DNA of 64,000 nucleotides, from contig NC_060258.1 in assembly GCF_921293095.1 (NCBI RefSeq), forward strand, positions 1 through 64,000, written 5' to 3'. Numbering within the stretch: the first letter of the stretch is position 1; each line of letters begins with the position of its first letter. Source of the stretch: Ischnura elegans (Eukaryota; Arthropoda; Insecta; Odonata; Coenagrionidae). Positions 1 through 64,000 of the stretch are shown here, one piece after another. A program made the position numbers and the translations under genes. The notes beneath the pieces were generated by a model. That model did not search any database and had not been told where the DNA came from. It worked only from the letters and a program-made list of their open reading frames with translations.

Positions 1-430
1 TCTTTACTTAGTAATTAAAAACGTCCTGAAGTTCTCGTGGTCAGGCATAATTCTAAGTTCCATTTAAAATCCATGAACTAATATGAAAATAATATAATAT
101 AAAATTCGAAGTAATTAATCTAAACGGATGGGGAAGAGTTGTAACAGTGATTTCTAAAATCATGAGAGAGAAGAGAACTGTCAAATTCTGTGCAGATGGT
201 AGTTTGGAGTATTAAAAAACTCACCCAATCCTACACGATGCAGTATGCGATAACTACGTCCAGGAAAATACTGCCAAAGTGTTTTTAAGGAAAATACTGC
301 AAAAGTATTTTTGTGCATTAGAGAGCCAGCAAGTAAATTTTGTCTGGTGATATGCTCTAAATCTGGAAAACTCACACCTCAATTGAGTTTGCTTTAGGCC
401 GCTGTACAAGGAAAGATATGAGTGCACATC
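1..430. other. AT-rich flank, no gene seen
   Basis: No coding exon or transposon end is recognisable here. The only structure is a short tandem duplication with a 26-base period (about 262-312), in which two copies of a segment beginning AGGAAAATACTGC lie head to tail. Confidence 0.5.
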
Positions 431-641
431 GGCGGATCTAGGGGGCCATGGGGGCACGTGCCCCCCTCCAGACTCTTTAAAAATACGCAAGATTTTTTAT
501 ACTTTCCCAATATCATTGCGTTCGTTTTGTATTACAAGGTATCCTCATGCCCCCCAGAACAAAATCCTGGATACGACCTTGCTTGTGCCCCCCCCCCTGC
601 CCCCGAAAGAAATCCTGGTTCCGTCCCTGTGAATGCAACTA
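431..641. mobile_element. Small G/C-run MITE-like repeat
   Basis: The left end carries GGCGGATCTAGGGGGCCATG. The reverse complement of the right end reads CAGGGACGGAACCAGG followed by a long G run. Paired ends of this style (GGCGGATCCAGG followed by poly-G) are common in arthropod MITEs. A clean target duplication was not found, so the boundaries are approximate. No coding capacity is seen. Confidence 0.35.
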
Positions 642-690
642 TGTACTGTTTTGAAAAAATTCTCCCCACATACACTTAAGGGTTCTTAGG

Positions 691-1415
691 CAGTGGCGGC
701 GCGTGCGTATACGCATGTTAGCAAGTGCTCACCCAAAGATGAATAAATTAGAAAAGAAAACTATTCCTTTGCAACGAGAAGGATAAAAATCCTGTCTGCA
801 TATGCAAGATACAAGAGCCTCCGAACGCTACAGCTATCTCCATTTCGAATTCACCGCTGTACAAGTGTGCGATCCCGTGGTATTTCGCCGGGCGCATTTT
901 CGGTCTATGTGTTCGCTTGAGGGTGCTCTGGTGGGACGAAGTAAGCGGGGGGTATGTACATTTCAAATGGGTGATGGGAGCAGACTCAAAACGATGCGAA
1001 TGCGCACGCGCACATTTTTGGTGACTGACTCGCAGGTAGTGTAGTGGTGTAGCCGCAATCTACACTACCTGCGCCAAATGCACCTTGACCTGCACCCAGG
1101 TTCCTAGTCCGTCTACAGAGTCATCTGTATGGCCGTTTTCTACACTACTTCCTCATAGGGTGTAAGGAAAGGAGAATGAATTTCACCTACCGTCACTTGT
1201 AAAGGCGTGTTTAGAATAATTATTTTAATGCATGCTAATATTATTTCTGGTCATGCAATTTTAAGTGTAGAATATACCAGTGATATGTTTTGCTTTCTAT
1301 GAATTCTATTACGATGAAATATGATGCTAATGGATTCGGATTAGCATAATATAATTAAATCATCCTATATCTGCTCTAATGCACACCCTAGATAAATTAC
1401 CACCAGCCGCCACGG
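691..1415. mobile_element. hAT-type non-autonomous element (MITE)
   Basis: The element is bounded by an exact 8-base direct repeat, TTCTTAGG, at 683-690 and 1416-1423. It starts CAGTGGCGGC and ends GCCGCCACGG, so the terminal inverted repeats are short and differ at one base. An 8-base target duplication and a CAGTGGCG start are hAT hallmarks. No transposase reading frame is present, so it would depend on a transposase supplied elsewhere. Inside it lies a perfect 14-bp hairpin (1031-1044 with 1060-1073). Confidence 0.75.
1031..1073. repeat. Perfect 14-bp inverted repeat (hairpin)
   Basis: CGCAGGTAGTGTAG at 1031-1044 pairs perfectly with CTACACTACCTGCG at 1060-1073 across a 15-base loop. It lies inside the hAT-type MITE, so it may be a subterminal structure of that element rather than a host signal. 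Confidence 0.7.
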
Positions 1416-1484
1416 TTCTTAGGGGAGTTTTAATCACTCAATCAAAATACGAGAGTTAAATAAAACACTTAATTCAATGCAATG

Positions 1485-1828
1485 TGCACTCAGAGCTCAG
1501 GGAAACATTTCTTAATAATCACTTATTAAAATTGCGTAAGGTCGGAAAGTTCCCTTCGTTTGTTAGGGCATTGATAATCCTTATTTAAGCCAAGCGCTAC
1601 CTGCTAGCTGGGTGCTCTGCTACCTGCTAGCAGCCTGCATCGTATCAGCTCTCATAGCCTCGCACCAAGGTGGCCTCACACGCCGGGGCCAGCCGGAACC
1701 AGAATTACGCCACATGGGCTTTATCCATCATTCATACTTAGCCGTCGCATTTTTGCACCCTTGACGCAAAGCTCAGGGAAACATGCCTTAATAATCACCC
1801 ATTAAAATTACGCAAGGTGGGAAACATC
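1485..1828. repeat. Dispersed repeat family, copy 1 plus a partial second copy
   Basis: A segment beginning AGAGCTCAGGGAAACAT near 1491 runs to about 1760. The first 60 bases or so recur directly at about 1769-1828. The same segment is found again at 43478-43740, and its start once more near 44695. The conserved blocks include TTAATAATCAC, TAAGCCAAGCGCTACC and TCTGCTA. No open frame or Pol III boxes are evident, so the class of repeat is unknown. Confidence 0.6.
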
Positions 1829-2139
1829 AATTACGCATTTCTTTATTGAGCGACATGCGGAAACGGCATCATGTTTTTAATCGTCGCGCGTTTCCGCCGG
1901 GGAACAAGGTTACCTCGCAATGTGCTCTGGCTGGGTTATTTCGTAGCAATCCGCATGTGTTGTCGTCGGTCGGACCTTGTGCTAGGATAAACATTCACCC
2001 TTCACTTTTTTCTTATGGCAAACAAGAGTAGGTAATTATATTGTTGAGCAATAAATGTGTCATAACATCAATTATTCAGAATTTTCACTTTCTCTTCCTG
2101 CATTTACCTGTGGTTTTCCTCCGTATCCATAGGTTGCAG

Positions 2140-2262
2140 GTTCATCGCACTCTCGATGGTCATGGCCCTCTATCCAGCGTGGTTCTCTGTGGCTGCTTTT
2201 TTCTACCTTGGGTTCCTCTCTCTTTGTCTCTACAAATACAGATCCGACCGAGATGATTACAG
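2140..2262 (+). CDS. Internal exon of a multi-pass membrane protein, XK-related-like
   Basis: The exon follows a TTGCAG acceptor (an alternative AG lies at 2131-2132) and ends at AG before GTACCG. Its frame reads FIALSMVMALYPAWFSVAAF and then a further hydrophobic stretch ending LYKYRSDRDDY, so it encodes one or two membrane segments followed by a charged loop. It ends with two bases of an Arg codon. The exon at 14084 supplies the third base, so the two join in phase across an intron of about 11.8 kb. The R/F-x-ALxx pattern recalls the core of XK-related (XKR) proteins, known as phospholipid scramblase-type membrane proteins. That family call is from memory and is tentative. Earlier exons must lie upstream, outside the window or unrecognised. 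Confidence 0.6.
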
Positions 2263-2400
2263 GTACCGTAATGTTTTGCAAATTCAAATCATAATACATA
2301 TAAGTCAGACACATTATAGTTTGTATTTCTTGTTCTACGGTCAATCCTTCATTTTGTGGTATAAATAGTAAAATTTAGATTAGTATTAGATGTAAAAAAT

Positions 2401-2862
2401 TAGGGATGAGTCGATTCCACTTTTTTCGATTCTGATTCCAATTCCGATTCCTTCAAATCGATTCCCGATTCTCGATTCCGATTCCATCGATTCTTATTCC
2501 TTCTGACAGGTAGGGTTTTGATTTATCTGTAGCATCGCTGTCATTAAAATTTAAGAATTGAATGGAATAAAATAACTAGGGATGGACGAATCCAGGATTT
2601 TTGGAGCCAGATACATTTTCAAATTCCTGCCATTAAACAAAATCAATTTTCCGAGTTTCCTCCGTGTGGGCAAGGCTGACACCGCGGCCGCTTAGGTGTG
2701 TGGCATCCTTTATGCCCCAGGTTTATCGTCTATGCTCAAAACGTTTATCTACCTGGAATCGATGGAATCGGAATCGACATTAGGCGATCGATTCTCGATT
2801 CCGATTCCGTGCCCGAGAATCGGTGGAATCGAGAATCGGGATTTGGAATCGACTCATCCCTA
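2401..2862. mobile_element. hAT-type MITE rich in GATTCC motifs
   Basis: An exact 8-base direct repeat, TAAAAAAT, flanks the element at 2393-2400 and 2863-2870. The ends are TAGGGATGAGTCGATTCC and its inverse. Both flanks inside the ends consist of degenerate repeats of CGATTCC/GGAATCG, giving a long imperfect palindrome. At 2577 a second element start, TAGGGATGGACGAATCCAGG, is embedded. It matches the right end of the element at 46946-47393, so one family member appears to have landed in, or recombined with, another. No coding capacity is present. Confidence 0.7.
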
Positions 2863-2870
2863 TAAAAAAT

Positions 2871-4640
2871 TTAATTCAACTTTTTTAATCAAATCTTGAT
2901 CAAATGAACACCTATCCTTTCCCACTGTGATTTTTGTACCTTGAATAATCTAGACAAACTATTTTGTGTCCACACATTGGTATCAAATTCGATGTGGTTC
3001 AACAGGATTGAGCAGGTACTACATTTCCATCAAAATGGATTAAACCAACGAATGAAATAAAGCCTCTTGTCTCTTAGACCTTGAAACAATTATCGCTTCT
3101 TTCATCACGTTGTGTGGTCCTGAAACTGGAAATGAGCTAATATTGATCGTAAGATGCTATGAAAACTCTCATTAAGGCAAGCCGTATTTTTAAGTTCTTA
3201 TAAATTACGTAAGAAATTATATTTTATAACCAAAATGCGAGAAGAGGTATTTCCGAAAAATAAATAAATTCCTTATGGAATCGAAACGGAATGCTACATC
3301 GAGCTTTTCATCTTATTTTCAATTATACTTTAATCAATAATTGAGAATTATTTCAAGATTTACGTAATTCCAAGAATAATTCCAACTTTTATCTAATACA
3401 AGTGAGGGAAATTTTTCATTTTTTCAAATTTTCTGCTAGCTAAATTGATTGAAAATTAATGTTAAAATTTACAATTAGCACTGAATTCTTCGATTTTTCG
3501 GTCACTTAAGTAACTTTGTATTTCTCCAATGTTTCATTTGATAGCCAAGCTTCATCTTTGCCACAATATGGAAAGTCATTTAGGCAGTATTTTGATTGAA
3601 AATCTGTCAAAACCTAGTACTTGATTCCCAATTTCTCTGGTTTATTTGGCATGTACCGCATAAAAGTGCAGCGACCTTTTATTAAATAGAGCTATGCATT
3701 GGCTGCTATGCCGAAGTCTCCATCGAATTCACTATCTTGAACCTTGCAACTGGAATCGTCACTTCCATCACACGCAGATGGTTACAGAATAGGCGGACGG
3801 TCCTTGGACTGATGTTTCCTATTTACTTGCAGAATTCTCATATAACCCATAAAACAGCAACAACACAGTATTGTGTACGACATTCCCTAGCAGCCATTTG
3901 AATGACAGCGGTTCTTTTCTCTTGATGTCTTTGTCGACTCCTAACTTTCTTCAACTCGCTACTGACTTACCTGCTGAAAATTTTCCAACGAAAGTGAAAT
4001 ATGGTATACTCTTCTCCAACTGCATTGGAGAGAGAGCATTTCAAATGCATACAAATGGATCGAAAGCCAAAAGTAATGCTAATCGCCGTTCGAAAGGTAT
4101 GGACCCAACCTCCAACCGGGGGCTGATTCGCATATTTCAATAACTCACAGTTATGTTTCTTGTCATGTTCTTATGAACCTTTATTCAACAGTGAGCATAT
4201 GAATAAAGGGAGTGTAGACAGCACTTAAAACAATTGAAAAACAAATGAGAAAATATCATGACATTTCCCTTTCAATTTAAAAAATTAAACCCAAACGAAA
4301 ATAACCATTCCATTGTTAACATCACACTTTATAAAATAATAATAATCATTTAATTCAAGCAAACTTTTCAGACCTTACTATTAGAATTTACGAATGTTTA
4401 AATTTAAAGAAAGTAATGTACTTTAACATCACCTAATTTACATTAATGTCATTAATCAAATACAAAATTAACGTTGAAATAATATTCAAAATACAGTCAA
4501 TCACAGTACCTCTTTTGTTTTCTCAAATTCCTGCCTGTTCTAGTTTTGTATTCATTATCGATTAAATTGTTATAATTTGTTTGCATAGGGGTTATAGATT
4601 ATCTCAAATGGAATGAATTCCTTCGCAACATCCAATTCTC
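2871..4640. other. Intron sequence without recognisable genes
   Basis: This stretch is AT-rich. A 90-codon plus-strand open stretch at 3871-4143 contains HTNGSK, faintly like the TDGSK of LINE RNase H domains, but there is no further support. Nothing else is recognised. Confidence 0.4.
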
Positions 4641-4654
4641 ATGATTTTTTTACT

Positions 4655-5262
4655 ATGCAGGACCATGGTGTTCTATCTTTGGCCACTACTACACCAAGTA
4701 ACCAGACTCTTATTTTTATTACAACTTTATCACCTGGGTAAAAGTCTTGCCTGGTGACAGCACCTCTGTCATAATATTGCTTACATTTGACCTCTAATTA
4801 TTACGTACATTTTTCTGAATCAGTGGTTTTAACGATTTGCCTATAAAAGGCAAGTTGGATGTTTATAGCCTTCGACTCATTAGTAACTGAGCTGGAGATG
4901 CTTCTAGGCCGAGACAGGAGTGTTTCTATGTTCCAACAGTGAGAGATGAACATCATCTCGACTCTCATTACATTTTAACTCCTCTTTCAGCTAGTCCATT
5001 TGATTTAGGGTAAAGAGGTGAATTAATTGTTTTTAACCGAATTCCCCAATCATTTGTAAAATGTCCAAAGTAAAGAGGGTTAAAAGGCATATTGTCACAA
5101 GTAATTACTCTTGGAATACGATGGGTTGTAAAGACTGGTTTCAGATTTTTTACAATTTTATCTGCCGTACGTGATCCTAGCAGCAATAATTCGATCCAGT
5201 TTAAAAAATAATCAATTACAACTAGACAAGTTTTTCCAGCGAACTTTCTTAATTCCATGCAA
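4655..5262 (-). mobile_element. Ty3/Gypsy integrase fossil
   Basis: On the minus strand, 5258-4968 encodes an integrase core. It shows CLVVIDYFLNWIE, then TTHRIPRVITCDN (the second acidic motif), then YPKSNGLAERGVK, where family members have PQSNGxxER. Further along (about 4780-4655), FYPGDKVVIK resembles the PGDxV module found in the C-terminal part of Gypsy integrases. Only this 3' pol segment is seen, with no LTR nearby. It is an old, broken fragment. It lies antisense to the host gene whose intron contains it. Confidence 0.75.
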
Positions 5263-5359
5263 ATCTTACATTTATCTTAAATATCTTAAATACATTTATA
5301 GAAATGAGATATTCAATTGAATTGATCAAATTGATGAATATATGTAAGGAAACCAGAAC

Positions 5360-5626
5360 ATACATACAATAAAACATTTATTCAAAGAGAAAAATAAAAT
5401 AATTCACACAAAGAATAAGTGTGGCCATGGAAATTGCTAACAAGCATTAAGGGCCAGCAAACAGGAAGTGAAATTTAGATTAAAAAATGGCACAAAGATA
5501 AATCAAGTACAAACAATGATTTGAGCCGGAAAGTAGAAAAAAAGTTAACTCGGAACAAGCGTTGTAACCCATTGCAAAAGGTGAAAGTTAAATTCAGGAA
5601 ACCAAGGCTGCATCATCTTCCACTTC
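5360..5626 (-). CDS. Possible short terminal exon with 3' UTR (minus strand), unidentified gene
   Basis: On the minus strand a textbook acceptor (branch-like AACTGAC, then TTCTTTTCTTCTTTCAG) precedes a short open segment, EVEDDAALVS, ending in TGA (CDS 5594-5626). An AATAAA signal (complement of 5377-5382) follows about 215 bases downstream, so 5360-5593 would be the 3' UTR. An acidic C-terminal tail is plausible, but ten residues do not identify a protein. Upstream exons would lie at higher coordinates within the intron of the plus-strand gene. No convincing partner exon was found. This could be chance. Confidence 0.3.
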
Positions 5627-5639
5627 CTGAAAGAAGAAA

Positions 5640-7785
5640 AGAAGTAGTCAGTTTAAAATTCAAGCAATAATATATCCTTTTGTAAGATCTGAGTAGGAGC
5701 TCCCGGCATTTCAAATTGACCATGACTCATATAGGCAGTCAGTATTCTGTGAAGTCTGTAATTTTAGCACTAATTCTGTATTCTGATTAGTATACGGCAC
5801 ATTATCTATTATTTTATATGAGGTTTTATCATAAACAGTAAAACCTCTATGTAGAGAACCTCTTTATCTCGTAAAACCTTCAGATATCGTACCCACAAGA
5901 CAGCCTGAGACGGCCTAACTACCTCCGCAATTCGTACCGAGACAACTAGAGACCATTAATGCAGCCATGATTATGTGTATGGAATGGCATTTTCAGAGAT
6001 AAATGTTTCACGCTTATTTTTTTCTTATACACCTTTAATAATTTTCACGTTAACCATTAGTTAGGGCATCCACCTATCCTAATCATATTAAGTAAGTGAC
6101 GTATTAAGTAATCGTGACGTGACATATTAAGTAATCATATTAAATAAGTGACGGTAAGTGAAGACAGAGCACATCGTTTTCTCCCGAATCGTGGTCAAAA
6201 TCGCGCGATAGCACTCGCTTTCTTTTACTGATGGCTTTATTTTCTTGTAAGTGCCTACATACTATGTTCAGTTAATAAAAGAGGCGACCAGCGCAGCCTA
6301 TAATCACTAGCTGACGGAAATATTTCTACCAACTTCACTCCCATCCATGGAGACAGAATTACTCGACCGCATTGCTACTTCCGCTCCTAGAATGAAAATA
6401 TTTCATGAATTTTCCGTGACTCGAAATAAATCAAATACAGTTTTGCAATTATTTTATTCCCATATTTCCCGGTGTAGCACTTTCTCACTGCCCCCTTGGT
6501 AATTTTTTCGATGCTTTCGTGTACGATCGTAGTTTAAAATTTATTGCGCTTAGCGACAGTCATATGTCTTGCCTGCGTATTTATGCCGCGAATTCTGACT
6601 CTTCTATCGGGAGTCTGGGACGTCAATTTCTAGCAATACTGAACGAACATCAATCCATGCACGACAGTGTTAGGTGAAGGAGACAGCTAATTAGCTGATA
6701 CGCGGTAGGGCAATGAAAATTTTTACCGTCGCCGCCGCATTCTGAAGTAGTTTGCCCAGCATTCTCACCGGGAAATCACGTCCTTTCACAGACCTACCGT
6801 TTCTGTGTGCCCTCGACAGAGTTTTTCTTCCGAGTGCTACGTGTATTGTATTTCGGAGAGAGGGAATTCAACAAAAGTTTCAAAATTACGGTAAATTTGT
6901 TTGTCTATTTTTTGCAGTAGTCACGTGTTTATTTATTTATTTATAATCTTTAACAAGTCACATGTTATAAGAATGATAAATCAATTCTAAAAGATCTAAT
7001 TAGGAGTATCTTCAACTGTTTGCCATAAAATATGAAAAACTATGAAAATTACTTAATTAATCATAGGCTGATGATGGATTCGAGAAATAAAAGAAGGCGA
7101 CTGCTTGACATTAGCACATAATTAGCAATTTTCCTAGCCATCAACGAGGACAGGCAGAAGGCAGTGACCTTTGGAACACCATCATTCACCCTCACATCTA
7201 TTTTAAACAACCGAGGAAAAACAGAAGAAACTGTATATGTAGGCTGCACAAATAAAAAAAACTCAGGCAGTTAAATACGAGGATGAAGAAATTATGTTGA
7301 GAAATATAAAACTAATGTTCTTTCTTCCGAATACTATTAGTAAATTATTACCCTTAGAACAGAGAATTATTTCTTAGATCAAAAGGCATTAACGAAAACA
7401 GCACTAGTGATTTATTTAAAGTGAAAATGACATTAAAAAGTTCTCGTGGAATTGAAAACATTATTTCGAAAGAGTTTATAAAAAAAATTTAAGCAAACCC
7501 ATTAACTATAAATTTATTATCTTAAAAGGCCTCTTGAACAATTTACTTTTACCTTTGTGTATATACTGATTAAATTGTAAATATATTTTCACTTATGCAT
7601 ACCTATATGTCTACATATATTAATATAATGGCTTAAATACCTTTCATTTCCCAAGGATATGAAAAAATGGTGCCTACCACTAAAACCATTCTATGGTGAA
7701 CCTCCATACATCAAATTACCCAAATTTTGGTCCCCTCCATGACGATGTAAAGAGGTTTTATCATACAACTTCAATGGCAACTAGT
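5640..7785. other. Intron sequence, possibly an old pogo/mariner-type MITE
   Basis: CAGTAAAACCTCTATGTAGA at 5836 looks like a pogo/Tigger terminus. Near 7751-7764, AGAGGTTTTATCATA could be the opposite end. The sequence GAGGTTTTATCATA also occurs at 5820, so the arrangement is ambiguous and no target duplication could be fixed. Between them lies nothing coding that could be recognised. Confidence 0.3.
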
Positions 7786-7794
7786 CCCCTAGAT

Positions 7795-7974
7795 TAGGGT
7801 GTCCCAAAAAAACCGAAAGTTTGAAAGTTGAGGGGGCATTTCCATTTTCCTATGCGAATGCATGAAAAAACATCCCATAGAAATTTTCAGCTCAATCGGA
7901 CAATATTTGACCCTGCCGAAACGCATTCAAAGTTTGAATTTTAGAGTTTTCCAGATTTCATGCAATGTTGCCTA
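7795..7974 (+). repeat. Left 180-bp terminal inverted repeat
   Basis: Reading inwards it begins TAGGGTGTCCCAAAAAAACC and ends ATGCAATGTTGCCTA. It is matched without visible difference by the reverse complement of 10472-10651. Confidence 0.9.
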
Positions 7975-8091
7975 GCTCTAAGGGTCTTGGGGGATTTAAA
8001 ATTAGAAACCTCTGTAAGAAAATGCTCTCTTATTATTTTACTGTCATAATGCGGATACAAATGCACTGTGAACAACAAGAAATATGAAAAA

Positions 8092-8885
8092 CTAGAGTTT
8101 TTTGCCACTTTTTCCATGCATTTTCCTATGCCGCTTAACAACTAGTAACAGATGTTGCCTCTGAACCTCATCATTTGTCAATTTTTTCTTGACTAGAAAA
8201 TATTTTATTAATTGAACTCCTCTCTCTGCAGTATCATTAACAACCTTAAGGTGTTGAACTATAGATAGGCCCTTCTGATAGTCTACGTCACTTTTCCATG
8301 TGCACGGATCTCGCAGCAAAAATGCCGGCGAAATACCAATAATTTTGAAAAACTTCACAGAATTTTTCGAAGCGAAGTCAGCGAGAGTCAGCTCACTAAT
8401 AGGTCGATTAGGCGGAAGAGTAGCCCGAGGTGCGTCATCATCAGACCCCTCATTCTCTCTGATTGCTTCCGCAATGTCTCTTTTCTCGTCGTCAGAAACC
8501 ATTTCATCGAAGAGGGCCATACAATTCAAGTTTTCGAAAGTTATAACCATAGATGGTTACAAAACTTGGCCAAAGCTGCTGCGTAGTGAGGGTCTTTCTT
8601 CCGAGCAAGGACTTTAAGTAGCTCAAGATCCATTCTCGGAGCGCTCACTGCCAAGGGACAGATGTACCAATGTTTCATATATACAATTGCAATGAGGCAA
8701 CACAATTTGAATAAATTGTCACTGTCATGTGTCGACAAACGCAATTGCTTGCCAAAAATCCACGTTTTCAAAGCGTAGAGCTCCTTATTCATCCATCGTG
8801 ATTTGTCAGTTGGGCCTGGGGGGCGAACCACAGACTTCTCTTTCTTGGGAACCACACCACCCAACCACACTATACGCAACTCCAA
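8092..8885 (-). pseudogene. Transposase-like C-terminal block (frame-broken)
   Basis: Two overlapping minus-strand frames make up the C-terminus. The first (8885-8541) has DKSRWMNKELYALKTWIFGK and then VYMKHWYICPLAVSAPRMDL, ending KFCNHLWL. The second (8550-8092) continues with ENLNCMALFDEMVSDDEKR and the hallmark KVVNDTAERGVQLIKYFL, ending shortly after HLLLVVKRHRK. In this family, as remembered, NHLWY runs straight into the xxALxxFDxxVSxxEK segment, so a small shift near 8545 separates what was one frame. The C-terminal end appears complete. DNA-binding and catalytic residues cannot be assigned with confidence. Confidence 0.65.
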
Positions 8886-9172
8886 AAGTTCTTTGTAGTC
8901 GTCTCGAGGATGGTGGTTCTAAAATAATATGGGGCATAATTTTAAATACTAATACTGAGGATGGACTTTAAATCACCCTGAACATCCTGATATTTACCAT
9001 TTACGATCCTGCAGCTGAAGAATACAAAATTTGATAATGTCATCTACATTTGAAATATGCTTCAAACAGCCTCTTGTCGTCTTCGTTGCATTGGAAGTAA
9101 TTTCCCATCCCAGTGCACTGCTAAAGGAACTTGAGGGTGAAATTCTTACTGTCTCGGTCCTTTTATTCACTC

Positions 9173-9376
9173 TCATTCTATGTAGATGATATTTGGAGAA
9201 GATACTAAATGGATTTCATCCCCTTTAAAACTTAACGCAGATGCTGTCGCATTGGCGACAGCCTGGACTATCATAGACCCAGCGGCAGAGGACATCTGAG
9301 TCCGATCTAGGGAAGCAGTCACAAGGCTGTCGGACAGTATACTTACTCTACGGCGCTTTCCGGACCTTGTCCGCAT
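9173..9376 (-). pseudogene. Transposase-like middle block
   Basis: The minus-strand frame includes KRRRVSILSDSLVTASLDRT and continues QMSSAAGSMIVQAVANAT. It fits the LTPxLxAALDRTKVSDRxA signature that, from memory, follows the N-terminal block in the same family. The homologous segment fades after about 60 residues. The sequence from here to 8885 shows none of the central, presumably catalytic, part of the protein. Confidence 0.5.
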
Positions 9377-9648
9377 TTCAAATTCTGTAAAAGTAACAAA
9401 ATGTTATTTCTCCCTTTCTTCCGCCATATTGGTCACCCTTCCCGCACCCGGAAAAAATTACCTTCTTCCGAATCCGACGAGCTCGTCGTACTCTCCGCAG
9501 ATATCTGTCGAACGAGGTCCACTTTCTCATCCAATATTTCCTTTTCTTTCTCATGCCGTTTTTTCCTTTAAAAATCCTCTTCTTGAAGTCTCTTACGGTT
9601 TTCTAAACACTTACACCACTTTATATCAATACCCGCCATATATCCTTT

Positions 9649-10101
9649 TCAATCAGTTTTCATAGATATGTAAAACAGCTTGTCCTCCTCCACAGTAATG
9701 TTTGAAAGGGCGTCTTTGCAGCCGATGTCAAACAGACGGTCGAGCACTTTGCTGAATTCCTCTCTTGCGGACACTGACTTCTCACTAGTTTTATTTTTGT
9801 CTTTCCCAAGGGCACGGTAGTTCTCGTAAGCTGTCAGGAGCTTCTTAATGGCTGCTCGAACCTCCTGCGTAGGAATATTAGACTTTCCCCACACAGCAAG
9901 TAACTCTTTGATTGCAATCCTTGCTGCATCTGCCGCTGACATCGATCCTGGAGAACAGTGTAGGTTGTAAAAGAAAACTTTGAGAACTTCACGCAGCGTT
10001 GGGAGTTTACCATTGCCGGGCAAATGTTTATACTCATTACCCTCCAACCACGCACTTGTCGCACTTCGCATAACCGGCGTACCCTTCGACTTCACGTTCA
10101 T
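9649..10101 (-). pseudogene. Transposase-like N-terminal block
   Basis: This open frame of about 150 codons starts at the ATG at 10101. It begins MNVKSKGTPVMRSATSAWLE, then shows a GNEYKHLPG motif and PTLREVLKVFFYNLH. It ends with EEDKLFYI. From memory this is the N-terminal pattern of the unnamed family that shares the VNDTAERG motif (a W-x-GN-x-Y-x-x-LP segment, then a VLxVFFY segment, then a LFDIxxxDAL helix and EEDxxF). No zinc finger or catalytic acid is visible here. The frame closes soon after the EED motif, where family members continue, so either splicing or damage separates it from the next block. Confidence 0.6.
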
Positions 10102-10471
10102 TCTGGCCACCGCCGAAACAGCCTCGACCTCGAAACACACGACAATACCTCTCGTTCTCAGTTAGTGCACAACACTAAACTCCACGAGTGACTGATAGAC
10201 TAAGTCGGGATACTTTTAACATAAACAGAGCGATGTTCTGAAAGCGCATAGCATAACTCGAATCTCAACGCGACACGGCGCGCCGCGGCGGGGCAATATG
10301 CACTCGACTGGCGCCTGGCGGCCGCAACGGCGAGCGGGACTTGTAAACACACCGAGTTGTGGCTATGAAGCTCATTTTGACTCAAGTGTTGTTGTCAACG
10401 ACCATAGAGCTAGAGGAGATGGTTTGAACTTAAAATTGGTTGTTTTTTAAACACTCGAGCCTCCTGCAGGG

Positions 10472-10651
10472 TAGGCAACATTGCATGAAATCTGGAAAAC
10501 TCTAAAATTCAAACTTTGAATGCGTTTCGGCAGGGTCAAATATTGTCCGATTGAGCTGAAAATTTCTATGGGATGTTTTTTCATGCATTCGCATAGGAAA
10601 ATGGAAATGCCCCCTCAACTTTCAAACTTTCGGTTTTTTTGGGACACCCTA
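10472..10651 (-). repeat. Right 180-bp terminal inverted repeat
   Basis: It is the reverse complement of 7795-7974. It ends GGGACACCCTA immediately before the second copy of the 9-base target duplication. Confidence 0.9.
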
Positions 10652-10747
10652 CCCCTAGATACATAACTCAACAAGAAAGGAAAACAGTTGGCAAACATAA
10701 ATAAAATAATTACCTTGGAAGCCTTGGAAGGATAATAACATCTCTAA

Positions 10748-13700
10748 AGGCCTGGTTATACAGTACATGAGAATGTACAAGAAAATGTGATAATGTCTGA
10801 ATTTCAGAATGAACACGAAAATGCACCGTGTAACCACGCAAAATTTTTGAGAATGTATGACTTTATGAATGTCTGTTCTAATTTTGCTCAGACAATCATA
10901 CAATTTGAACTCAGAGTCACCTGGTGGCAGACTACAAAAACGACACATTCAGTTCACCTGGCTTGTGCAGGTGACTTCTTTGTTTATGTACGGCCCCGGT
11001 AGTTATTTGGATTTGATATGATCTTGCTTGACTTGGATATTTCACTGTTTGGTGGAGGTACGTGAAAGTGGTTTTATTTTTTGCCAAAATTCGTTTTAAA
11101 ACCATGTGATTTCGGTGTTATAGGAAATCTTGGCGGTGTTATTATAATGCTACAATTTTCCCACATTTTTACGCATTTTATTTTTTTATGGCACACATTT
11201 CATGAATACTTATACTTTTATTAAGCATTTTACATAACATTTAACACAATTTTGATTGTATAAAATTTATTATAAAACTAAATGAAAGAAATGGTTCAAC
11301 TTATATTGGTTCAAGGTATATGAATGGTTCAAGTATGTAGTCTTGGTGAATATGATCCGCAAACTGCGAATTCCCACTACCTCATGTGTGTATATTTTAA
11401 GAGCCATTCAAGAATTTTTGGATTGTCAAGTTTCTCTACTCTAAATAAAGCCTTTGGCCTAGTCCATATCCATTCAGGCAGCCAAAGAAAAAATCTTACC
11501 TTCATAGTCTCCGATTTTGTTGAATTTAGCATATGTCAAACTTCAGGACAAATTAAGTAATATGTCGTTTTTATTTTTGTCCAAAAAAAAATTTTTGGCC
11601 CGAGATACATTCCACCGAACATGGACTCGCTGGTGCTATCACTTGTGATTTTGGACAAAATACTAAAATGCTCATATCTCAGGAATGCTTCAAGATATTT
11701 TGCTAATTTCTGTTTTATTTGAAAGGTAATAATTTTGCAATTAAATTCATATCTTTGATTTGAAAATTTGTGCCCACATTTTTTTGCTGCAATTTTTTAT
11801 TTTTTAATTTTTTTTAATAAAAAATTTTTTTTCTCAAAAATGCCAATCCTAAAATTTTTTATTTTTTTCTGTTCATCAGTACCATTGAGCGCTACAATCC
11901 ATGAAAAGGAGAACTTCCACTTTTCAGTTTTACAGGTTTTATAAACAATTCAAAAACTTTCCATGCATTACGCAAGTTTCCATTACCACATTGTCAGATC
12001 ACAACACAAAATCACAATCTCTAGGCTAACTATATTTTTTTTTATTCTTCTTAACTATGGGTAACAGTCACAAATTAAAAAAATATTAATGGATTTCAAA
12101 TTATGTGTGCAAATTAAAAATATACAGCTTCCAAGGCATACTTCTCCGAACTCTGCTTAGAACTAAATTTAACAATTCAATGAACTAAACATTTGTTCAA
12201 TGGCATCAGTATCTGTATATTACTTACTTTGTCCTGAAGTTTGACATATGCTAAATTCAACAAAATGGGAGACTATGAAGGTAACCCCCCTGCCTGAATC
12301 GATATGGACTGGGCCCTTTAAAAACGCTATGTAGTAGCAACAACAAGCTCCTCCTTTGCTTTCTTTGACGGAGTGACTGCGTTTTCAAATGATAGCGGAT
12401 AAAAAAGCATGTGATAGACAAAGAAATAAGTTTCAAGTTCTATTTACGCTGTATTTACTCGAGTTCCTGTTTTTGAATCAAGACCGACTGCAAAACGAGT
12501 CGAAATTTAAGGTGTTGTTCGACATGCAGTGAACGTTATGGGCATCACAGTAATAAATAATGAATTTACCTTGCCAAAAGCCTCATATTTCTAGTAAATT
12601 CCCGTAGCATGCGCCGATTTATAGGAGAAGGATGGAGTGAAATCATGACACACACTCGCTTTCAAGTCTAAAACTCAATTGCCTTTATTATGTCCTGTTT
12701 TTTATATCGCAAGGCTTAAGGGCACGAGAAATTTTTAAAATGTGCATTCATTATGGAACACTACTACCCTACCAAATTTGAACGATATCGGCGAAAGACT
12801 CCTTGCTAGTCCACCTGCCCTTTACATTCCTTATTTTTCTCCGTGGTTTAATCGTAATCTGTATTTACTCTCGTAAACAGCCACTTTCCTTATAATTTGA
12901 TCCTACAATGGGTAGAATGATAGGTACATTTATAGAGTTGTTTACAAAGTGAAATAAGTAACTTGATAAAACCTTCGGTAACTTTGATTTAAGAGTACAT
13001 ATACCTACGTTGAGGATATCCCGTTGGCAATATAGATAATGTATTTGACTCAATTCTGTGGATCATCAACCACTTATTCCTCTTATTGTCGTCCTTTCGA
13101 ATACAAGCAAAAAACATCTCCGGCGAGTAAATAGAAGTACTAGACAACGGGGCACTTTATACGATTTTATGGGATACATGATTTATATGTTTTTCACACG
13201 TTTTTCTATTGAAGGTCCATGCTGCCATACACTTACTACATTAAGCAAATGATGTAGGTGTGTAAGGTAGACCACAATCTGCAATCAACTTATTTAAATT
13301 TAATCTTCCCAAAGCTCCCCAAACAATCGTCTTTATTTATTTCAACAACACCTTGGCAACCCAAAATATTCCCAATCCCAAGTTTGAAGTTAAAGCAGCA
13401 ATTATATTCGCCAAATATGCATTTGAGTCCCCACATAGACAGTTTTTCTATCCACTTCCTAGGCCTGTCATCAGTGGATACCGTGCCGTGATGTAACGCG
13501 CCCACGCTCCGTCACGTGTTTTCAAACAGTCGATGAAGATTTTTTTTAATGACTCATGTCTCTGCTTTAAAACATTATTCATCCGTGAAATTTTCGGCAA
13601 GTACATTTGAGGTAACTATCCTATTATTCTAGTACTTTAAATAAGTTTGCATGTTCCCCATTGGTTTGTATTTGACGTTAAAATAATTTGTTGCACATTT

Positions 13701-13851
13701 AAAAATGTACGGAAAAATGTCTGAAAAAATGTACCACGTAATCACCTATTCGCGGATATTGTCCATGAGAATGTACAAGAATCTGTTCAGAAAACCATTC
13801 AGAAAAATGTACAGAATCTTGTACATTCTAATGTACCATGTAACCAGGCCT
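10748..13851. mobile_element. Inverted-repeat element with AGGCCTGG ends
   Basis: The left end, AGGCCTGGTTATACAGTACA, is mirrored at the right by the reverse complement reading AGGCCTGGTTACATGGTACA. Similarity extends inward (TGAGAATGTACAAGA blocks on both sides, repeated within the right arm). The rest of the 3.1-kb interval is AT-rich and lacks a transposase frame. It contains a second inverted-repeat unit at 11456-12314. A target duplication could not be settled. Termini reading GGCCTGGTTACA are typical of PIF/Harbinger-like MITEs, but that is only a suggestion. Confidence 0.6.
11456..12314. mobile_element. Nested inverted-repeat unit
   Basis: About 100 bases at 11456-11563 (containing CCTAGTCCATATCCATTCAG and ATTTAGCATATGTCAAACTT) recur in reverse orientation at about 12219-12314. 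CCTTT flanks both sides (11451-11455 and 12315-12319) and may be the target duplication. No coding capacity is present. It lies inside the AGGCCTGG element. Confidence 0.6.
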
Positions 13852-14083
13852 CAAGACCTCTGAATCTTGGCTCATGGACTACACACATAGGATACGTGTG
13901 ATTTTCCGGTGAGGGTAATATTTACTATTTCCCCTCAGTATTCTTAAGAATGACTTCAGTTTTTTTCATGGGTGTTTTGCAGGGCGCAAATGAGTACTTG
14001 TCGATTTTCAGCTGAGCCTTGTATGCATTGTTGCACAATTCGTGTGTTTTTCATATGAATTCATGTCTCTTTTCTCCCAATAG

Positions 14084-14534
14084 GCGGGTAATGACAAAAA
14101 CTACCAGCACACTGTGGATGGTCTACCGTGTCTTCATCACGCCGTACCCGATGAGAATTTGGAGAGTGAGTGTATATGACGACATCCTCTACAACTTTGA
14201 AACCTTTGTTTTGGCCCTGTGTTGGCCATTTCTCTTGGACGGCGATCATCCGTTGGCAGACTGCCGATGGATCATCACGGCGACCATATTGATCCTCAAC
14301 TTTATCATCTTGCCACTTCTTCTCATGCTCAATGAGAGAGTGTTCGAAGAGGCATCGCGATGTATAGACCATGACCCCTTCCCGATCAGATCGGAACTCT
14401 GGAAGGATCTGAAAGCGGGAAAAACCAGGGTGAGACGTTTATTTGGAAGAAGAACATCTGCATCCACATTTCCATATACATATAGGATAGAATGCCCTAT
14501 TGTTGGCATCCCCCCCGTTGTTGGCACCATGTAA
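14084..14534 (+). CDS. Last visible exon of the XK-related-like membrane protein
   Basis: The exon follows TTTCTCCCAATAG. Its first base completes the Arg codon begun at 2261, after which it reads RVMTKTTSTLWMVYRVF. A run YDDILYNFETFVLALCWPFL and then WIITATILILNFIILPLLLM give two membrane helices. A charged tail (ERVFEEASRCIDHD, then RSELWKDLKAGKTRVRR) follows, and the frame stops with TAA at 14532-14534. The two closely spaced helices before a basic cytosolic tail suit the C-terminal end of XKR proteins. An alternative donor, AGG before GTGAGA at 14430, would end the exon in phase 0 and send the tail elsewhere. A possible poly(A) signal, AATAAA, lies at 14816-14821. Confidence 0.6.
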
Positions 14535-15241
14535 TAAACTGTGTTACATTAAGAGCCAGAGTAACATTGCATTATTTATGCTTTTGTATTTAGTAACGAA
14601 GGAGTTTTACTTAACCCCTTAGTGCATAAAGTTATTTTTGTCAAATATTTATTTAAAAAGTTATTATTCTGGCTATTAAGGTTCATTTTAACTAATTTAT
14701 GAAATTTTTAAATTTTTACAATCAGTAGTTAAAATAATACAGCCCGTCCAATGTATCGGGCACCATGCACAGGGGGCAGTAGTGCATTCCTATAGAAGTT
14801 TTGCTAAATTTATTTAATAAATGAGTACAATAATCATGACGGTGATTTGATGTTAAAAGACTATACAGAAAGAGCATGTAGACTAGAAACGTTACACATT
14901 TTGGCCTTTTTACATGATATTCGTAGAAAATTTTTGGATGAAGGCCAATGTTGCATTTATTACAAAATGATTTTGCTTTCCTTTTCAGTCTACTCTTCGT
15001 CTTTAGATAACATTAAATTGTGGCCATAGTTTTAGGCTATGAAATCTAACAGAATTAATGGGAACATAAGTTTGATTTCCTTGGATTGATGATTTTCAAA
15101 CATTTTTAACATAATCAAGGCAAGTGACCTTCGATATTTCAAAAGTGACTTTTTTCTGTTCATTTATTTTTCGATAAATAAGCCACGCATTTAGGAAGTC
15201 ATGCACTTTGGCAAACTTTAGCCACCATCATTTATTCATTT
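14535..15241 (+). other. 3' UTR and downstream sequence of the membrane protein gene
   Basis: AT-rich sequence follows the stop. AATAAA at 14816-14821 is the first plausible poly(A) signal, giving a 3' UTR of about 300 bases. No other feature was recognised. Confidence 0.4.
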
Positions 15242-15305
15242 AAGCGGGAAAAACCAGGGTGGGACGTTTATATGGAAGAAGAACGTGTACATCCACATCT
15301 TAATA
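15242..15305 (+). repeat. Partial duplicate of the exon tail (source 14413-14476)
   Basis: AAGCGGGAAAAACCAGGGTG at 15242 repeats 14413 exactly for its first 20 bases. Similarity continues for about 65 bases through GGAAGAAGAAC and ATCCACAT. The alternative donor GTGAGA of the original reads GTGGGA in the copy. The sequence before the duplicate does not match the sequence before the original. Confidence 0.8.
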
Positions 15306-15321
15306 TAGATATACATAATTG

Positions 15322-18300
15322 GTGATTGATGTTAATTTTTTATTCAAAAGATATGTTTAAATTTCCATAATTTAAGATCGCTCTGAAAAATATTTTGTCA
15401 ACTCAAATTTTGCTCGAACGACTAATTTTTGTCATTAGGGTTTATTCATAGATTTTTAAATGGTGATTTTAGCAATGCGTGACTCTAAGAAGGTGCTCAA
15501 AGTTTTCATGGAATTAGTATAACTCCAAAACTATTTAAAAACGATGCGTTCATTTAAGTTTTCTCTAGGATTTTTCCCATCAGATTTGTAAGTTATGTAT
15601 AAAGTGAGCATTTGTTGAAATGGAATTGTCCCGTGGGTAATATATTTATTTTCTTGAATTGACTCCCTCATATTCATTGTGATAATTAAGTTGGTGGATG
15701 GAAAATGTGGTGATATATTATATACAGTAAACTCTCGATTATACGAAGCAGGATTTTACGAAGTTTTCGATTATACGAAGTGATAGTGCGGTCCTGGCGA
15801 AAAGCCTATGGTAAATAAATGGTGCTATTCTATTGTACGAAGTTTTGATTATACGAAATGTTTTGAATTTACGATCCTCGGATCGGTCCCCAGGAGCGAA
15901 AGGCATTCATTTATACGAACTATGGCAATATATTTGTTAACAAAACTAGGTACGCCGGCATAAGTAGCTAAAAAAATCAGCGCTTCCAACTGTGGTTCAT
16001 CAAAAGTGTGAAATCGTAAATGATAGTGCCACTTTGGAGAGAAAGGGTTCGTCTAAAACCTCACGGTGGGAATTTAGGGGAAGTATGAGTTAAGCAAAAC
16101 ATCGCGACTGACATAATGCCCCTTTTTATGTGCCTATTCGTAAACATCGCATCGACAATACTTTGTAGTTTAACATGTCTGGAAGGTCGCGCGGGGTATT
16201 TCGTGCACTCCTAATGAACCCTTTGCACTGCTGTGAACGTACCTGGTACGTTCGTAAGGCAGGCTGCTGTGAACGTACTTCGAAGACTACTTGACTACTT
16301 TTCGCCGAAGCACTTTGAAGGGTCCCTAATCCGGGACCCTTTCCTCGACGAGCTCACCCTTGCTGGCCCCTCTCTTCGACCCTCTGAGCGTGGGGCCTTT
16401 TTCCCCAAAAGTGACCGCTCTGACTGCATTTTGAAAATCTATCAATCAATGCCATCATCAAAAATAATTGTTTGCATCGCACTCCTGCCAATCAGGCTTT
16501 CAAGTACGTCTCTGAACCGTGTTTCTGCGATGAGAAATAACGATTTTGTTAGGTTTGCTAAAATGGCCAAGTAAATAAAATTGTCATTTTTCATCGCGGA
16601 AACAGGGTTCAAAGACGTACTTTATTTCCTCCACTACAATCGCAAATTACTGGAAATCGGCCGGATTCCCTTTGATAGCGCACCATGAGGATGTTCTCAA
16701 GGTTTTTAATTGATACAACTAGTCTACTAGTAAATCTGCTGCTATAAAATCACGGCTATGGTTCCTTCCTCCCGCCGCCTTCTGCCGATCTTGCTGACAC
16801 CCACCTTACGCATCCTAAACCCCTCCCTCCCCAGCATTTCCCATTCACTCCCTCCCTAAGGTGACTGAGCTTGAGTGCGTCGTAAAAAAATACGCCCCCC
16901 AAACGTAGACTGAGGCAGAGCTGAAGGCCCTTTCCCCACCCTTCTTTCTCCTGCCCCTCCACCCCTCGTTATGCTGACCGGAATTCTTTCCTCATTCCAC
17001 TCTTATTCACCCCACCCACTGGGAACGTTGTCCAACTATGGAGAAGGGCATGGTTGATCTTTACCTGCAACGGGGGTAAGGTTTTAACCGGAGAGAGGCT
17101 GAAGAAGTATCTTCCACTATCGGGAAAATGGTGCCGCGCTTATAATTGTCTCTCTTCTTCTCAGCTGACTTTGCAATTGAAATTATTTTCTTTGCTCTTT
17201 CCTCACTATATTTATTTACGATTATTGCGCGACTATTTTCAGTGCTAAAGCTAAGAAAATCTTTTCTCTTCGTCAATGATTCTTTGCATAACTTTCAATA
17301 CAGAGGAGAAAGGGGCACGAAAAGTAAATGAGGTGAATGTACAGGTTTTTGCGTGTCATTTTTGAGAATTCACGCAGTGAACCAATACTTCACACACGTT
17401 GAGAAATGATGAAACATCTCTTGTAAAAAAACAATCAATGCGGATAATAACGTTTCCCTCTTTATTTCTCCGATAATGGAAGATGTTTCTCCTGTCGTTT
17501 TCCGGTTGGAACCTTGCTCCTGTCGGCATAAAAGAAGAGAGAAATACTATATGAACATAGCACTTCACACCCGGTATGAAGAATATGGTCCTGATGAAGA
17601 ATAAAGTCTTTCGTAGCAACGTCTGCAAAGATGATGGAGCACAGTATCCGGACGGAGAACTCAAACAGAATTTACTTCAAATATTTGCCAGAAGATATAT
17701 ATCCTAGGTAATTTATATTCGTAACTGAATCTCAACAAAAATAACCAATGGAAAAGATAGCACATTCAACTGAATACACAGAGTAACTCGAAATATTAAC
17801 TTACTAAGGTTATTTTGGAAACGGGTGGAGGCCCTCGTTTTTTTTTCTTGTCACTGAGCGATAGAGGGCGACATAAATGGCGGTTAGGCCGGCTGCCGCT
17901 AAAATTCCGTGGGTGCTGGAAACAAATATCTATCTTACGTGAACTTAATAGTTGTTATTCGCTCCTTACCACAAATTTATAACATTAAATTCTTATAATA
18001 AACTTTGCAATTCATTATTTGATTACGTTTTCTAAACTGGTCGGGAATTTCTTAAGCGATCATTTATGTTGAAGTATGAACGAGAAATGGAAATTTTATG
18101 GTGGTATAATTATTTAACGATCTTTCACAGCATAAATCGATAACAAAAAGCCTTTTCTGTGGATAATACCGAGAATAACCACCGAAAGAATTTAAATGAG
18201 ACCACTAAAGGCAAAAAAGGACGGAAGAAACAAAAGCGAACATCTTTTCGTGACTCATGAAAAAGGTTTGATGTTACGAAACTCGATTTTACGAAGTGCC

Positions 18301-18430
18301 AATTTTCCGGTCTCACTGACTTCGTAAAATCAAGAGTTTACTGTAATCAGTTAGAGAGATATATTGTTATCAAATCATCACAACGCACGGATGGCCTGTG
18401 ACATAACATAAGTGCTGCGAATATTCTTGG
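15322..18430 (+). repeat. Tandem segment copy A (interrupted by a pogo-type element)
   Basis: Two stretches, 15322-15724 and 18346 to about 18430, match 18659-18943 and 20688 to about 20870 in order. Shared landmarks are TTCAAAAGATATG, AACTCAAATTTTGCTC, CTCCAAAACTATTT, AAGTTTTCTCTAGGATTT, ATAAAGTGAGCA, TTAAGTTGGTGGATGG and GAGAGATATATT. Without the insertions the unit is about 0.7 kb. The two copies have diverged noticeably. Confidence 0.75.
15725..18343. mobile_element. pogo/Tigger-type non-autonomous element
   Basis: The ends read CAGTAAACTCTCGATTATAC at the left and, in reverse complement, CAGTAAACTCTTGATTTTAC at the right. TA flanks both sides (15723-15724 and 18344-18345). These termini and the TA target are typical of pogo/Tigger elements. 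Subterminal copies of TTTACGAAG/ATTATACGAAG repeat inside both ends. The 2.6-kb interior has no transposase frame. An open stretch at 16233-16574 (about 113 codons) is not recognisable. The insertion splits tandem copy A, while copy B lacks it. Confidence 0.8.
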
Positions 18431-19145
18431 TGATATATATTTAAATTTTCTGATGAATCACCCTATCACTACCATTTGTAACGTTATTTTAAGACGATGA
18501 GGTAAGCATTTGTGCACCCTAGATGTGGTACTTGAAAAGGTTCTAATTAATATTATCGGCTAAAATAGTTATTATTATTCAAATACATCACCATAAAGGA
18601 TTGCCTGTGACATAACTTTATGATTTTTTTCATTTGTGGATTATTCACTCTTTCTTAGAGGTTGATTTTGGTATATTTGCCGATTCTTTTTTGTTCAAAA
18701 GATATGCATAAGTGTCCATAATTAAAGATTGCTCTGAGAAATATTTTGATAACTCAAATTTTGCTCAAGGGACTAATTTGTTGTTATTAGAGTTGTATTC
18801 ATACATTTTTAAATGGCGATTGTAACGATGAGTGAATATTTAGACGGTGTTCAAAGTTTTGATGGAATGATTACAACTCCAAAACTATTTAGAAACTTTG
18901 CTTTCTTGTAAGTTTTCTCTAGGATTTGACCCATCAGATTTGTTACTTACAAGGGGAGACAACGAAACTTGCTCTGCCTTTTTCAATACCGTATTTTTTA
19001 TGGCCTTTGAAACGGTGAACACATCCCTGAACTAGTGGTGGTTCCGTTGAATGGGCCTTAGTTTGGCTGTAATTAATTAATTTTCATGCGGCACTTTTCA
19101 CAAGCCGCGTATAGTTTCATGATATCGCAGCACTCAACAGGTGGA

Positions 19146-19212
19146 TCGGGTGGGGTAGTGGTTAGCGTTTACGGCTACCACCCAGGGGACCAGGGTTCAA
19201 GACTTCGTGATT
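19146..19212 (+). other. tRNA-like Pol III head, left arm
   Basis: GGGTGGGGTAGTGGTTAGCG is followed by CGGCTACCACCC, which can pair with the first bases, and by CCAGGGTTCAAGACT. The layout matches the A-box and B-box of tRNA-derived SINE heads (Glu/Val-like A-box TAGTGGTTAG). It is not a proper tRNA gene, because a full cloverleaf with an acceptor stem is not apparent. Confidence 0.6.
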
Positions 19213-20423
19213 GCTGTATATTTTGTTGTCTTCATTGTGATTATACGGCATCAGCTGTTTCATTAGTTTTAATTGCGACAAGCATATACATGAGACTATT
19301 TTTTCATCATCATAATGGCGTTTAGGTATTTAAGCAGTGTCATTTCAAACATGGAGATACGACGACTACACTAGCAAGGGTTGGTGTGTGCCAAAATGTT
19401 AATTTTTCATTGCTTATTCTAATCAACTTCCACATTAAAAATGGAAACCACTCTTTCAAGAGCACATTGCATTAAAGGCTCGCGGCGATCAACAACACGC
19501 CTACAGACATAATTAATAAGAACATAAAACGATTATAAAATGCCATATTTCTCGAACACTTGTAATTCACTTTACTCCAAAGGGAGTTTACTTACACAGC
19601 ACCTATGTGCTAAAAGAACCATTCCGAAATATAATTTCCACCAACAAATAGGATGAAATAAAAGTTGATGACCAATGGTCATTGACCATGGACCGGGCAC
19701 GCTGGCGTATAAAATAAGTCAATCTTTGAAAACCAAGGATTTTAACATCGTACGTACATTCTGGGCTATAATGGTCTCGTGTATTCATACAATGTACTTT
19801 GACTGCCTATGTTGCGAGTTTTCAAAATTCGAGGTATTGTAGCTAATTTTTTTAGATCAGCAAGAGAAATCCGTCACACGTGGCGTATAAATTACGCCGC
19901 GCGACCAGCCGTGTACCACCTTTGTACCTTTACATCTTTATCACCTATAAATGTGCAAGATTTTACTTATTTCTAAAAATAAAGATTAATTTTAACAAAA
20001 ATCGAGTATTATCATATATGCACATAACATGGGCACAGTACGCCATTCGCACGGTTGTGTAGAAATAGCAGTCGTGCCTGCTAGAGGGTTAAAAGCAACA
20101 ATTACACCAAATGTGTCTTGTGCTCACCGCTTCCCAAAATCTTCTGTAGCCCTTCCAATATAATAACAAGATGCCCACCAACAAATGTCATTTCTTAAAA
20201 AAAAAGGCCACTGTTTTAGCCCCCCGCTAATCTTTCGGTATGTTATTGAGAAGAAAGTGGAGCCTTCACTTCTCCAGGTTGGAAATTACGCTTCTTAAAT
20301 ACTTTAATGACATTATGGTGATAAAAAAATAGTCTCATGTCTATGCTTGTCGCAATTAAAACTAATGAAAAAGTTGACGCCGTATGATCACAATGAAGAC
20401 AACAAAATAATCAACCATCATGA

Positions 20424-20488
20424 AAGTCTTGAACCCTGGTCCCTCTGAGTGGTAGCCGTAAGAGCTAACCACTACCCCACCCTATCCG
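20424..20488 (-). other. tRNA-like Pol III head, right arm
   Basis: The minus strand reads GGGTGGGGTAGTGGTTAGCT, then CGGCTACCACTC, then CCAGGGTTCAAGACT. It is the mirror of the left-arm copy, so the two Pol III-like promoters face each other across the element's centre. Confidence 0.6.
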
Positions 20489-20890
20489 ACTGTTGAGTGC
20501 TGCGATATCATGGTACTATAGGTGGCTTGTGAAAAGTACCGCATGAAAATTAATTAATTACAGCCAAACTAAGGCTCATTCAACGGAACCACTACTAGTT
20601 TGGGGATGTGTTCACCATTCGGAAGGCCATAAAAAATACGGCATTGAAAAAGGCGGAGCAAGTTTGGTGGTCTCCCCTTGGTAAGTATAAAGTGAGCACT
20701 TGTTGAAATGGAATAGTCCCGGGGGTAATACATGTATATTTATTTGAGTTCACTGCCTCATAATAATTTTTATAATTAAGTTGGTGGATGGGAAAAATGG
20801 TGATATATTATGTAATCGGTTGGAGAGATATATTATTATCATATCATCCCTACACACGAATGGACTGTTATATTACTTTATGGAATCTTT

Positions 20891-22030
20891 TATGTGTGTA
20901 ATATCTATTTTTTGCATTTGGTAGGTTACTAGAAGTGATGGCAGAGTTGTTAAAAAAACATATTTGTATCAGTAGCCGTAACATTATGAACAATGCCTTT
21001 CTTGTTGGTGAAAATAAATTTTAGTTTTGGCATGAATTCAGGATTGCCTTTATTACTGTAAATTTGGATATCATGACAAAAACATGTATTTACCAGAACT
21101 ATACCTAAGATTCTTACAAGGACACCAAGAGATTTGCTTTGCCTCTAGATCCTTAATAAAACAAATTCTGTGAAACTAAATTCTTGAACGTGCCTTATTT
21201 TTCGTGAGACTACACAAGAAGCAAAACGAATAATTTGGTGTCTTTAACCCTTGACCTGTGACGTGCAATTCTTGTTACACTACCAGTTACGTGCGGTCTG
21301 GAAAAAAAACACAATATAACAAAAATTCATAAAACGTTGCAATGCCATTTGTATTGTTTTGTTTAATTTTTTTAAAGTGCTTTAAACTATTTGAAAACTT
21401 GTATTAAATTTTTAAACATTCCTGATACGGACCAATTTGTGAGTAAAAATTATTAATTGAAGCGAGATCATAAAACTGATGCCAAAAACGCTTAAGTTTT
21501 TATTCTATTATTATTATTATTGAGTTGGTTTCTGTATCAATATTTTGCCATATTTGAAAATAATAGGCCTTAAATTTTTAAGTTGGAAGAAGTAGTAAGT
21601 AGCCGTGAAATTCATCCCACCCATTTCTTTTCTTGATGCATTCTGCAGGGGATTGAAATGACAATTATTCACAAATCACGCACAGTCTTTTTGCATTGGA
21701 AAAGTAAGAAAGAGGTTTTCCGTATTTTTGTACGCCGTGAAAAGTCCACATATATTGTCCGCATCTCCAACCTCTCCACTTCTTCGGCCTCTTCCTGCGA
21801 TAGAGGGAGAATTTACGCAATAATTTATTCCACCCGTCTCGGGAGTCTTACATATTTGACATTCTCGTTCCCATATGGAGTCTGACGAGATCTCCACCAT
21901 TGATTAAATACAATTAAATCTTGTCATATCTCTCTCTTAGCTTTCTCACATTGCTGAAGCACAAAAGAGATGACAAAGGAAATATTTAACATTCTGAAAA
22001 ATACTACAGGATCTGTATCTGCATTAGTAC
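20891..22030. other. Intergenic, no gene recognised
   Basis: AT-rich sequence with no exon or repeat structure that could be supported. A minus-strand open stretch of 74 codons at 21676-21900 contains CQICKTPETGG but matches nothing known to me. Confidence 0.4.
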
Positions 22031-22542
22031 TGTAACGTTTTGTTTAATTTCCACTTCTCTTACTTAACAAATGATTTCATATAACACTTTATAAAGAAAC
22101 TTTACAATTTAAAACTCGTGAGCATAAACAACATCAACAAGCCGCCATGACTATTATAATCCCATTTGTACTACCCGTACTGCCACTCACTGAACCGCTG
22201 CCAAGGACTGCACCAGTGGGGATCTTGAGTTCTGCCGTATCCCTTTTCCTCCGGTCTCTTTCTCTCTCGTAGGCGCCTGCTTTTGGTCTGTGTCCTCTTC
22301 TTCCTTCTGCCGATCCGTATTTCTTCGATTCTTCCGTATTTCTTCCTCCGGTCTCTCAATACACCAGTACTTTAATTTATCTCCCAATCTTTTACAACAC
22401 GTCTATCTCTTCCTTCTCTCCAAACACGACTCCCTTCTTTCCTTTGCGTCCCTCACTACCATTATTGTCTCCCATTATTGCTTCCTCACTACTATTGTCA
22501 ATTTCAATTCATTCAAATAAACAACATGGCAGCTTGTTTACA
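22031..22542 (-). repeat. 3' LTR (minus-strand orientation)
   Basis: This 512-base LTR matches 26005-26507 throughout. It carries a short local duplication (GTATTTCTTC) not present in the other LTR. Confidence 0.9.
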
Positions 22543-23331
22543 TTAGCCCCATTGGAAAAGAAAATGGAATGACATGTAATTTTCTTTTTCAAAGCCTTCA
22601 AAAACAGAGTATTATGGGTGTGGCCCCAACGCCTTCAGTTTTGAACTTCCCTCTTAAATTAATTGTAATTATTTTTTTTTACAATGGGAACACATGTCAT
22701 GTCACATTAGCAGAATATGCCTCGTTGACCATTTGATCAGATATAACATCGGCTTTGACACGAATAATGTACCAGATTGCTAATAATATTTAGGAAAATA
22801 ATGAACACTTGAAACCATAACTTTGAAAACACATTCATACCTCTTCTATTGCAGCTGAAAGCCAGAGCACTTCACTCCCCCTTTCCATCACATACACACA
22901 GTTCACTCAATACTGGCATTTTATTATTCTATTTGTCACACTTCCTTCACTTATCACTCCCCTTCTTCGTTCACTTTACTCATTCATTCATCATTGTCAT
23001 CATTTATTCCAAGCATATAAATATTAACTATGTACTTAATAAATAACCAACAAAACACTTTTGTAATCATCCATATCAAATTATTACACATGTATTTACC
23101 CTCATTTTTTTTGTCATATCACCCTTCCACCATCTCTCCAGGGTGTAACCTTCTCCACTTATCTAATTGACCTACGCGCTAATCCCCTAAGTTGTTCTTT
23201 CATTGTCCTGCAACTGACCCATATGCTACAAAGTATTTATTCTCCCGTCAGTATAGGATTATTACTCGCGTTATAATTGCTCGCTGCCGTCCCTACAATG
23301 TATTCGTTGCGATCTAACTTCCCCCTTTTCT
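22543..23331. other. Internal remainder of the LTR element
   Basis: Between the 3' LTR and the pol fragment lie about 790 bases with no recognisable RNase H or integrase and no convincing polypurine tract. The stretch is AT- and pyrimidine-rich on the plus strand. Confidence 0.5.
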
Positions 23332-24318
23332 TCACCTACCGTCCTTCTTTATGACACGAACTAATGGTGAGATATACCGGGATGTGCTTCCTTCAATTAT
23401 CCCTTCCTTTAGCATTTCTCGTATTACTTGCCTTGCTTGACTCCGGAAGTTCAATGGAATTCCATACCCTCGTTGACAAAATTCTCCCTCCTTAATTGAA
23501 ATTTTATAATCGTACCCTTTTATCAATCCGGGCTTATCGCTGAATAAATCTCTGTATCGCATGATCATTCTCACCAATTCCTCCTTATTACTCCAGGGTA
23601 TTCCATCTATTTCCCTCACCGCTTCCTTAATGCGTTCTTCTAGGCTCCATTCTCGCTCTCCTTCCTCGCTCTCCACTTCTATCAGCCCCTGGACTTCATT
23701 TATGTGCCTTGAGCTTTGCTGCGAATCGTCTCGTAGCTCTCTGAAGGTGCAGGTAAATTTCTCTTCTCCATCGCTTAAAGATATATTTCCGGTCTCGTAT
23801 TCAATTTTCGCGGATAGTTGAGCCAACGTGTCCGTTCCAATGATGCAGGGTTTAATCAATTCCGGTACTACCTTACAGGCCATATTGATATTTAATTTTC
23901 CTATCTCGACGTTTGAATAGATCTGTTTTCTTATACGTCCACTCCTTTTCCCAATAGCTCCTGTTATCTGGATTCTATTTACTGGTAACTCTAAACCGTT
24001 CCTTAGTACGTCCTCATTTTCACGATAAAATTCTTCGCTAATGCATGTCAGCTCTGATCCCGTGTCTATCAACGCATTTACGATGACTCCTTCTATTTTG
24101 ATCTCAATTTCCGGGCACTTGACGATTCCCGGGGCATCCTTTCCTCTCTCCATCAGGTAGTCTCGGGGTGACTCAAAGACATTGCAGATCACTCCTCCTC
24201 CCGCGCAGTTTTCATTCTTCTCCTGTGTTACTATTATTTGTGTTCTATTTCTCCGTTGTCTGACCCGTTGTTCCTTCGGTAAGTCCCAAAATCGATCTCC
24301 TTTTTCGGCATTTGGCAT
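23332..24318 (-). CDS. Pol fragment: protease and start of reverse transcriptase (fossil)
   Basis: The frame lies just downstream of gag in a different reading frame, as is usual for Ty3 elements that use programmed read-through. An aspartic protease is clear (ALIDTGSELTCISEEFY, with the later hydrophobic CIIGTDTLAQL strand). Residues about 230-328 hold the N-terminal part of reverse transcriptase, with YDYKISIKEG, GYGIPLNFRSQARQVIREML and GIIEGSTSRYISPLVRVIKK. The rest of pol is not found in the element. Confidence 0.8.
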   Translation of the reverse strand: MPNAEKGDRFWDLPKEQRVRQRRNRTQIIVTQEKNENCAGGGVICNVFESPRDYLMERGKDAPGIVKCPEIEIKIEGVIVNALIDTGSELTCISEEFYRENEDVLRNGLELPVNRIQITGAIGKRSGRIRKQIYSNVEIGKLNINMACKVVPELIKPCIIGTDTLAQLSAKIEYETGNISLSDGEEKFTCTFRELRDDSQQSSRHINEVQGLIEVESEEGEREWSLEERIKEAVREIDGIPWSNKEELVRMIMRYRDLFSDKPGLIKGYDYKISIKEGEFCQRGYGIPLNFRSQARQVIREMLKEGIIEGSTSRYISPLVRVIKKDGR

Positions 24319-24347
24319 GATGGGACATTCTTCATACCCTGCCGCAC

Positions 24348-25907
24348 TCAGTTTTCCGACGCCGTCTTGCCTCCTTGGTTTAGTCCCTCACTGTTTTCCA
24401 CCACTAGTGAGTTTATGGGGTGTCTTTGTCCCGATCTGTATCCTTTCGTAACGTCATCGTGGCCTTGTTGTCGGTCGTCCCTCTCATTTTCCCTCTCGAA
24501 CCTTGGGTAATATCCTTGCGATTGATATGGTCTTCTCTCGTCCTGTCTCCTCGAAAACGGACGTCTCCCATATTGTTGAGGCTGCTGGTTTACCCATCTC
24601 GGTGTTCCTGCTTCCGGTCGCCGTTGGCTTCCGTGGTTTCTTTCCTCTTGCATTCCTTGGTTTTGATCAAACCATCTTCTTTGCCCCGTCTGTCCAGGAT
24701 GTCTATCTTCTCCCGGGATCCTGTCGTATCTCGCCAGCAAAGCTAAGAATTGTTGTAGCGAGCTTACGTTGTGGGATACCATCCCTACACTCACCTCCAC
24801 ACCGAAATGTTGCCTAAGCAGGTATACTAAGCTTTTGTCATCTATTGGTGGCCTCAACTCATTTGCTGCGCTGATTTTAGAAGTAGCGTATTCGACCCGT
24901 GTTTGCCTATCGTCATCCGGGTATTTTCCCGTTTCGAGGGCTCTCCTTACTTCTATCTGTCGCTCTTCCCCCCAGTATTGCTCCTGGAACATCGTCCGGA
25001 ATGTTGCGAGGTCTCCGTATAAATGCTGCGTCGCGGCAAACCATTCTCCAGCCTTCCCGATCATCCCTTGTCTCACTACACGTAGTGCGTCATCTTCTGT
25101 CAAGCGGTACATCTCCCAATACTCTCTCAGCTCCTGGAAGTATCTCATGGGTCTCGCATTGTGACTTCCATCGAATGAAGGGATCTTCATTTGCACCGCA
25201 CCTACGGCTGTTGGTGCTAGGGTTAGCCGAGCGCAATCCTCCTTGACACGTCTTGTAATTTCAATCATTACGCCCTCGTCCAGATCGGTCGCTTTGCTGA
25301 TAGACTGCTGATTAAATTTCGTCACCATCCTCTTCTCTGTTTCCTCGATCTTCTCCTTAATTTCCTCAATCCCGGCCTTCATGTCCGCTTGGCTTGTTTC
25401 CAACTCTTCAAATTTTTCGCCAGTCTCACCCAATTTTGTCCCTACTTCAGCGATTATTTCATCCATCTGGTAGCGTATTTCCTCCATTCTCTTCTCTTGC
25501 TCGGCGATTCTTCCACCATATTCTCGCTGAAACGCCGTTAACCCTTCGTTGATGCTCTTCATTGTCTCCTCCAACTTTTTGTCTCTTTCTTCTTGTTTGC
25601 TATCTCGCCTCTCCAGTTCTGCCTTTAACTGACTATATTGCCTCTCCTGTTCTTCCTTCAACTGACTATCTCGCCTTTCCTGTTCTTCCTTCAGCTGTCT
25701 TAATAGCACCCGTAGGTCATTGTATCCTTGCTCCTCCGTTTCCATCTCAAACTCATGGGTCTCTATATCTATCCCTTCTTTTATCAAAAGCGGTTTTAAA
25801 CGCTCCTGCAGCTCAAATTTCGCCCCTTGAATCGTCAATCCCCGATCCCTCAACAAATTTTGTAAATCCACCTTTTTCAGTTCGTAAAAGTTTTTCGTTC
25901 CCGCCAT
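24348..25907 (-). CDS. Gag-like protein of the LTR element, with N-terminal SAP-like domain
   Basis: An open frame of 519 codons starts MAGTKNFYELKKVDLQNLLR and continues GLTIQGAKFELQERL, a SAP-type helix-turn-helix fold (residues about 5-45). Residues about 60-200 are a strongly charged coiled coil with repeated LKEEQER units. A Gag core follows (about 245-390: KIPSFDGSHNARPMRYFQEL, then WFAATQHLYGDLATFRTMF, then QYWGEERQIEVRRALETGKY). The tail is rich in Arg, Gln and Gly and could bind nucleic acid, and no CCHC knuckle is visible. The protein would assemble the element's particle. A SAP domain suggests contact with DNA or chromatin, which is inference. Confidence 0.8.
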   Translation of the reverse strand: MAGTKNFYELKKVDLQNLLRDRGLTIQGAKFELQERLKPLLIKEGIDIETHEFEMETEEQGYNDLRVLLRQLKEEQERRDSQLKEEQERQYSQLKAELERRDSKQEERDKKLEETMKSINEGLTAFQREYGGRIAEQEKRMEEIRYQMDEIIAEVGTKLGETGEKFEELETSQADMKAGIEEIKEKIEETEKRMVTKFNQQSISKATDLDEGVMIEITRRVKEDCARLTLAPTAVGAVQMKIPSFDGSHNARPMRYFQELREYWEMYRLTEDDALRVVRQGMIGKAGEWFAATQHLYGDLATFRTMFQEQYWGEERQIEVRRALETGKYPDDDRQTRVEYATSKISAANELRPPIDDKSLVYLLRQHFGVEVSVGMVSHNVSSLQQFLALLARYDRIPGEDRHPGQTGQRRWFDQNQGMQEERNHGSQRRPEAGTPRWVNQQPQQYGRRPFSRRQDERRPYQSQGYYPRFERENERDDRQQGHDDVTKGYRSGQRHPINSLVVENSEGLNQGGKTASEN

Positions 25908-25983
25908 TTTGAATTCCCGCTCTCTACGACGCGACTCGTTCCTCAGGCGTTCCGTGGTCTCGATCCTCTCGAGAAGTCGGGCC

Positions 25984-26001
25984 CCACACGTTGCGGCGCC
26001 A
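25984..26001 (-). promoter_or_regulatory. Primer-binding site
   Basis: Three bases after the 5' LTR the minus strand reads TGGCGCCGCAACGTGTGG. It begins with the TGGCGCC typical of tRNA-primed retroelements. The exact tRNA cannot be named from this alone. Confidence 0.65.
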
Positions 26002-26004
26002 AAA

Positions 26005-26507
26005 TGTAACGTTTTGTTTAATTTCCACTTCTCTTACTTAACAAATGATTTCATATAACACTTTATAAAGAAACTTTACAATTTAAAACTCGTGAGCATA
26101 AACAACATCAACAAGCCGCCATGACTATTATAATCCCATTTGTACTACCCGTACTGCCACTCACTGAACCGCTGCCAAGGACTACACCAGTGGGGATCTT
26201 GAGTTCTGCCGTATCCCTTTTTCTCCGGTCTCTTTCTCTCTCGTAGGCGCCTGCTTTTGGTCTGCGTCCTCTTCTTCTTTCTGCCGATCCCGAATTCTTC
26301 CGTATTTCTTCCTCCGGTCTCTCAATACACCAGTACTTTAATTTATCTCCCAATCTTCTACAACACGTCTATCTCTTCCTTCTCTCCATACACGACTCCC
26401 TTTTTCTTTTGCGTCCCTCACTACCATTATTGCCTCCCATTATTGCTTCCTCACTACTATTGTTAATTTTAATTTATTTAAATAAACAACATGGCAGCTT
26501 GTTTACA
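26005..26507 (-). repeat. 5' LTR (minus-strand orientation)
   Basis: This 503-base LTR lies upstream of gag in the sense of the element. It should hold the promoter. An AATAAA-like motif near its minus-strand start (TTGTTTATTTAAATAAAT) is seen, but exact U3/R/U5 limits cannot be drawn. Confidence 0.9.
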
Positions 26508-26520
26508 CATTTCACGAAAA

Positions 26521-27035
26521 GATGTTCTCTCGACAGTCACATGCTTTTGCATACGACAGAGAGGCCTTAAATCATGACACGAGTGTGAAAAGTCTTTCTC
26601 GAAAAAGAACCACTTAGTGACACATTTTCGTATACACTCGAGAGAGAAGCCTTTGTCGTGCAGAATGTGCGAAAATTCTTTTTACAGAAGAGCCTCTTAG
26701 TACATTTGTGCAAAAAAGCGAGTTGCTTTATTTCTGCAACGTCTGCAGCAAGTCTGTCGCGCCATGATGCGACCTAGTAACCCATTCGTATACACACAGC
26801 AGATAAACGTTATCAATGAAACATTTGTTGAAAGTGTTTTGCGGTTACCTTGACAATTCATACATGCTCACACATGTGAGCATAGTCCGCATCAAGTCCA
26901 TCACTACAAGGAGCGGCCCTGACCACCACATGTGTAAACGTACAATTGTATTGTATTATTATTGCGTATTTTGCAATAAGTCTTTCACTGGTATTTCTAA
27001 TCTCAACTTCCACATGCGCTCAAAAGTGAGATACT
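26521..27035 (+). pseudogene. Decayed C2H2 zinc-finger gene relic
   Basis: From 26581 an intact stretch reads [19 protein letters not shown] and then SREKPLSCRMCENSFYR: most of one finger, a linker, and the start of the next. Just before it, HMLLHTTERP resembles the end of the preceding finger and linker. Near 26960, YYYCVFCNKSFTGISNLNFH followed by MRSK is another finger whose last His is missing. Stops and shifts separate these parts, so no protein is likely to be made. The style (CEKSF, KK/KN-HLV) resembles the zinc-finger gene at the right end of the window, but relatedness was not tested. Confidence 0.7.
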
Positions 27036-30000
27036 CTATCCATGTTGTGTGCTTTCCCTCAGAAAAGTCACCTTTGCGCGTGCAATATTTTCTAGCGGAC
27101 AGGATAATTCATATAAATCTTACAAATGTTTAACTTAAACCTCATGCAATGCTGCACTAAGGAGTCTAATGTTTAATTTTCGCCTGCACAACGAGAAGTG
27201 AATGATTGCATTGTGTCAATAGGGATGATGGGCCATCTACATGTTTCTATGAAATGCGTGACCAGTAATGTGTTTCTGGATTTTCGTAATGAATATTGAA
27301 AGAGATTATTTGCAGAAAAGGGCACACCCAGGCTATCAGATTAGGATGAAGCAGCCTACACTACACATTTTTGTTTAAACTCGTCCACAGTATTCACTCC
27401 AATGTTTCTGGCCTTAAGTCCAGTCTTAATTGGCACCTTCTAATTGGTTCCGAATTTTCTTAGAATTAATCATGTGTTCTTTGAATATCCTTTGTTAAAA
27501 TAATTATTCTTGTCCACATTTTGTAAATAATGTGATATCAGTGCACAATAAAAGGCTTATGGCCGAGTTTGTTAATTTAATGAATTCAGCATGTCATTTA
27601 TTTTCATTGTTAAAAGATATGCAATTTTATTCCTATTTCTCTGTTTTCACTCGCGGCTGAGCGATTCGTCACGATTTGTCGGAATGCACCGTCAATAGGA
27701 CAGCAAGGATAATCGTGGGCCATTAACCTTAGAATGGTGAAGTTGCGAGAAAAGGCAGAAATGGAGGTGGAAGATGTACAAACATTGGCAGAGTAAATGG
27801 GGATGTTATCGGAGGATGGGAGAGTAAGCAGAGGACAGAAGGTGGATGCTAGGTGGCGCTGAGCGCACTTGCAGGGTTTGGTAATGAGAAAATGATTCAG
27901 ATGACACGTCGGACGCAGCCAAAAGTAGCACTACGGAGTGAGCGAGGAAGGGATTCACCAATGTACAAACTTTGGCCGCAATCCGTTCAGCCGTATGGAA
28001 ACGCATAGCAGGTAGCAAACAGACATCCTCTTTTACGTGCAAAAAAGATGAAGAGCATCCTGGCATTATCACATCGCCGAGGAATGCCACACGTTCCTCC
28101 TTCTCAGAAGCTAGGTCCACATTATTATAATTAGAATTTATGCTACTTTGTACACAAATGTGGTTAAACAATTTATCTCAGGAAAATAAAGAAACGTCCA
28201 GTCCACTTTCAAATTTCAATACCTTTTCAGAATGTAGATATGCATTTTAGGTTAACTAGAGGTTTCCCCTTTCTCCACTCACAAAGATTACATGATGTTA
28301 CATTAGAGGGTGACCTTGCATAATTTGTCACCTCCACAGATGCCATTGGGTGTTTATATTTATTTATTGCCAATGCCAACAATCTTTTTATGGATAGTTA
28401 CTTACATTATGCTTACATGCTACTGTAAAATAAAATTAACGTAACTTTAAAATTAAATGTACTATACTTGCATAAAAGTTTGTGGCTAAAATATTAGATC
28501 AGCCATCTTTAGATAAGCAACGAGAACTGACCCCCGTGCATGGCGTCTGATATATCGGATAAGATAAAAGTTATTAACATATTGAGAAAAAATTCAATAA
28601 AAAATAATTTAATTACCCTGTGGGACGACTGAAAGTTCTTTGAATGCCATATCTTACATAAATCCTTCTTAATTCGATACATTCAAGTAGTCAGCTGAAA
28701 TATTACCAGCGCAGTAAAGACAGACATCCATGTCAACTTAATATAGTATCACTATTTAGCGCATGTCAATTGGAGCCCAGAAAGAAATTATATACGGAGG
28801 TTCGACGAATCGGACGCTATGCACTAATGGGTCATACCTTGGGGAACGGAAACGTTTTTAAATGGTCTGCATTGTGATAGCGGGGAGAACGTGAGTCAAC
28901 ATTTGACCAATTTTCTCGCCACTAGTAGCCATATCTTAAGATTTCAACGCCGTCCTTTCCGCGGTCGCTTGAACTCGGCCAAACCTATACCTTTTTTCTG
29001 AACTGACGGCGGCTGACCGTGAGCTTGCTCGAAACCCACCCACTCTTCTAGCCAATTACAGAAGTGCAACAGAAGAAAGTGTGTAGGAGCCCGCAGTCTC
29101 TCTACGAGCTCCGTGCAGTGCTGATCCCTCTCCAGCTCGCAGTGTTGCCAAATCTAATCCGTTGGAACCGCACAGCGTTCGTCCTGGAACCTTCCTCCGC
29201 TCCCGAAAGTACCGTTATTCCCAACGCTGGCAACGCCGGTCGGCCGGATGGAGGGAAAAAGGGAAGGGGATGGAGGAGAAAGGGGAAGTGGAAGGGGCAG
29301 CGCTTCTGATGGTCTATTTTCCACCCAGCCGCCATCAGTTCGGAAAAAGGGTATAGTGGCAGAGAGCACAAAGGTGTCTTTCGGGGGCTGGATACCCTCA
29401 TCACGGGGAGCGCTGCCCGGATTTTCCCTTCTCCGAGAGGGAAAGAGCTCCCTACTTTCCGCGGCACATTCATGATGAAAACAATTCCAACGATTCCTAG
29501 CATTTCCTAGGAATTTATTTATCTTGCTGTTGTACATTAGCCAGGGAAACTTCTATAAACGCATTGGTATCTATTTTTTATGCTTTTGGTGGTGGATCTT
29601 CAGTCTCTGAGTAATTACCAAGGACATATTACATTCGTGGTCTGTCGTGAGGGGGTAGGGTGAGCAGTCCCAGATTTTGAGGGTCCACCACCTGCTAGAC
29701 ACACGCCCGGGGTCGATGGAAAAATATCTTTCCCGCTCATGTCCCGCACACAGTGGCAGAAAATTTTTGACGCTCCCCCAGTTCAAGGTTTACAGCCACC
29801 GACTGCGTCCGCCGCGGAAGCAGATGTTGTGTTGACATTTAGTCATAAAATTTAGCAGCGACATAAGCAAGTTTATATGTCGAATAAGCAGACATGGAGA
29901 AAAGGCGGCAGTGATTCGAGCAGATATGAGCCTATCCCTGGGCAAGATAGGCCAAGTAAATAATACACAAAGCCTTTGGAAATGCCGTGATTTGGCGATT

Positions 30001-30429
30001 GGGAGGCTTCTAAATATGCCTCGCATCATCTGGAGGAGAAGGCAGCAGCTCGTCTTCATATGAGTAAAGATAGAGGCCACGGTGGTCAGTATAACGACAC
30101 ACATTTCACTGCAGGTGTGAGAACATTTACGTGAACGGCTGTAATAGTGCGATGAGGAAGGCAAGGGGAAACAACCACATTATTATCCCGAGGAGTCGCC
30201 GTCTCTCCAATGTCAAATTATCACTCACGATGCAATTCCCTTAGGTAAGACATTCCGGAGGTAACAGAAGTCCCCCATTCTGATCTCCGGGAGGAGACTA
30301 CCCGAGAGATTTTAATAGTCACCTGCGATAAAGTTTTGAAGATAGGTATAGTGGGGGAAAATTGACGAACAGTTCATCAGCGCCTGAAAGCGGCCAGTTC
30401 AGGAACCACTTGTCTCCCAAAATTTCCTA
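27036..30429. other. Intergenic; no supported gene, one GC-rich stretch
   Basis: A minus-strand open stretch of 121 codons at 27806-28171 was examined and not recognised. The segment 28930-29480 is markedly more GC-rich than its surroundings, with CG dinucleotides and open frames on both strands, as a CpG-rich promoter or first exon might be. No splice-supported exon could be defined. Confidence 0.35.
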
Positions 30430-31215
30430 GCGTTTAGCGTTTTCGAAGTCAATCTTGGGCGTGCTTCGCGATGGCGGATAAACAAAATTGTCTATTTTGG
30501 TGGGCCTTTGGTGCGTTCCATTCTGCATTTCAATGATATATGCATCCGAGACATCGGAAAAAGGTGCGAGGGTTCTGGCAAAACACGGCATAGTGACACT
30601 TTTGTGACTCTGTCGTGTTCTGCAAGAATCCTGTGGCAAGGAGCAGACGACTCCATATGAAAGGCCAAGTGCCATTCAGATATAAAGACGAATACACCGA
30701 GTCGAGTGCTCTTGCGGAGACTCGTGCATGCGCCAAACATAACGAGCCTTGAAATGCAGAATGAAAGAACACCAAAGAGCTAACAAGAATAGATTATTTC
30801 GTTTATCCGCCATTGCCGAGCATGTATGTGGAAGGCCAATGCACAACGTGTACTTCGGAAACTCATCACCAAACAGAAGCAATAGTTTCCCCGGCTGATT
30901 AAAGAGGCTATCGAAATAGCCAAAATACCAAGTTTCAACAGGGACGACAGCTACTCGCTCTCCAACGCCTCGAAGAAACTCTTTCCCAAACCAGCCAATT
31001 GCAATAGATTGCCGCACCTTACCATAATCAAGCCTTATATAAGACTGCAAAACATCTGCATCCGACATTTCAAACCTGAAGACGCCTGCAGCATCGCTGG
31101 CGAAACTATCGTTGAAAGAGGAATCGGCGCTGAGGGAAACTCGGAATCCAAGCTGCACCAAGAGGCTAATATTACTTGGACTGTTCTCTCCCTGTTACGG
31201 AAGCGGCTTTCTCCG
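30430..31215 (+). mobile_element. Penelope-like element remnant (GIY-YIG region)
   Basis: In shifting plus-strand frames the segment shows TSEKGARVLAKHGIVT, then an ALKCRMKEHQ-type motif, then LSAIAEHV, then LIKEAIEIAK-like residues and DDSYSLSNASK-like residues. This order (end of reverse transcriptase, GIY-YIG nuclease with a CRxKEHxR helix, then SAxAEH and REAxEIxK) is typical of Penelope-like elements. The copy is decayed. It ends close to the start of a foldback-type repeat at 31300. Confidence 0.6.
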
Positions 31216-31299
31216 CTCCTTACTTGTTGGACCACAGCCAGTAAACTGGTGGGGGACTGCGCTTTCGGATCGCTGCCTGTTTATTACTTTTGTTTTACC

Positions 31300-31803
31300 G
31301 CTGACATTTAACGTGTATGATCTACGTATATGTATTACTAACATTCTACGGAAGAAAACTGTACATATCAATTTTCAATTGACCCCCCTGTGGTTGTTGA
31401 CTTGTGTTGTGTTGGGTTGTGAAACCAATTGAATTGGTTTGGAAGTTAGCAGAGGTTTGCGTTGTATACAACACATCCGTTAATTTTAGTGGTAAAAACA
31501 GCTTGTTTTCGGCTAACTACTAGTGATAGATGTGGCTTCTCCATATCAAGATTATAGTTATAGGAACAAAAACTACGGTAATTCCAAGCGCTCAAATTAG
31601 GGAAACTTGATTTTGCGCGCATAAAACGGGTACTTTTGGGGAAAAAATATTAAGAACTGGAAATACTATGACGCCGAAGATTTTTTGTGACACGGCGACA
31701 CAGAAATGAATTCTTTCGTATGCTTTTTGTTGCATTGCAGTTGATTGCTTCGTTTAGACGCTAGAGCTCCTCAAACTCGGGTATCTTGCTTTTATACAGA
31801 CAG
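31300..31803 (+). mobile_element. Single-arm copy of the CTGTCTGTA foldback family
   Basis: The segment from GCTGACATTTAACGTGTATG to ACAGACAG, followed by TA, matches the right arm of the element at 35608-36711 over its whole length. The matching opposite arm was not found upstream. Compared with that arm it carries extra bases (around 31385-31440) and several changes, so it is an older relative. Confidence 0.7.
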
Positions 31804-32100
31804 TACATGAGCTGGAAAATGATGCACGACTCTTTGAGAATAATGGTAATAGAATACACGGATCTGGAGATCACATTATCTCCAGGTCGCTCCGTGATTA
31901 GAAAGCGGAAACTTCTGGAGCTCCTGAAGGAGAATGAAGAATGTAGCCCGAGGATGTGCAAATGGAGCATTTTATCCCCGGAAACGGTAACGAGGAGGCT
32001 GATGAAGATACATTATTCGAATCGATTGATGCAAGAGGACCGCATTCTTTCAAACACAAATGAGACCTCCACTTCTACAGAAAAGGGGGCAAAAAATTGA
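31786..32100 (+). CDS. Unrecognised open reading frame (about 104 codons)
   Basis: An open frame just right of the foldback arm contains VIEYTDLEITLSPGRSVIRK, then KLLELLKENEECSPRMCKW and LSPETVTRRLMKIHYSNRLM. The basic and acidic composition looks protein-like rather than random. I do not recognise it. There is no clear acceptor or promoter, and a later frame (to 32464) is interrupted. It may be a relic of a host exon. Confidence 0.25.
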   Translation: MLLYRQYMSWKMMHDSLRIMVIEYTDLEITLSPGRSVIRKRKLLELLKENEECSPRMCKWSILSPETVTRRLMKIHYSNRLMQEDRILSNTNETSTSTEKGAKN

Positions 32101-35100
32101 ATGAAGTATAAGAGCAAAAATAAGCAAAAAATGGCTGTTCTCGAGCGATTGCAACTCCTCTAATCAAAGTTGAAAATAAGTCTGTTGCTCTGCCCATCCC
32201 TGCCTGTTTGTGATAGTGCCTCCATTGAAAACTTGGATTTATCATTTTGAGGCAGTGTATGGAGAAATTCCTGAGAATATTCAGAGTATTGGTATATTTT
32301 TAGTGAAAAACATTGTACCTGGGTGTAATGTGCAATCTATCCAGACATTGTCCAAGTGTAATGTTGGCAGTTTTTTATTAATACCATATTTTAACACAGA
32401 AAAATTAATTAGTTCGACAAATAAATCTACAACAGAAAGATGCTGGAGAAATTTTGTGTCCTAGAAAATAAAGGCGAGGGACCCTCAAAAAAGATTATTT
32501 TTTCCCACTGTTGACCACTAACCTTGTCTTGTCCAAAAGCATTGATTATTCAAATGTTATTGTTTTCAAACCCTACCCTATTTGAGCATAAAAATTACGT
32601 GTAGAACCATGTGGATGATAGTGCAGAAGTGGGAGCAGCAGGCGAGTTCTCTTTAGGATTAGCTGATAATTCTTACGATGGAGGGTTTGCTGTAACTGAT
32701 CATGCCTCCCCCTAGATCTGCCTATGATGAGAAGTTTCGAATCCACACGAAGTTTTATTTTTGGCTAAGGTTTCAAGCCAAATAGTTTTATTAACATTGC
32801 CACACCTCGCATACAGAAATCATCTTTGGATTTAATATGTTATTGTTTCCAAACCGAACCTTGAAAATTGGATAAATCGAACAGCAAGGGACCAGTTAAA
32901 AACTTTGAATCATCCAAAAATTCGATTACAAGAGGCCCTTCATAAAAAAATCCAAAAAATTAAATTCTTCTTCCCAATCATAACTCACTCACTTATTGCC
33001 CTAGGCTTCCTTGAAAATCAGTGGGCACACACTTTTCGACTCCGAAAATATTCTGGATGGAAGCCGCACTCTATGAACAGCACTTGTCCATAACACCATC
33101 ATCTTCCTCATCACCCCTAAACAAATGAGATGCATATGTTCCAATGGAAACTGTCACCACCCTAATTCCAGGTATCCCAGGGAGGATTATAATTATGAAT
33201 TAATATTCCTCAAGATTTTCTAAAATAATGTTGTTATTGTAAAACTAACTGCCGAAATGGAGTGAGTATGCCAAAAACACATTTGTGGTGCGATTTTCAA
33301 AACAATCCTACAAAAATCTGTTTTTTTGTTCTACTTTGTCGCAATCCGGACCACTGTGAGCCGTTTCTATTACGAGGTTGGGATAGGGAAGGGTAAGCTT
33401 CCAGAATAAAAGGATCAGGTGTTGAAGAGGTGGATTACGTGTGTGTGAGTGTACCTGCACAAAGGGAAGAATTATATTTCATTGAGAAAGAATCTGGAAA
33501 CCAGAAGAGAATGGTCGCGTTGAATTCTTTTTAAAAGAATAATTCTCGCTGTGCTAAAATTTCCGAAATAGTTCTCAGAAATAAAGTCTCACGTTTTAAA
33601 ACTCACTTTCACAGGTAATTAGATTTAAATTATACACCGTTCGAAGAGTTTCATTGTCCGAGATAACCCATAAAAGTACTGAATCAATCGCAAAATATTT
33701 TTTATATGAAATTGATGATAAAATTAAAAATAATGTATTTCGGAAGAACATAATATTGCATGAGGTTTGAAGTCATCATAAACGGGGAAGGAGTTTGAAA
33801 TTTCAACTATTAAAGAACATAACTGTTTGCGTATCATTTTCTTTTACATTTGTAGCAGCAAATACTGTTTCATAAACTTTTATTCGTTGTTTTAAGGAAG
33901 GACCAAAGATTCAGTATTGTGTTATAGTTTGAATGCGTGTACCACCATAGATCTTTTATACAGTAGATGGCGCTTTCCCCTAGCCCCTTACGGCCGGAGC
34001 GCGTAGCCAACATACCGCCCCCCCTTTCGTTCTCGGAGTCACGTGGTTCGGGTCAAAATTAATGGCGGCGTTTGAATTCTCTGTTGTGAATATCGTTCCC
34101 GCTCGGGTAAAAGACATGTTACTTTTACTTACAGCGCTAAAGAAGTACGTGTCTATTTTGACATTTATTTTTATTTACGTTTTGCTGTATTATATGTGAA
34201 CCTTATAGCAAAATAGAGTTCATTTTAATTCAGTTTTAGGAAGAACTATAGTAAAACTGAATTAGTTTCCCCAATTATGCGCAACTGAAGCAGCCTTCAG
34301 GAACACATGTTTGGTTTCGTTTGTGTCCTTTACAGAGGTACACCTGCATCCAAAGGCTCCGTTTTTTTCGTAAATAAAGTTAGCAATAACACAAAGGTAG
34401 ATTACATGGTTTGAGAAAAATGTATACACAACCATAGGCTATGAATTTCAACCACCAATCCAGTACATTAATAAGTAATCTTTCACAAATGATAGGTACT
34501 ATCTTTTTTTCAATAATACGCCATTAATAGAACGTCATCGTTAAAGGAAAGACACTTCCAATGTTGCATGACTTTCAAAGCCAGAGAAGAACATTAGGAG
34601 CTTTAACCAGCTGATTATTCCTCCTATCTGGTAATTATCTCTCGTTGCACTGGGCAAATTGATGAAAATATAATTTAAGATTCCTCAGAATTTTAATTAA
34701 CAAAAGTACCCACAATAGTCACAGTGTTGCAGCCAGCATTGATTTTAAGAAATTTTATACGTGAACATCTCTCGTACGTAATTCAGTTCGCATAAAATGA
34801 TTAAATATCCTTCAACATGTGCTAGTAATAAATCCTTGTTTATTAAAGAAACCATTAGCAATATACGTCCGCTGGAGGTGTGATGAAAACATCGCAGATA
34901 ATAAAGATGTTTTGCCGACAATGGAAAACAAGGTTTGAATACAAAAGTGAAGCTCAATTTTCACTCCATCAAAGAAGACTATAAATTTTACATTTTAAAT
35001 GACCACAGTGTGTATGTCCACATATTTGGTAGAACATAGGGGAACCCGGTGCGCAACAGGGTGGCGGGGCGGAACGGGGTAATGTATCAATTTCACAGAA

Positions 35101-35607
35101 TTCCAAAATGAGGATAGAGAGCATCCATCAAACAGAATCTACAAGAAAAAAAGGGTTTAGAAATAACATAATAGTAATTAGAAACCACACAGTCTAAACG
35201 AGATTCAGTTAGCATAGGGCAATAGAAAAAAAGAGGAACCTGAAGAAATGATTGAGGGCCCAGCCTCAGCTCACACTCAAATAATGTAGCCTAAAAATAG
35301 TCTTTACAGTTACATGCATGGAATTGGAAGCCATACTGATTCCGTAAAATACATTTTGTTCAGGTAGCCGAGTGAGTTGGAAATAGATTGAAAATAAATC
35401 TTACTTGCTCTCAATCTTGATTGATTAATTAGGTGTTCGAATATTATTTCACGAACTAAGTTATTTGTTTGATTTTATTCAAAATCTAGCTCCAGAATAT
35501 GGTCCCTTAAATGTAGAAATAGGGAAGTAATAGCTGTGAATACTTCCATCGTCAATACAAGGAAAATATACTTGTTCCGTAACTTGCCGGATGCCTGAGC
35601 TACCCTA
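32101..35607. other. Intergenic, no gene recognised
   Basis: No exon, RNA gene or complete element could be supported. At 33945-33975 CATAGATCTTTTATACAGTA lies before GATGGCGC. A similar sequence appears inverted at 36962-36991, so these may be the ends of a larger unit surrounding the foldback element at 35608. Confidence 0.35.
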
Positions 35608-36711
35608 CTGTCTGTAAAAAAAAGCAAGATACTCAAGTTTGAAGAGCTCTAGCGTCTAAACGAAGCAATCGATTTCAATGCAACAAAAAGCATACGAAAG
35701 AGAATATAGTTCTACGTTATATCATGTACTTTAAAAATTCTTCGGCTAAGTAGTATTTCCTGTACTTAATTTTTTCTCAAAAAAGTACCCGTTTTTTGCG
35801 CGTAAAATCAAGTTGCCCAACTTTGAGCGCTTGGCATTCCCGTAGTTTTCGTTTCTACAACTTGAAATTTTTAAATGAAGAAGCTACATCTATTACTAGC
35901 AGTTTGCCGAAAACAAATTGTTTATACCACAAAAATTAACGGAGTTGTTGTAAACAACGCAAACCTCTGCTAACTTCGAAATCAGTGAGTCAATTGAAAA
36001 TTGATTGGTACTGTTGTCTTCCGTAGAATGTTAGTAATGCAAGCACATATGAAATGTATATTAAATATCAATAATAACGTCGATATCACTTATTATTTAT
36101 CTAGACGTTTCTATGCGCGTACGCACGTATGACTTCGATAGACTTTCTCTTTTCTGGTGCTTTGTTTAGGGCATCCTCGTCAGGCAGGGAGAAGACGACA
36201 ACAAGAGCTAAAAACAAAAATAAATATAAAAAGATATTGAATATACTGCTGACATTTAACGTGTATTATCTACGTATATACATTACTAACATTCTACGGA
36301 AGACAACAGTACCAATCAATTTTCAATTGACTCACTGGTTTCGAAGTTAGCAGAGGTTTGCGTTGTTTACAACAACTCCGTTAATTTTTGTGGTATAAAC
36401 AATTTGTTTTCGGTAAACTGCTAGTAATAGATGTTGCTTCTTGATATCAAAATTGCAAGTTAAAGGAACGAAAACTACGGGAATGCCAAGCGCTCAAAGT
36501 TGGGCAACTTGATTTTACGCGCAAAAAACGGGTACTTTTTTGAGAAAAAATTAGGTACAGGAAATACTAATTAGCCGAAGAATTTTTAAAGTACATGATA
36601 TAACGTAGAACTATATTCTCTTTCGTATGCTTTTTGTTGCATTGAAATCGATTGCTTCGTTTAGACGCTAGAGCTCCTCAAACTCGAGTATCTTGCTTTT
36701 TTTACAGACAG
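35608..36711. mobile_element. Foldback element with about 440-bp arms, TA-flanked
   Basis: The left arm (35608-36045) and right arm (about 36270-36711) are near-identical inverted copies around a 220-base centre. The ends read CTGTCTGTAAAAAAA and its inverse, and both are flanked by TA (35606-35607 and 36712-36713). The TA target suggests a Tc1/mariner-type origin. No coding capacity was found. The high similarity of the arms implies recent formation or homogenisation between arms. Confidence 0.8.
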
Positions 36712-36713
36712 TA

Positions 36714-39479
36714 AATGCTTTTATTTTCTTATTAAATAGCGCATGCATTGCATTACACGTATCTTTACTCAGTAATAAATATATCCATGGCTAACACGGC
36801 TTTAATTTTAACAGGGACAAACTTTGCAGTGAAAAGAAACACAAATTCCTTTCAGGAATCTCTCATCGCAACCGAAGGCACTACGCGTATTCACCATAAC
36901 GCTGACCCGAGTCACGTGATACACGACCACGCTTATGTTGACCACGCTTGCGTGACGTCATGCGCCATCTACCTATATGAAAGATCTATGTGTACCACAG
37001 TCACAATGCAATTATTTGTACAAATGACAAAAAATGCGTCCTCTTGAAAACAATATATTGCCAGCCATGGTTTCTCAGGGCAATATTTTTGCTTTTCAAC
37101 TGCTTTGTAACCCTTTTGAAACACCAAAATCTCTCATGGAAATGCTGAAGAACTCAATTATCACTCATTTATACCAAAAATTTACAATATGAAGACTTTT
37201 TAACTCATTTTTAATCACCTTTTCAACTTCTTTTTGCAAAGAGTATTCGTAAGGCACCGCTTATCTACACGTTTGGAAATCCTTTTTAACGATTCGACAG
37301 GATTTTCAGACGTCATCATTCGTATTGTAACTGCTGTGTACTGAGAAGATTCATGTGTAACTGCTTTTTATAGGTTTGCAGTTCTTGTTTAATGACTCCA
37401 TGTGATTTATAAACGTCCTTTTTTGTTTTTAAACTGCCTTCTACGCGCCAACAGAACATGGACAGGTTCAGTTTGATTCGTTTGGTCAAGAAAGCGAAAA
37501 TTCTTTAATATATGCAATAGAAATGCATAAGCGGTTAGAGAATTTTTAAGTCAGTTAATAGAAACAGAACTCTCAAATATTCACTCGAATGAGATTAAAG
37601 AATAATTATTCTATTTTCCTTGTAGCTTAAATCGAATTTTTGGGGCAGTTTTGAAATGCGACAAGGTTATCTTCACTACGTACCCAGAATCTTGGTTGCG
37701 TAGATTAAGGTATTCAACAGCAAATTCATTGCCAATGTCGTTAATAATGGTGTTTTTTGGCGTTTCCATGTTGAATTTATTATTGCAAAAACATCAATGC
37801 TTTCAAAGAACATTTCGCACCCAAATAAAGAATTTTACGGTACTTTTTGCAAATTTTTGTCAATGGTCTTTTATATTTTCGAAAAAGCAGCATTTTGACC
37901 GTCGGTATAGTAGACCGGTCGACGTATTGTATTCCCAATCCCCGGTCAATGGTTTATGTCCATCTTTTGTGCCGTATTTCAGGACTTTATTTACGCCAAA
38001 AATGAATCCCTCCTTCGAAAATCTGTTTCTATGTCGCGGTATGGTATTGAGACAATTTCAGATACCCTGAAAGGAATTTATTGGTATGCTGCATCGGATT
38101 TTCGGGTATTTAAAATGACGGTTTTTAAAAAAATCCAAAAATGGAGGTATTTCAATCAAAAATGAACACTGAATGATCCACGCCAACCAAATAAGACCGG
38201 AGTTAAGCTCTCGATGTGGACTTTCTTGACCACCAAATTAACTCTCCTTCTACTTCCGTAAGAGTACGTATTCTGCTTGGTACTATTAAAATAGGGAAGC
38301 CATTGCGCATGTAGACGGTCGCGTGACGTGAACCGGATTTCATTTCCAACGTGCATCTTGAGAAGACTACTGGATCTTGTGGCGAACAATTTTTGTTGAC
38401 AGGAAATTGCACCCAAGAAACTTAGATGTCTTTTTGCTCGGTTTCTGGCTGCAGCAATAGCTATCGCAATTGCAAAGGAAGTGTGAAGTTTTTTCGTTTT
38501 CTCAAAAATTTGGAGATAAGGAGAATTAGGATCGATGCTTGCCGAAGACAGGACGTAGTGAACGCATAAACAGGTACCATATTAATGCAGATGGTTAAAC
38601 ACTATTTAAAAAAAACTTTCGTTTTCATGATAAAATAGTTTATCTTTTGTCAATATTCCGTTTTCAAGATTAGTGATTGTAAAATCAGCATAAAAGGAGC
38701 AGAGTATGGTTTTCAGTCATAACGTGGGCTGTGTGAGTCATGTGCTGAAGACATAAATTTGCATCTCCCATAGTATTGTAACTGTTGCAGCACTTAATGT
38801 GGTCATTCAGAGCATTCATGAAAAATAGGAAGAATGCATTTTTTGTGTAGCTAACGCTTGACGTAGGATTCCACAAAAGATAATAACTTTAAGTTCATTT
38901 CCGGCATTTAATTAACAAACAGCTAAACGCGCGAGTGATTCATTTGTTTGAATACAGAAGATTTCATAAAATAAAATATTTGCCTTTTGTAATCACTAAG
39001 TTTATAGGTTCGTAGAAGGCAGAATGAGATGACAAGTCTGGTTCCACACGTTTAATTGTCACTAGAACAGGTACACACTCCCCCTCCAAGATGCAGAGTA
39101 AGACTCCCTGTGTCTATTCCCTCCAAGAGACTTCCTTCCGTGTCGCGTCCGTCCCGTGACCCCCTCGGCGTCTTCCTATTGGCCGGGAAAGGCCGCATGA
39201 TAATGCATTTCATACGCCTTCCCACACCAAGATACTGCAACGTGTTACGGCAAAAAGAGTCGGAGGAATACGCGGAGACCAATTCCCAGGCGAGAGCAAG
39301 TTGTTAATCGGATTAGGGTGCCAGAGTCATGCACGAGGATGGATCCCACGCAAGAGGTTGCAACGTGTTATGAGTTTCAGATACTGGACCCATCACTCGA
39401 ACGTGACTCTTCGATTCTTCCATTATCCCGAGAACGAAACCGAGCTGACACGAGACGGCAAGCGACTCCCTTACACCGT
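36714..39479. other. Intergenic, no gene recognised
   Basis: Open stretches at 37651-38070 (plus, 139 codons) and 38156-38416 (minus, 86 codons) were read and not recognised. From about 39060 to 39480 the composition becomes more GC-rich and leads into the Penelope-like palindrome. Confidence 0.35.
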
Positions 39480-40890
39480 TGAATTTTAGAATACTGGCAC
39501 ATTCCAACCGATTGCTCTCCCTACTACACCTTCCCACTCCCAGAATGCAATCCTAGACCAAACGCTCCACATAATATCACCTCTCCTCCCATCTGAATTC
39601 TCTCCATCCTTACATCGATCCTTTTTACCTGCCGTACAAAAAATTCACCTCACAAGTTCCGTGCCATCCATCCGCCAATTGAATGTTTTCCTTTCTCTAC
39701 TTGTTAATGCTATGTTTGCTTTTATATCGCTATTGTGTTGTCTTATTCATGAAATTGTTAAAAATATTTTGCTGTAAATTGGCATCGTGTCTGTATGAGG
39801 AAAGTTTCTTAAATAAATAAATAAATAAAAAGAACAAGATCACAATGTGGAGGTTTTCGGGGTCACTACCGCGTGGTTTCATGTCTGCGGACGACAGTTT
39901 CGCTGGCATTGTAGCAGGCTTCTTCAGGTCAATGAAGTGGAGAGCAATGCCAAAGGTAAAGTCCCCGCAGGAAACGATTGTTGGGTGTAGCGAGTCAATT
40001 GCACCTGTGGCAGAGCATATATCGAACAAACTTGCAGACCCTCCTCAAGGTGCGGCTCCAAGAACACCGAAGAGCCACAAGGAATCAACAACTGCGCCTC
40101 TCGGCCATAGCTGAGCGTGGAGTGGACCGAATCACAATCCAGACTATGAGAATGCAAATGTCATTGCCAATGAAAAGAGACACTTCCCTCAGATCATTAG
40201 AGAAGCTATGGAGATAATGAAGACACCGAAGAACCTCAATGGGGAGAATGGATACCAGCACATCCCTAACACACAGAGAAGAGTCCTCAAGAGTAAACCC
40301 GGAGAGACAGGACAGATCCGGGAGGTGAGGACCAATGAGAAGCCACCTGGGCCTCATGAACCAGCCAATGAGAAGACACCGGCATCCGACGGGGTGTATA
40401 AGAGACGGGCGATACCACGAATCTCCACTTCATTGACCTGAAGAAGCCTGCTGCAATGCCGGAAGAACTGTCGTCCGCAAAGAAGAAACTACGCGGTATG
40501 ACCCCGAAAACCTCCACGTTGTGATCCTGTTCTTTTTATTTATTAATTAAGTGACTTTTGACACACAGCCATGACGCCAATTAACGGTAATTTTTTAACA
40601 ATTAAAAGAATTAGACACAACACAATAACAATACCAAAACTTACAAAGAATTAACCAGTAGATAAAGTAAAACATTCAACTGGCGGACGGATGGGACGAT
40701 ACTTGTGAGGTGAATTTCTTGAACGACGGGTAAAAAGGATTGATGTAAGGATGGAGATAATTCAGATGGGAGGAGAGGCGATATAAAAGCGAGCGCTTGG
40801 TCCAGGATTGCATTCTGGGAATAAGAAGGTGGAGTAGGGAGAGAAAGTGGGTGGAGGGAGTCCGTATTCTGAAATTCAACAGAAAGAGGA
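39480..40890 (+). mobile_element. Penelope-like element remnant with inverted flanking repeats
   Basis: The centre (about 40000-40290, plus strand) encodes parts of a GIY-YIG nuclease: VRLQEHRRATRNQQLRLSAI in one frame, then REAMEIMKTPKNLNGENGY and HIPNTQRRVLK in another. Around it, 39480-39943 and 40424-40890 are inverted copies of each other. For example, CTGAAGAAGCCTGCTGCAAT at 40440 is mirrored near 39915. An AAAT microsatellite lies within the left arm (39808-39830). Penelope-like elements are known for terminal repeats that can be inverted, which explains this palindromic layout. The copy is decayed. Confidence 0.65.
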
Positions 40891-41106
40891 GTTCAGGACA
40901 GTCAGAAGTCGAATTTTGGCGGCCTCAGTGGGTTTCACACAGGGCCGCAATAGTTCGCTATGCAAAATTTCACCTTCAGTCTCTAAGTCTATTCTTTGTT
41001 TGGATGGGAGCGCAGAATTGATGGGAAGTCGGACTCTGCCTCCTCTCAAAATGGCGACTCTTTCCCCGCATATTATGCTGGTAAAGTCTTATCGGGTTTC
41101 CCACCA

Positions 41107-41179
41107 GGTGAGTTCATTGTAGCCCCATGTTTGAATGGCTGCCTCTGCCATCGAAACGTCAGCATACAATCATCTCACC
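41107..41179 (+). ncRNA. Possible decayed hammerhead ribozyme of a Penelope-like terminal repeat
   Basis: The outer stem is GGTGAG (41107-41112) with CTCACC (41174-41179), then ATTGTA (41116-41121) with TACAAT (41165-41170). A second stem, ATGGC (41135-41139) with GCCAT (41147-41151), has a 7-base loop. Immediately after it comes CGAAACGTC, the GAAA plus GUC core of a hammerhead. The CUGAUGA core is poorly kept (TGTTTGA). Penelope-like elements are known to carry hammerheads in their terminal repeats, and a Penelope remnant lies just upstream. Activity is unlikely given the altered core. Confidence 0.4.
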
Positions 41180-41199
41180 AGATGGAAAACCCATGAAAA

Positions 41200-42431
41200 C
41201 CTCAACAGCTATTCTACTATCAGTGAATATGTTGCACTCACCTTTTTCCTCTCTCATTCTGTCTACCTAATTTGTAGTTTCTTAAAACTGCCTTATGTTA
41301 CCGTTATTTTACGTGTGATATTAGGGTAATTTTCATAAATATTGTATGATGCATTGACACATGGTCCTTGTAAGCAAGGTTTTGCGTTAAACCTCGTGCA
41401 GGCAAGCCTGATATTTTTACATGGCCAGGCACTTGGCGTACTTTGACCACGATTTTATATGATAACACTCATTTTTTGTTAAAATTTATCTTTCTTTGTA
41501 GAAATTACTTCAAGGTGGTACATTCATAGTTGAGACTGATATGTCGGTACAGATTTGATACACAGCCGGTTGTGAGGCATAATTTATAGGCCATAGGTGT
41601 TGAGTTCCTATTGTCGATCGTAAAAAAATCTGCTATAATACTTCGAGCTTTGAAAAATCACACTGTATACAGTTAAAGTAAAATATAGGAATACACGAGG
41701 CCAATTTAGACCAGAATGTAAGTACTATGATGAAATCCTTGGTTTTCGAAGACTGGCGAACTTTATTCGCCAACAAGCTACATAGCTCGAGTGTTAATAG
41801 TATGTATTTGCATCCTGCCGTATATGCAACACAAAAATTCACTATTGTATCACCGAGCAGTCTGGCGCACAGGAAAATGAAAAGTCAAAGCAGCAACCCC
41901 TTTTGTTTTGTGCAAGCCGGCCAAATTGCATTGAGGGAAAATAAATAATACTCGATAATACGAGCGAAAATTCCGCACTTTCAAGGTACGTATCACGGAA
42001 TCAGTAAGTTAAGGAAACGGTGTAGTTGGGTTCCAAAGAGAGAAGACATCGTAACATAAAGTACTTTCCCTGTACTTTTCCTCTCTTGCAAAAATACACA
42101 AAATATATGAATACATTACAGACATGAGAGTTTTTTACCACTAGAATTGTTAATGGCATCTGTTAATGGGTACTGGCAAGCAATTCACAAAACGCTTTTA
42201 AAGATAATACTAGAAGTAACATTGTTGTTTAACATTTTTCATACTTCTTAGGTTTTATTTTTATTTTTTTGCTTGCTTATGTTAAGTTTCCTTTCTTTGG
42301 TTTAGTTATGGGATTCGTGGGTTTTTAAACTTTTTGTTGAAGTTTAGAATAGAAAAATGTGTGGAGTCGATATGCTTCCAAATGAAAATAATGGAAAATT
42401 TCAAGTGAAATTAAAAGTTAAATAGTGAAAT
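41200..42431. other. Intergenic, no gene recognised
   Basis: AT-rich sequence with only short open stretches. No repeat structure was found beyond the neighbouring elements. Confidence 0.4.
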
Positions 42432-43215
42432 TTAACACTTTGCGTGCCATGGACGTGATATTACGTCCTGTAATTCTTCTGAGGATTGCCATGGACGTAA
42501 TATTACGTCTTTCCATTAAGTTGGCTTTGTATGAGTGAAGCCGTTATATTTCCCCCGTGGTACTTTCCGAGTTTACCGCTTAGTAGTTCTGTTTTTTTTT
42601 TAATTCAGCTGCTCGATAGAAAAAGAGTTCATTTTATGTCTTGAGGACGAAAAGCCCTGTATAGCCACCGGCATCTTCATCTTTGGCCACTTTGTGTGAG
42701 AATTCTTTGGGCCAATCGAATCGTTCGTTGAGGGTGCATTGACCCTTTTTTGTCATTCAGGATTTTAAATTGATTTGCTTGGAACAATGCTTTTTTATGA
42801 TTTCCATGCTTAAAATAGTTCAAATTGATTGTATTAAAAAATTATTATGCATGTTAATGCGGTACATCATTATGTTGCATCTATTTTATTTTTCAAAAAC
42901 AGTAGGTTTTCATTGCTAAATTATATATTTTAAAATTCAACTCATTCGTAAGTAAGAACAAAGTCCATTTTTATTTAAATGAACATCGATATAAACATAT
43001 TTTTGATGCTAATGTTTTAAAAAATAGACGAATATAGTAGAAAATGGCTGGATATTTCTGTAGGGCTTTAACTTTAGCAGCCGGTACCAGAAGTGTTAAA
43101 GGGGAATACATATTTAACCCAAATATCAAGGAGTTATTCCGCTATTTTTGACATTTTTTCATTGAAAGTAGCGCAATGATAAAATATATCACTCCATCGC
43201 AAGTGGGCGAAGAAT

Positions 43216-43510
43216 AGGGTAGTTTCCTTCATCAAAGAAAACGATAGGCATTGATTGCGATTCGTTACCCACCATTAGTGTATTCATAATACACAAATTA
43301 TTTGGTTTTAGGAATACCGGTTTAGACGAATGGCAAGGGTCAAATTTTATCCTCAATTGAAAAAGGCCAGATTGGCGCCCATGCGATTCCACTCCGCGTG
43401 ACGTCACAGGGACCTAGTTTCAACACGAGAGGATAGGAGTTATACATCGTCTGAGGTTACCAATGCATGCATGAGGCACAGAGCTCAGGGAAACATGTCT
43501 TAATAATCAC
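43216..43510 (+). repeat. 300-base direct repeat, copy 1
   Basis: The segment from AGTTTCCTTCATCAAAGAAA to the GAGCTCAGGGAAACATG block recurs at 44428-44722 at high similarity. Shared landmarks are CATTGATTGCGATTCGTTAC, GGAATACCGGTTTA, CCAGATTGGCGCCCATGCGA and GTGACGTCACA. Confidence 0.8.
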
Positions 43511-43740
43511 CTATTAAAACTGGCTAAGGTCGGAAAGTTTTCTTCGTTTGATAAGGTATTAATAAACCTTTTTTAAGCCAAGCGCTACCATTCAGCAAGG
43601 TACTCTGCTATCCGCTAGCATCCTGCGTCCTATCAGCGCTCAGGGCCTCGATCAAGGTCACTTCACAAGGAGAGAGGGGGAACCAGAAATGCGTCACACG
43701 GACTTTCCTACTTACGCGTCGCGTTTTTCCGCGCTTGAAA
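43478..43740. repeat. Dispersed repeat family, copy 3
   Basis: This segment matches 1485-1760, including AGAGCTCAGGGAAACAT, TAAGGTCGGAAAGTT, TAAGCCAAGCGCTACC and TATCAGC. It lies at the right edge of the first 300-base direct repeat, so the two units may belong to one larger element. Confidence 0.65.
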
Positions 43741-44427
43741 ATTTTCACTTTTCATTTAATCGCGAAAAATAGATATCGTCATTTAAATATCTAAAAGCGC
43801 GAAATACGTACTCCAAGAGTAATAATCTTTCGATTTAGCCAATAAAAAAATAATAGGAAACCACCCTATTGGAGTTATGGTTGAAAATATTTTGAGATGA
43901 ACCAGCAAGACACCTAATAACCCTTCTAATTGGAAATGAAAGAAATAAATTACGCGCGAAGTTCGAAAAATGTGGGGCGAATTGATTGGTTCTGTGGTTG
44001 AGATAATTCTGTTCAATTCAAGCATCTGTTAGATTCAAGCATCTGGCAATTCATCTTGCGGTCAGACTTACATTCGGTCTTAAGTAGGGTTTGCAAGTCG
44101 AAGATGATTGCCATGAAAGTAGTTCAGAAACGATATCCCACGGCTAATGACAACACCGAAGTGTTCCAGTGTGTCAATACGCTTCCAGATTATTGATATA
44201 TAAATACAGCAAAAGAAACGTCGCCGCGGACGAAGGAAATATATTTCAATTTCCAAACTTCAATATACTCCTATGGTAAAATCTTTTAATCCATCCAAAT
44301 CTAATAAAAAATGCCTCATAGCAGATGCAAGTTTATACTCACATTATTTCGTATCATCTCAATAGAAGAAACTATTAATCACCAGCAAAGGCTTATCCAT
44401 ACATTTGGGAGCGCAACTTCCACCAAT

Positions 44428-44722
44428 AGGATAGTTTACTTCATCAAAGAAAACGAAAGGCATTGATTGCGATTCGTTACCCACCATTAGTGATATTCAT
44501 AATATACAAATTATTTCGTTTTAGGAATACCGGTTTATACGAATGGCAAGGGTCAATTTTATCCTCATTTGAAAAAGGCCAGATTGGCGCCCATGCGATG
44601 CCACTCCACGTGACGTCACATGGACCTAGTTTCTATACGAGTAGATAGGAGTTTTACATCGTCTGAGATTACCAATGCATGCATGAGGCACATAGCTCAC
44701 GGAAACATCTCTTAATGATACA
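44428..44722 (+). repeat. 300-base direct repeat, copy 2
   Basis: This is the second copy of 43216-43510. It stops just inside the GCTCACGGAAACATCTCTTAAT block, where copy 1 continues into a full member of the dispersed family. Confidence 0.8.
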
Positions 44723-46148
44723 TGGTTCAAAATGGTGAGCTTTACGGCTGTCTGGGGGACATTGTATTCGTCCTTTTAATAGTTATATCAATCCAATTAG
44801 GTAAAATGGATTAAACTTTTAAAAAATTCTTAGCTATGAAGGAGGTTTTATCCCGCAAAACCCCCCCTTGCTGCGCCACTGACTTTATCTATCATCATAT
44901 CAATTTTTTGCTGATGCCTGTATTCCTTTATTTCCATTTATAACCATGTAAGGAGAACCCTGGCCCAGGGGAAGAGGGGATCGGATTGTGGCCTCATCTA
45001 GGCCAGGCAAAAGAAATAAATCAGATCAATGATAACTTGCCTGTTCACTCGCTAGCAGAACATTTCGTTCCTTAACTGTTTGCTGTATGTAATTTAGAAA
45101 CAGACGAAATGGCGTACCCAGGATCAAACTAGGGGGGAGGGGTGCGAGCCATGGTTTTTCAAGTTGTAGTTAAGTTTTAAGAGGGCATCGGGAAGAGAAT
45201 GAAGTTGTACACAAAGACCTCAAAACAAGCTTCTTATTGGAATATGCTTCTTCCCATTGTTGGTGACATTCCCTACAAAAAACATATCTAGCATTCTTAC
45301 CTATAAGTTAGTTAACGCTATGAATACTGGACTTGACACCGATACCAGAACTACCTAATGGAGTCATTTTGACTCCTAACTTACAATTGTTTATTTTTGC
45401 GGTTCATATTTGCTTCAATTGTTACAGTTGAAATTATTTTTTCTCACATGTTACATTGCTTTAACAATCAGAGAGTGCCGGCCGCTAGTTTAAAGCCCAA
45501 CTGAAAAATCCAGCCATTTTTACTAAATTCGCAATTTTTTAAAACAATGGCATCAAAAATATACTTATACCAATGTGTATTTCATTATAATGGACTTTTC
45601 TTTTCATTATGAATGAGTTGAGTAACATTAATTGCAAAATTTTAAATATATATTTAAACAAGGATATCCTATTGATTTTTTAAGTGAAAAAGTTGCAGCA
45701 AATGAAGTACCGCCATAAAATGCATAATATTGTTTTTATTACGCTCAATTTGAGCTATTTACACCAGGGAAATCATAAAAAAGCATTTCCCCAAGCAAAT
45801 TATCCAAAAACCCAGATGATAAAAAGGGTCGTTGCACCCTCAACGAACGGTTCTTTCCTCCAAAGAATTTTCACACGAAGTAGGCTGAGAAAAGGGTGCC
45901 CGTAGCTGCAGAGGACTTTTTGTCCTCGAGACATGAAAAAAACTCTTTTTCCATTGAGCAGTTGATTTTCGAAATGAAGGAGCCACTAATCAGTAAACTT
46001 GAAAAGTACCACGGGCGAAATATTCCTGGTACACGCAAATAAAGTCAATAGATATAGATAGAGGTAATATAATGTCCATGGCAATCCTCACTTATAGGAT
46101 AAGCAGGACGTAATATTACTCCCATGGCACGCACATCATGAGGTAAAT

Positions 46149-46392
46149 GAGTGCATTCGGCCACACTGATCGCCAACCATTGTTCACTGTCCAGTGACTG
46201 GGAAAACTAAAGTGTGAAAATCATGCACAGATAGACCACAGCCGGATAGTCAGGAGCATGCCAAACATGACGAGCCAAACGAGTGCATTTAGCCACACGG
46301 AACGTTCACCTTTGCATACTGTCCAGTGACTGAGAAGAGTGATGTGTGAAACTCATACACGGATAGACCACAGCCGGATAATCAGGGGTCTG
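46149..46392 (+). repeat. Two-unit tandem repeat (about 130 bp)
   Basis: GAGTGCATTCGGCCACAC (46149) and GAGTGCATTTAGCCACACGG (46281) start two units. They share ACTGTCCAGTGACTG, ATAGACCACAGCCGGATA and TCAGG in the same order. Confidence 0.8.
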
Positions 46393-46945
46393 CGATACAA
46401 TACGATAAAATAATTAATATATAATCTAATATGACTGGTCCGTGCCAGGTCACATTGGGTTTTGTTACAGCGTTTTCCAAGAGTTTTCGACAATATTACC
46501 TCACTTGAACGATTTGCAGTCATATCAGATTCCATTTTTTCAATTTCTAGTAAGTATGCATGGTAAAGTTGTGACAATTTTGGTTCCATTACATGAGTGC
46601 AAGCTTTCAGGCAGCTTGAGTGGTCTTGTACCCACAAGGATAAAGGAATCGCTTCAGACATACACCGGCAAGAAGCATAATTACAATAATTGTTTAAATG
46701 AATAAATGTGGAAATCAGAATGGCCAAATCAAATCCCAGCATCGACTTCTTCGCCTTGGGAAGCAGCTGAGGCATAGGGATGCATAATCCACAAATGATA
46801 AATCATTAACCTATCGTTACTGCCATATTTACCCAGTGGGCCACCTCTTGGTTCAATTTGCCACCGTTAAGCGTACTCAGTACGCGTCCTGAACTGCTGT
46901 ATCTATGAATTTATCTCTTTCGAGTAGAGTATTTTAACTTAAAAC
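46393..46945. other. Intergenic, no gene recognised
   Basis: Open stretches occur on both strands (46353-46775 minus, 46442-46705 plus), but neither product is recognised, and they overlap the tandem repeat. Confidence 0.35.
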
Positions 46946-47393
46946 TAGGGATGTTCGGATCGGATACCTCGGATCCAAATATCCGCGGATACTGACCTTC
47001 ATCGGATCCAAAGACGCGGATGACATCGGATCTGGATCCGAAATTTTTAATAATCGCTTCAGTGCCCGTAATGGTGGATATAGATTCTTTTCACGATTAT
47101 ATCTTCGAATGCGCCGTCGCATTCGATTGTTGTCCTGCACATGAATCGTTTTGTTTGAAAGCTCTCGCAGACGCTACGTAGGAGAATTTCAGTCGTGGAA
47201 AATAAAAAAGGCAAAATACGACTGGCACATAGAGTGACTCTTCCCAAGAGGTTGAGCAATCATCGGGGGAATCTCAGCGACAGGGATTTAAAAATGCATT
47301 TAAATCCGAAAATATGAAATCCGAAAGCTCGGCTCCGAAAATCAAGGATCCGATTCGAATCCGATAAAAATCCTGGATCCGTCCATCCCTAAA
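46946..47393. mobile_element. MITE with TAGGGATG ends, rich in GGATCC/GGAT motifs
   Basis: The left end is TAGGGATGTTCGGATCGGAT and the right end is GGATCCGTCCATCCCTA. AAAAC flanks both sides, so the target duplication is short or imperfect. Degenerate GGATCCGAT repeats fill both ends. The right end, read in reverse, matches the element start embedded at 2577, linking it to the hAT-type MITE at 2401-2862. Confidence 0.65.
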
Positions 47394-48761
47394 AACTGAT
47401 TTCTTCGTTTTTTCAAGGAATGTTTTTTCTTTCTAATAAAATCTCATTATTTTTATGTGTTCGGGTTAAAAAAAAAATTGATGAAATTCTGTTTCAAGCC
47501 GGCGAGTTTACCAAGTTGGTCTTCAAAATCACTGCCTTTCTTCAACTGCACTATCTTCTGAACGTCAGAAAGGGTCAGCTTCTTGAGTTTGAGGTACAAT
47601 ATCTTCCTTAGATGTTCAAAGCCTTATCTATCTTTTCCACGCTTCATAACCTAGAGCCAGCCCCATGTGAGTTTGGTCCACATCATTAGTTCACTCAAAG
47701 GGGCCATGCGCTTCGCTCAGCATCTTTTTCTTCTATCTTGGTCGGTAATTATCAAAGATGACAGATCCTCTAAACAATGACCATGTACCAGGACTCCTTC
47801 GAGATATTTTCTTGTCTGTAGAAGGGATTCAAATAATATGCATTTCAGTACGGGAGAGTGGTGCACCTTGAACCTACGTGTGTCTAGGAATTACGATGTT
47901 CTCAGCAATATGATGTTGGTAAAAGGGATCATCTGAGCAGCACAACATAACGTCGCCGCAAGAGGTGTCTGTGAGTTTGTGTTTGTCTGGCAAGTAACAC
48001 TAGTTATTTTTTAAATCAAAGGAAGAATTTCATCCCCAAAAAGTATTTATGCTTCACGATTAATGTATTCTATTACAATGGTTCCCAGTAAGCACTGAAA
48101 CATAAATTATGTCTTAATGCCACTCTTTTTGGTTATGATAACATGTGTATAAATGGATCTTCAGTTAACATATAAATTGTTGTCAATTAGTTTTGCAGAA
48201 AGGTGCAACGGTGAACCTCGGTCGGAGTCTGCACTTAGTCCGCACGGGGTACCCTCACAATTCCTTCCCGAAGACTCCGATGAACTCCCTCAGTAGCACT
48301 CACATTTTCACTCCAATCACTTTTTCAGGCCTTAAATCAATTTACTCATCAAAGAAATCATCCACACAGCACTCGTAAAAATTTACAAATCTCTTATAAA
48401 TTTTCTGCATTGGAGTTTGTCGTGGAAATGATCGTTAAATATTTTGAACAAAATCACTTATCTCTAAATTCGTTCCAAGTCCCTTTTCGTGGATCCACGT
48501 TTTTCCCTTGTACCTCCTGTATTTTTTCCAGCAGTACTCTCCGCGATAAAATCAACGCCTAAAATCTCTTGTTCGCAAAGTCTACACAACAGCCTACACG
48601 CTAGGAAAATTTCATTTTTAATTAAAGGGAAAACTCGAACGATGTAGTATCTCTCCTCATCTCAACTATTTCTAAAAACGGATATAGATGACGCCAAAGT
48701 GCCAAATGAATAATTGTTGTTTCTGCGGTCGTTAGGTATTATTGAGTCACAGAACCACAAG

Positions 48762-48811
48762 ATTTATAGTTATCCAAACTCATGAACTTCCTTGCGAGAT
48801 AACTATAAATC
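48762..48811. repeat. 14-bp inverted repeat
   Basis: GATTTATAGTTATC (48762-48775) pairs with GATAACTATAAATC (48798-48811) across 22 bases. It is AT-rich, and its origin is unknown. Confidence 0.7.
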
Positions 48812-49006
48812 ACAAAATAGTATAACCAATAGAGTACTCGTTAATAAGTGGTGGGCATCGACAGAAAGCGTGCAACTGAAGGTTTCAAACGGTTTCGACC
48901 GAAATTTGTAAGAGTTAAAAAAGAGAAATAATCCATAGGGACCTGGGTCTTCCCCAGTATAACTTGGAGGGATATGGTTGGACCGCATTGTAAGAAATGT
49001 GATGTA

Positions 49007-49067
49007 CGAATACAAGGATCAAGAACTTTGCTATTTCCACATCTTCAGTTCTTGATCCTTGTATTCG
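49007..49067. repeat. Perfect 21-bp inverted repeat with 19-base loop
   Basis: The left arm (49007-49027) begins CGAATACAAGGATC. The right arm (49047-49067) ends GATCCTTGTATTCG. All 21 bases pair, and the next outer pair also matches. It lies 150 bases from the start of the TTAA-type element. No target duplication or larger element was seen around it. Confidence 0.85.
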
Positions 49068-50030
49068 TGTTATTATGGATTTCCACCAAGTTGCGCCCTC
49101 TACGATTAATTAAATGTGACGCATTTAAATTTTGCGCGGATTTGCATTCTAGCGGCGGATCTGCAATCAAACCTATCCAAGTGGAAGTAGAGGGAGGGTA
49201 AAAACCACATCTGTTAACACTAAAATGACCGGAGGCGGTCAATTAACGCTTCGCGATTTTATTTCGCGCACCATTTTGTTATTTTCCGACCGATAACGCT
49301 GAGATTTTTGACTTCTGATATTTCGGAACACATAACCTGAAAATGAAGTATTTTGAGTGGAAAAAATTCATGTCCGGATTAATATCAGCTTTTACCTAGA
49401 ATGACAATGAGCGGTCAATTGGCCGTTATTGTATTAAATACCGTAATTTAGCTGTCTTTGCCGATCATTGGTGTCAGTTTCATCAAATATCATAGCGTAC
49501 ACTTTAACACACACGAATGTTACTCAAGTTTGATTCTCATTTCCTTACGTATGATTTTACAGTTTAGGTGAAGGAGAGACACAAGCAATACCATAGCATG
49601 CGTCGTCGTAAAGAGTCACCACCAACTAGCCTATGGCATTCTATGGGTAGTGATAAACAATCATTCAGCTTAAATTCATTGTTGCGTTCGTGCCGCCTGT
49701 CACATGAACGATCATGGATATTTCCAACCACCTCTCCGTCAACTTGTTCGTTTTCACTCCGCCTCGCTTTCCCTTGATCGCTGCTTCTTCTGATGGTTTC
49801 CTTAAATATTCCTCCGCTCTGCACGTTCCATAGATATCTTCTTCAACGCTCTCATTGAACGTGTTTGAAAATATTTCTGGGTCGATCGGTTCTCTCATTG
49901 TCCCTTCGCGCTTGGTCTCTAGAAGACATCTTACTGAGAGGTTTCAGTTTAATCACAGACTCAAAGGATAGATAAAATGGAATACATTCCGAAGGCTTTC
50001 TTTTCTACCTCCTTGAGATTCAAATCCGGG

Positions 50031-50033
<3 letters not shown>

Positions 50034-50107
<74 letters not shown>
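50034..50107. repeat. (TA)n microsatellite, left
   Basis: An uninterrupted TA repeat of about 74 bases. Confidence 0.95.
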
Positions 50108-50109
<2 letters not shown>

Positions 50110-50820
50110 CCCGCTATCATTTGGCACCCGTTAATGAGCAAGTTGCATTCAATCTGGCGTCCGAGTGTAATTTGGCGGCCGTATACCGGAAGCCGGATTA
50201 CAAACGTGTAAAAATAGCTGGAATCGACTAATTACATCACGTAGACCCTATTTCCGAAAATAAGTATGGACGCCAATTTGTTAGCAATATGTGCAAATTT
50301 CGTATATTATTAGTTCGGCATAATTCCGGGCCGAGCGGCGCTGACCGCGGTGAATACCGTGTCCCCGAATATCTCCGTACAGTCTAAGCAGCAAGTGGCG
50401 TCCACTGCTTGGCAACACCGCTCTGCCTGGTTCTGCTATGAATTTCTCTCTCCCAAGCCTCTTCGAGGAGTTTTGATCCCTCGGCTGACTGCGCGTCAGC
50501 CGAGTGCGCGTCATCCCGCGCTACCGCTCCAGTTTTTACTTGGTCCAAAGTCAGTTAAAAGGACTTGCGCTCCGATAACTTCAATAACAATATTACTGCT
50601 ATCACGGTATTTTAATTGGAACTTAAATAATTCTTTGGGGGGATTTGAGTAAAATAAATAAGGATTAGTGTATCAGGAAAGCCGTCTTTTCAGTATTAAT
50701 ATTTTGCGCAAAAAATCAAGCGAAATAATAAACGCGACTGATGTTACTATCGCCTGAGAGTATAATTGGATACCTATGTTCTTAATCATATAACCACTCG
50801 CATATTTTCTTGATTACAAT

Positions 50821-51335
50821 AAAATAAAAGAAGGCCTAATAGCAGAGAGAGGAGGCAGGGAAGGAGAGACTAACGTCCCCGCATGTCGTACGAATCGAAG
50901 AACTAACGCTATATTTTTGGGAACGCAAAATAAGAGCGATTATCAGACGAAGGGAAGGCAGGAAGCTTGAAAAAATAAATGAAAGTCAAAGAGCAAAGGA
51001 AGGGGGCAGGGGAGGAGTGACTCATGATTTTGAGGTTCCCGTATGTCGTATGCAGCGAAAAAGCAACGCTATATTCGTGGGAACGTGAAATATGAGCGGT
51101 TCGCAGACTAAGGGAAGGCAGGACGATTGAAAAATAAAAGAAGGCCTAAGAGCAGAGGGAGGGGGAAGTAGAGGAGAGACTCGAGAGCTCGGGGTTTCCG
51201 TAGGTCATATGCGTCGAAAAACAAATGCTATATTCGTGGGAACGTGAAATATGAGCGCTTCCCAGACGAAAGGAAAGCAGGACGATTAAAAAAAATAAAG
51301 CCAAAAAGCGAGGGAAGGTGGCAGAGGAGGAGTGA
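50821..51335 (+). repeat. Satellite-like tandem array, about 3.3 copies of a 154-158-bp unit
   Basis: Units begin near 50821, 50975, 51133 and 51291 with AAATAAA followed by a purine-rich run (AGCAGAGGGAGG-like). They then share GTATGTCGTATGC-like, AACGCTATATTCGTGGGAAC and GTGAAATATGAGCG. Units differ by many substitutions. The last unit is cut short after GGAGTGACTCGGGATCTC. Confidence 0.85.
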
Positions 51336-53194
51336 CTCGGGATCTCAAATCTATTTTTGTTTCGTTGGAAGGGGGCAGAGCGGGAGGACGTAGGGGAATA
51401 TGTGGGTGCGTGGAAGGGGTTCCCCTAGACTGGTACAAAATATTTATTTTATTTTATGCAATGGTTTTGAGGTTTATTGGGTTTTTCATGTCCATTTTGT
51501 ACAAGTACCTACGCATAATACTCACGTGTTTTGAGTGAAAAGCAAATTGGGTGAATATCAATTTAAAAATTAATGAGATACGAGAACACATTTAACACGT
51601 CGACCTTAAAAAACATTAGTGATTCATTTTATTTATATGTCAGCGTCAGAAACATGGTCTGATTATGTAGCAATTCTATATGGCGCATCTACAGTTTTAT
51701 CTACTACTCTACAGGTTTGGGTGTTAGACGATTTTCGTCAGATATTCTGGAATTATGCTCCAACGAAACCACTTGTTGAATGATCTCGTCACTAACGTCA
51801 TATTTTCTCTCTTAGCATTTGTATTTCGATATAAAACAATTGGCGAGAATTACAAACATTCGCTTTTTTCACTGTAACAATGGTAGTAGATCTACAACCA
51901 AAAGTAATTCCAGGGTGGCTGTGAACCGAAGTGCTTTCTTCGTGAGGCATTGGTTCTTAGTCCTTTTACTAACTCGTTCTTTGCAATAGTTAAACATTTC
52001 TTCCCACGGCTCCGCAACCCTTTGGCCAAGACTAACGCATCATATACATAAGAGAACGGAATTTATTCAGCTGGAAATAGAAATATATTTGAAAATAAGA
52101 GCCTCATTCCCTGAGGATGTCATCCGCATTTGATGATGCATCTTATTTTATTATAAGAAAATGGATTATTTGGAAAATCAAGCTGGTCTTTTTTCTAGAG
52201 CATGGTACACCAAAGGTACTAATAATCTCACTTATAGCGGATTCAATTTATTGTCGAATTTAAAGAATTTATCGTGTATAAAAAGAACACATTAGCAACA
52301 TTTCACTCGTAATAATGAAAGTACTCTTGAAGATGGAACTTAAATTAGTTTTTAATTGGTTTAAGATTCCAAAGGTATACTTCTACATAGGCCTGAAAAA
52401 TTCAGAAAGAATAATTTTATTACGCACGTACGGCAAATTTGATTCATTTATTTCATTTTCCCGCAGAATGTCAGTTGCAACATTCATAAGAAACATAAGC
52501 AAATAATATCAAGTAGACCTCACTATTCACCATCAGGTATTATCAACAAACTTAAAAATAATGTATTTTTTATCACATCGTGATTTTAATTATAATCAAT
52601 GTTGAAAAATTCATACAAAATTAGATAAAGGGATAAGTTAAACAATAGATTGAACTGGGGGAAAATAGGATAAAATTGTCACTTTAATCCTGCTAATAGT
52701 TCCAGTTTCAAAAATTCTTATTGACCAGGTTCTACGATTGAAGTTTCGATGGCATTTAAAATGCATCTTTTGTAATCCTAGCCGGCCTACCGAAATAATT
52801 TATCTCGTCACCTTAACAGAATAACAATAGTCAATTTACTTATATCATCAATTAAGCGAGGAACTAGTAGAAATGAGTTTTTAGAAAGTAATACGGATTG
52901 AGACGTAATTTTTTCCGTCATAGGTTATCGGGCGATTGACTTCCAGGTATAGGGTCTAAGCTCAAGACTTCAAGGTCATCGGTATTCACGGGGGAGAAAT
53001 GGAGCGGTGCCCTCGTTCCCTATGAATAACATCAATACATAGAGGGGTCCGCTAGTGAGTCTCAAACACAATGGCTTCATTCCCTTCCAGCAGTCGTAGG
53101 CTCTCTGCGTCTCAGGAATACAGTTTATAGTGTGCAGCAGCAGTGCAGAAGGTGATTTTGAAAGAGCCGTACGGAGTAAAAACCAACAGAACAA

Positions 53195-53850
53195 TGGCAA
53201 AAAAAATTGGAATTCGGGTAGAAAAGTCAAGAAGATATCAAGGAAAACCATAAACCTAGAAGATAAATTGAAAGAGGTAAATTGCTTTGAAAATGGAGAG
53301 CGTCAAAGCGATATTGCGCGGAAGGTTAAACTCGCGATGTCTTATTCTGAATAAATACGAAGTTAAAACATCAGTGACCTCAGCCCCACCCACTTTAACC
53401 AAGCGCTCAGTACATATGGAAAGTTCATTTTGAATTAGTACGAAAAGGCAAGGTTGGTAATCGCTCCGAGACATTTAGTGAAAACTCCGGTTGGTTTCAG
53501 TGGTTTACGCGGCAAGCAGGTATTTTCAGTGCGGCGATATCAGGTGAATCTGCGAGTGTTGATTGCGGAGTCGACGCAATATTTTCTGATTAACTTCAAG
53601 CTGTGATTGAAAGTGGCTCCTTTCTTCCTAAACTAGTTCTTAGTGCTGACGAGACGATATTGTTTCGGAAAAAATGCAATCTCGTTCATTCATTTTCAGG
53701 GAAGGACAACTGGGTCAGATTTCAAGGCATTTAAAGACAATTTCACGTAGCTGCTAATGCCTAATGGGACTTCAAATTAAAGCCAGCTCTAATTTTACAT
53801 TCACAAACTCCGCGAGCAATGAAATGGTATTCAACTTAGCAATAGCGTGG
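53195..53850 (+). pseudogene. Tigger/pogo-type transposase relic
   Basis: SRKTINLEDKLKEVNCFENG followed by ERQSDIARKVKLAMSYSE is the CENP-B-like N-terminal helix-turn-helix of Tigger transposases. After several frame breaks the DDE-type core appears as LSADETILFRKK (family: NxDETGLFWK), then a KDNWVRFQ-like segment, ANA and FKLKPALILHSQTPRAMK. The reading frame is broken several times, so it is inactive. Possible outer ends include repeated GCGCTATACGAGG/CGTATAGCGC motifs near 54212-54262, but the boundaries were not fixed. Confidence 0.7.
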
Positions 53851-56800
53851 TATTTGGATGTGCGAAAAAGGGGCCTAGATGAGTATTAATTGTTTCTAGG
53901 TTGGTTTGAAAATTTGTCAACTGCCGGCAATGCGTTACGAACCCCTGAGATAGCATAGGTTAGCTCACCCGAACATCGGGAGGGAATTTCTAAAGCTCGT
54001 ACGAATTTTTTTACGTGAACAAAAGTCTTTGAATGCATGCCTACTATCTTTAAAGCTATTATAAATTATAAATGTTTTTAGTAAAAAGGTTTTCTAAGAC
54101 TATTAATAGGAATATATATGGTTTAGAGGAAATTCAATACCCTACGCCTATGCCACCAGGAACGCATCTCTATCTTCCCATTGTTAAAACGCTATCATAT
54201 AACGCAATTTCGTATAGCGCAAAGATCCCAAGGAACTCATCCCTTGCGCTATACGAGGCATGGGTGTAATGAAGGTTATTTTCGTTTCCTTCGCAGGTAA
54301 GGTTTAAAAGTGACTGCGACACAATAATCTGTTTTGCACAAATTTTAAAAATATCACTCAGCCACTTCCTTACCGAAAGAAATGCTCTTACAAGCAGGTG
54401 ATGATCTGTACCCCTTTTCCCTCTCCTTTCTCAACGATTTTCGCCAATATATTAGGTGAACGCGATTTGTTCACTTTTTTTGCTAATGATGTCCAAAGCC
54501 ATTTTTTCCATAACGTTTATTGCATTGACAAATTCCTTTTCCTCAGCAGCAGAGAAATAGGAAGTCAAACCCCATCACCCTTACTTGGGCGTTGAGGTGT
54601 GTGTCATTTCCCCAGGGTTCCAGAGACATGTCGTTGTACAGTACTCCTAGGAATGCGGTAAAACAAGGCTGCCCACGAGTAGTTTTGTTCCCGATTTTAC
54701 ATCGTTTAAAGAATTTTCAAGACCTTCAATTGAGTAGGTTAGTCCAGCGCCCTCCTGAGTTTTCCTTGTACTTACCGCCATTATCTACAGTTGAGCAAAA
54801 AGATTACGCCGAAGGAATATTTAAGCTATTGATTAGTGAGGTTAATTTATATAATAAGTATCTCCATGTCATTTTCATTCATATTAACTATTGGGGTAAC
54901 TTGGTCCATGAAGCACCAGTTACTCCAGCTATTAAGAACTTTTGGGGTAACTTGAACTCCCCTATTACAAAACCCACAGAAAGTATAAGGGTGAGAACAA
55001 CATATACGTGAACAGAATCAACCTTCACGTTTTTTCTAAAGTTGTTAATAGTTTGGAATTACACACAACATTACAAAGAAATCCAGAAAATCTAACAGAG
55101 ACAACAGGTCGTTGTTATGAAAAATCTCCACACTAAAATTCCACAGCAGCCCAAAATCACAAAATAGCTGCAAATGAGGTAAGGCATTTTTTTCAAGGAT
55201 CAAAAGAACAAGCAGGTGTGCCAACCTGATAAACTTAAAATTACCATAAATACGCAAATAATCTACCCATGCCCCAGTTAACCCGAAGCACCTTATATCC
55301 TGAACAATGGGTATCATTTTTGGCGTTTCGTTACTTTCTTTTTTTCTTACATAGGAGGCCGTCTACTTCCTGCCTTCTTAAATGATTATATCTGATATTT
55401 ATACAAACGATACATGTGGCAAATTAATTTTTAGTAAAATACGTAGTAAAATCTAAAAGTCGTTTAATGCAATGAAAGAGTAATTTCAAAAAGCGCTGGA
55501 TACTGTCGAAAGTATTAAATAATTACTAGCAAGACCCCTATAGGAGTAGCAAATTACAGCTGGAGCCAATAAAAAGTAAATAAAATGAGTGAAATACAGC
55601 TTGTGAAAGGCGTTAATTCAATCTATCTATAGCGGAATATAAATAAATAGTTGTTTTTTCATATAAAAGAATTATTTTAACTCGTCCTACTGAATGGATA
55701 ACCATGAAGGCAATATCGCAAAACAAAATCAAAGGCACCACGCTAAAATACAAAAGCACTTTCATAAGATAGAAGCAGAATCATCAGTTACACGTGAATA
55801 GAATCGCTTTAAATATTGTCGCCACAAAAACGTTCTTTGGGTACGTCTGGGACATTTCCCAACGCCCAGGATACGATAAAGTCCATCTTTACGAAAGGAG
55901 CAAACGTGGTAAAATGCCGTCGACGCTGATATGCCAACGAACGTACCCATTGGAATAGCTATCCGTGCACATGAAATTATTGGAATCAGCCAGCAAAATG
56001 AGCGATTTGTGAAATTTGCTTTCATTTAAATGTAATAGGATATTTAAGGCCGTTTTATAGGAGGTACTTCCTCGCGACTCCGATGGATTAATATAAGAAC
56101 GGGACATCAACGAGCCGAAACATACCTTTTTTGATAAACACTTGAACCTTGCAAATGGGAGATGGAGTTTTTTCTAGCCTCTATGCTAGCGAATACGCAT
56201 CGTTCAAGATGGTGAAGCCATTATTTTTCTCGGGGTATAATTGTACGACCTGTCAGAAGGATACTATCAAAATTTTCTTTCGTGATAGCTTTCACTTACA
56301 CCGATGACACTCCAAAAATTGAAATTCAACACTCAGTATTAACACAGGTAATAATATATCGGAGACCAAATGAAAACGAACAAATCCGAATTTAAAACCA
56401 TGCCTAATTAAAAATACTCCTCCAGGCATTCCAAAACCGAAGATTTGACTGCATTACTTCCCTAGAGGGGAAATGACGAAACACTTCCACTATATCATTT
56501 CCATCCAAGAGAGAGGTATGAAATGGTCCGAGAATGGGAAAGAGGTTACAACAAAACAAAGAAGGAAAGGAAGGGAAATCCTCTGGAGACTAACGTAGCA
56601 TTGCTGAAGGATAATCTGACAGATGGGGGACAACATCTGGAGAAATTGATCTAGCCTTAAATTATCGTGAGAAGTCACGGAATCTTTTGAAAGAACTTTG
56701 CATAAGTACACTCATTTATATAATAATTCCATTTAAATTGACGTTCAATCGACACTGCACTCATTTTAGCCTCACGTAGTCACTCTTCACTCATTATCTG

Positions 56801-57600
56801 GAGATTACTCTCGCAATTTCCTCAGAGTTCCTTATTCAATCGTTCAAATGGAATTATTGTTGAGTTGGTCAGTAATTAGTAATCCACAATACTAACACAG
56901 ACTTGCGTAAAATCCCTTTTCAGGAATTTCTGAGTACCTAATTACCCCCCTTTTCTGTAATTTTGAAGGCCGTATCGGGTGGACTTAAAGTAAATGATAC
57001 GGTTTTCTCAGCTTGTTGTCTGAAAACAGCTACATTCTTAGCTAAAATTCTATTTTTCCCTTGATATTTCCGTACCAGAAGGTCTATGTGCCCCTGGCGA
57101 GTTTGCTTCCCGCATCACCTTTGCCCATTTTTAATTGATATTGTCATCCTAAACAAGATTGTGGCATACATCATCCTAAATAAAATTGATTGCATCTTTA
57201 CAACACACCGTTGATAAAACCTTCCTTAATTTAATAATACTTAAGAATGCTGATTTTTGGCCAGCTTTTTGCGATTTTAGCCCACTGTGCGTCGTGTCCT
57301 TGGCTTTATAAAAACCAAGGGCTTTGAAATGCTTCTTCCTAAATGGAGTTTAATTTACTCATTTAATGCCTAATTTTGGCAAACTTTTAGAATCCTAGTT
57401 TCACGAAGTTCACTCCTATGATGACTTTAATCTTTTTTCACAGTGATATTACGTTTAGCTAACAGTAGTTAATAGTTAATTGGAAATAATTAACCCATTT
57501 AATGCAATAACAGCTATATACTACAAAAATAACAGGCAAGAGCGAGGTTTCTAAGATAGACATATTTGGCAACAGCGCAGGAAGCCAAAAAGATACCGCG
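53851..57600. other. AT-rich stretch without recognisable genes
   Basis: Open stretches at 54592-55011 (plus, 139 codons) and 55762-56110 (minus, two overlapping frames) were read and not recognised. Near 54889-54955 the motif TTGGGGTAACTTG occurs twice, 50 bases apart. Confidence 0.35.
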
Positions 57601-57699
57601 GTGGTGGTAAATATACAAAATGGATTTCAAAATGATGATCAAATGTAAAAAATATACTCCGGACGCCATAATGATTGGATATGAAATGATGCCAAAATG

Positions 57700-57701
<2 letters not shown>

Positions 57702-57785
<84 letters not shown>
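57702..57785. repeat. (TA)n microsatellite, right
   Basis: An uninterrupted TA repeat of about 84 bases. With the left tract it brackets the interval 50108-57701. Confidence 0.95.
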
Positions 57786-57788
<3 letters not shown>

Positions 57789-58113
57789 TTAATCCAGAAA
57801 ATTTCAGAAAATAACGTGTTCTAAAATGCTACTTTAGTTTTGAAACACATCATGGATTATTTTTTAACTATGCAAGTGACACACATTTTATTTTACAGAA
57901 ATAGTTTTTCATGTAATTGATATTTTTGGTAAAGTAAACACTAAATCTGACCGTGAAACTAATCAAAACATGAAAAACTATTCAGAACACTTCTATCCTC
58001 GTTACGTAAAAATTTGAAAGGAAAGCGAATGAGAGAGCGCAAGAAACGGGCGAACGGTCAATTGACCGCTGGCGGTCATTATAGGTATGCGTGTTGCCCC
58101 GGTCATTCTAGTG

Positions 58114-58571
58114 CTAACACGTGTGTTTCACTTGCAGCCAAACTGCCTCTAGTCAAGTCAAGTCAAGTCAAGGTGGGTGGTGCACCATTGTGAAATAGCA
58201 GAATGTCCCGACTAAGGACCGCTTCCTACTTCCCTTGGGTGCAGCAGGTGTTCAAGTAAAGTGTCTCCTGCAACCTCAGGTTGTAAGGAAGGAAAGTCAA
58301 TGGTGGGTTTTCCCGATAGAAGTGTAAGAAGCCTGTCGTCTTTACATGAAAAGATTAACCAAAATGCCATTGAAGTCGTGCATGCATGCGATAAAAGAAA
58401 ATATTTTCCTCCTCCTCTCCATGCATCAGAAATCCGCTTAACATCGATCAACACAATTACTTCATCGTTACATTTAGAAAGTTTGGATAGTGATAAAATA
58501 TAAAATAATATATAAAATGTTTAACTTCTTTTTTTAAGCGATTGAATGATCTACGGCTGTTGAACAGCTTA
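58114..58571. other. Short intergenic stretch with an AAGTC repeat
   Basis: CAAGT is repeated about five times in a row near 58153-58179. Nothing else was recognised. Confidence 0.5.
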
Positions 58572-58820
58572 AAGAGAACAAATTCCCCAAGGCCGTACTC
58601 TTTGGTGGGCAAAGGGGGGGTTGGGAAGTATTTGTGTGTGTATATTCGCGGAAATTTGTTCCTTTGAGCAAATCTGCAAGTTGAGTGTGTGTGCTGCACG
58701 ATGGTTTCACAGTGTTTTAGCTTTATTTCCGTGTTTTACCCCCTGTCAGCCTTTTAACTTCCCACCCCTATCCCCACTATGCCCACCAAAGAGTACGGCT
58801 TTGGGGAATTGGTTCTCTTT
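58572..58820. mobile_element. Small inverted-repeat MITE
   Basis: AAAGAGAACAAATTCCCCAA (58572) is mirrored by TTGGGGAATTGGTTCTCTTT (ending 58820). The match continues inward through GTACTCTTTGGTGGGC for arms of about 65 bases. The whole unit is about 250 bases. The target duplication is unclear. Confidence 0.7.
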
Positions 58821-61570
58821 CAATTTAACTTCTTACTTTCTTAATCCTATTCAATGAAATATAGGAAGACACATTTGACCACGTGACTACTCTGCGCTGA
58901 TGCTCGCCTGTAGACGCTAATGCGTACGGCGGATACGCACAAAAATCACTGTTATTCGTTCTCTTGCAAAAACTTGCAGCTGCTTTTTGAACTAATGTCT
59001 TTATAATACTCTACCTTCTTGGCACCAACTTAGGATTCCGCGCAAATCGACGTCACTTTTTTATAGCTCAACATTTATACGATTTTTTTTCGAAAACATT
59101 TTCTCCTCTTCACTCACTCCTGCAGCAGTCATCAACATCGCTAAAAGGTTTACATCTAGATTTTATGATAGTATATTGTCCAAAATAATATAGCACTAAC
59201 TGTTTTTCCGAAATAATTGGCGGAGTAAGTAGAAAAATATAAAAAATACATGATTTTCTAAAAACAGAAAAGCACATTTCCGTTAAAAATAGTGCAACAG
59301 CGACGCAATATATCTAAGTTTAATTTCTTTCATAAAAAAATAAGCATGAATTGTGGTGCTCCAGACATATTGCAACATAACTCTCATAATAAAAGAGGGT
59401 TCCAAAAAAGTCCAAAAATTATATTTTTGTCTACTTTATTCCGGATCCACACCAACGTGCAGTGCTCTCTCACACAATTTGGATTTCCCGTTGTGTTTTG
59501 CATTCCTCTCCTTTCTACTCCCTGTTGAGCCCCACCTATCGCGTCGTTACCCAGTGTCGATTCCCGACCCTTTCTTTACCACCGACACTCGCTAATCCCT
59601 TAATGGGACACCGGCAGTCTCTAAACCATTCACGCTCTCTCCCATTTTTTCTTTTCCAAATTTATTAGGTTTTTGCCTGCCCTTTCATAACCTCGCCATC
59701 TATAACGACCTATCCGCCCTCCCCTATTCAGGAATATTAATATTTTGTCAATGAAACCTGTCCACGGATAATATTTAATTGCGTTCTTTAATTGTGCCCC
59801 TTTAAGTTTCACAATGTGACTCAGTACCACGTCTTCCGACAAAATACCATTGGCGATATTAAATCTCAATTACGCCTATTTTCCAGTACCGCATTGAGGG
59901 AGGCTGCAGTAATTTGTCAAACGAATCATTATGGACGCATATTATTGGACACATATATGGACGCATGCTGAATATGAAAACCCCACCAACCTCCATTCGG
60001 TATTCGAGCATATCTCTTCTCACAATTTCGTAATAATCCGTGGTGGTTGAGTGAAAATTTTCGTGACGCTATTAACTTGAAAGCCTATTCGTTTAGTTTA
60101 TGAATATATATTTATAGGGCCCAAGGCCCCCCTGAAAGTTCCCTCCATCTTCTGCCAGGCATTCAGACTTCGATCTTTGACGTACATGTGACCGTTCCAA
60201 CACTTGTTTACAGCTGCATGTTGTAAAACTGTTTAAGTGATAATGGGGAAAGCCAAGCAGAAGAGAACATCGATGGATTCGTGGAGGACGCAGCTCGCCA
60301 AGCGTAAAAGAACCCCTCTTATAGGACCCTGCCGCAAGGTCCTGATACCGCATGCTGGTAGGAGAGAGACTATTCTCTCGGTCCGAGGCGAAGATCGTCT
60401 TCCATCAGCCGGAGGCGATGGAGACGGACGGAGAGTTTGGAAGTGGTAAGGGAGTGAAGGAAAAGAAGAGAGGGAACTAGAACGACCTTGAACGATGGAT
60501 CTCTCGCCTCTTCCTCGCAACTCCGGGGCCCTTTATCGGCTCTTTCAGAATTAAAAGTCACTACGATTCCCTCTTATGACGTTAGCCCTCTAGTATACTT
60601 ACTATATACTTTAGATCTCTGTTAATCAATCGTACATCATCATTAACTTGACATTTTCATAAAAATTACATAGAAGCACTACATGAACAAACATCTATCA
60701 GACAAACAAACATTATTTAATCATACAATTAGAATTAATGCCACATAGAAAATTATTCTTGAGCCTAAGTGCCTCAAACTTCTATCAAAAGTGATGAAAT
60801 GAATGGCTTTTATATAAATGTAGCGTTACGTCGTTAAATCTTGGAGATTGTCCACGTAAGCCCAGATATAGGGAACTCCAGTCGTCGGTCACAAGGTGGT
60901 TCAGGGAAAGACTCCACAAACAAGAAATCAGGAGTCAAGAAACAATTGTCAAAATATTTACGAGTTATTTTCAATCAATATCTATCGAAAGTAGAAGTAT
61001 TCAAAATCAGAATAATTACAGAGAACAACAATGATAACTAATGATCCCATAGGAAACATTACCAAACTAAGTACCAGCTGTAAAAGTTTTCTAAAATCAC
61101 CCATGTCAGTCGCGCCATCCACCACGAGCGCCCGAGCAAAAGAGAGGCTTGCATACTCCACGACGTGTCAGGGTGGAGGGGAGGGATTTTGCAAAGGAGT
61201 GGAGGGGTAAAAAGGGCGATGTTCAGTCAGCTGCGCATATGCCCCTGTTGACAAGCAGCTCCGCCAATCATTAGTCATCCTATCAGGGGTAGGAGGGGGG
61301 AACAGCGTGCAGGCCGGAATTTTCTCCTTAGTCTTTTGGGTTGGAGACATCACTCGAATCAGAGGGAAATTCATTGGAAAACATGGAGGGGAGAGAGATA
61401 GTGGGCTGAGGTGTTGAGGGGAGAGAGAGTAGAGATAGGACTATGGTAATACTTCTCACTCCAAACTCCATATTGGTGCCTCGGCACCCATTTCCCCTTA
61501 ATAACCAAGGAGTAGGTATTCCTCCGCAGTAGTCCTATATACGTCTTGCTCTCCACGTATGGCTGGATTC
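58821..61570. other. Intergenic, no supported gene
   Basis: A GC-richer part at 60110-60560 has open frames on both strands (plus, 60237-60449, begins MIMGKAKQKRTSMDSWRTQL) and could be an exon, but no splice site or family supports it. An open stretch at 59630-59869 (minus) was not recognised. Confidence 0.35.
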
Positions 61571-61571
61571 G

Positions 61572-61648
61572 GGGCTGGTTTTCCGGGTGCTGGGTTTCCG
61601 GATGCAGGATTTCCGGAGGTAGCATTTTCCGGAGGCTGGATTTTTAAG
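61572..61648 (+). repeat. 15-bp minisatellite
   Basis: Four to five units of the type GGATTTCCGGATGCA lie head to tail. On the minus strand they encode a short PASGNPASGNPAPGKPAPNP run, which is probably incidental. Confidence 0.75.
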
Positions 61649-62220
61649 AGACAAGAGTTTCCAATACTGCGAGTCTCCGTGCCTTTGAGTCGAAGGGCCT
61701 TTGCGCGAAAAGTCCTTAGCGGGAGAAGTTCTGTGGATAAGTTCGGATGAGGTGCGGAGAAATTTTTGGGGGGATACCATAAATTAAGGGGAGGGGTACA
61801 CTGTAAAATGTAACATAAATTTAAACACTTTACCACCATTAAAAATAGCAGTGAAAGATAATTGAATAATTTATTGATCCTTGACAATATATTAGAGTAA
61901 ATTTACTTGAACATTAAGAAATTAGGTCACAGACCTAATTGAATATTATTGCATTAAATGAACATTATGAGGCATTATTCAATTTTAAACATGCAGCTAT
62001 CGTAGTAATGAGAATTATTTATCTTGATGACTAATTAACACCAATTAATTAGACTACTGAGACCTAACACTGTTTTAAATGAGAAAAAACATGAATAAAT
62101 TGAGAGAATGTCTCCTCACAATCAATGCAACAATAAGGCTACTTTCCTATGTACACGCTAGTGTAAGACAACGTTTCGTTTGGTAGCATTAGACTTTTCA
62201 GATTCATTGCATGAATAAAA
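61649..62220 (-). other. Downstream region of the zinc-finger gene
   Basis: Read on the minus strand this is the likely 3' UTR. A possible AATAAA signal is the complement of TTTATT at about 61867-61872. No other feature was seen. Confidence 0.35.
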
Positions 62221-63884
62221 TTACTCCGCATGAGTCTGCAAATGACGGACAAGGTCGCTCCTAGAAGGCAAAGACTTTTCACATTCACCGCAGGAATAAG
62301 GTTTCTCCTTTGTATGAATCATCATGTGAAGGACAAGGTTACCCTTTTGAGAGAGAGACTTTTCACACTCATTGCATGAATATGGTTTCTCCTTCGTATG
62401 AGTCCGAATGTGACGGATAAGGTCAGCCTTTTGAGAGAAAGACTTTTCACATTCACCGCCCGATTAAGGTTTCTCCTTCGTATGAGTCCGAATGTGATCG
62501 ATAAGGTGAGTCTTTCGAGAGAAAGACTTCTCGCATTCACCGCAGGAATAAGGTTTCTCCTTCGTATGAGTCCGAATGTGAAGGACAAGGTGACTCTTTT
62601 GAGAGAAAGATTTTTCACATTTAACGCAGGAATAAGGTTTCTCATTCGTATGAGTGCGAATGTGTTTGACAAGGTTACTCTTTTGAGAGAAAGACTTTTC
62701 ACATTCACTGCAGGAATAAGGTTTCTCCTTCGTATGAGTCCGAATGTGATAGATAAGGTGACTCTTTTGATAGAAAGACTTTTCACATTCACCGCAGGAA
62801 TAAGGTTTATCCTTCGTATGAGTGCGAATGTGTTTGACAAGGTTACTCTTTTGAGAGAAAGACTTTTCACATTCACTGCAGGAATAAGGTTTCTCCTTCG
62901 TATGAGTGCGAACGTGATTGACAAGGTGACTCTTTCGAGAGAAAGACTTTTCACATTCACCGCAAGAATAAGGTTTCTCCTTCGTATGAGTCCGAATGTG
63001 TTGGACAAGGTTACTCTTTTTAGAGAAAGACTTCTCACATTCAATGCAGGAATAAGGTTTCTCCTTCGTATGAGTGCGTACGTGACGGACAAGGCAATGC
63101 TTATTAGAAAATGACTGCTCACATTCATTGCAGGAATAAGGTTTCTTTGCTGAGTGTGAACTATCTGTGCATGATGTCCCATCTACAGTGAAGCTTTTCC
63201 TCACTTCCCTCACTTTTTTCTTCTCCCTTGTTCCTCCAAAGTTTGCCTTAAATAGCCCATTTCCGTTTTGTCTCATCCCTTTTCTTTTACATATCAGCTT
63301 ATTTAAACTCTTGGAGGAGGTGGGCCGATGAGAACAATTTGTTTCTCCTCCTGAACCAAGAGTTTTGAGGGCCAAATCATTCCCAATTGTCAAATTAGCA
63401 TGAATATCCACATTGCTAGAACCAAAATGAATTTTGAGGTGCTTTATGAGATCATTCTCGGCATTGAATGCATCTCCACAGTCGAAGCAACGATTTGAAT
63501 TGTCATTTGATATGGCACGCTTCCCAGGATTTTTTATCATGCTAGTACTCATCTCTTTGTTTTCTCGCATGACTGCCTCATTGGAAGTCTTTCTACTGTC
63601 AGTGACCCTGAAAAACTTTATGCTGTTTGGATTGTCACAACTACTCGTTTCCCCAGCAAGAGTCATTGTTGCTCTATTTCCTATGATTTTAGACACATGC
63701 TTAGATTTTGAATGAAGCTGTCCATCATCAGGAATTGAGCATGAAGTTATTTTATCAGAAAGATGGGCACCACATTTTTCAATGTCTTTGCCCATCACCT
63801 TCCTTTCTTTCTTTAAATTTGATGCTGTATTTTTTGGTTCAAGGAGAGCAAACGAAGCTGAAGCTCTTTCAGAAGCTGGGAGAT
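62221..63884 (-). CDS. C2H2 zinc-finger protein, last exon, with an in-frame stop inside the finger array
   Basis: A minus-strand acceptor (TTCTTTTCTAG) precedes the exon at 63884. The frame enters in phase with [19 protein letters not shown]. One isolated finger ([21 protein letters not shown]) precedes a basic region and eight tandem fingers of the type [21 protein letters not shown] joined by TKEKPYS linkers. The frame then meets TAA at 62464-62466. Three more fingers follow in the same frame to a natural stop at 62221-62223 (QTHAE end). At the break the usual TATTCCTGC reads TAATCGGGC, so the Tyr codon becomes a stop and the first Cys of finger nine becomes Gly. Such arrays bind DNA in the nucleus. 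The N-terminal domain (perhaps ZAD) must lie in exons beyond the window. It is either a natural short isoform, a degrading gene or an assembly error. Confidence 0.85.
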
Positions 63885-64000
63885 CTAGAAAAGAAATTCA
63901 CTTTTTAAAATAGGTTGAGTTAGACATGTAATCTATGATTCGTTGACCTAATTTATAAAAACCATTAGACAGATATCAAAGTTGCAACTTCAAACGATCT
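63885..64000 (-). other. Intron of the zinc-finger gene
   Basis: This sequence upstream (on the minus strand) of the acceptor at 63885-63886 continues past the window edge. The pyrimidine tract is TTTCTTTTCTAG. Confidence 0.6.

Follow-up and report, generated by a model that had tools for sequence, protein, structure and literature searches.

The element at 7795-10651 of the window, the 64,000-nucleotide stretch of Ischnura elegans DNA analysed here, most probably represents a divergent, hAT-like group of DDE transposons as one of its non-autonomous members, a reading to which a probability of about 0.7 is assigned. It belongs to a family (A) whose internally deleted form is itself amplified in the genome, with full-length relatives (families B and E) that carry the missing centre of the protein.

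Structure of the element

The element measures 2,857 bp. Alignment of its two ends gave identity at 180/180 bases, with the first mismatch at position 181, in agreement with the original prediction of 180-bp inverted repeats free of mismatches, and in the repeat search the end pair stretches to 207 nt at 94%. The exact 9-base target site duplication (TSD) described there is likewise present, with CCCCTAGAT on both flanks. Its minus-strand protein blocks do lie in order: tblastn with the full-length relative B returned four collinear matches (10029-9619, 9322-9092, 8906-8547 and 8394-8098), covering exon 1 residues 21-156, 236-312 and 479-599 together with the last exon, and leaving B residues 313-478 unmatched. 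The window copy has the motifs HWDGK, SRWM and NDTAERG and is without the second-aspartate and CxxH motifs. SRWM and VVNDTAERGV, both reported earlier, were located at the positions given in Table 1. HWDGK, unmentioned in the earlier description, is also retained.

Table 1. Features of the element and its flanks, in window coordinates.
Feature	Position	Strand	Evidence
Left TSD, CCCCTAGAT	7786..7794	no strand	sequence read, flank comparison
Left 180-bp terminal inverted repeat (TIR), starts TAGGGTGTCCC, homologous to family E end	7795..7974	+	repeat search, end alignment
Transposase relic, last coding block, 154 codons	8092..8556	-	ORF, tblastn with B
VVNDTAERGV motif, its Glu the proposed (putative) third catalytic residue	8215..8244	-	sequence read, motif comparison
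Coding block including SRWM (8790-8801); match 8906-8547 to B exon 1 residues 479-599	8541..8918	-	tblastn, motifs
Inter-block stretch; the catalytic centre expected here, with second Asp and CxxH (B residues 313-478), is absent	8919..9091	-	tblastn; centre present in L068, L069
Coding block matching B residues 236-312, first catalytic motif HWDGK at 9101-9115	9092..9322	-	tblastn, motifs
N-terminal coding block, 170 codons; match 10029-9619 to B residues 21-156	9649..10161	-	ORF, tblastn
Right 180-bp TIR	10472..10651	-	repeat search, end alignment
Right TSD, CCCCTAGAT	10652..10660	no strand	sequence read, flank comparison

Copies of family A

The genome (1.72 Gb, 110 contigs) was searched with the left end, giving 299 first-look candidates, the best 40 of which were scored, all at ≥98% identity. 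Twenty of these 40 were taken as 6-kb stretches, L017 and L021 being passed over, and because they were chosen from the top of the TIR-identity ranking the sample leans to young copies. Gathering copies by their ends and measuring the duplication, as had been suggested, gave a consistent length of 9 bp. Among the 22 copies examined (window, 20 fetched and L017), both ends are present in 21, and all 21 carry an exact 9-bp TSD, which is not a chance match. The right end of L045 is absent from the stretch fetched, and that of L046 was placed by hand, 3 bases past the point where the BLAST match stops. In 20 copies (window and 19 fetched), flank matches at lengths 4-8 or 10-12 occur in 0/20. The duplications tend to the palindrome-like pattern AYSNNNSRT (n=20), with C or T at position 2 in 20/20 and A or G at position 8 in 17/20.

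Nineteen of the 20 aligned copies span 2,835-2,870 bp, L033 being 2,517 bp, with pairwise identities reaching 99.8%, and a 901-bp internal piece found 114 candidates, the best 40 of which were scored and are all 96-100% identical; it is therefore the 2.85-kb deleted form itself that has been amplified. The central part of the protein is indeed missing, as originally noted, and this is a trait of the amplified form. A deletion private to the window copy was considered and rejected, the deleted size of ~2.85 kb being common to 19/20 aligned copies. Between copies the end repeats differ by 0.8-1.3% and the interior by 2.2%, while the two ends of a single copy differ at 0-7 positions (zero in 5/20). 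The window copy has pristine ends, as described, and the claim of a recent insertion is upheld for it only moderately, as it falls among the more diverged copies, with a mean identity of 97.25% and a closest relative among the 19 at 97.8%, against 99.8% in other pairs. Two further deletion derivatives were observed: L017, 1,216 bp long, which has its two ends and a TSD of 9 bp, and L073, in which the N-terminal start is joined just after HWDGK and the centre is kept.

Full-length relatives

In a search with the L068 centre (best 150 of 163 candidates scored), an A-type centre at ≥81% identity, the query included, was found in at least 9 places, 5 of them partial matches, so the A centre is rare beside the deleted copies. 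Stops interrupt the matched centre in 4/9. Three of the 9 places were read past the centre and none of these is an intact A gene: L068 and L069 retain the centre but both have a coding block interrupted by a stop, and in L073 the centre survives while the preceding part is gone. An intact A-type gene may lie elsewhere in the genome.

Full-length copies with a central domain, which the original prediction had proposed to look for, were found in families B and E, with open frames and centre. A genome pattern search for a second-aspartate motif, tolerating one mismatch, found 22 matches versus 2 for the reversed control; 18/22 are family B, and for one (L065) no relative was apparent. The B element is 3.5 kb long, with L052 and L053 as 2.65-kb versions. 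L058 has a 657-codon frame and an additional 132-codon frame, which may be joined by splicing, judging from a donor- and acceptor-like pair lying between them. In a genome search with the B protein (best 112 of 873 candidates scored), at least 3 places have the 657-codon frame with no stop across the matched stretch.

B starts with TAGGGTGTCCCAA, the same as A, and agreement between its inverted repeats is confined to the outer 13-14 bp. Among 8 B copies, an exact 8-bp TSD was found in 3, none in L053, and the left end is missing in L059; the 3 copies with short left flanks are compatible with 8 bp alone. The Hermes target pattern is nTnnnnAn (PMC10368747). Of the exact duplications, ATGCACAT and GTGCATAT fit this pattern and ATGAGGGG does not; of the compatible ones, ATGTACAT and GTGGACAC fit and CCGAGCAC does not.

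Family E surfaced in the B protein search. L066, the one two-ended copy fetched and the one from which the 9-bp TSD of E is known, is 3,728 bp long, with its coding blocks open and only 3 differences over the first 341 positions of its ends. At least 18 E-type places were found, at 56-60% identity to the L068 centre, 17/18 being stop-free in the matched stretch. Homology between the ends of A and E extends over ~180 bp (score 144 versus a maximum of 39 in 500 shuffles), including 25 identical bases in a row, ACAATATTTGACCCTGCCGAAACGC. For B the scores are 44 at the left end (shuffle maximum 31) and 30 at the right (shuffle maximum 42), so it has little in common beyond the outermost bases. L066 also has an extra 137-bp inverted match at 99%, inward of the long end repeats (reverse-complement 571-707, 3405-3541); as this match sits within the C-terminal coding block, part of the gene end is duplicated inversely near the other end.

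Transposase motifs and predicted fold

The hAT transposases have a C-terminal glutamate as third catalytic residue. Both B and E carry the centre motifs HWDGK, [FC]DTT and CxxH. HWDGK is intact in families A, B, C, D, E and F, with HLDGK in H and KCDGK in G, and [FCY]DTT is present in centre-bearing A copies and in B, C, D, E, F, G and H. The CxxH motif takes the form CRHH in B, E and F, CQHH in L068, CHHH in H and CWYH in D; it is lost in L069 (FRHH) and G (SRHY), and in the window copy it is gone along with the centre. RWM occurs in A, B, D, E, F and H, L069 reading WWM instead, and NDxAER in A, B, E, F and H. What was found of families C, D and G is partial or decayed, and the ends of D were not located, since the alignment of L063 with L064 runs through most of the stretches fetched. 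The N-terminal fragments, misaligned in protein alignment A1, are left out of A2 and A3.

By analogy with the hAT glutamate, the Glu of NDxAERG is proposed as the third catalytic residue, with the Glu of RELLEL as an alternative. Structure prediction gave the core an RNase H topology. In the structure comparison, Hermes (hAT) was the most compact long match, with middling scores tied with other folds, and the match to ISCth4, which we take to be of IS256 type, was loose (rmsd 6.1-7.1). Chains of P and Kolobok are absent among the structural matches listed, which says nothing against either. A D-D-CxxH signature is common to hAT, MuDR, P, Kolobok and Dada (PMC10045372).

Database and literature comparison

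Scanned against Pfam, the 23 alignment members returned chance-level rows only and are recognised by no family, and the recommended profile search with the C-terminal block likewise matched no Pfam model. For PF05699 there was no match up to E 10 with the window blocks or both L058 frames, and for BED none up to E 10 with the window N-terminal block or the 657-codon frame of L058. MULE, SWIM, FLYWCH and PHD domains were absent from the Pfam scans of the window blocks, L058 and the alignment members, as were THAP and P-type transposase domains, the hallmarks of P elements. Searching PDB by sequence gave 0 matches for one protein, and by profile one chance-like match (E 0.48); NCBIfam gave a single row at E 0.1, far under its cut-off, and tblastn with two protein queries found no relatives in viral contigs. 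Six motif strings, HWDGK with 'transposase' and the end strings occurred in no paper of the literature searched, and no family name for these transposons was found there.

The absence of a named superfamily suggested by the original prediction is thus borne out in Pfam and in the papers searched; a family name may possibly exist already beyond Pfam, NCBIfam, PDB and the literature, where naming was searched. Among the closest known systems are uncharacterised proteins of arthropods and cnidarians that carry HWDGK, DTTxxNTG, RWM and NDxAERG; a second-aspartate motif of this kind led to B (18/22 pattern matches), and no name for these proteins was found here.

Canonical hATs are plentiful in this genome by PF05699, with 1,723 candidates, the best 150 of which were scored and all pass the cut-off. 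The 57 A, B and E places drawn from the internal-piece, B-protein and L068-centre searches have none of these 150 within 4.9 kb.

Classification against known superfamilies

hAT ends follow the pattern YARNG, and the TAGGG ends seen here fit it. The families further resemble hAT (Hermes) in a core predicted to be RNase H-like, in which CxxH follows the second Asp, and in the 8-bp duplications of B; of six of these (3 exact, 3 short-flank), 4 fit nTnnnnAn and 2 do not. They differ from hAT in that A and E make 9-bp duplications, 8 bp being found in B only, in having no detectable PF05699 or BED domain, and in the great length of their end repeats, 180 bp in A and 341 bp in E. The suggestion that the element fits no known superfamily cleanly therefore holds for the 9-bp duplication, which is the departure, while the D-D-CxxH signature, the Hermes match with its middling scores and the 8-bp TSDs of B lean hAT-like. 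A separate, unnamed DDE superfamily, sister to hAT, P, MULE and Kolobok and outside hAT, would accommodate the lack of Pfam recognition, TSDs of 9 bp in A and E beside 8 bp in B, and a PF05699 model that detects hATs elsewhere in the genome and lists none near the A, B and E places; however, the TAGGG ends, 4/6 B targets and Hermes as the most compact long structural match lean towards hAT, and the separate standing is the less probable reading. In its broader form, also a tentative one, families A-H would constitute a DDE superfamily outside the named ones, its stagger shifted between 8 and 9 bp, while the outermost ends (TAGGGTGKCCCAA) and the preference for palindromic targets were kept; if real, it would have escaped notice for want of a public profile that recognises it.

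Long TIRs and 9-bp duplications also recall Mutator-like elements, for which PMC6446971 gives a TSD of 8-11 bp (9 in Rehavkus) and long TIRs. The structural match to ISCth4 would favour MULE over hAT, but that match is loose, MULE, SWIM, FLYWCH and PHD domains are undetected by Pfam, and the sister family B has 8-bp TSDs and outer end repeats of just 13-14 bp, making a MULE/Rehavkus assignment improbable. The case for a P element, a superfamily with the same D-D-CxxH signature, is weakened in that no Pfam domain matched. A divergent hAT-like group accordingly stays the preferred placement.

Proposed mechanism and transposase source

Internally deleted and non-autonomous, the cut-and-paste DNA transposons of family A would depend on a transposase acting in trans, which would bind the long inverted repeats, excise the element and join it across a 9-bp staggered target of the loosely palindromic form AYSNNNSRT. 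The enzyme is probably a DDE/D transposase with an RNase H-like core, in which HWDGK would supply the first Asp and [FC]DTT the second, followed by CxxH, then an RWM-bearing helical region and, close to the C-terminus, the last Glu; it may work most like the hAT transposase Hermes while lying beyond the reach of the Pfam hAT model. Its source could be a full-length A partner or family E. Mobilisation of A across families by the E transposase, in place of its own partner, would fit the 9-bp TSDs, homologous ends and 25-base identical run common to the two families, the stop-free E stretches and the A-type centres, which have stops in 4/9 and are broken or deleted in the three read further. The E centre is, however, only 56-60% identical to the A centre, and an intact A gene may exist, 3/9 places having been read past the centre and 150/163 candidates scored, so we regard cross-mobilisation as rather doubtful.

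If this reading is true, one genome holds many cut-and-paste families whose transposase no Pfam model recognises, and Pfam-type pipelines would therefore leave such families unnamed. The same outermost ends with 8- versus 9-bp staggers would offer a natural comparison of cut spacing by a DDE transposase complex.

Other features of the window

Two overlapping retroelement frames of 561 and 351 codons lie on the minus strand at 23332-26033; the former reads as gag-like by position, with a weak SAP match below the cut-off, and the latter encodes a retroviral-type aspartyl protease. From 50878 to 51338 a 159-bp unit is repeated in tandem (2.9 copies). At 62464-63897, on the minus strand, a 477-codon frame carries C2H2 zinc fingers, under which runs an 84-bp tandem repeat (62270-63146; 10.4 copies, 87% matches).
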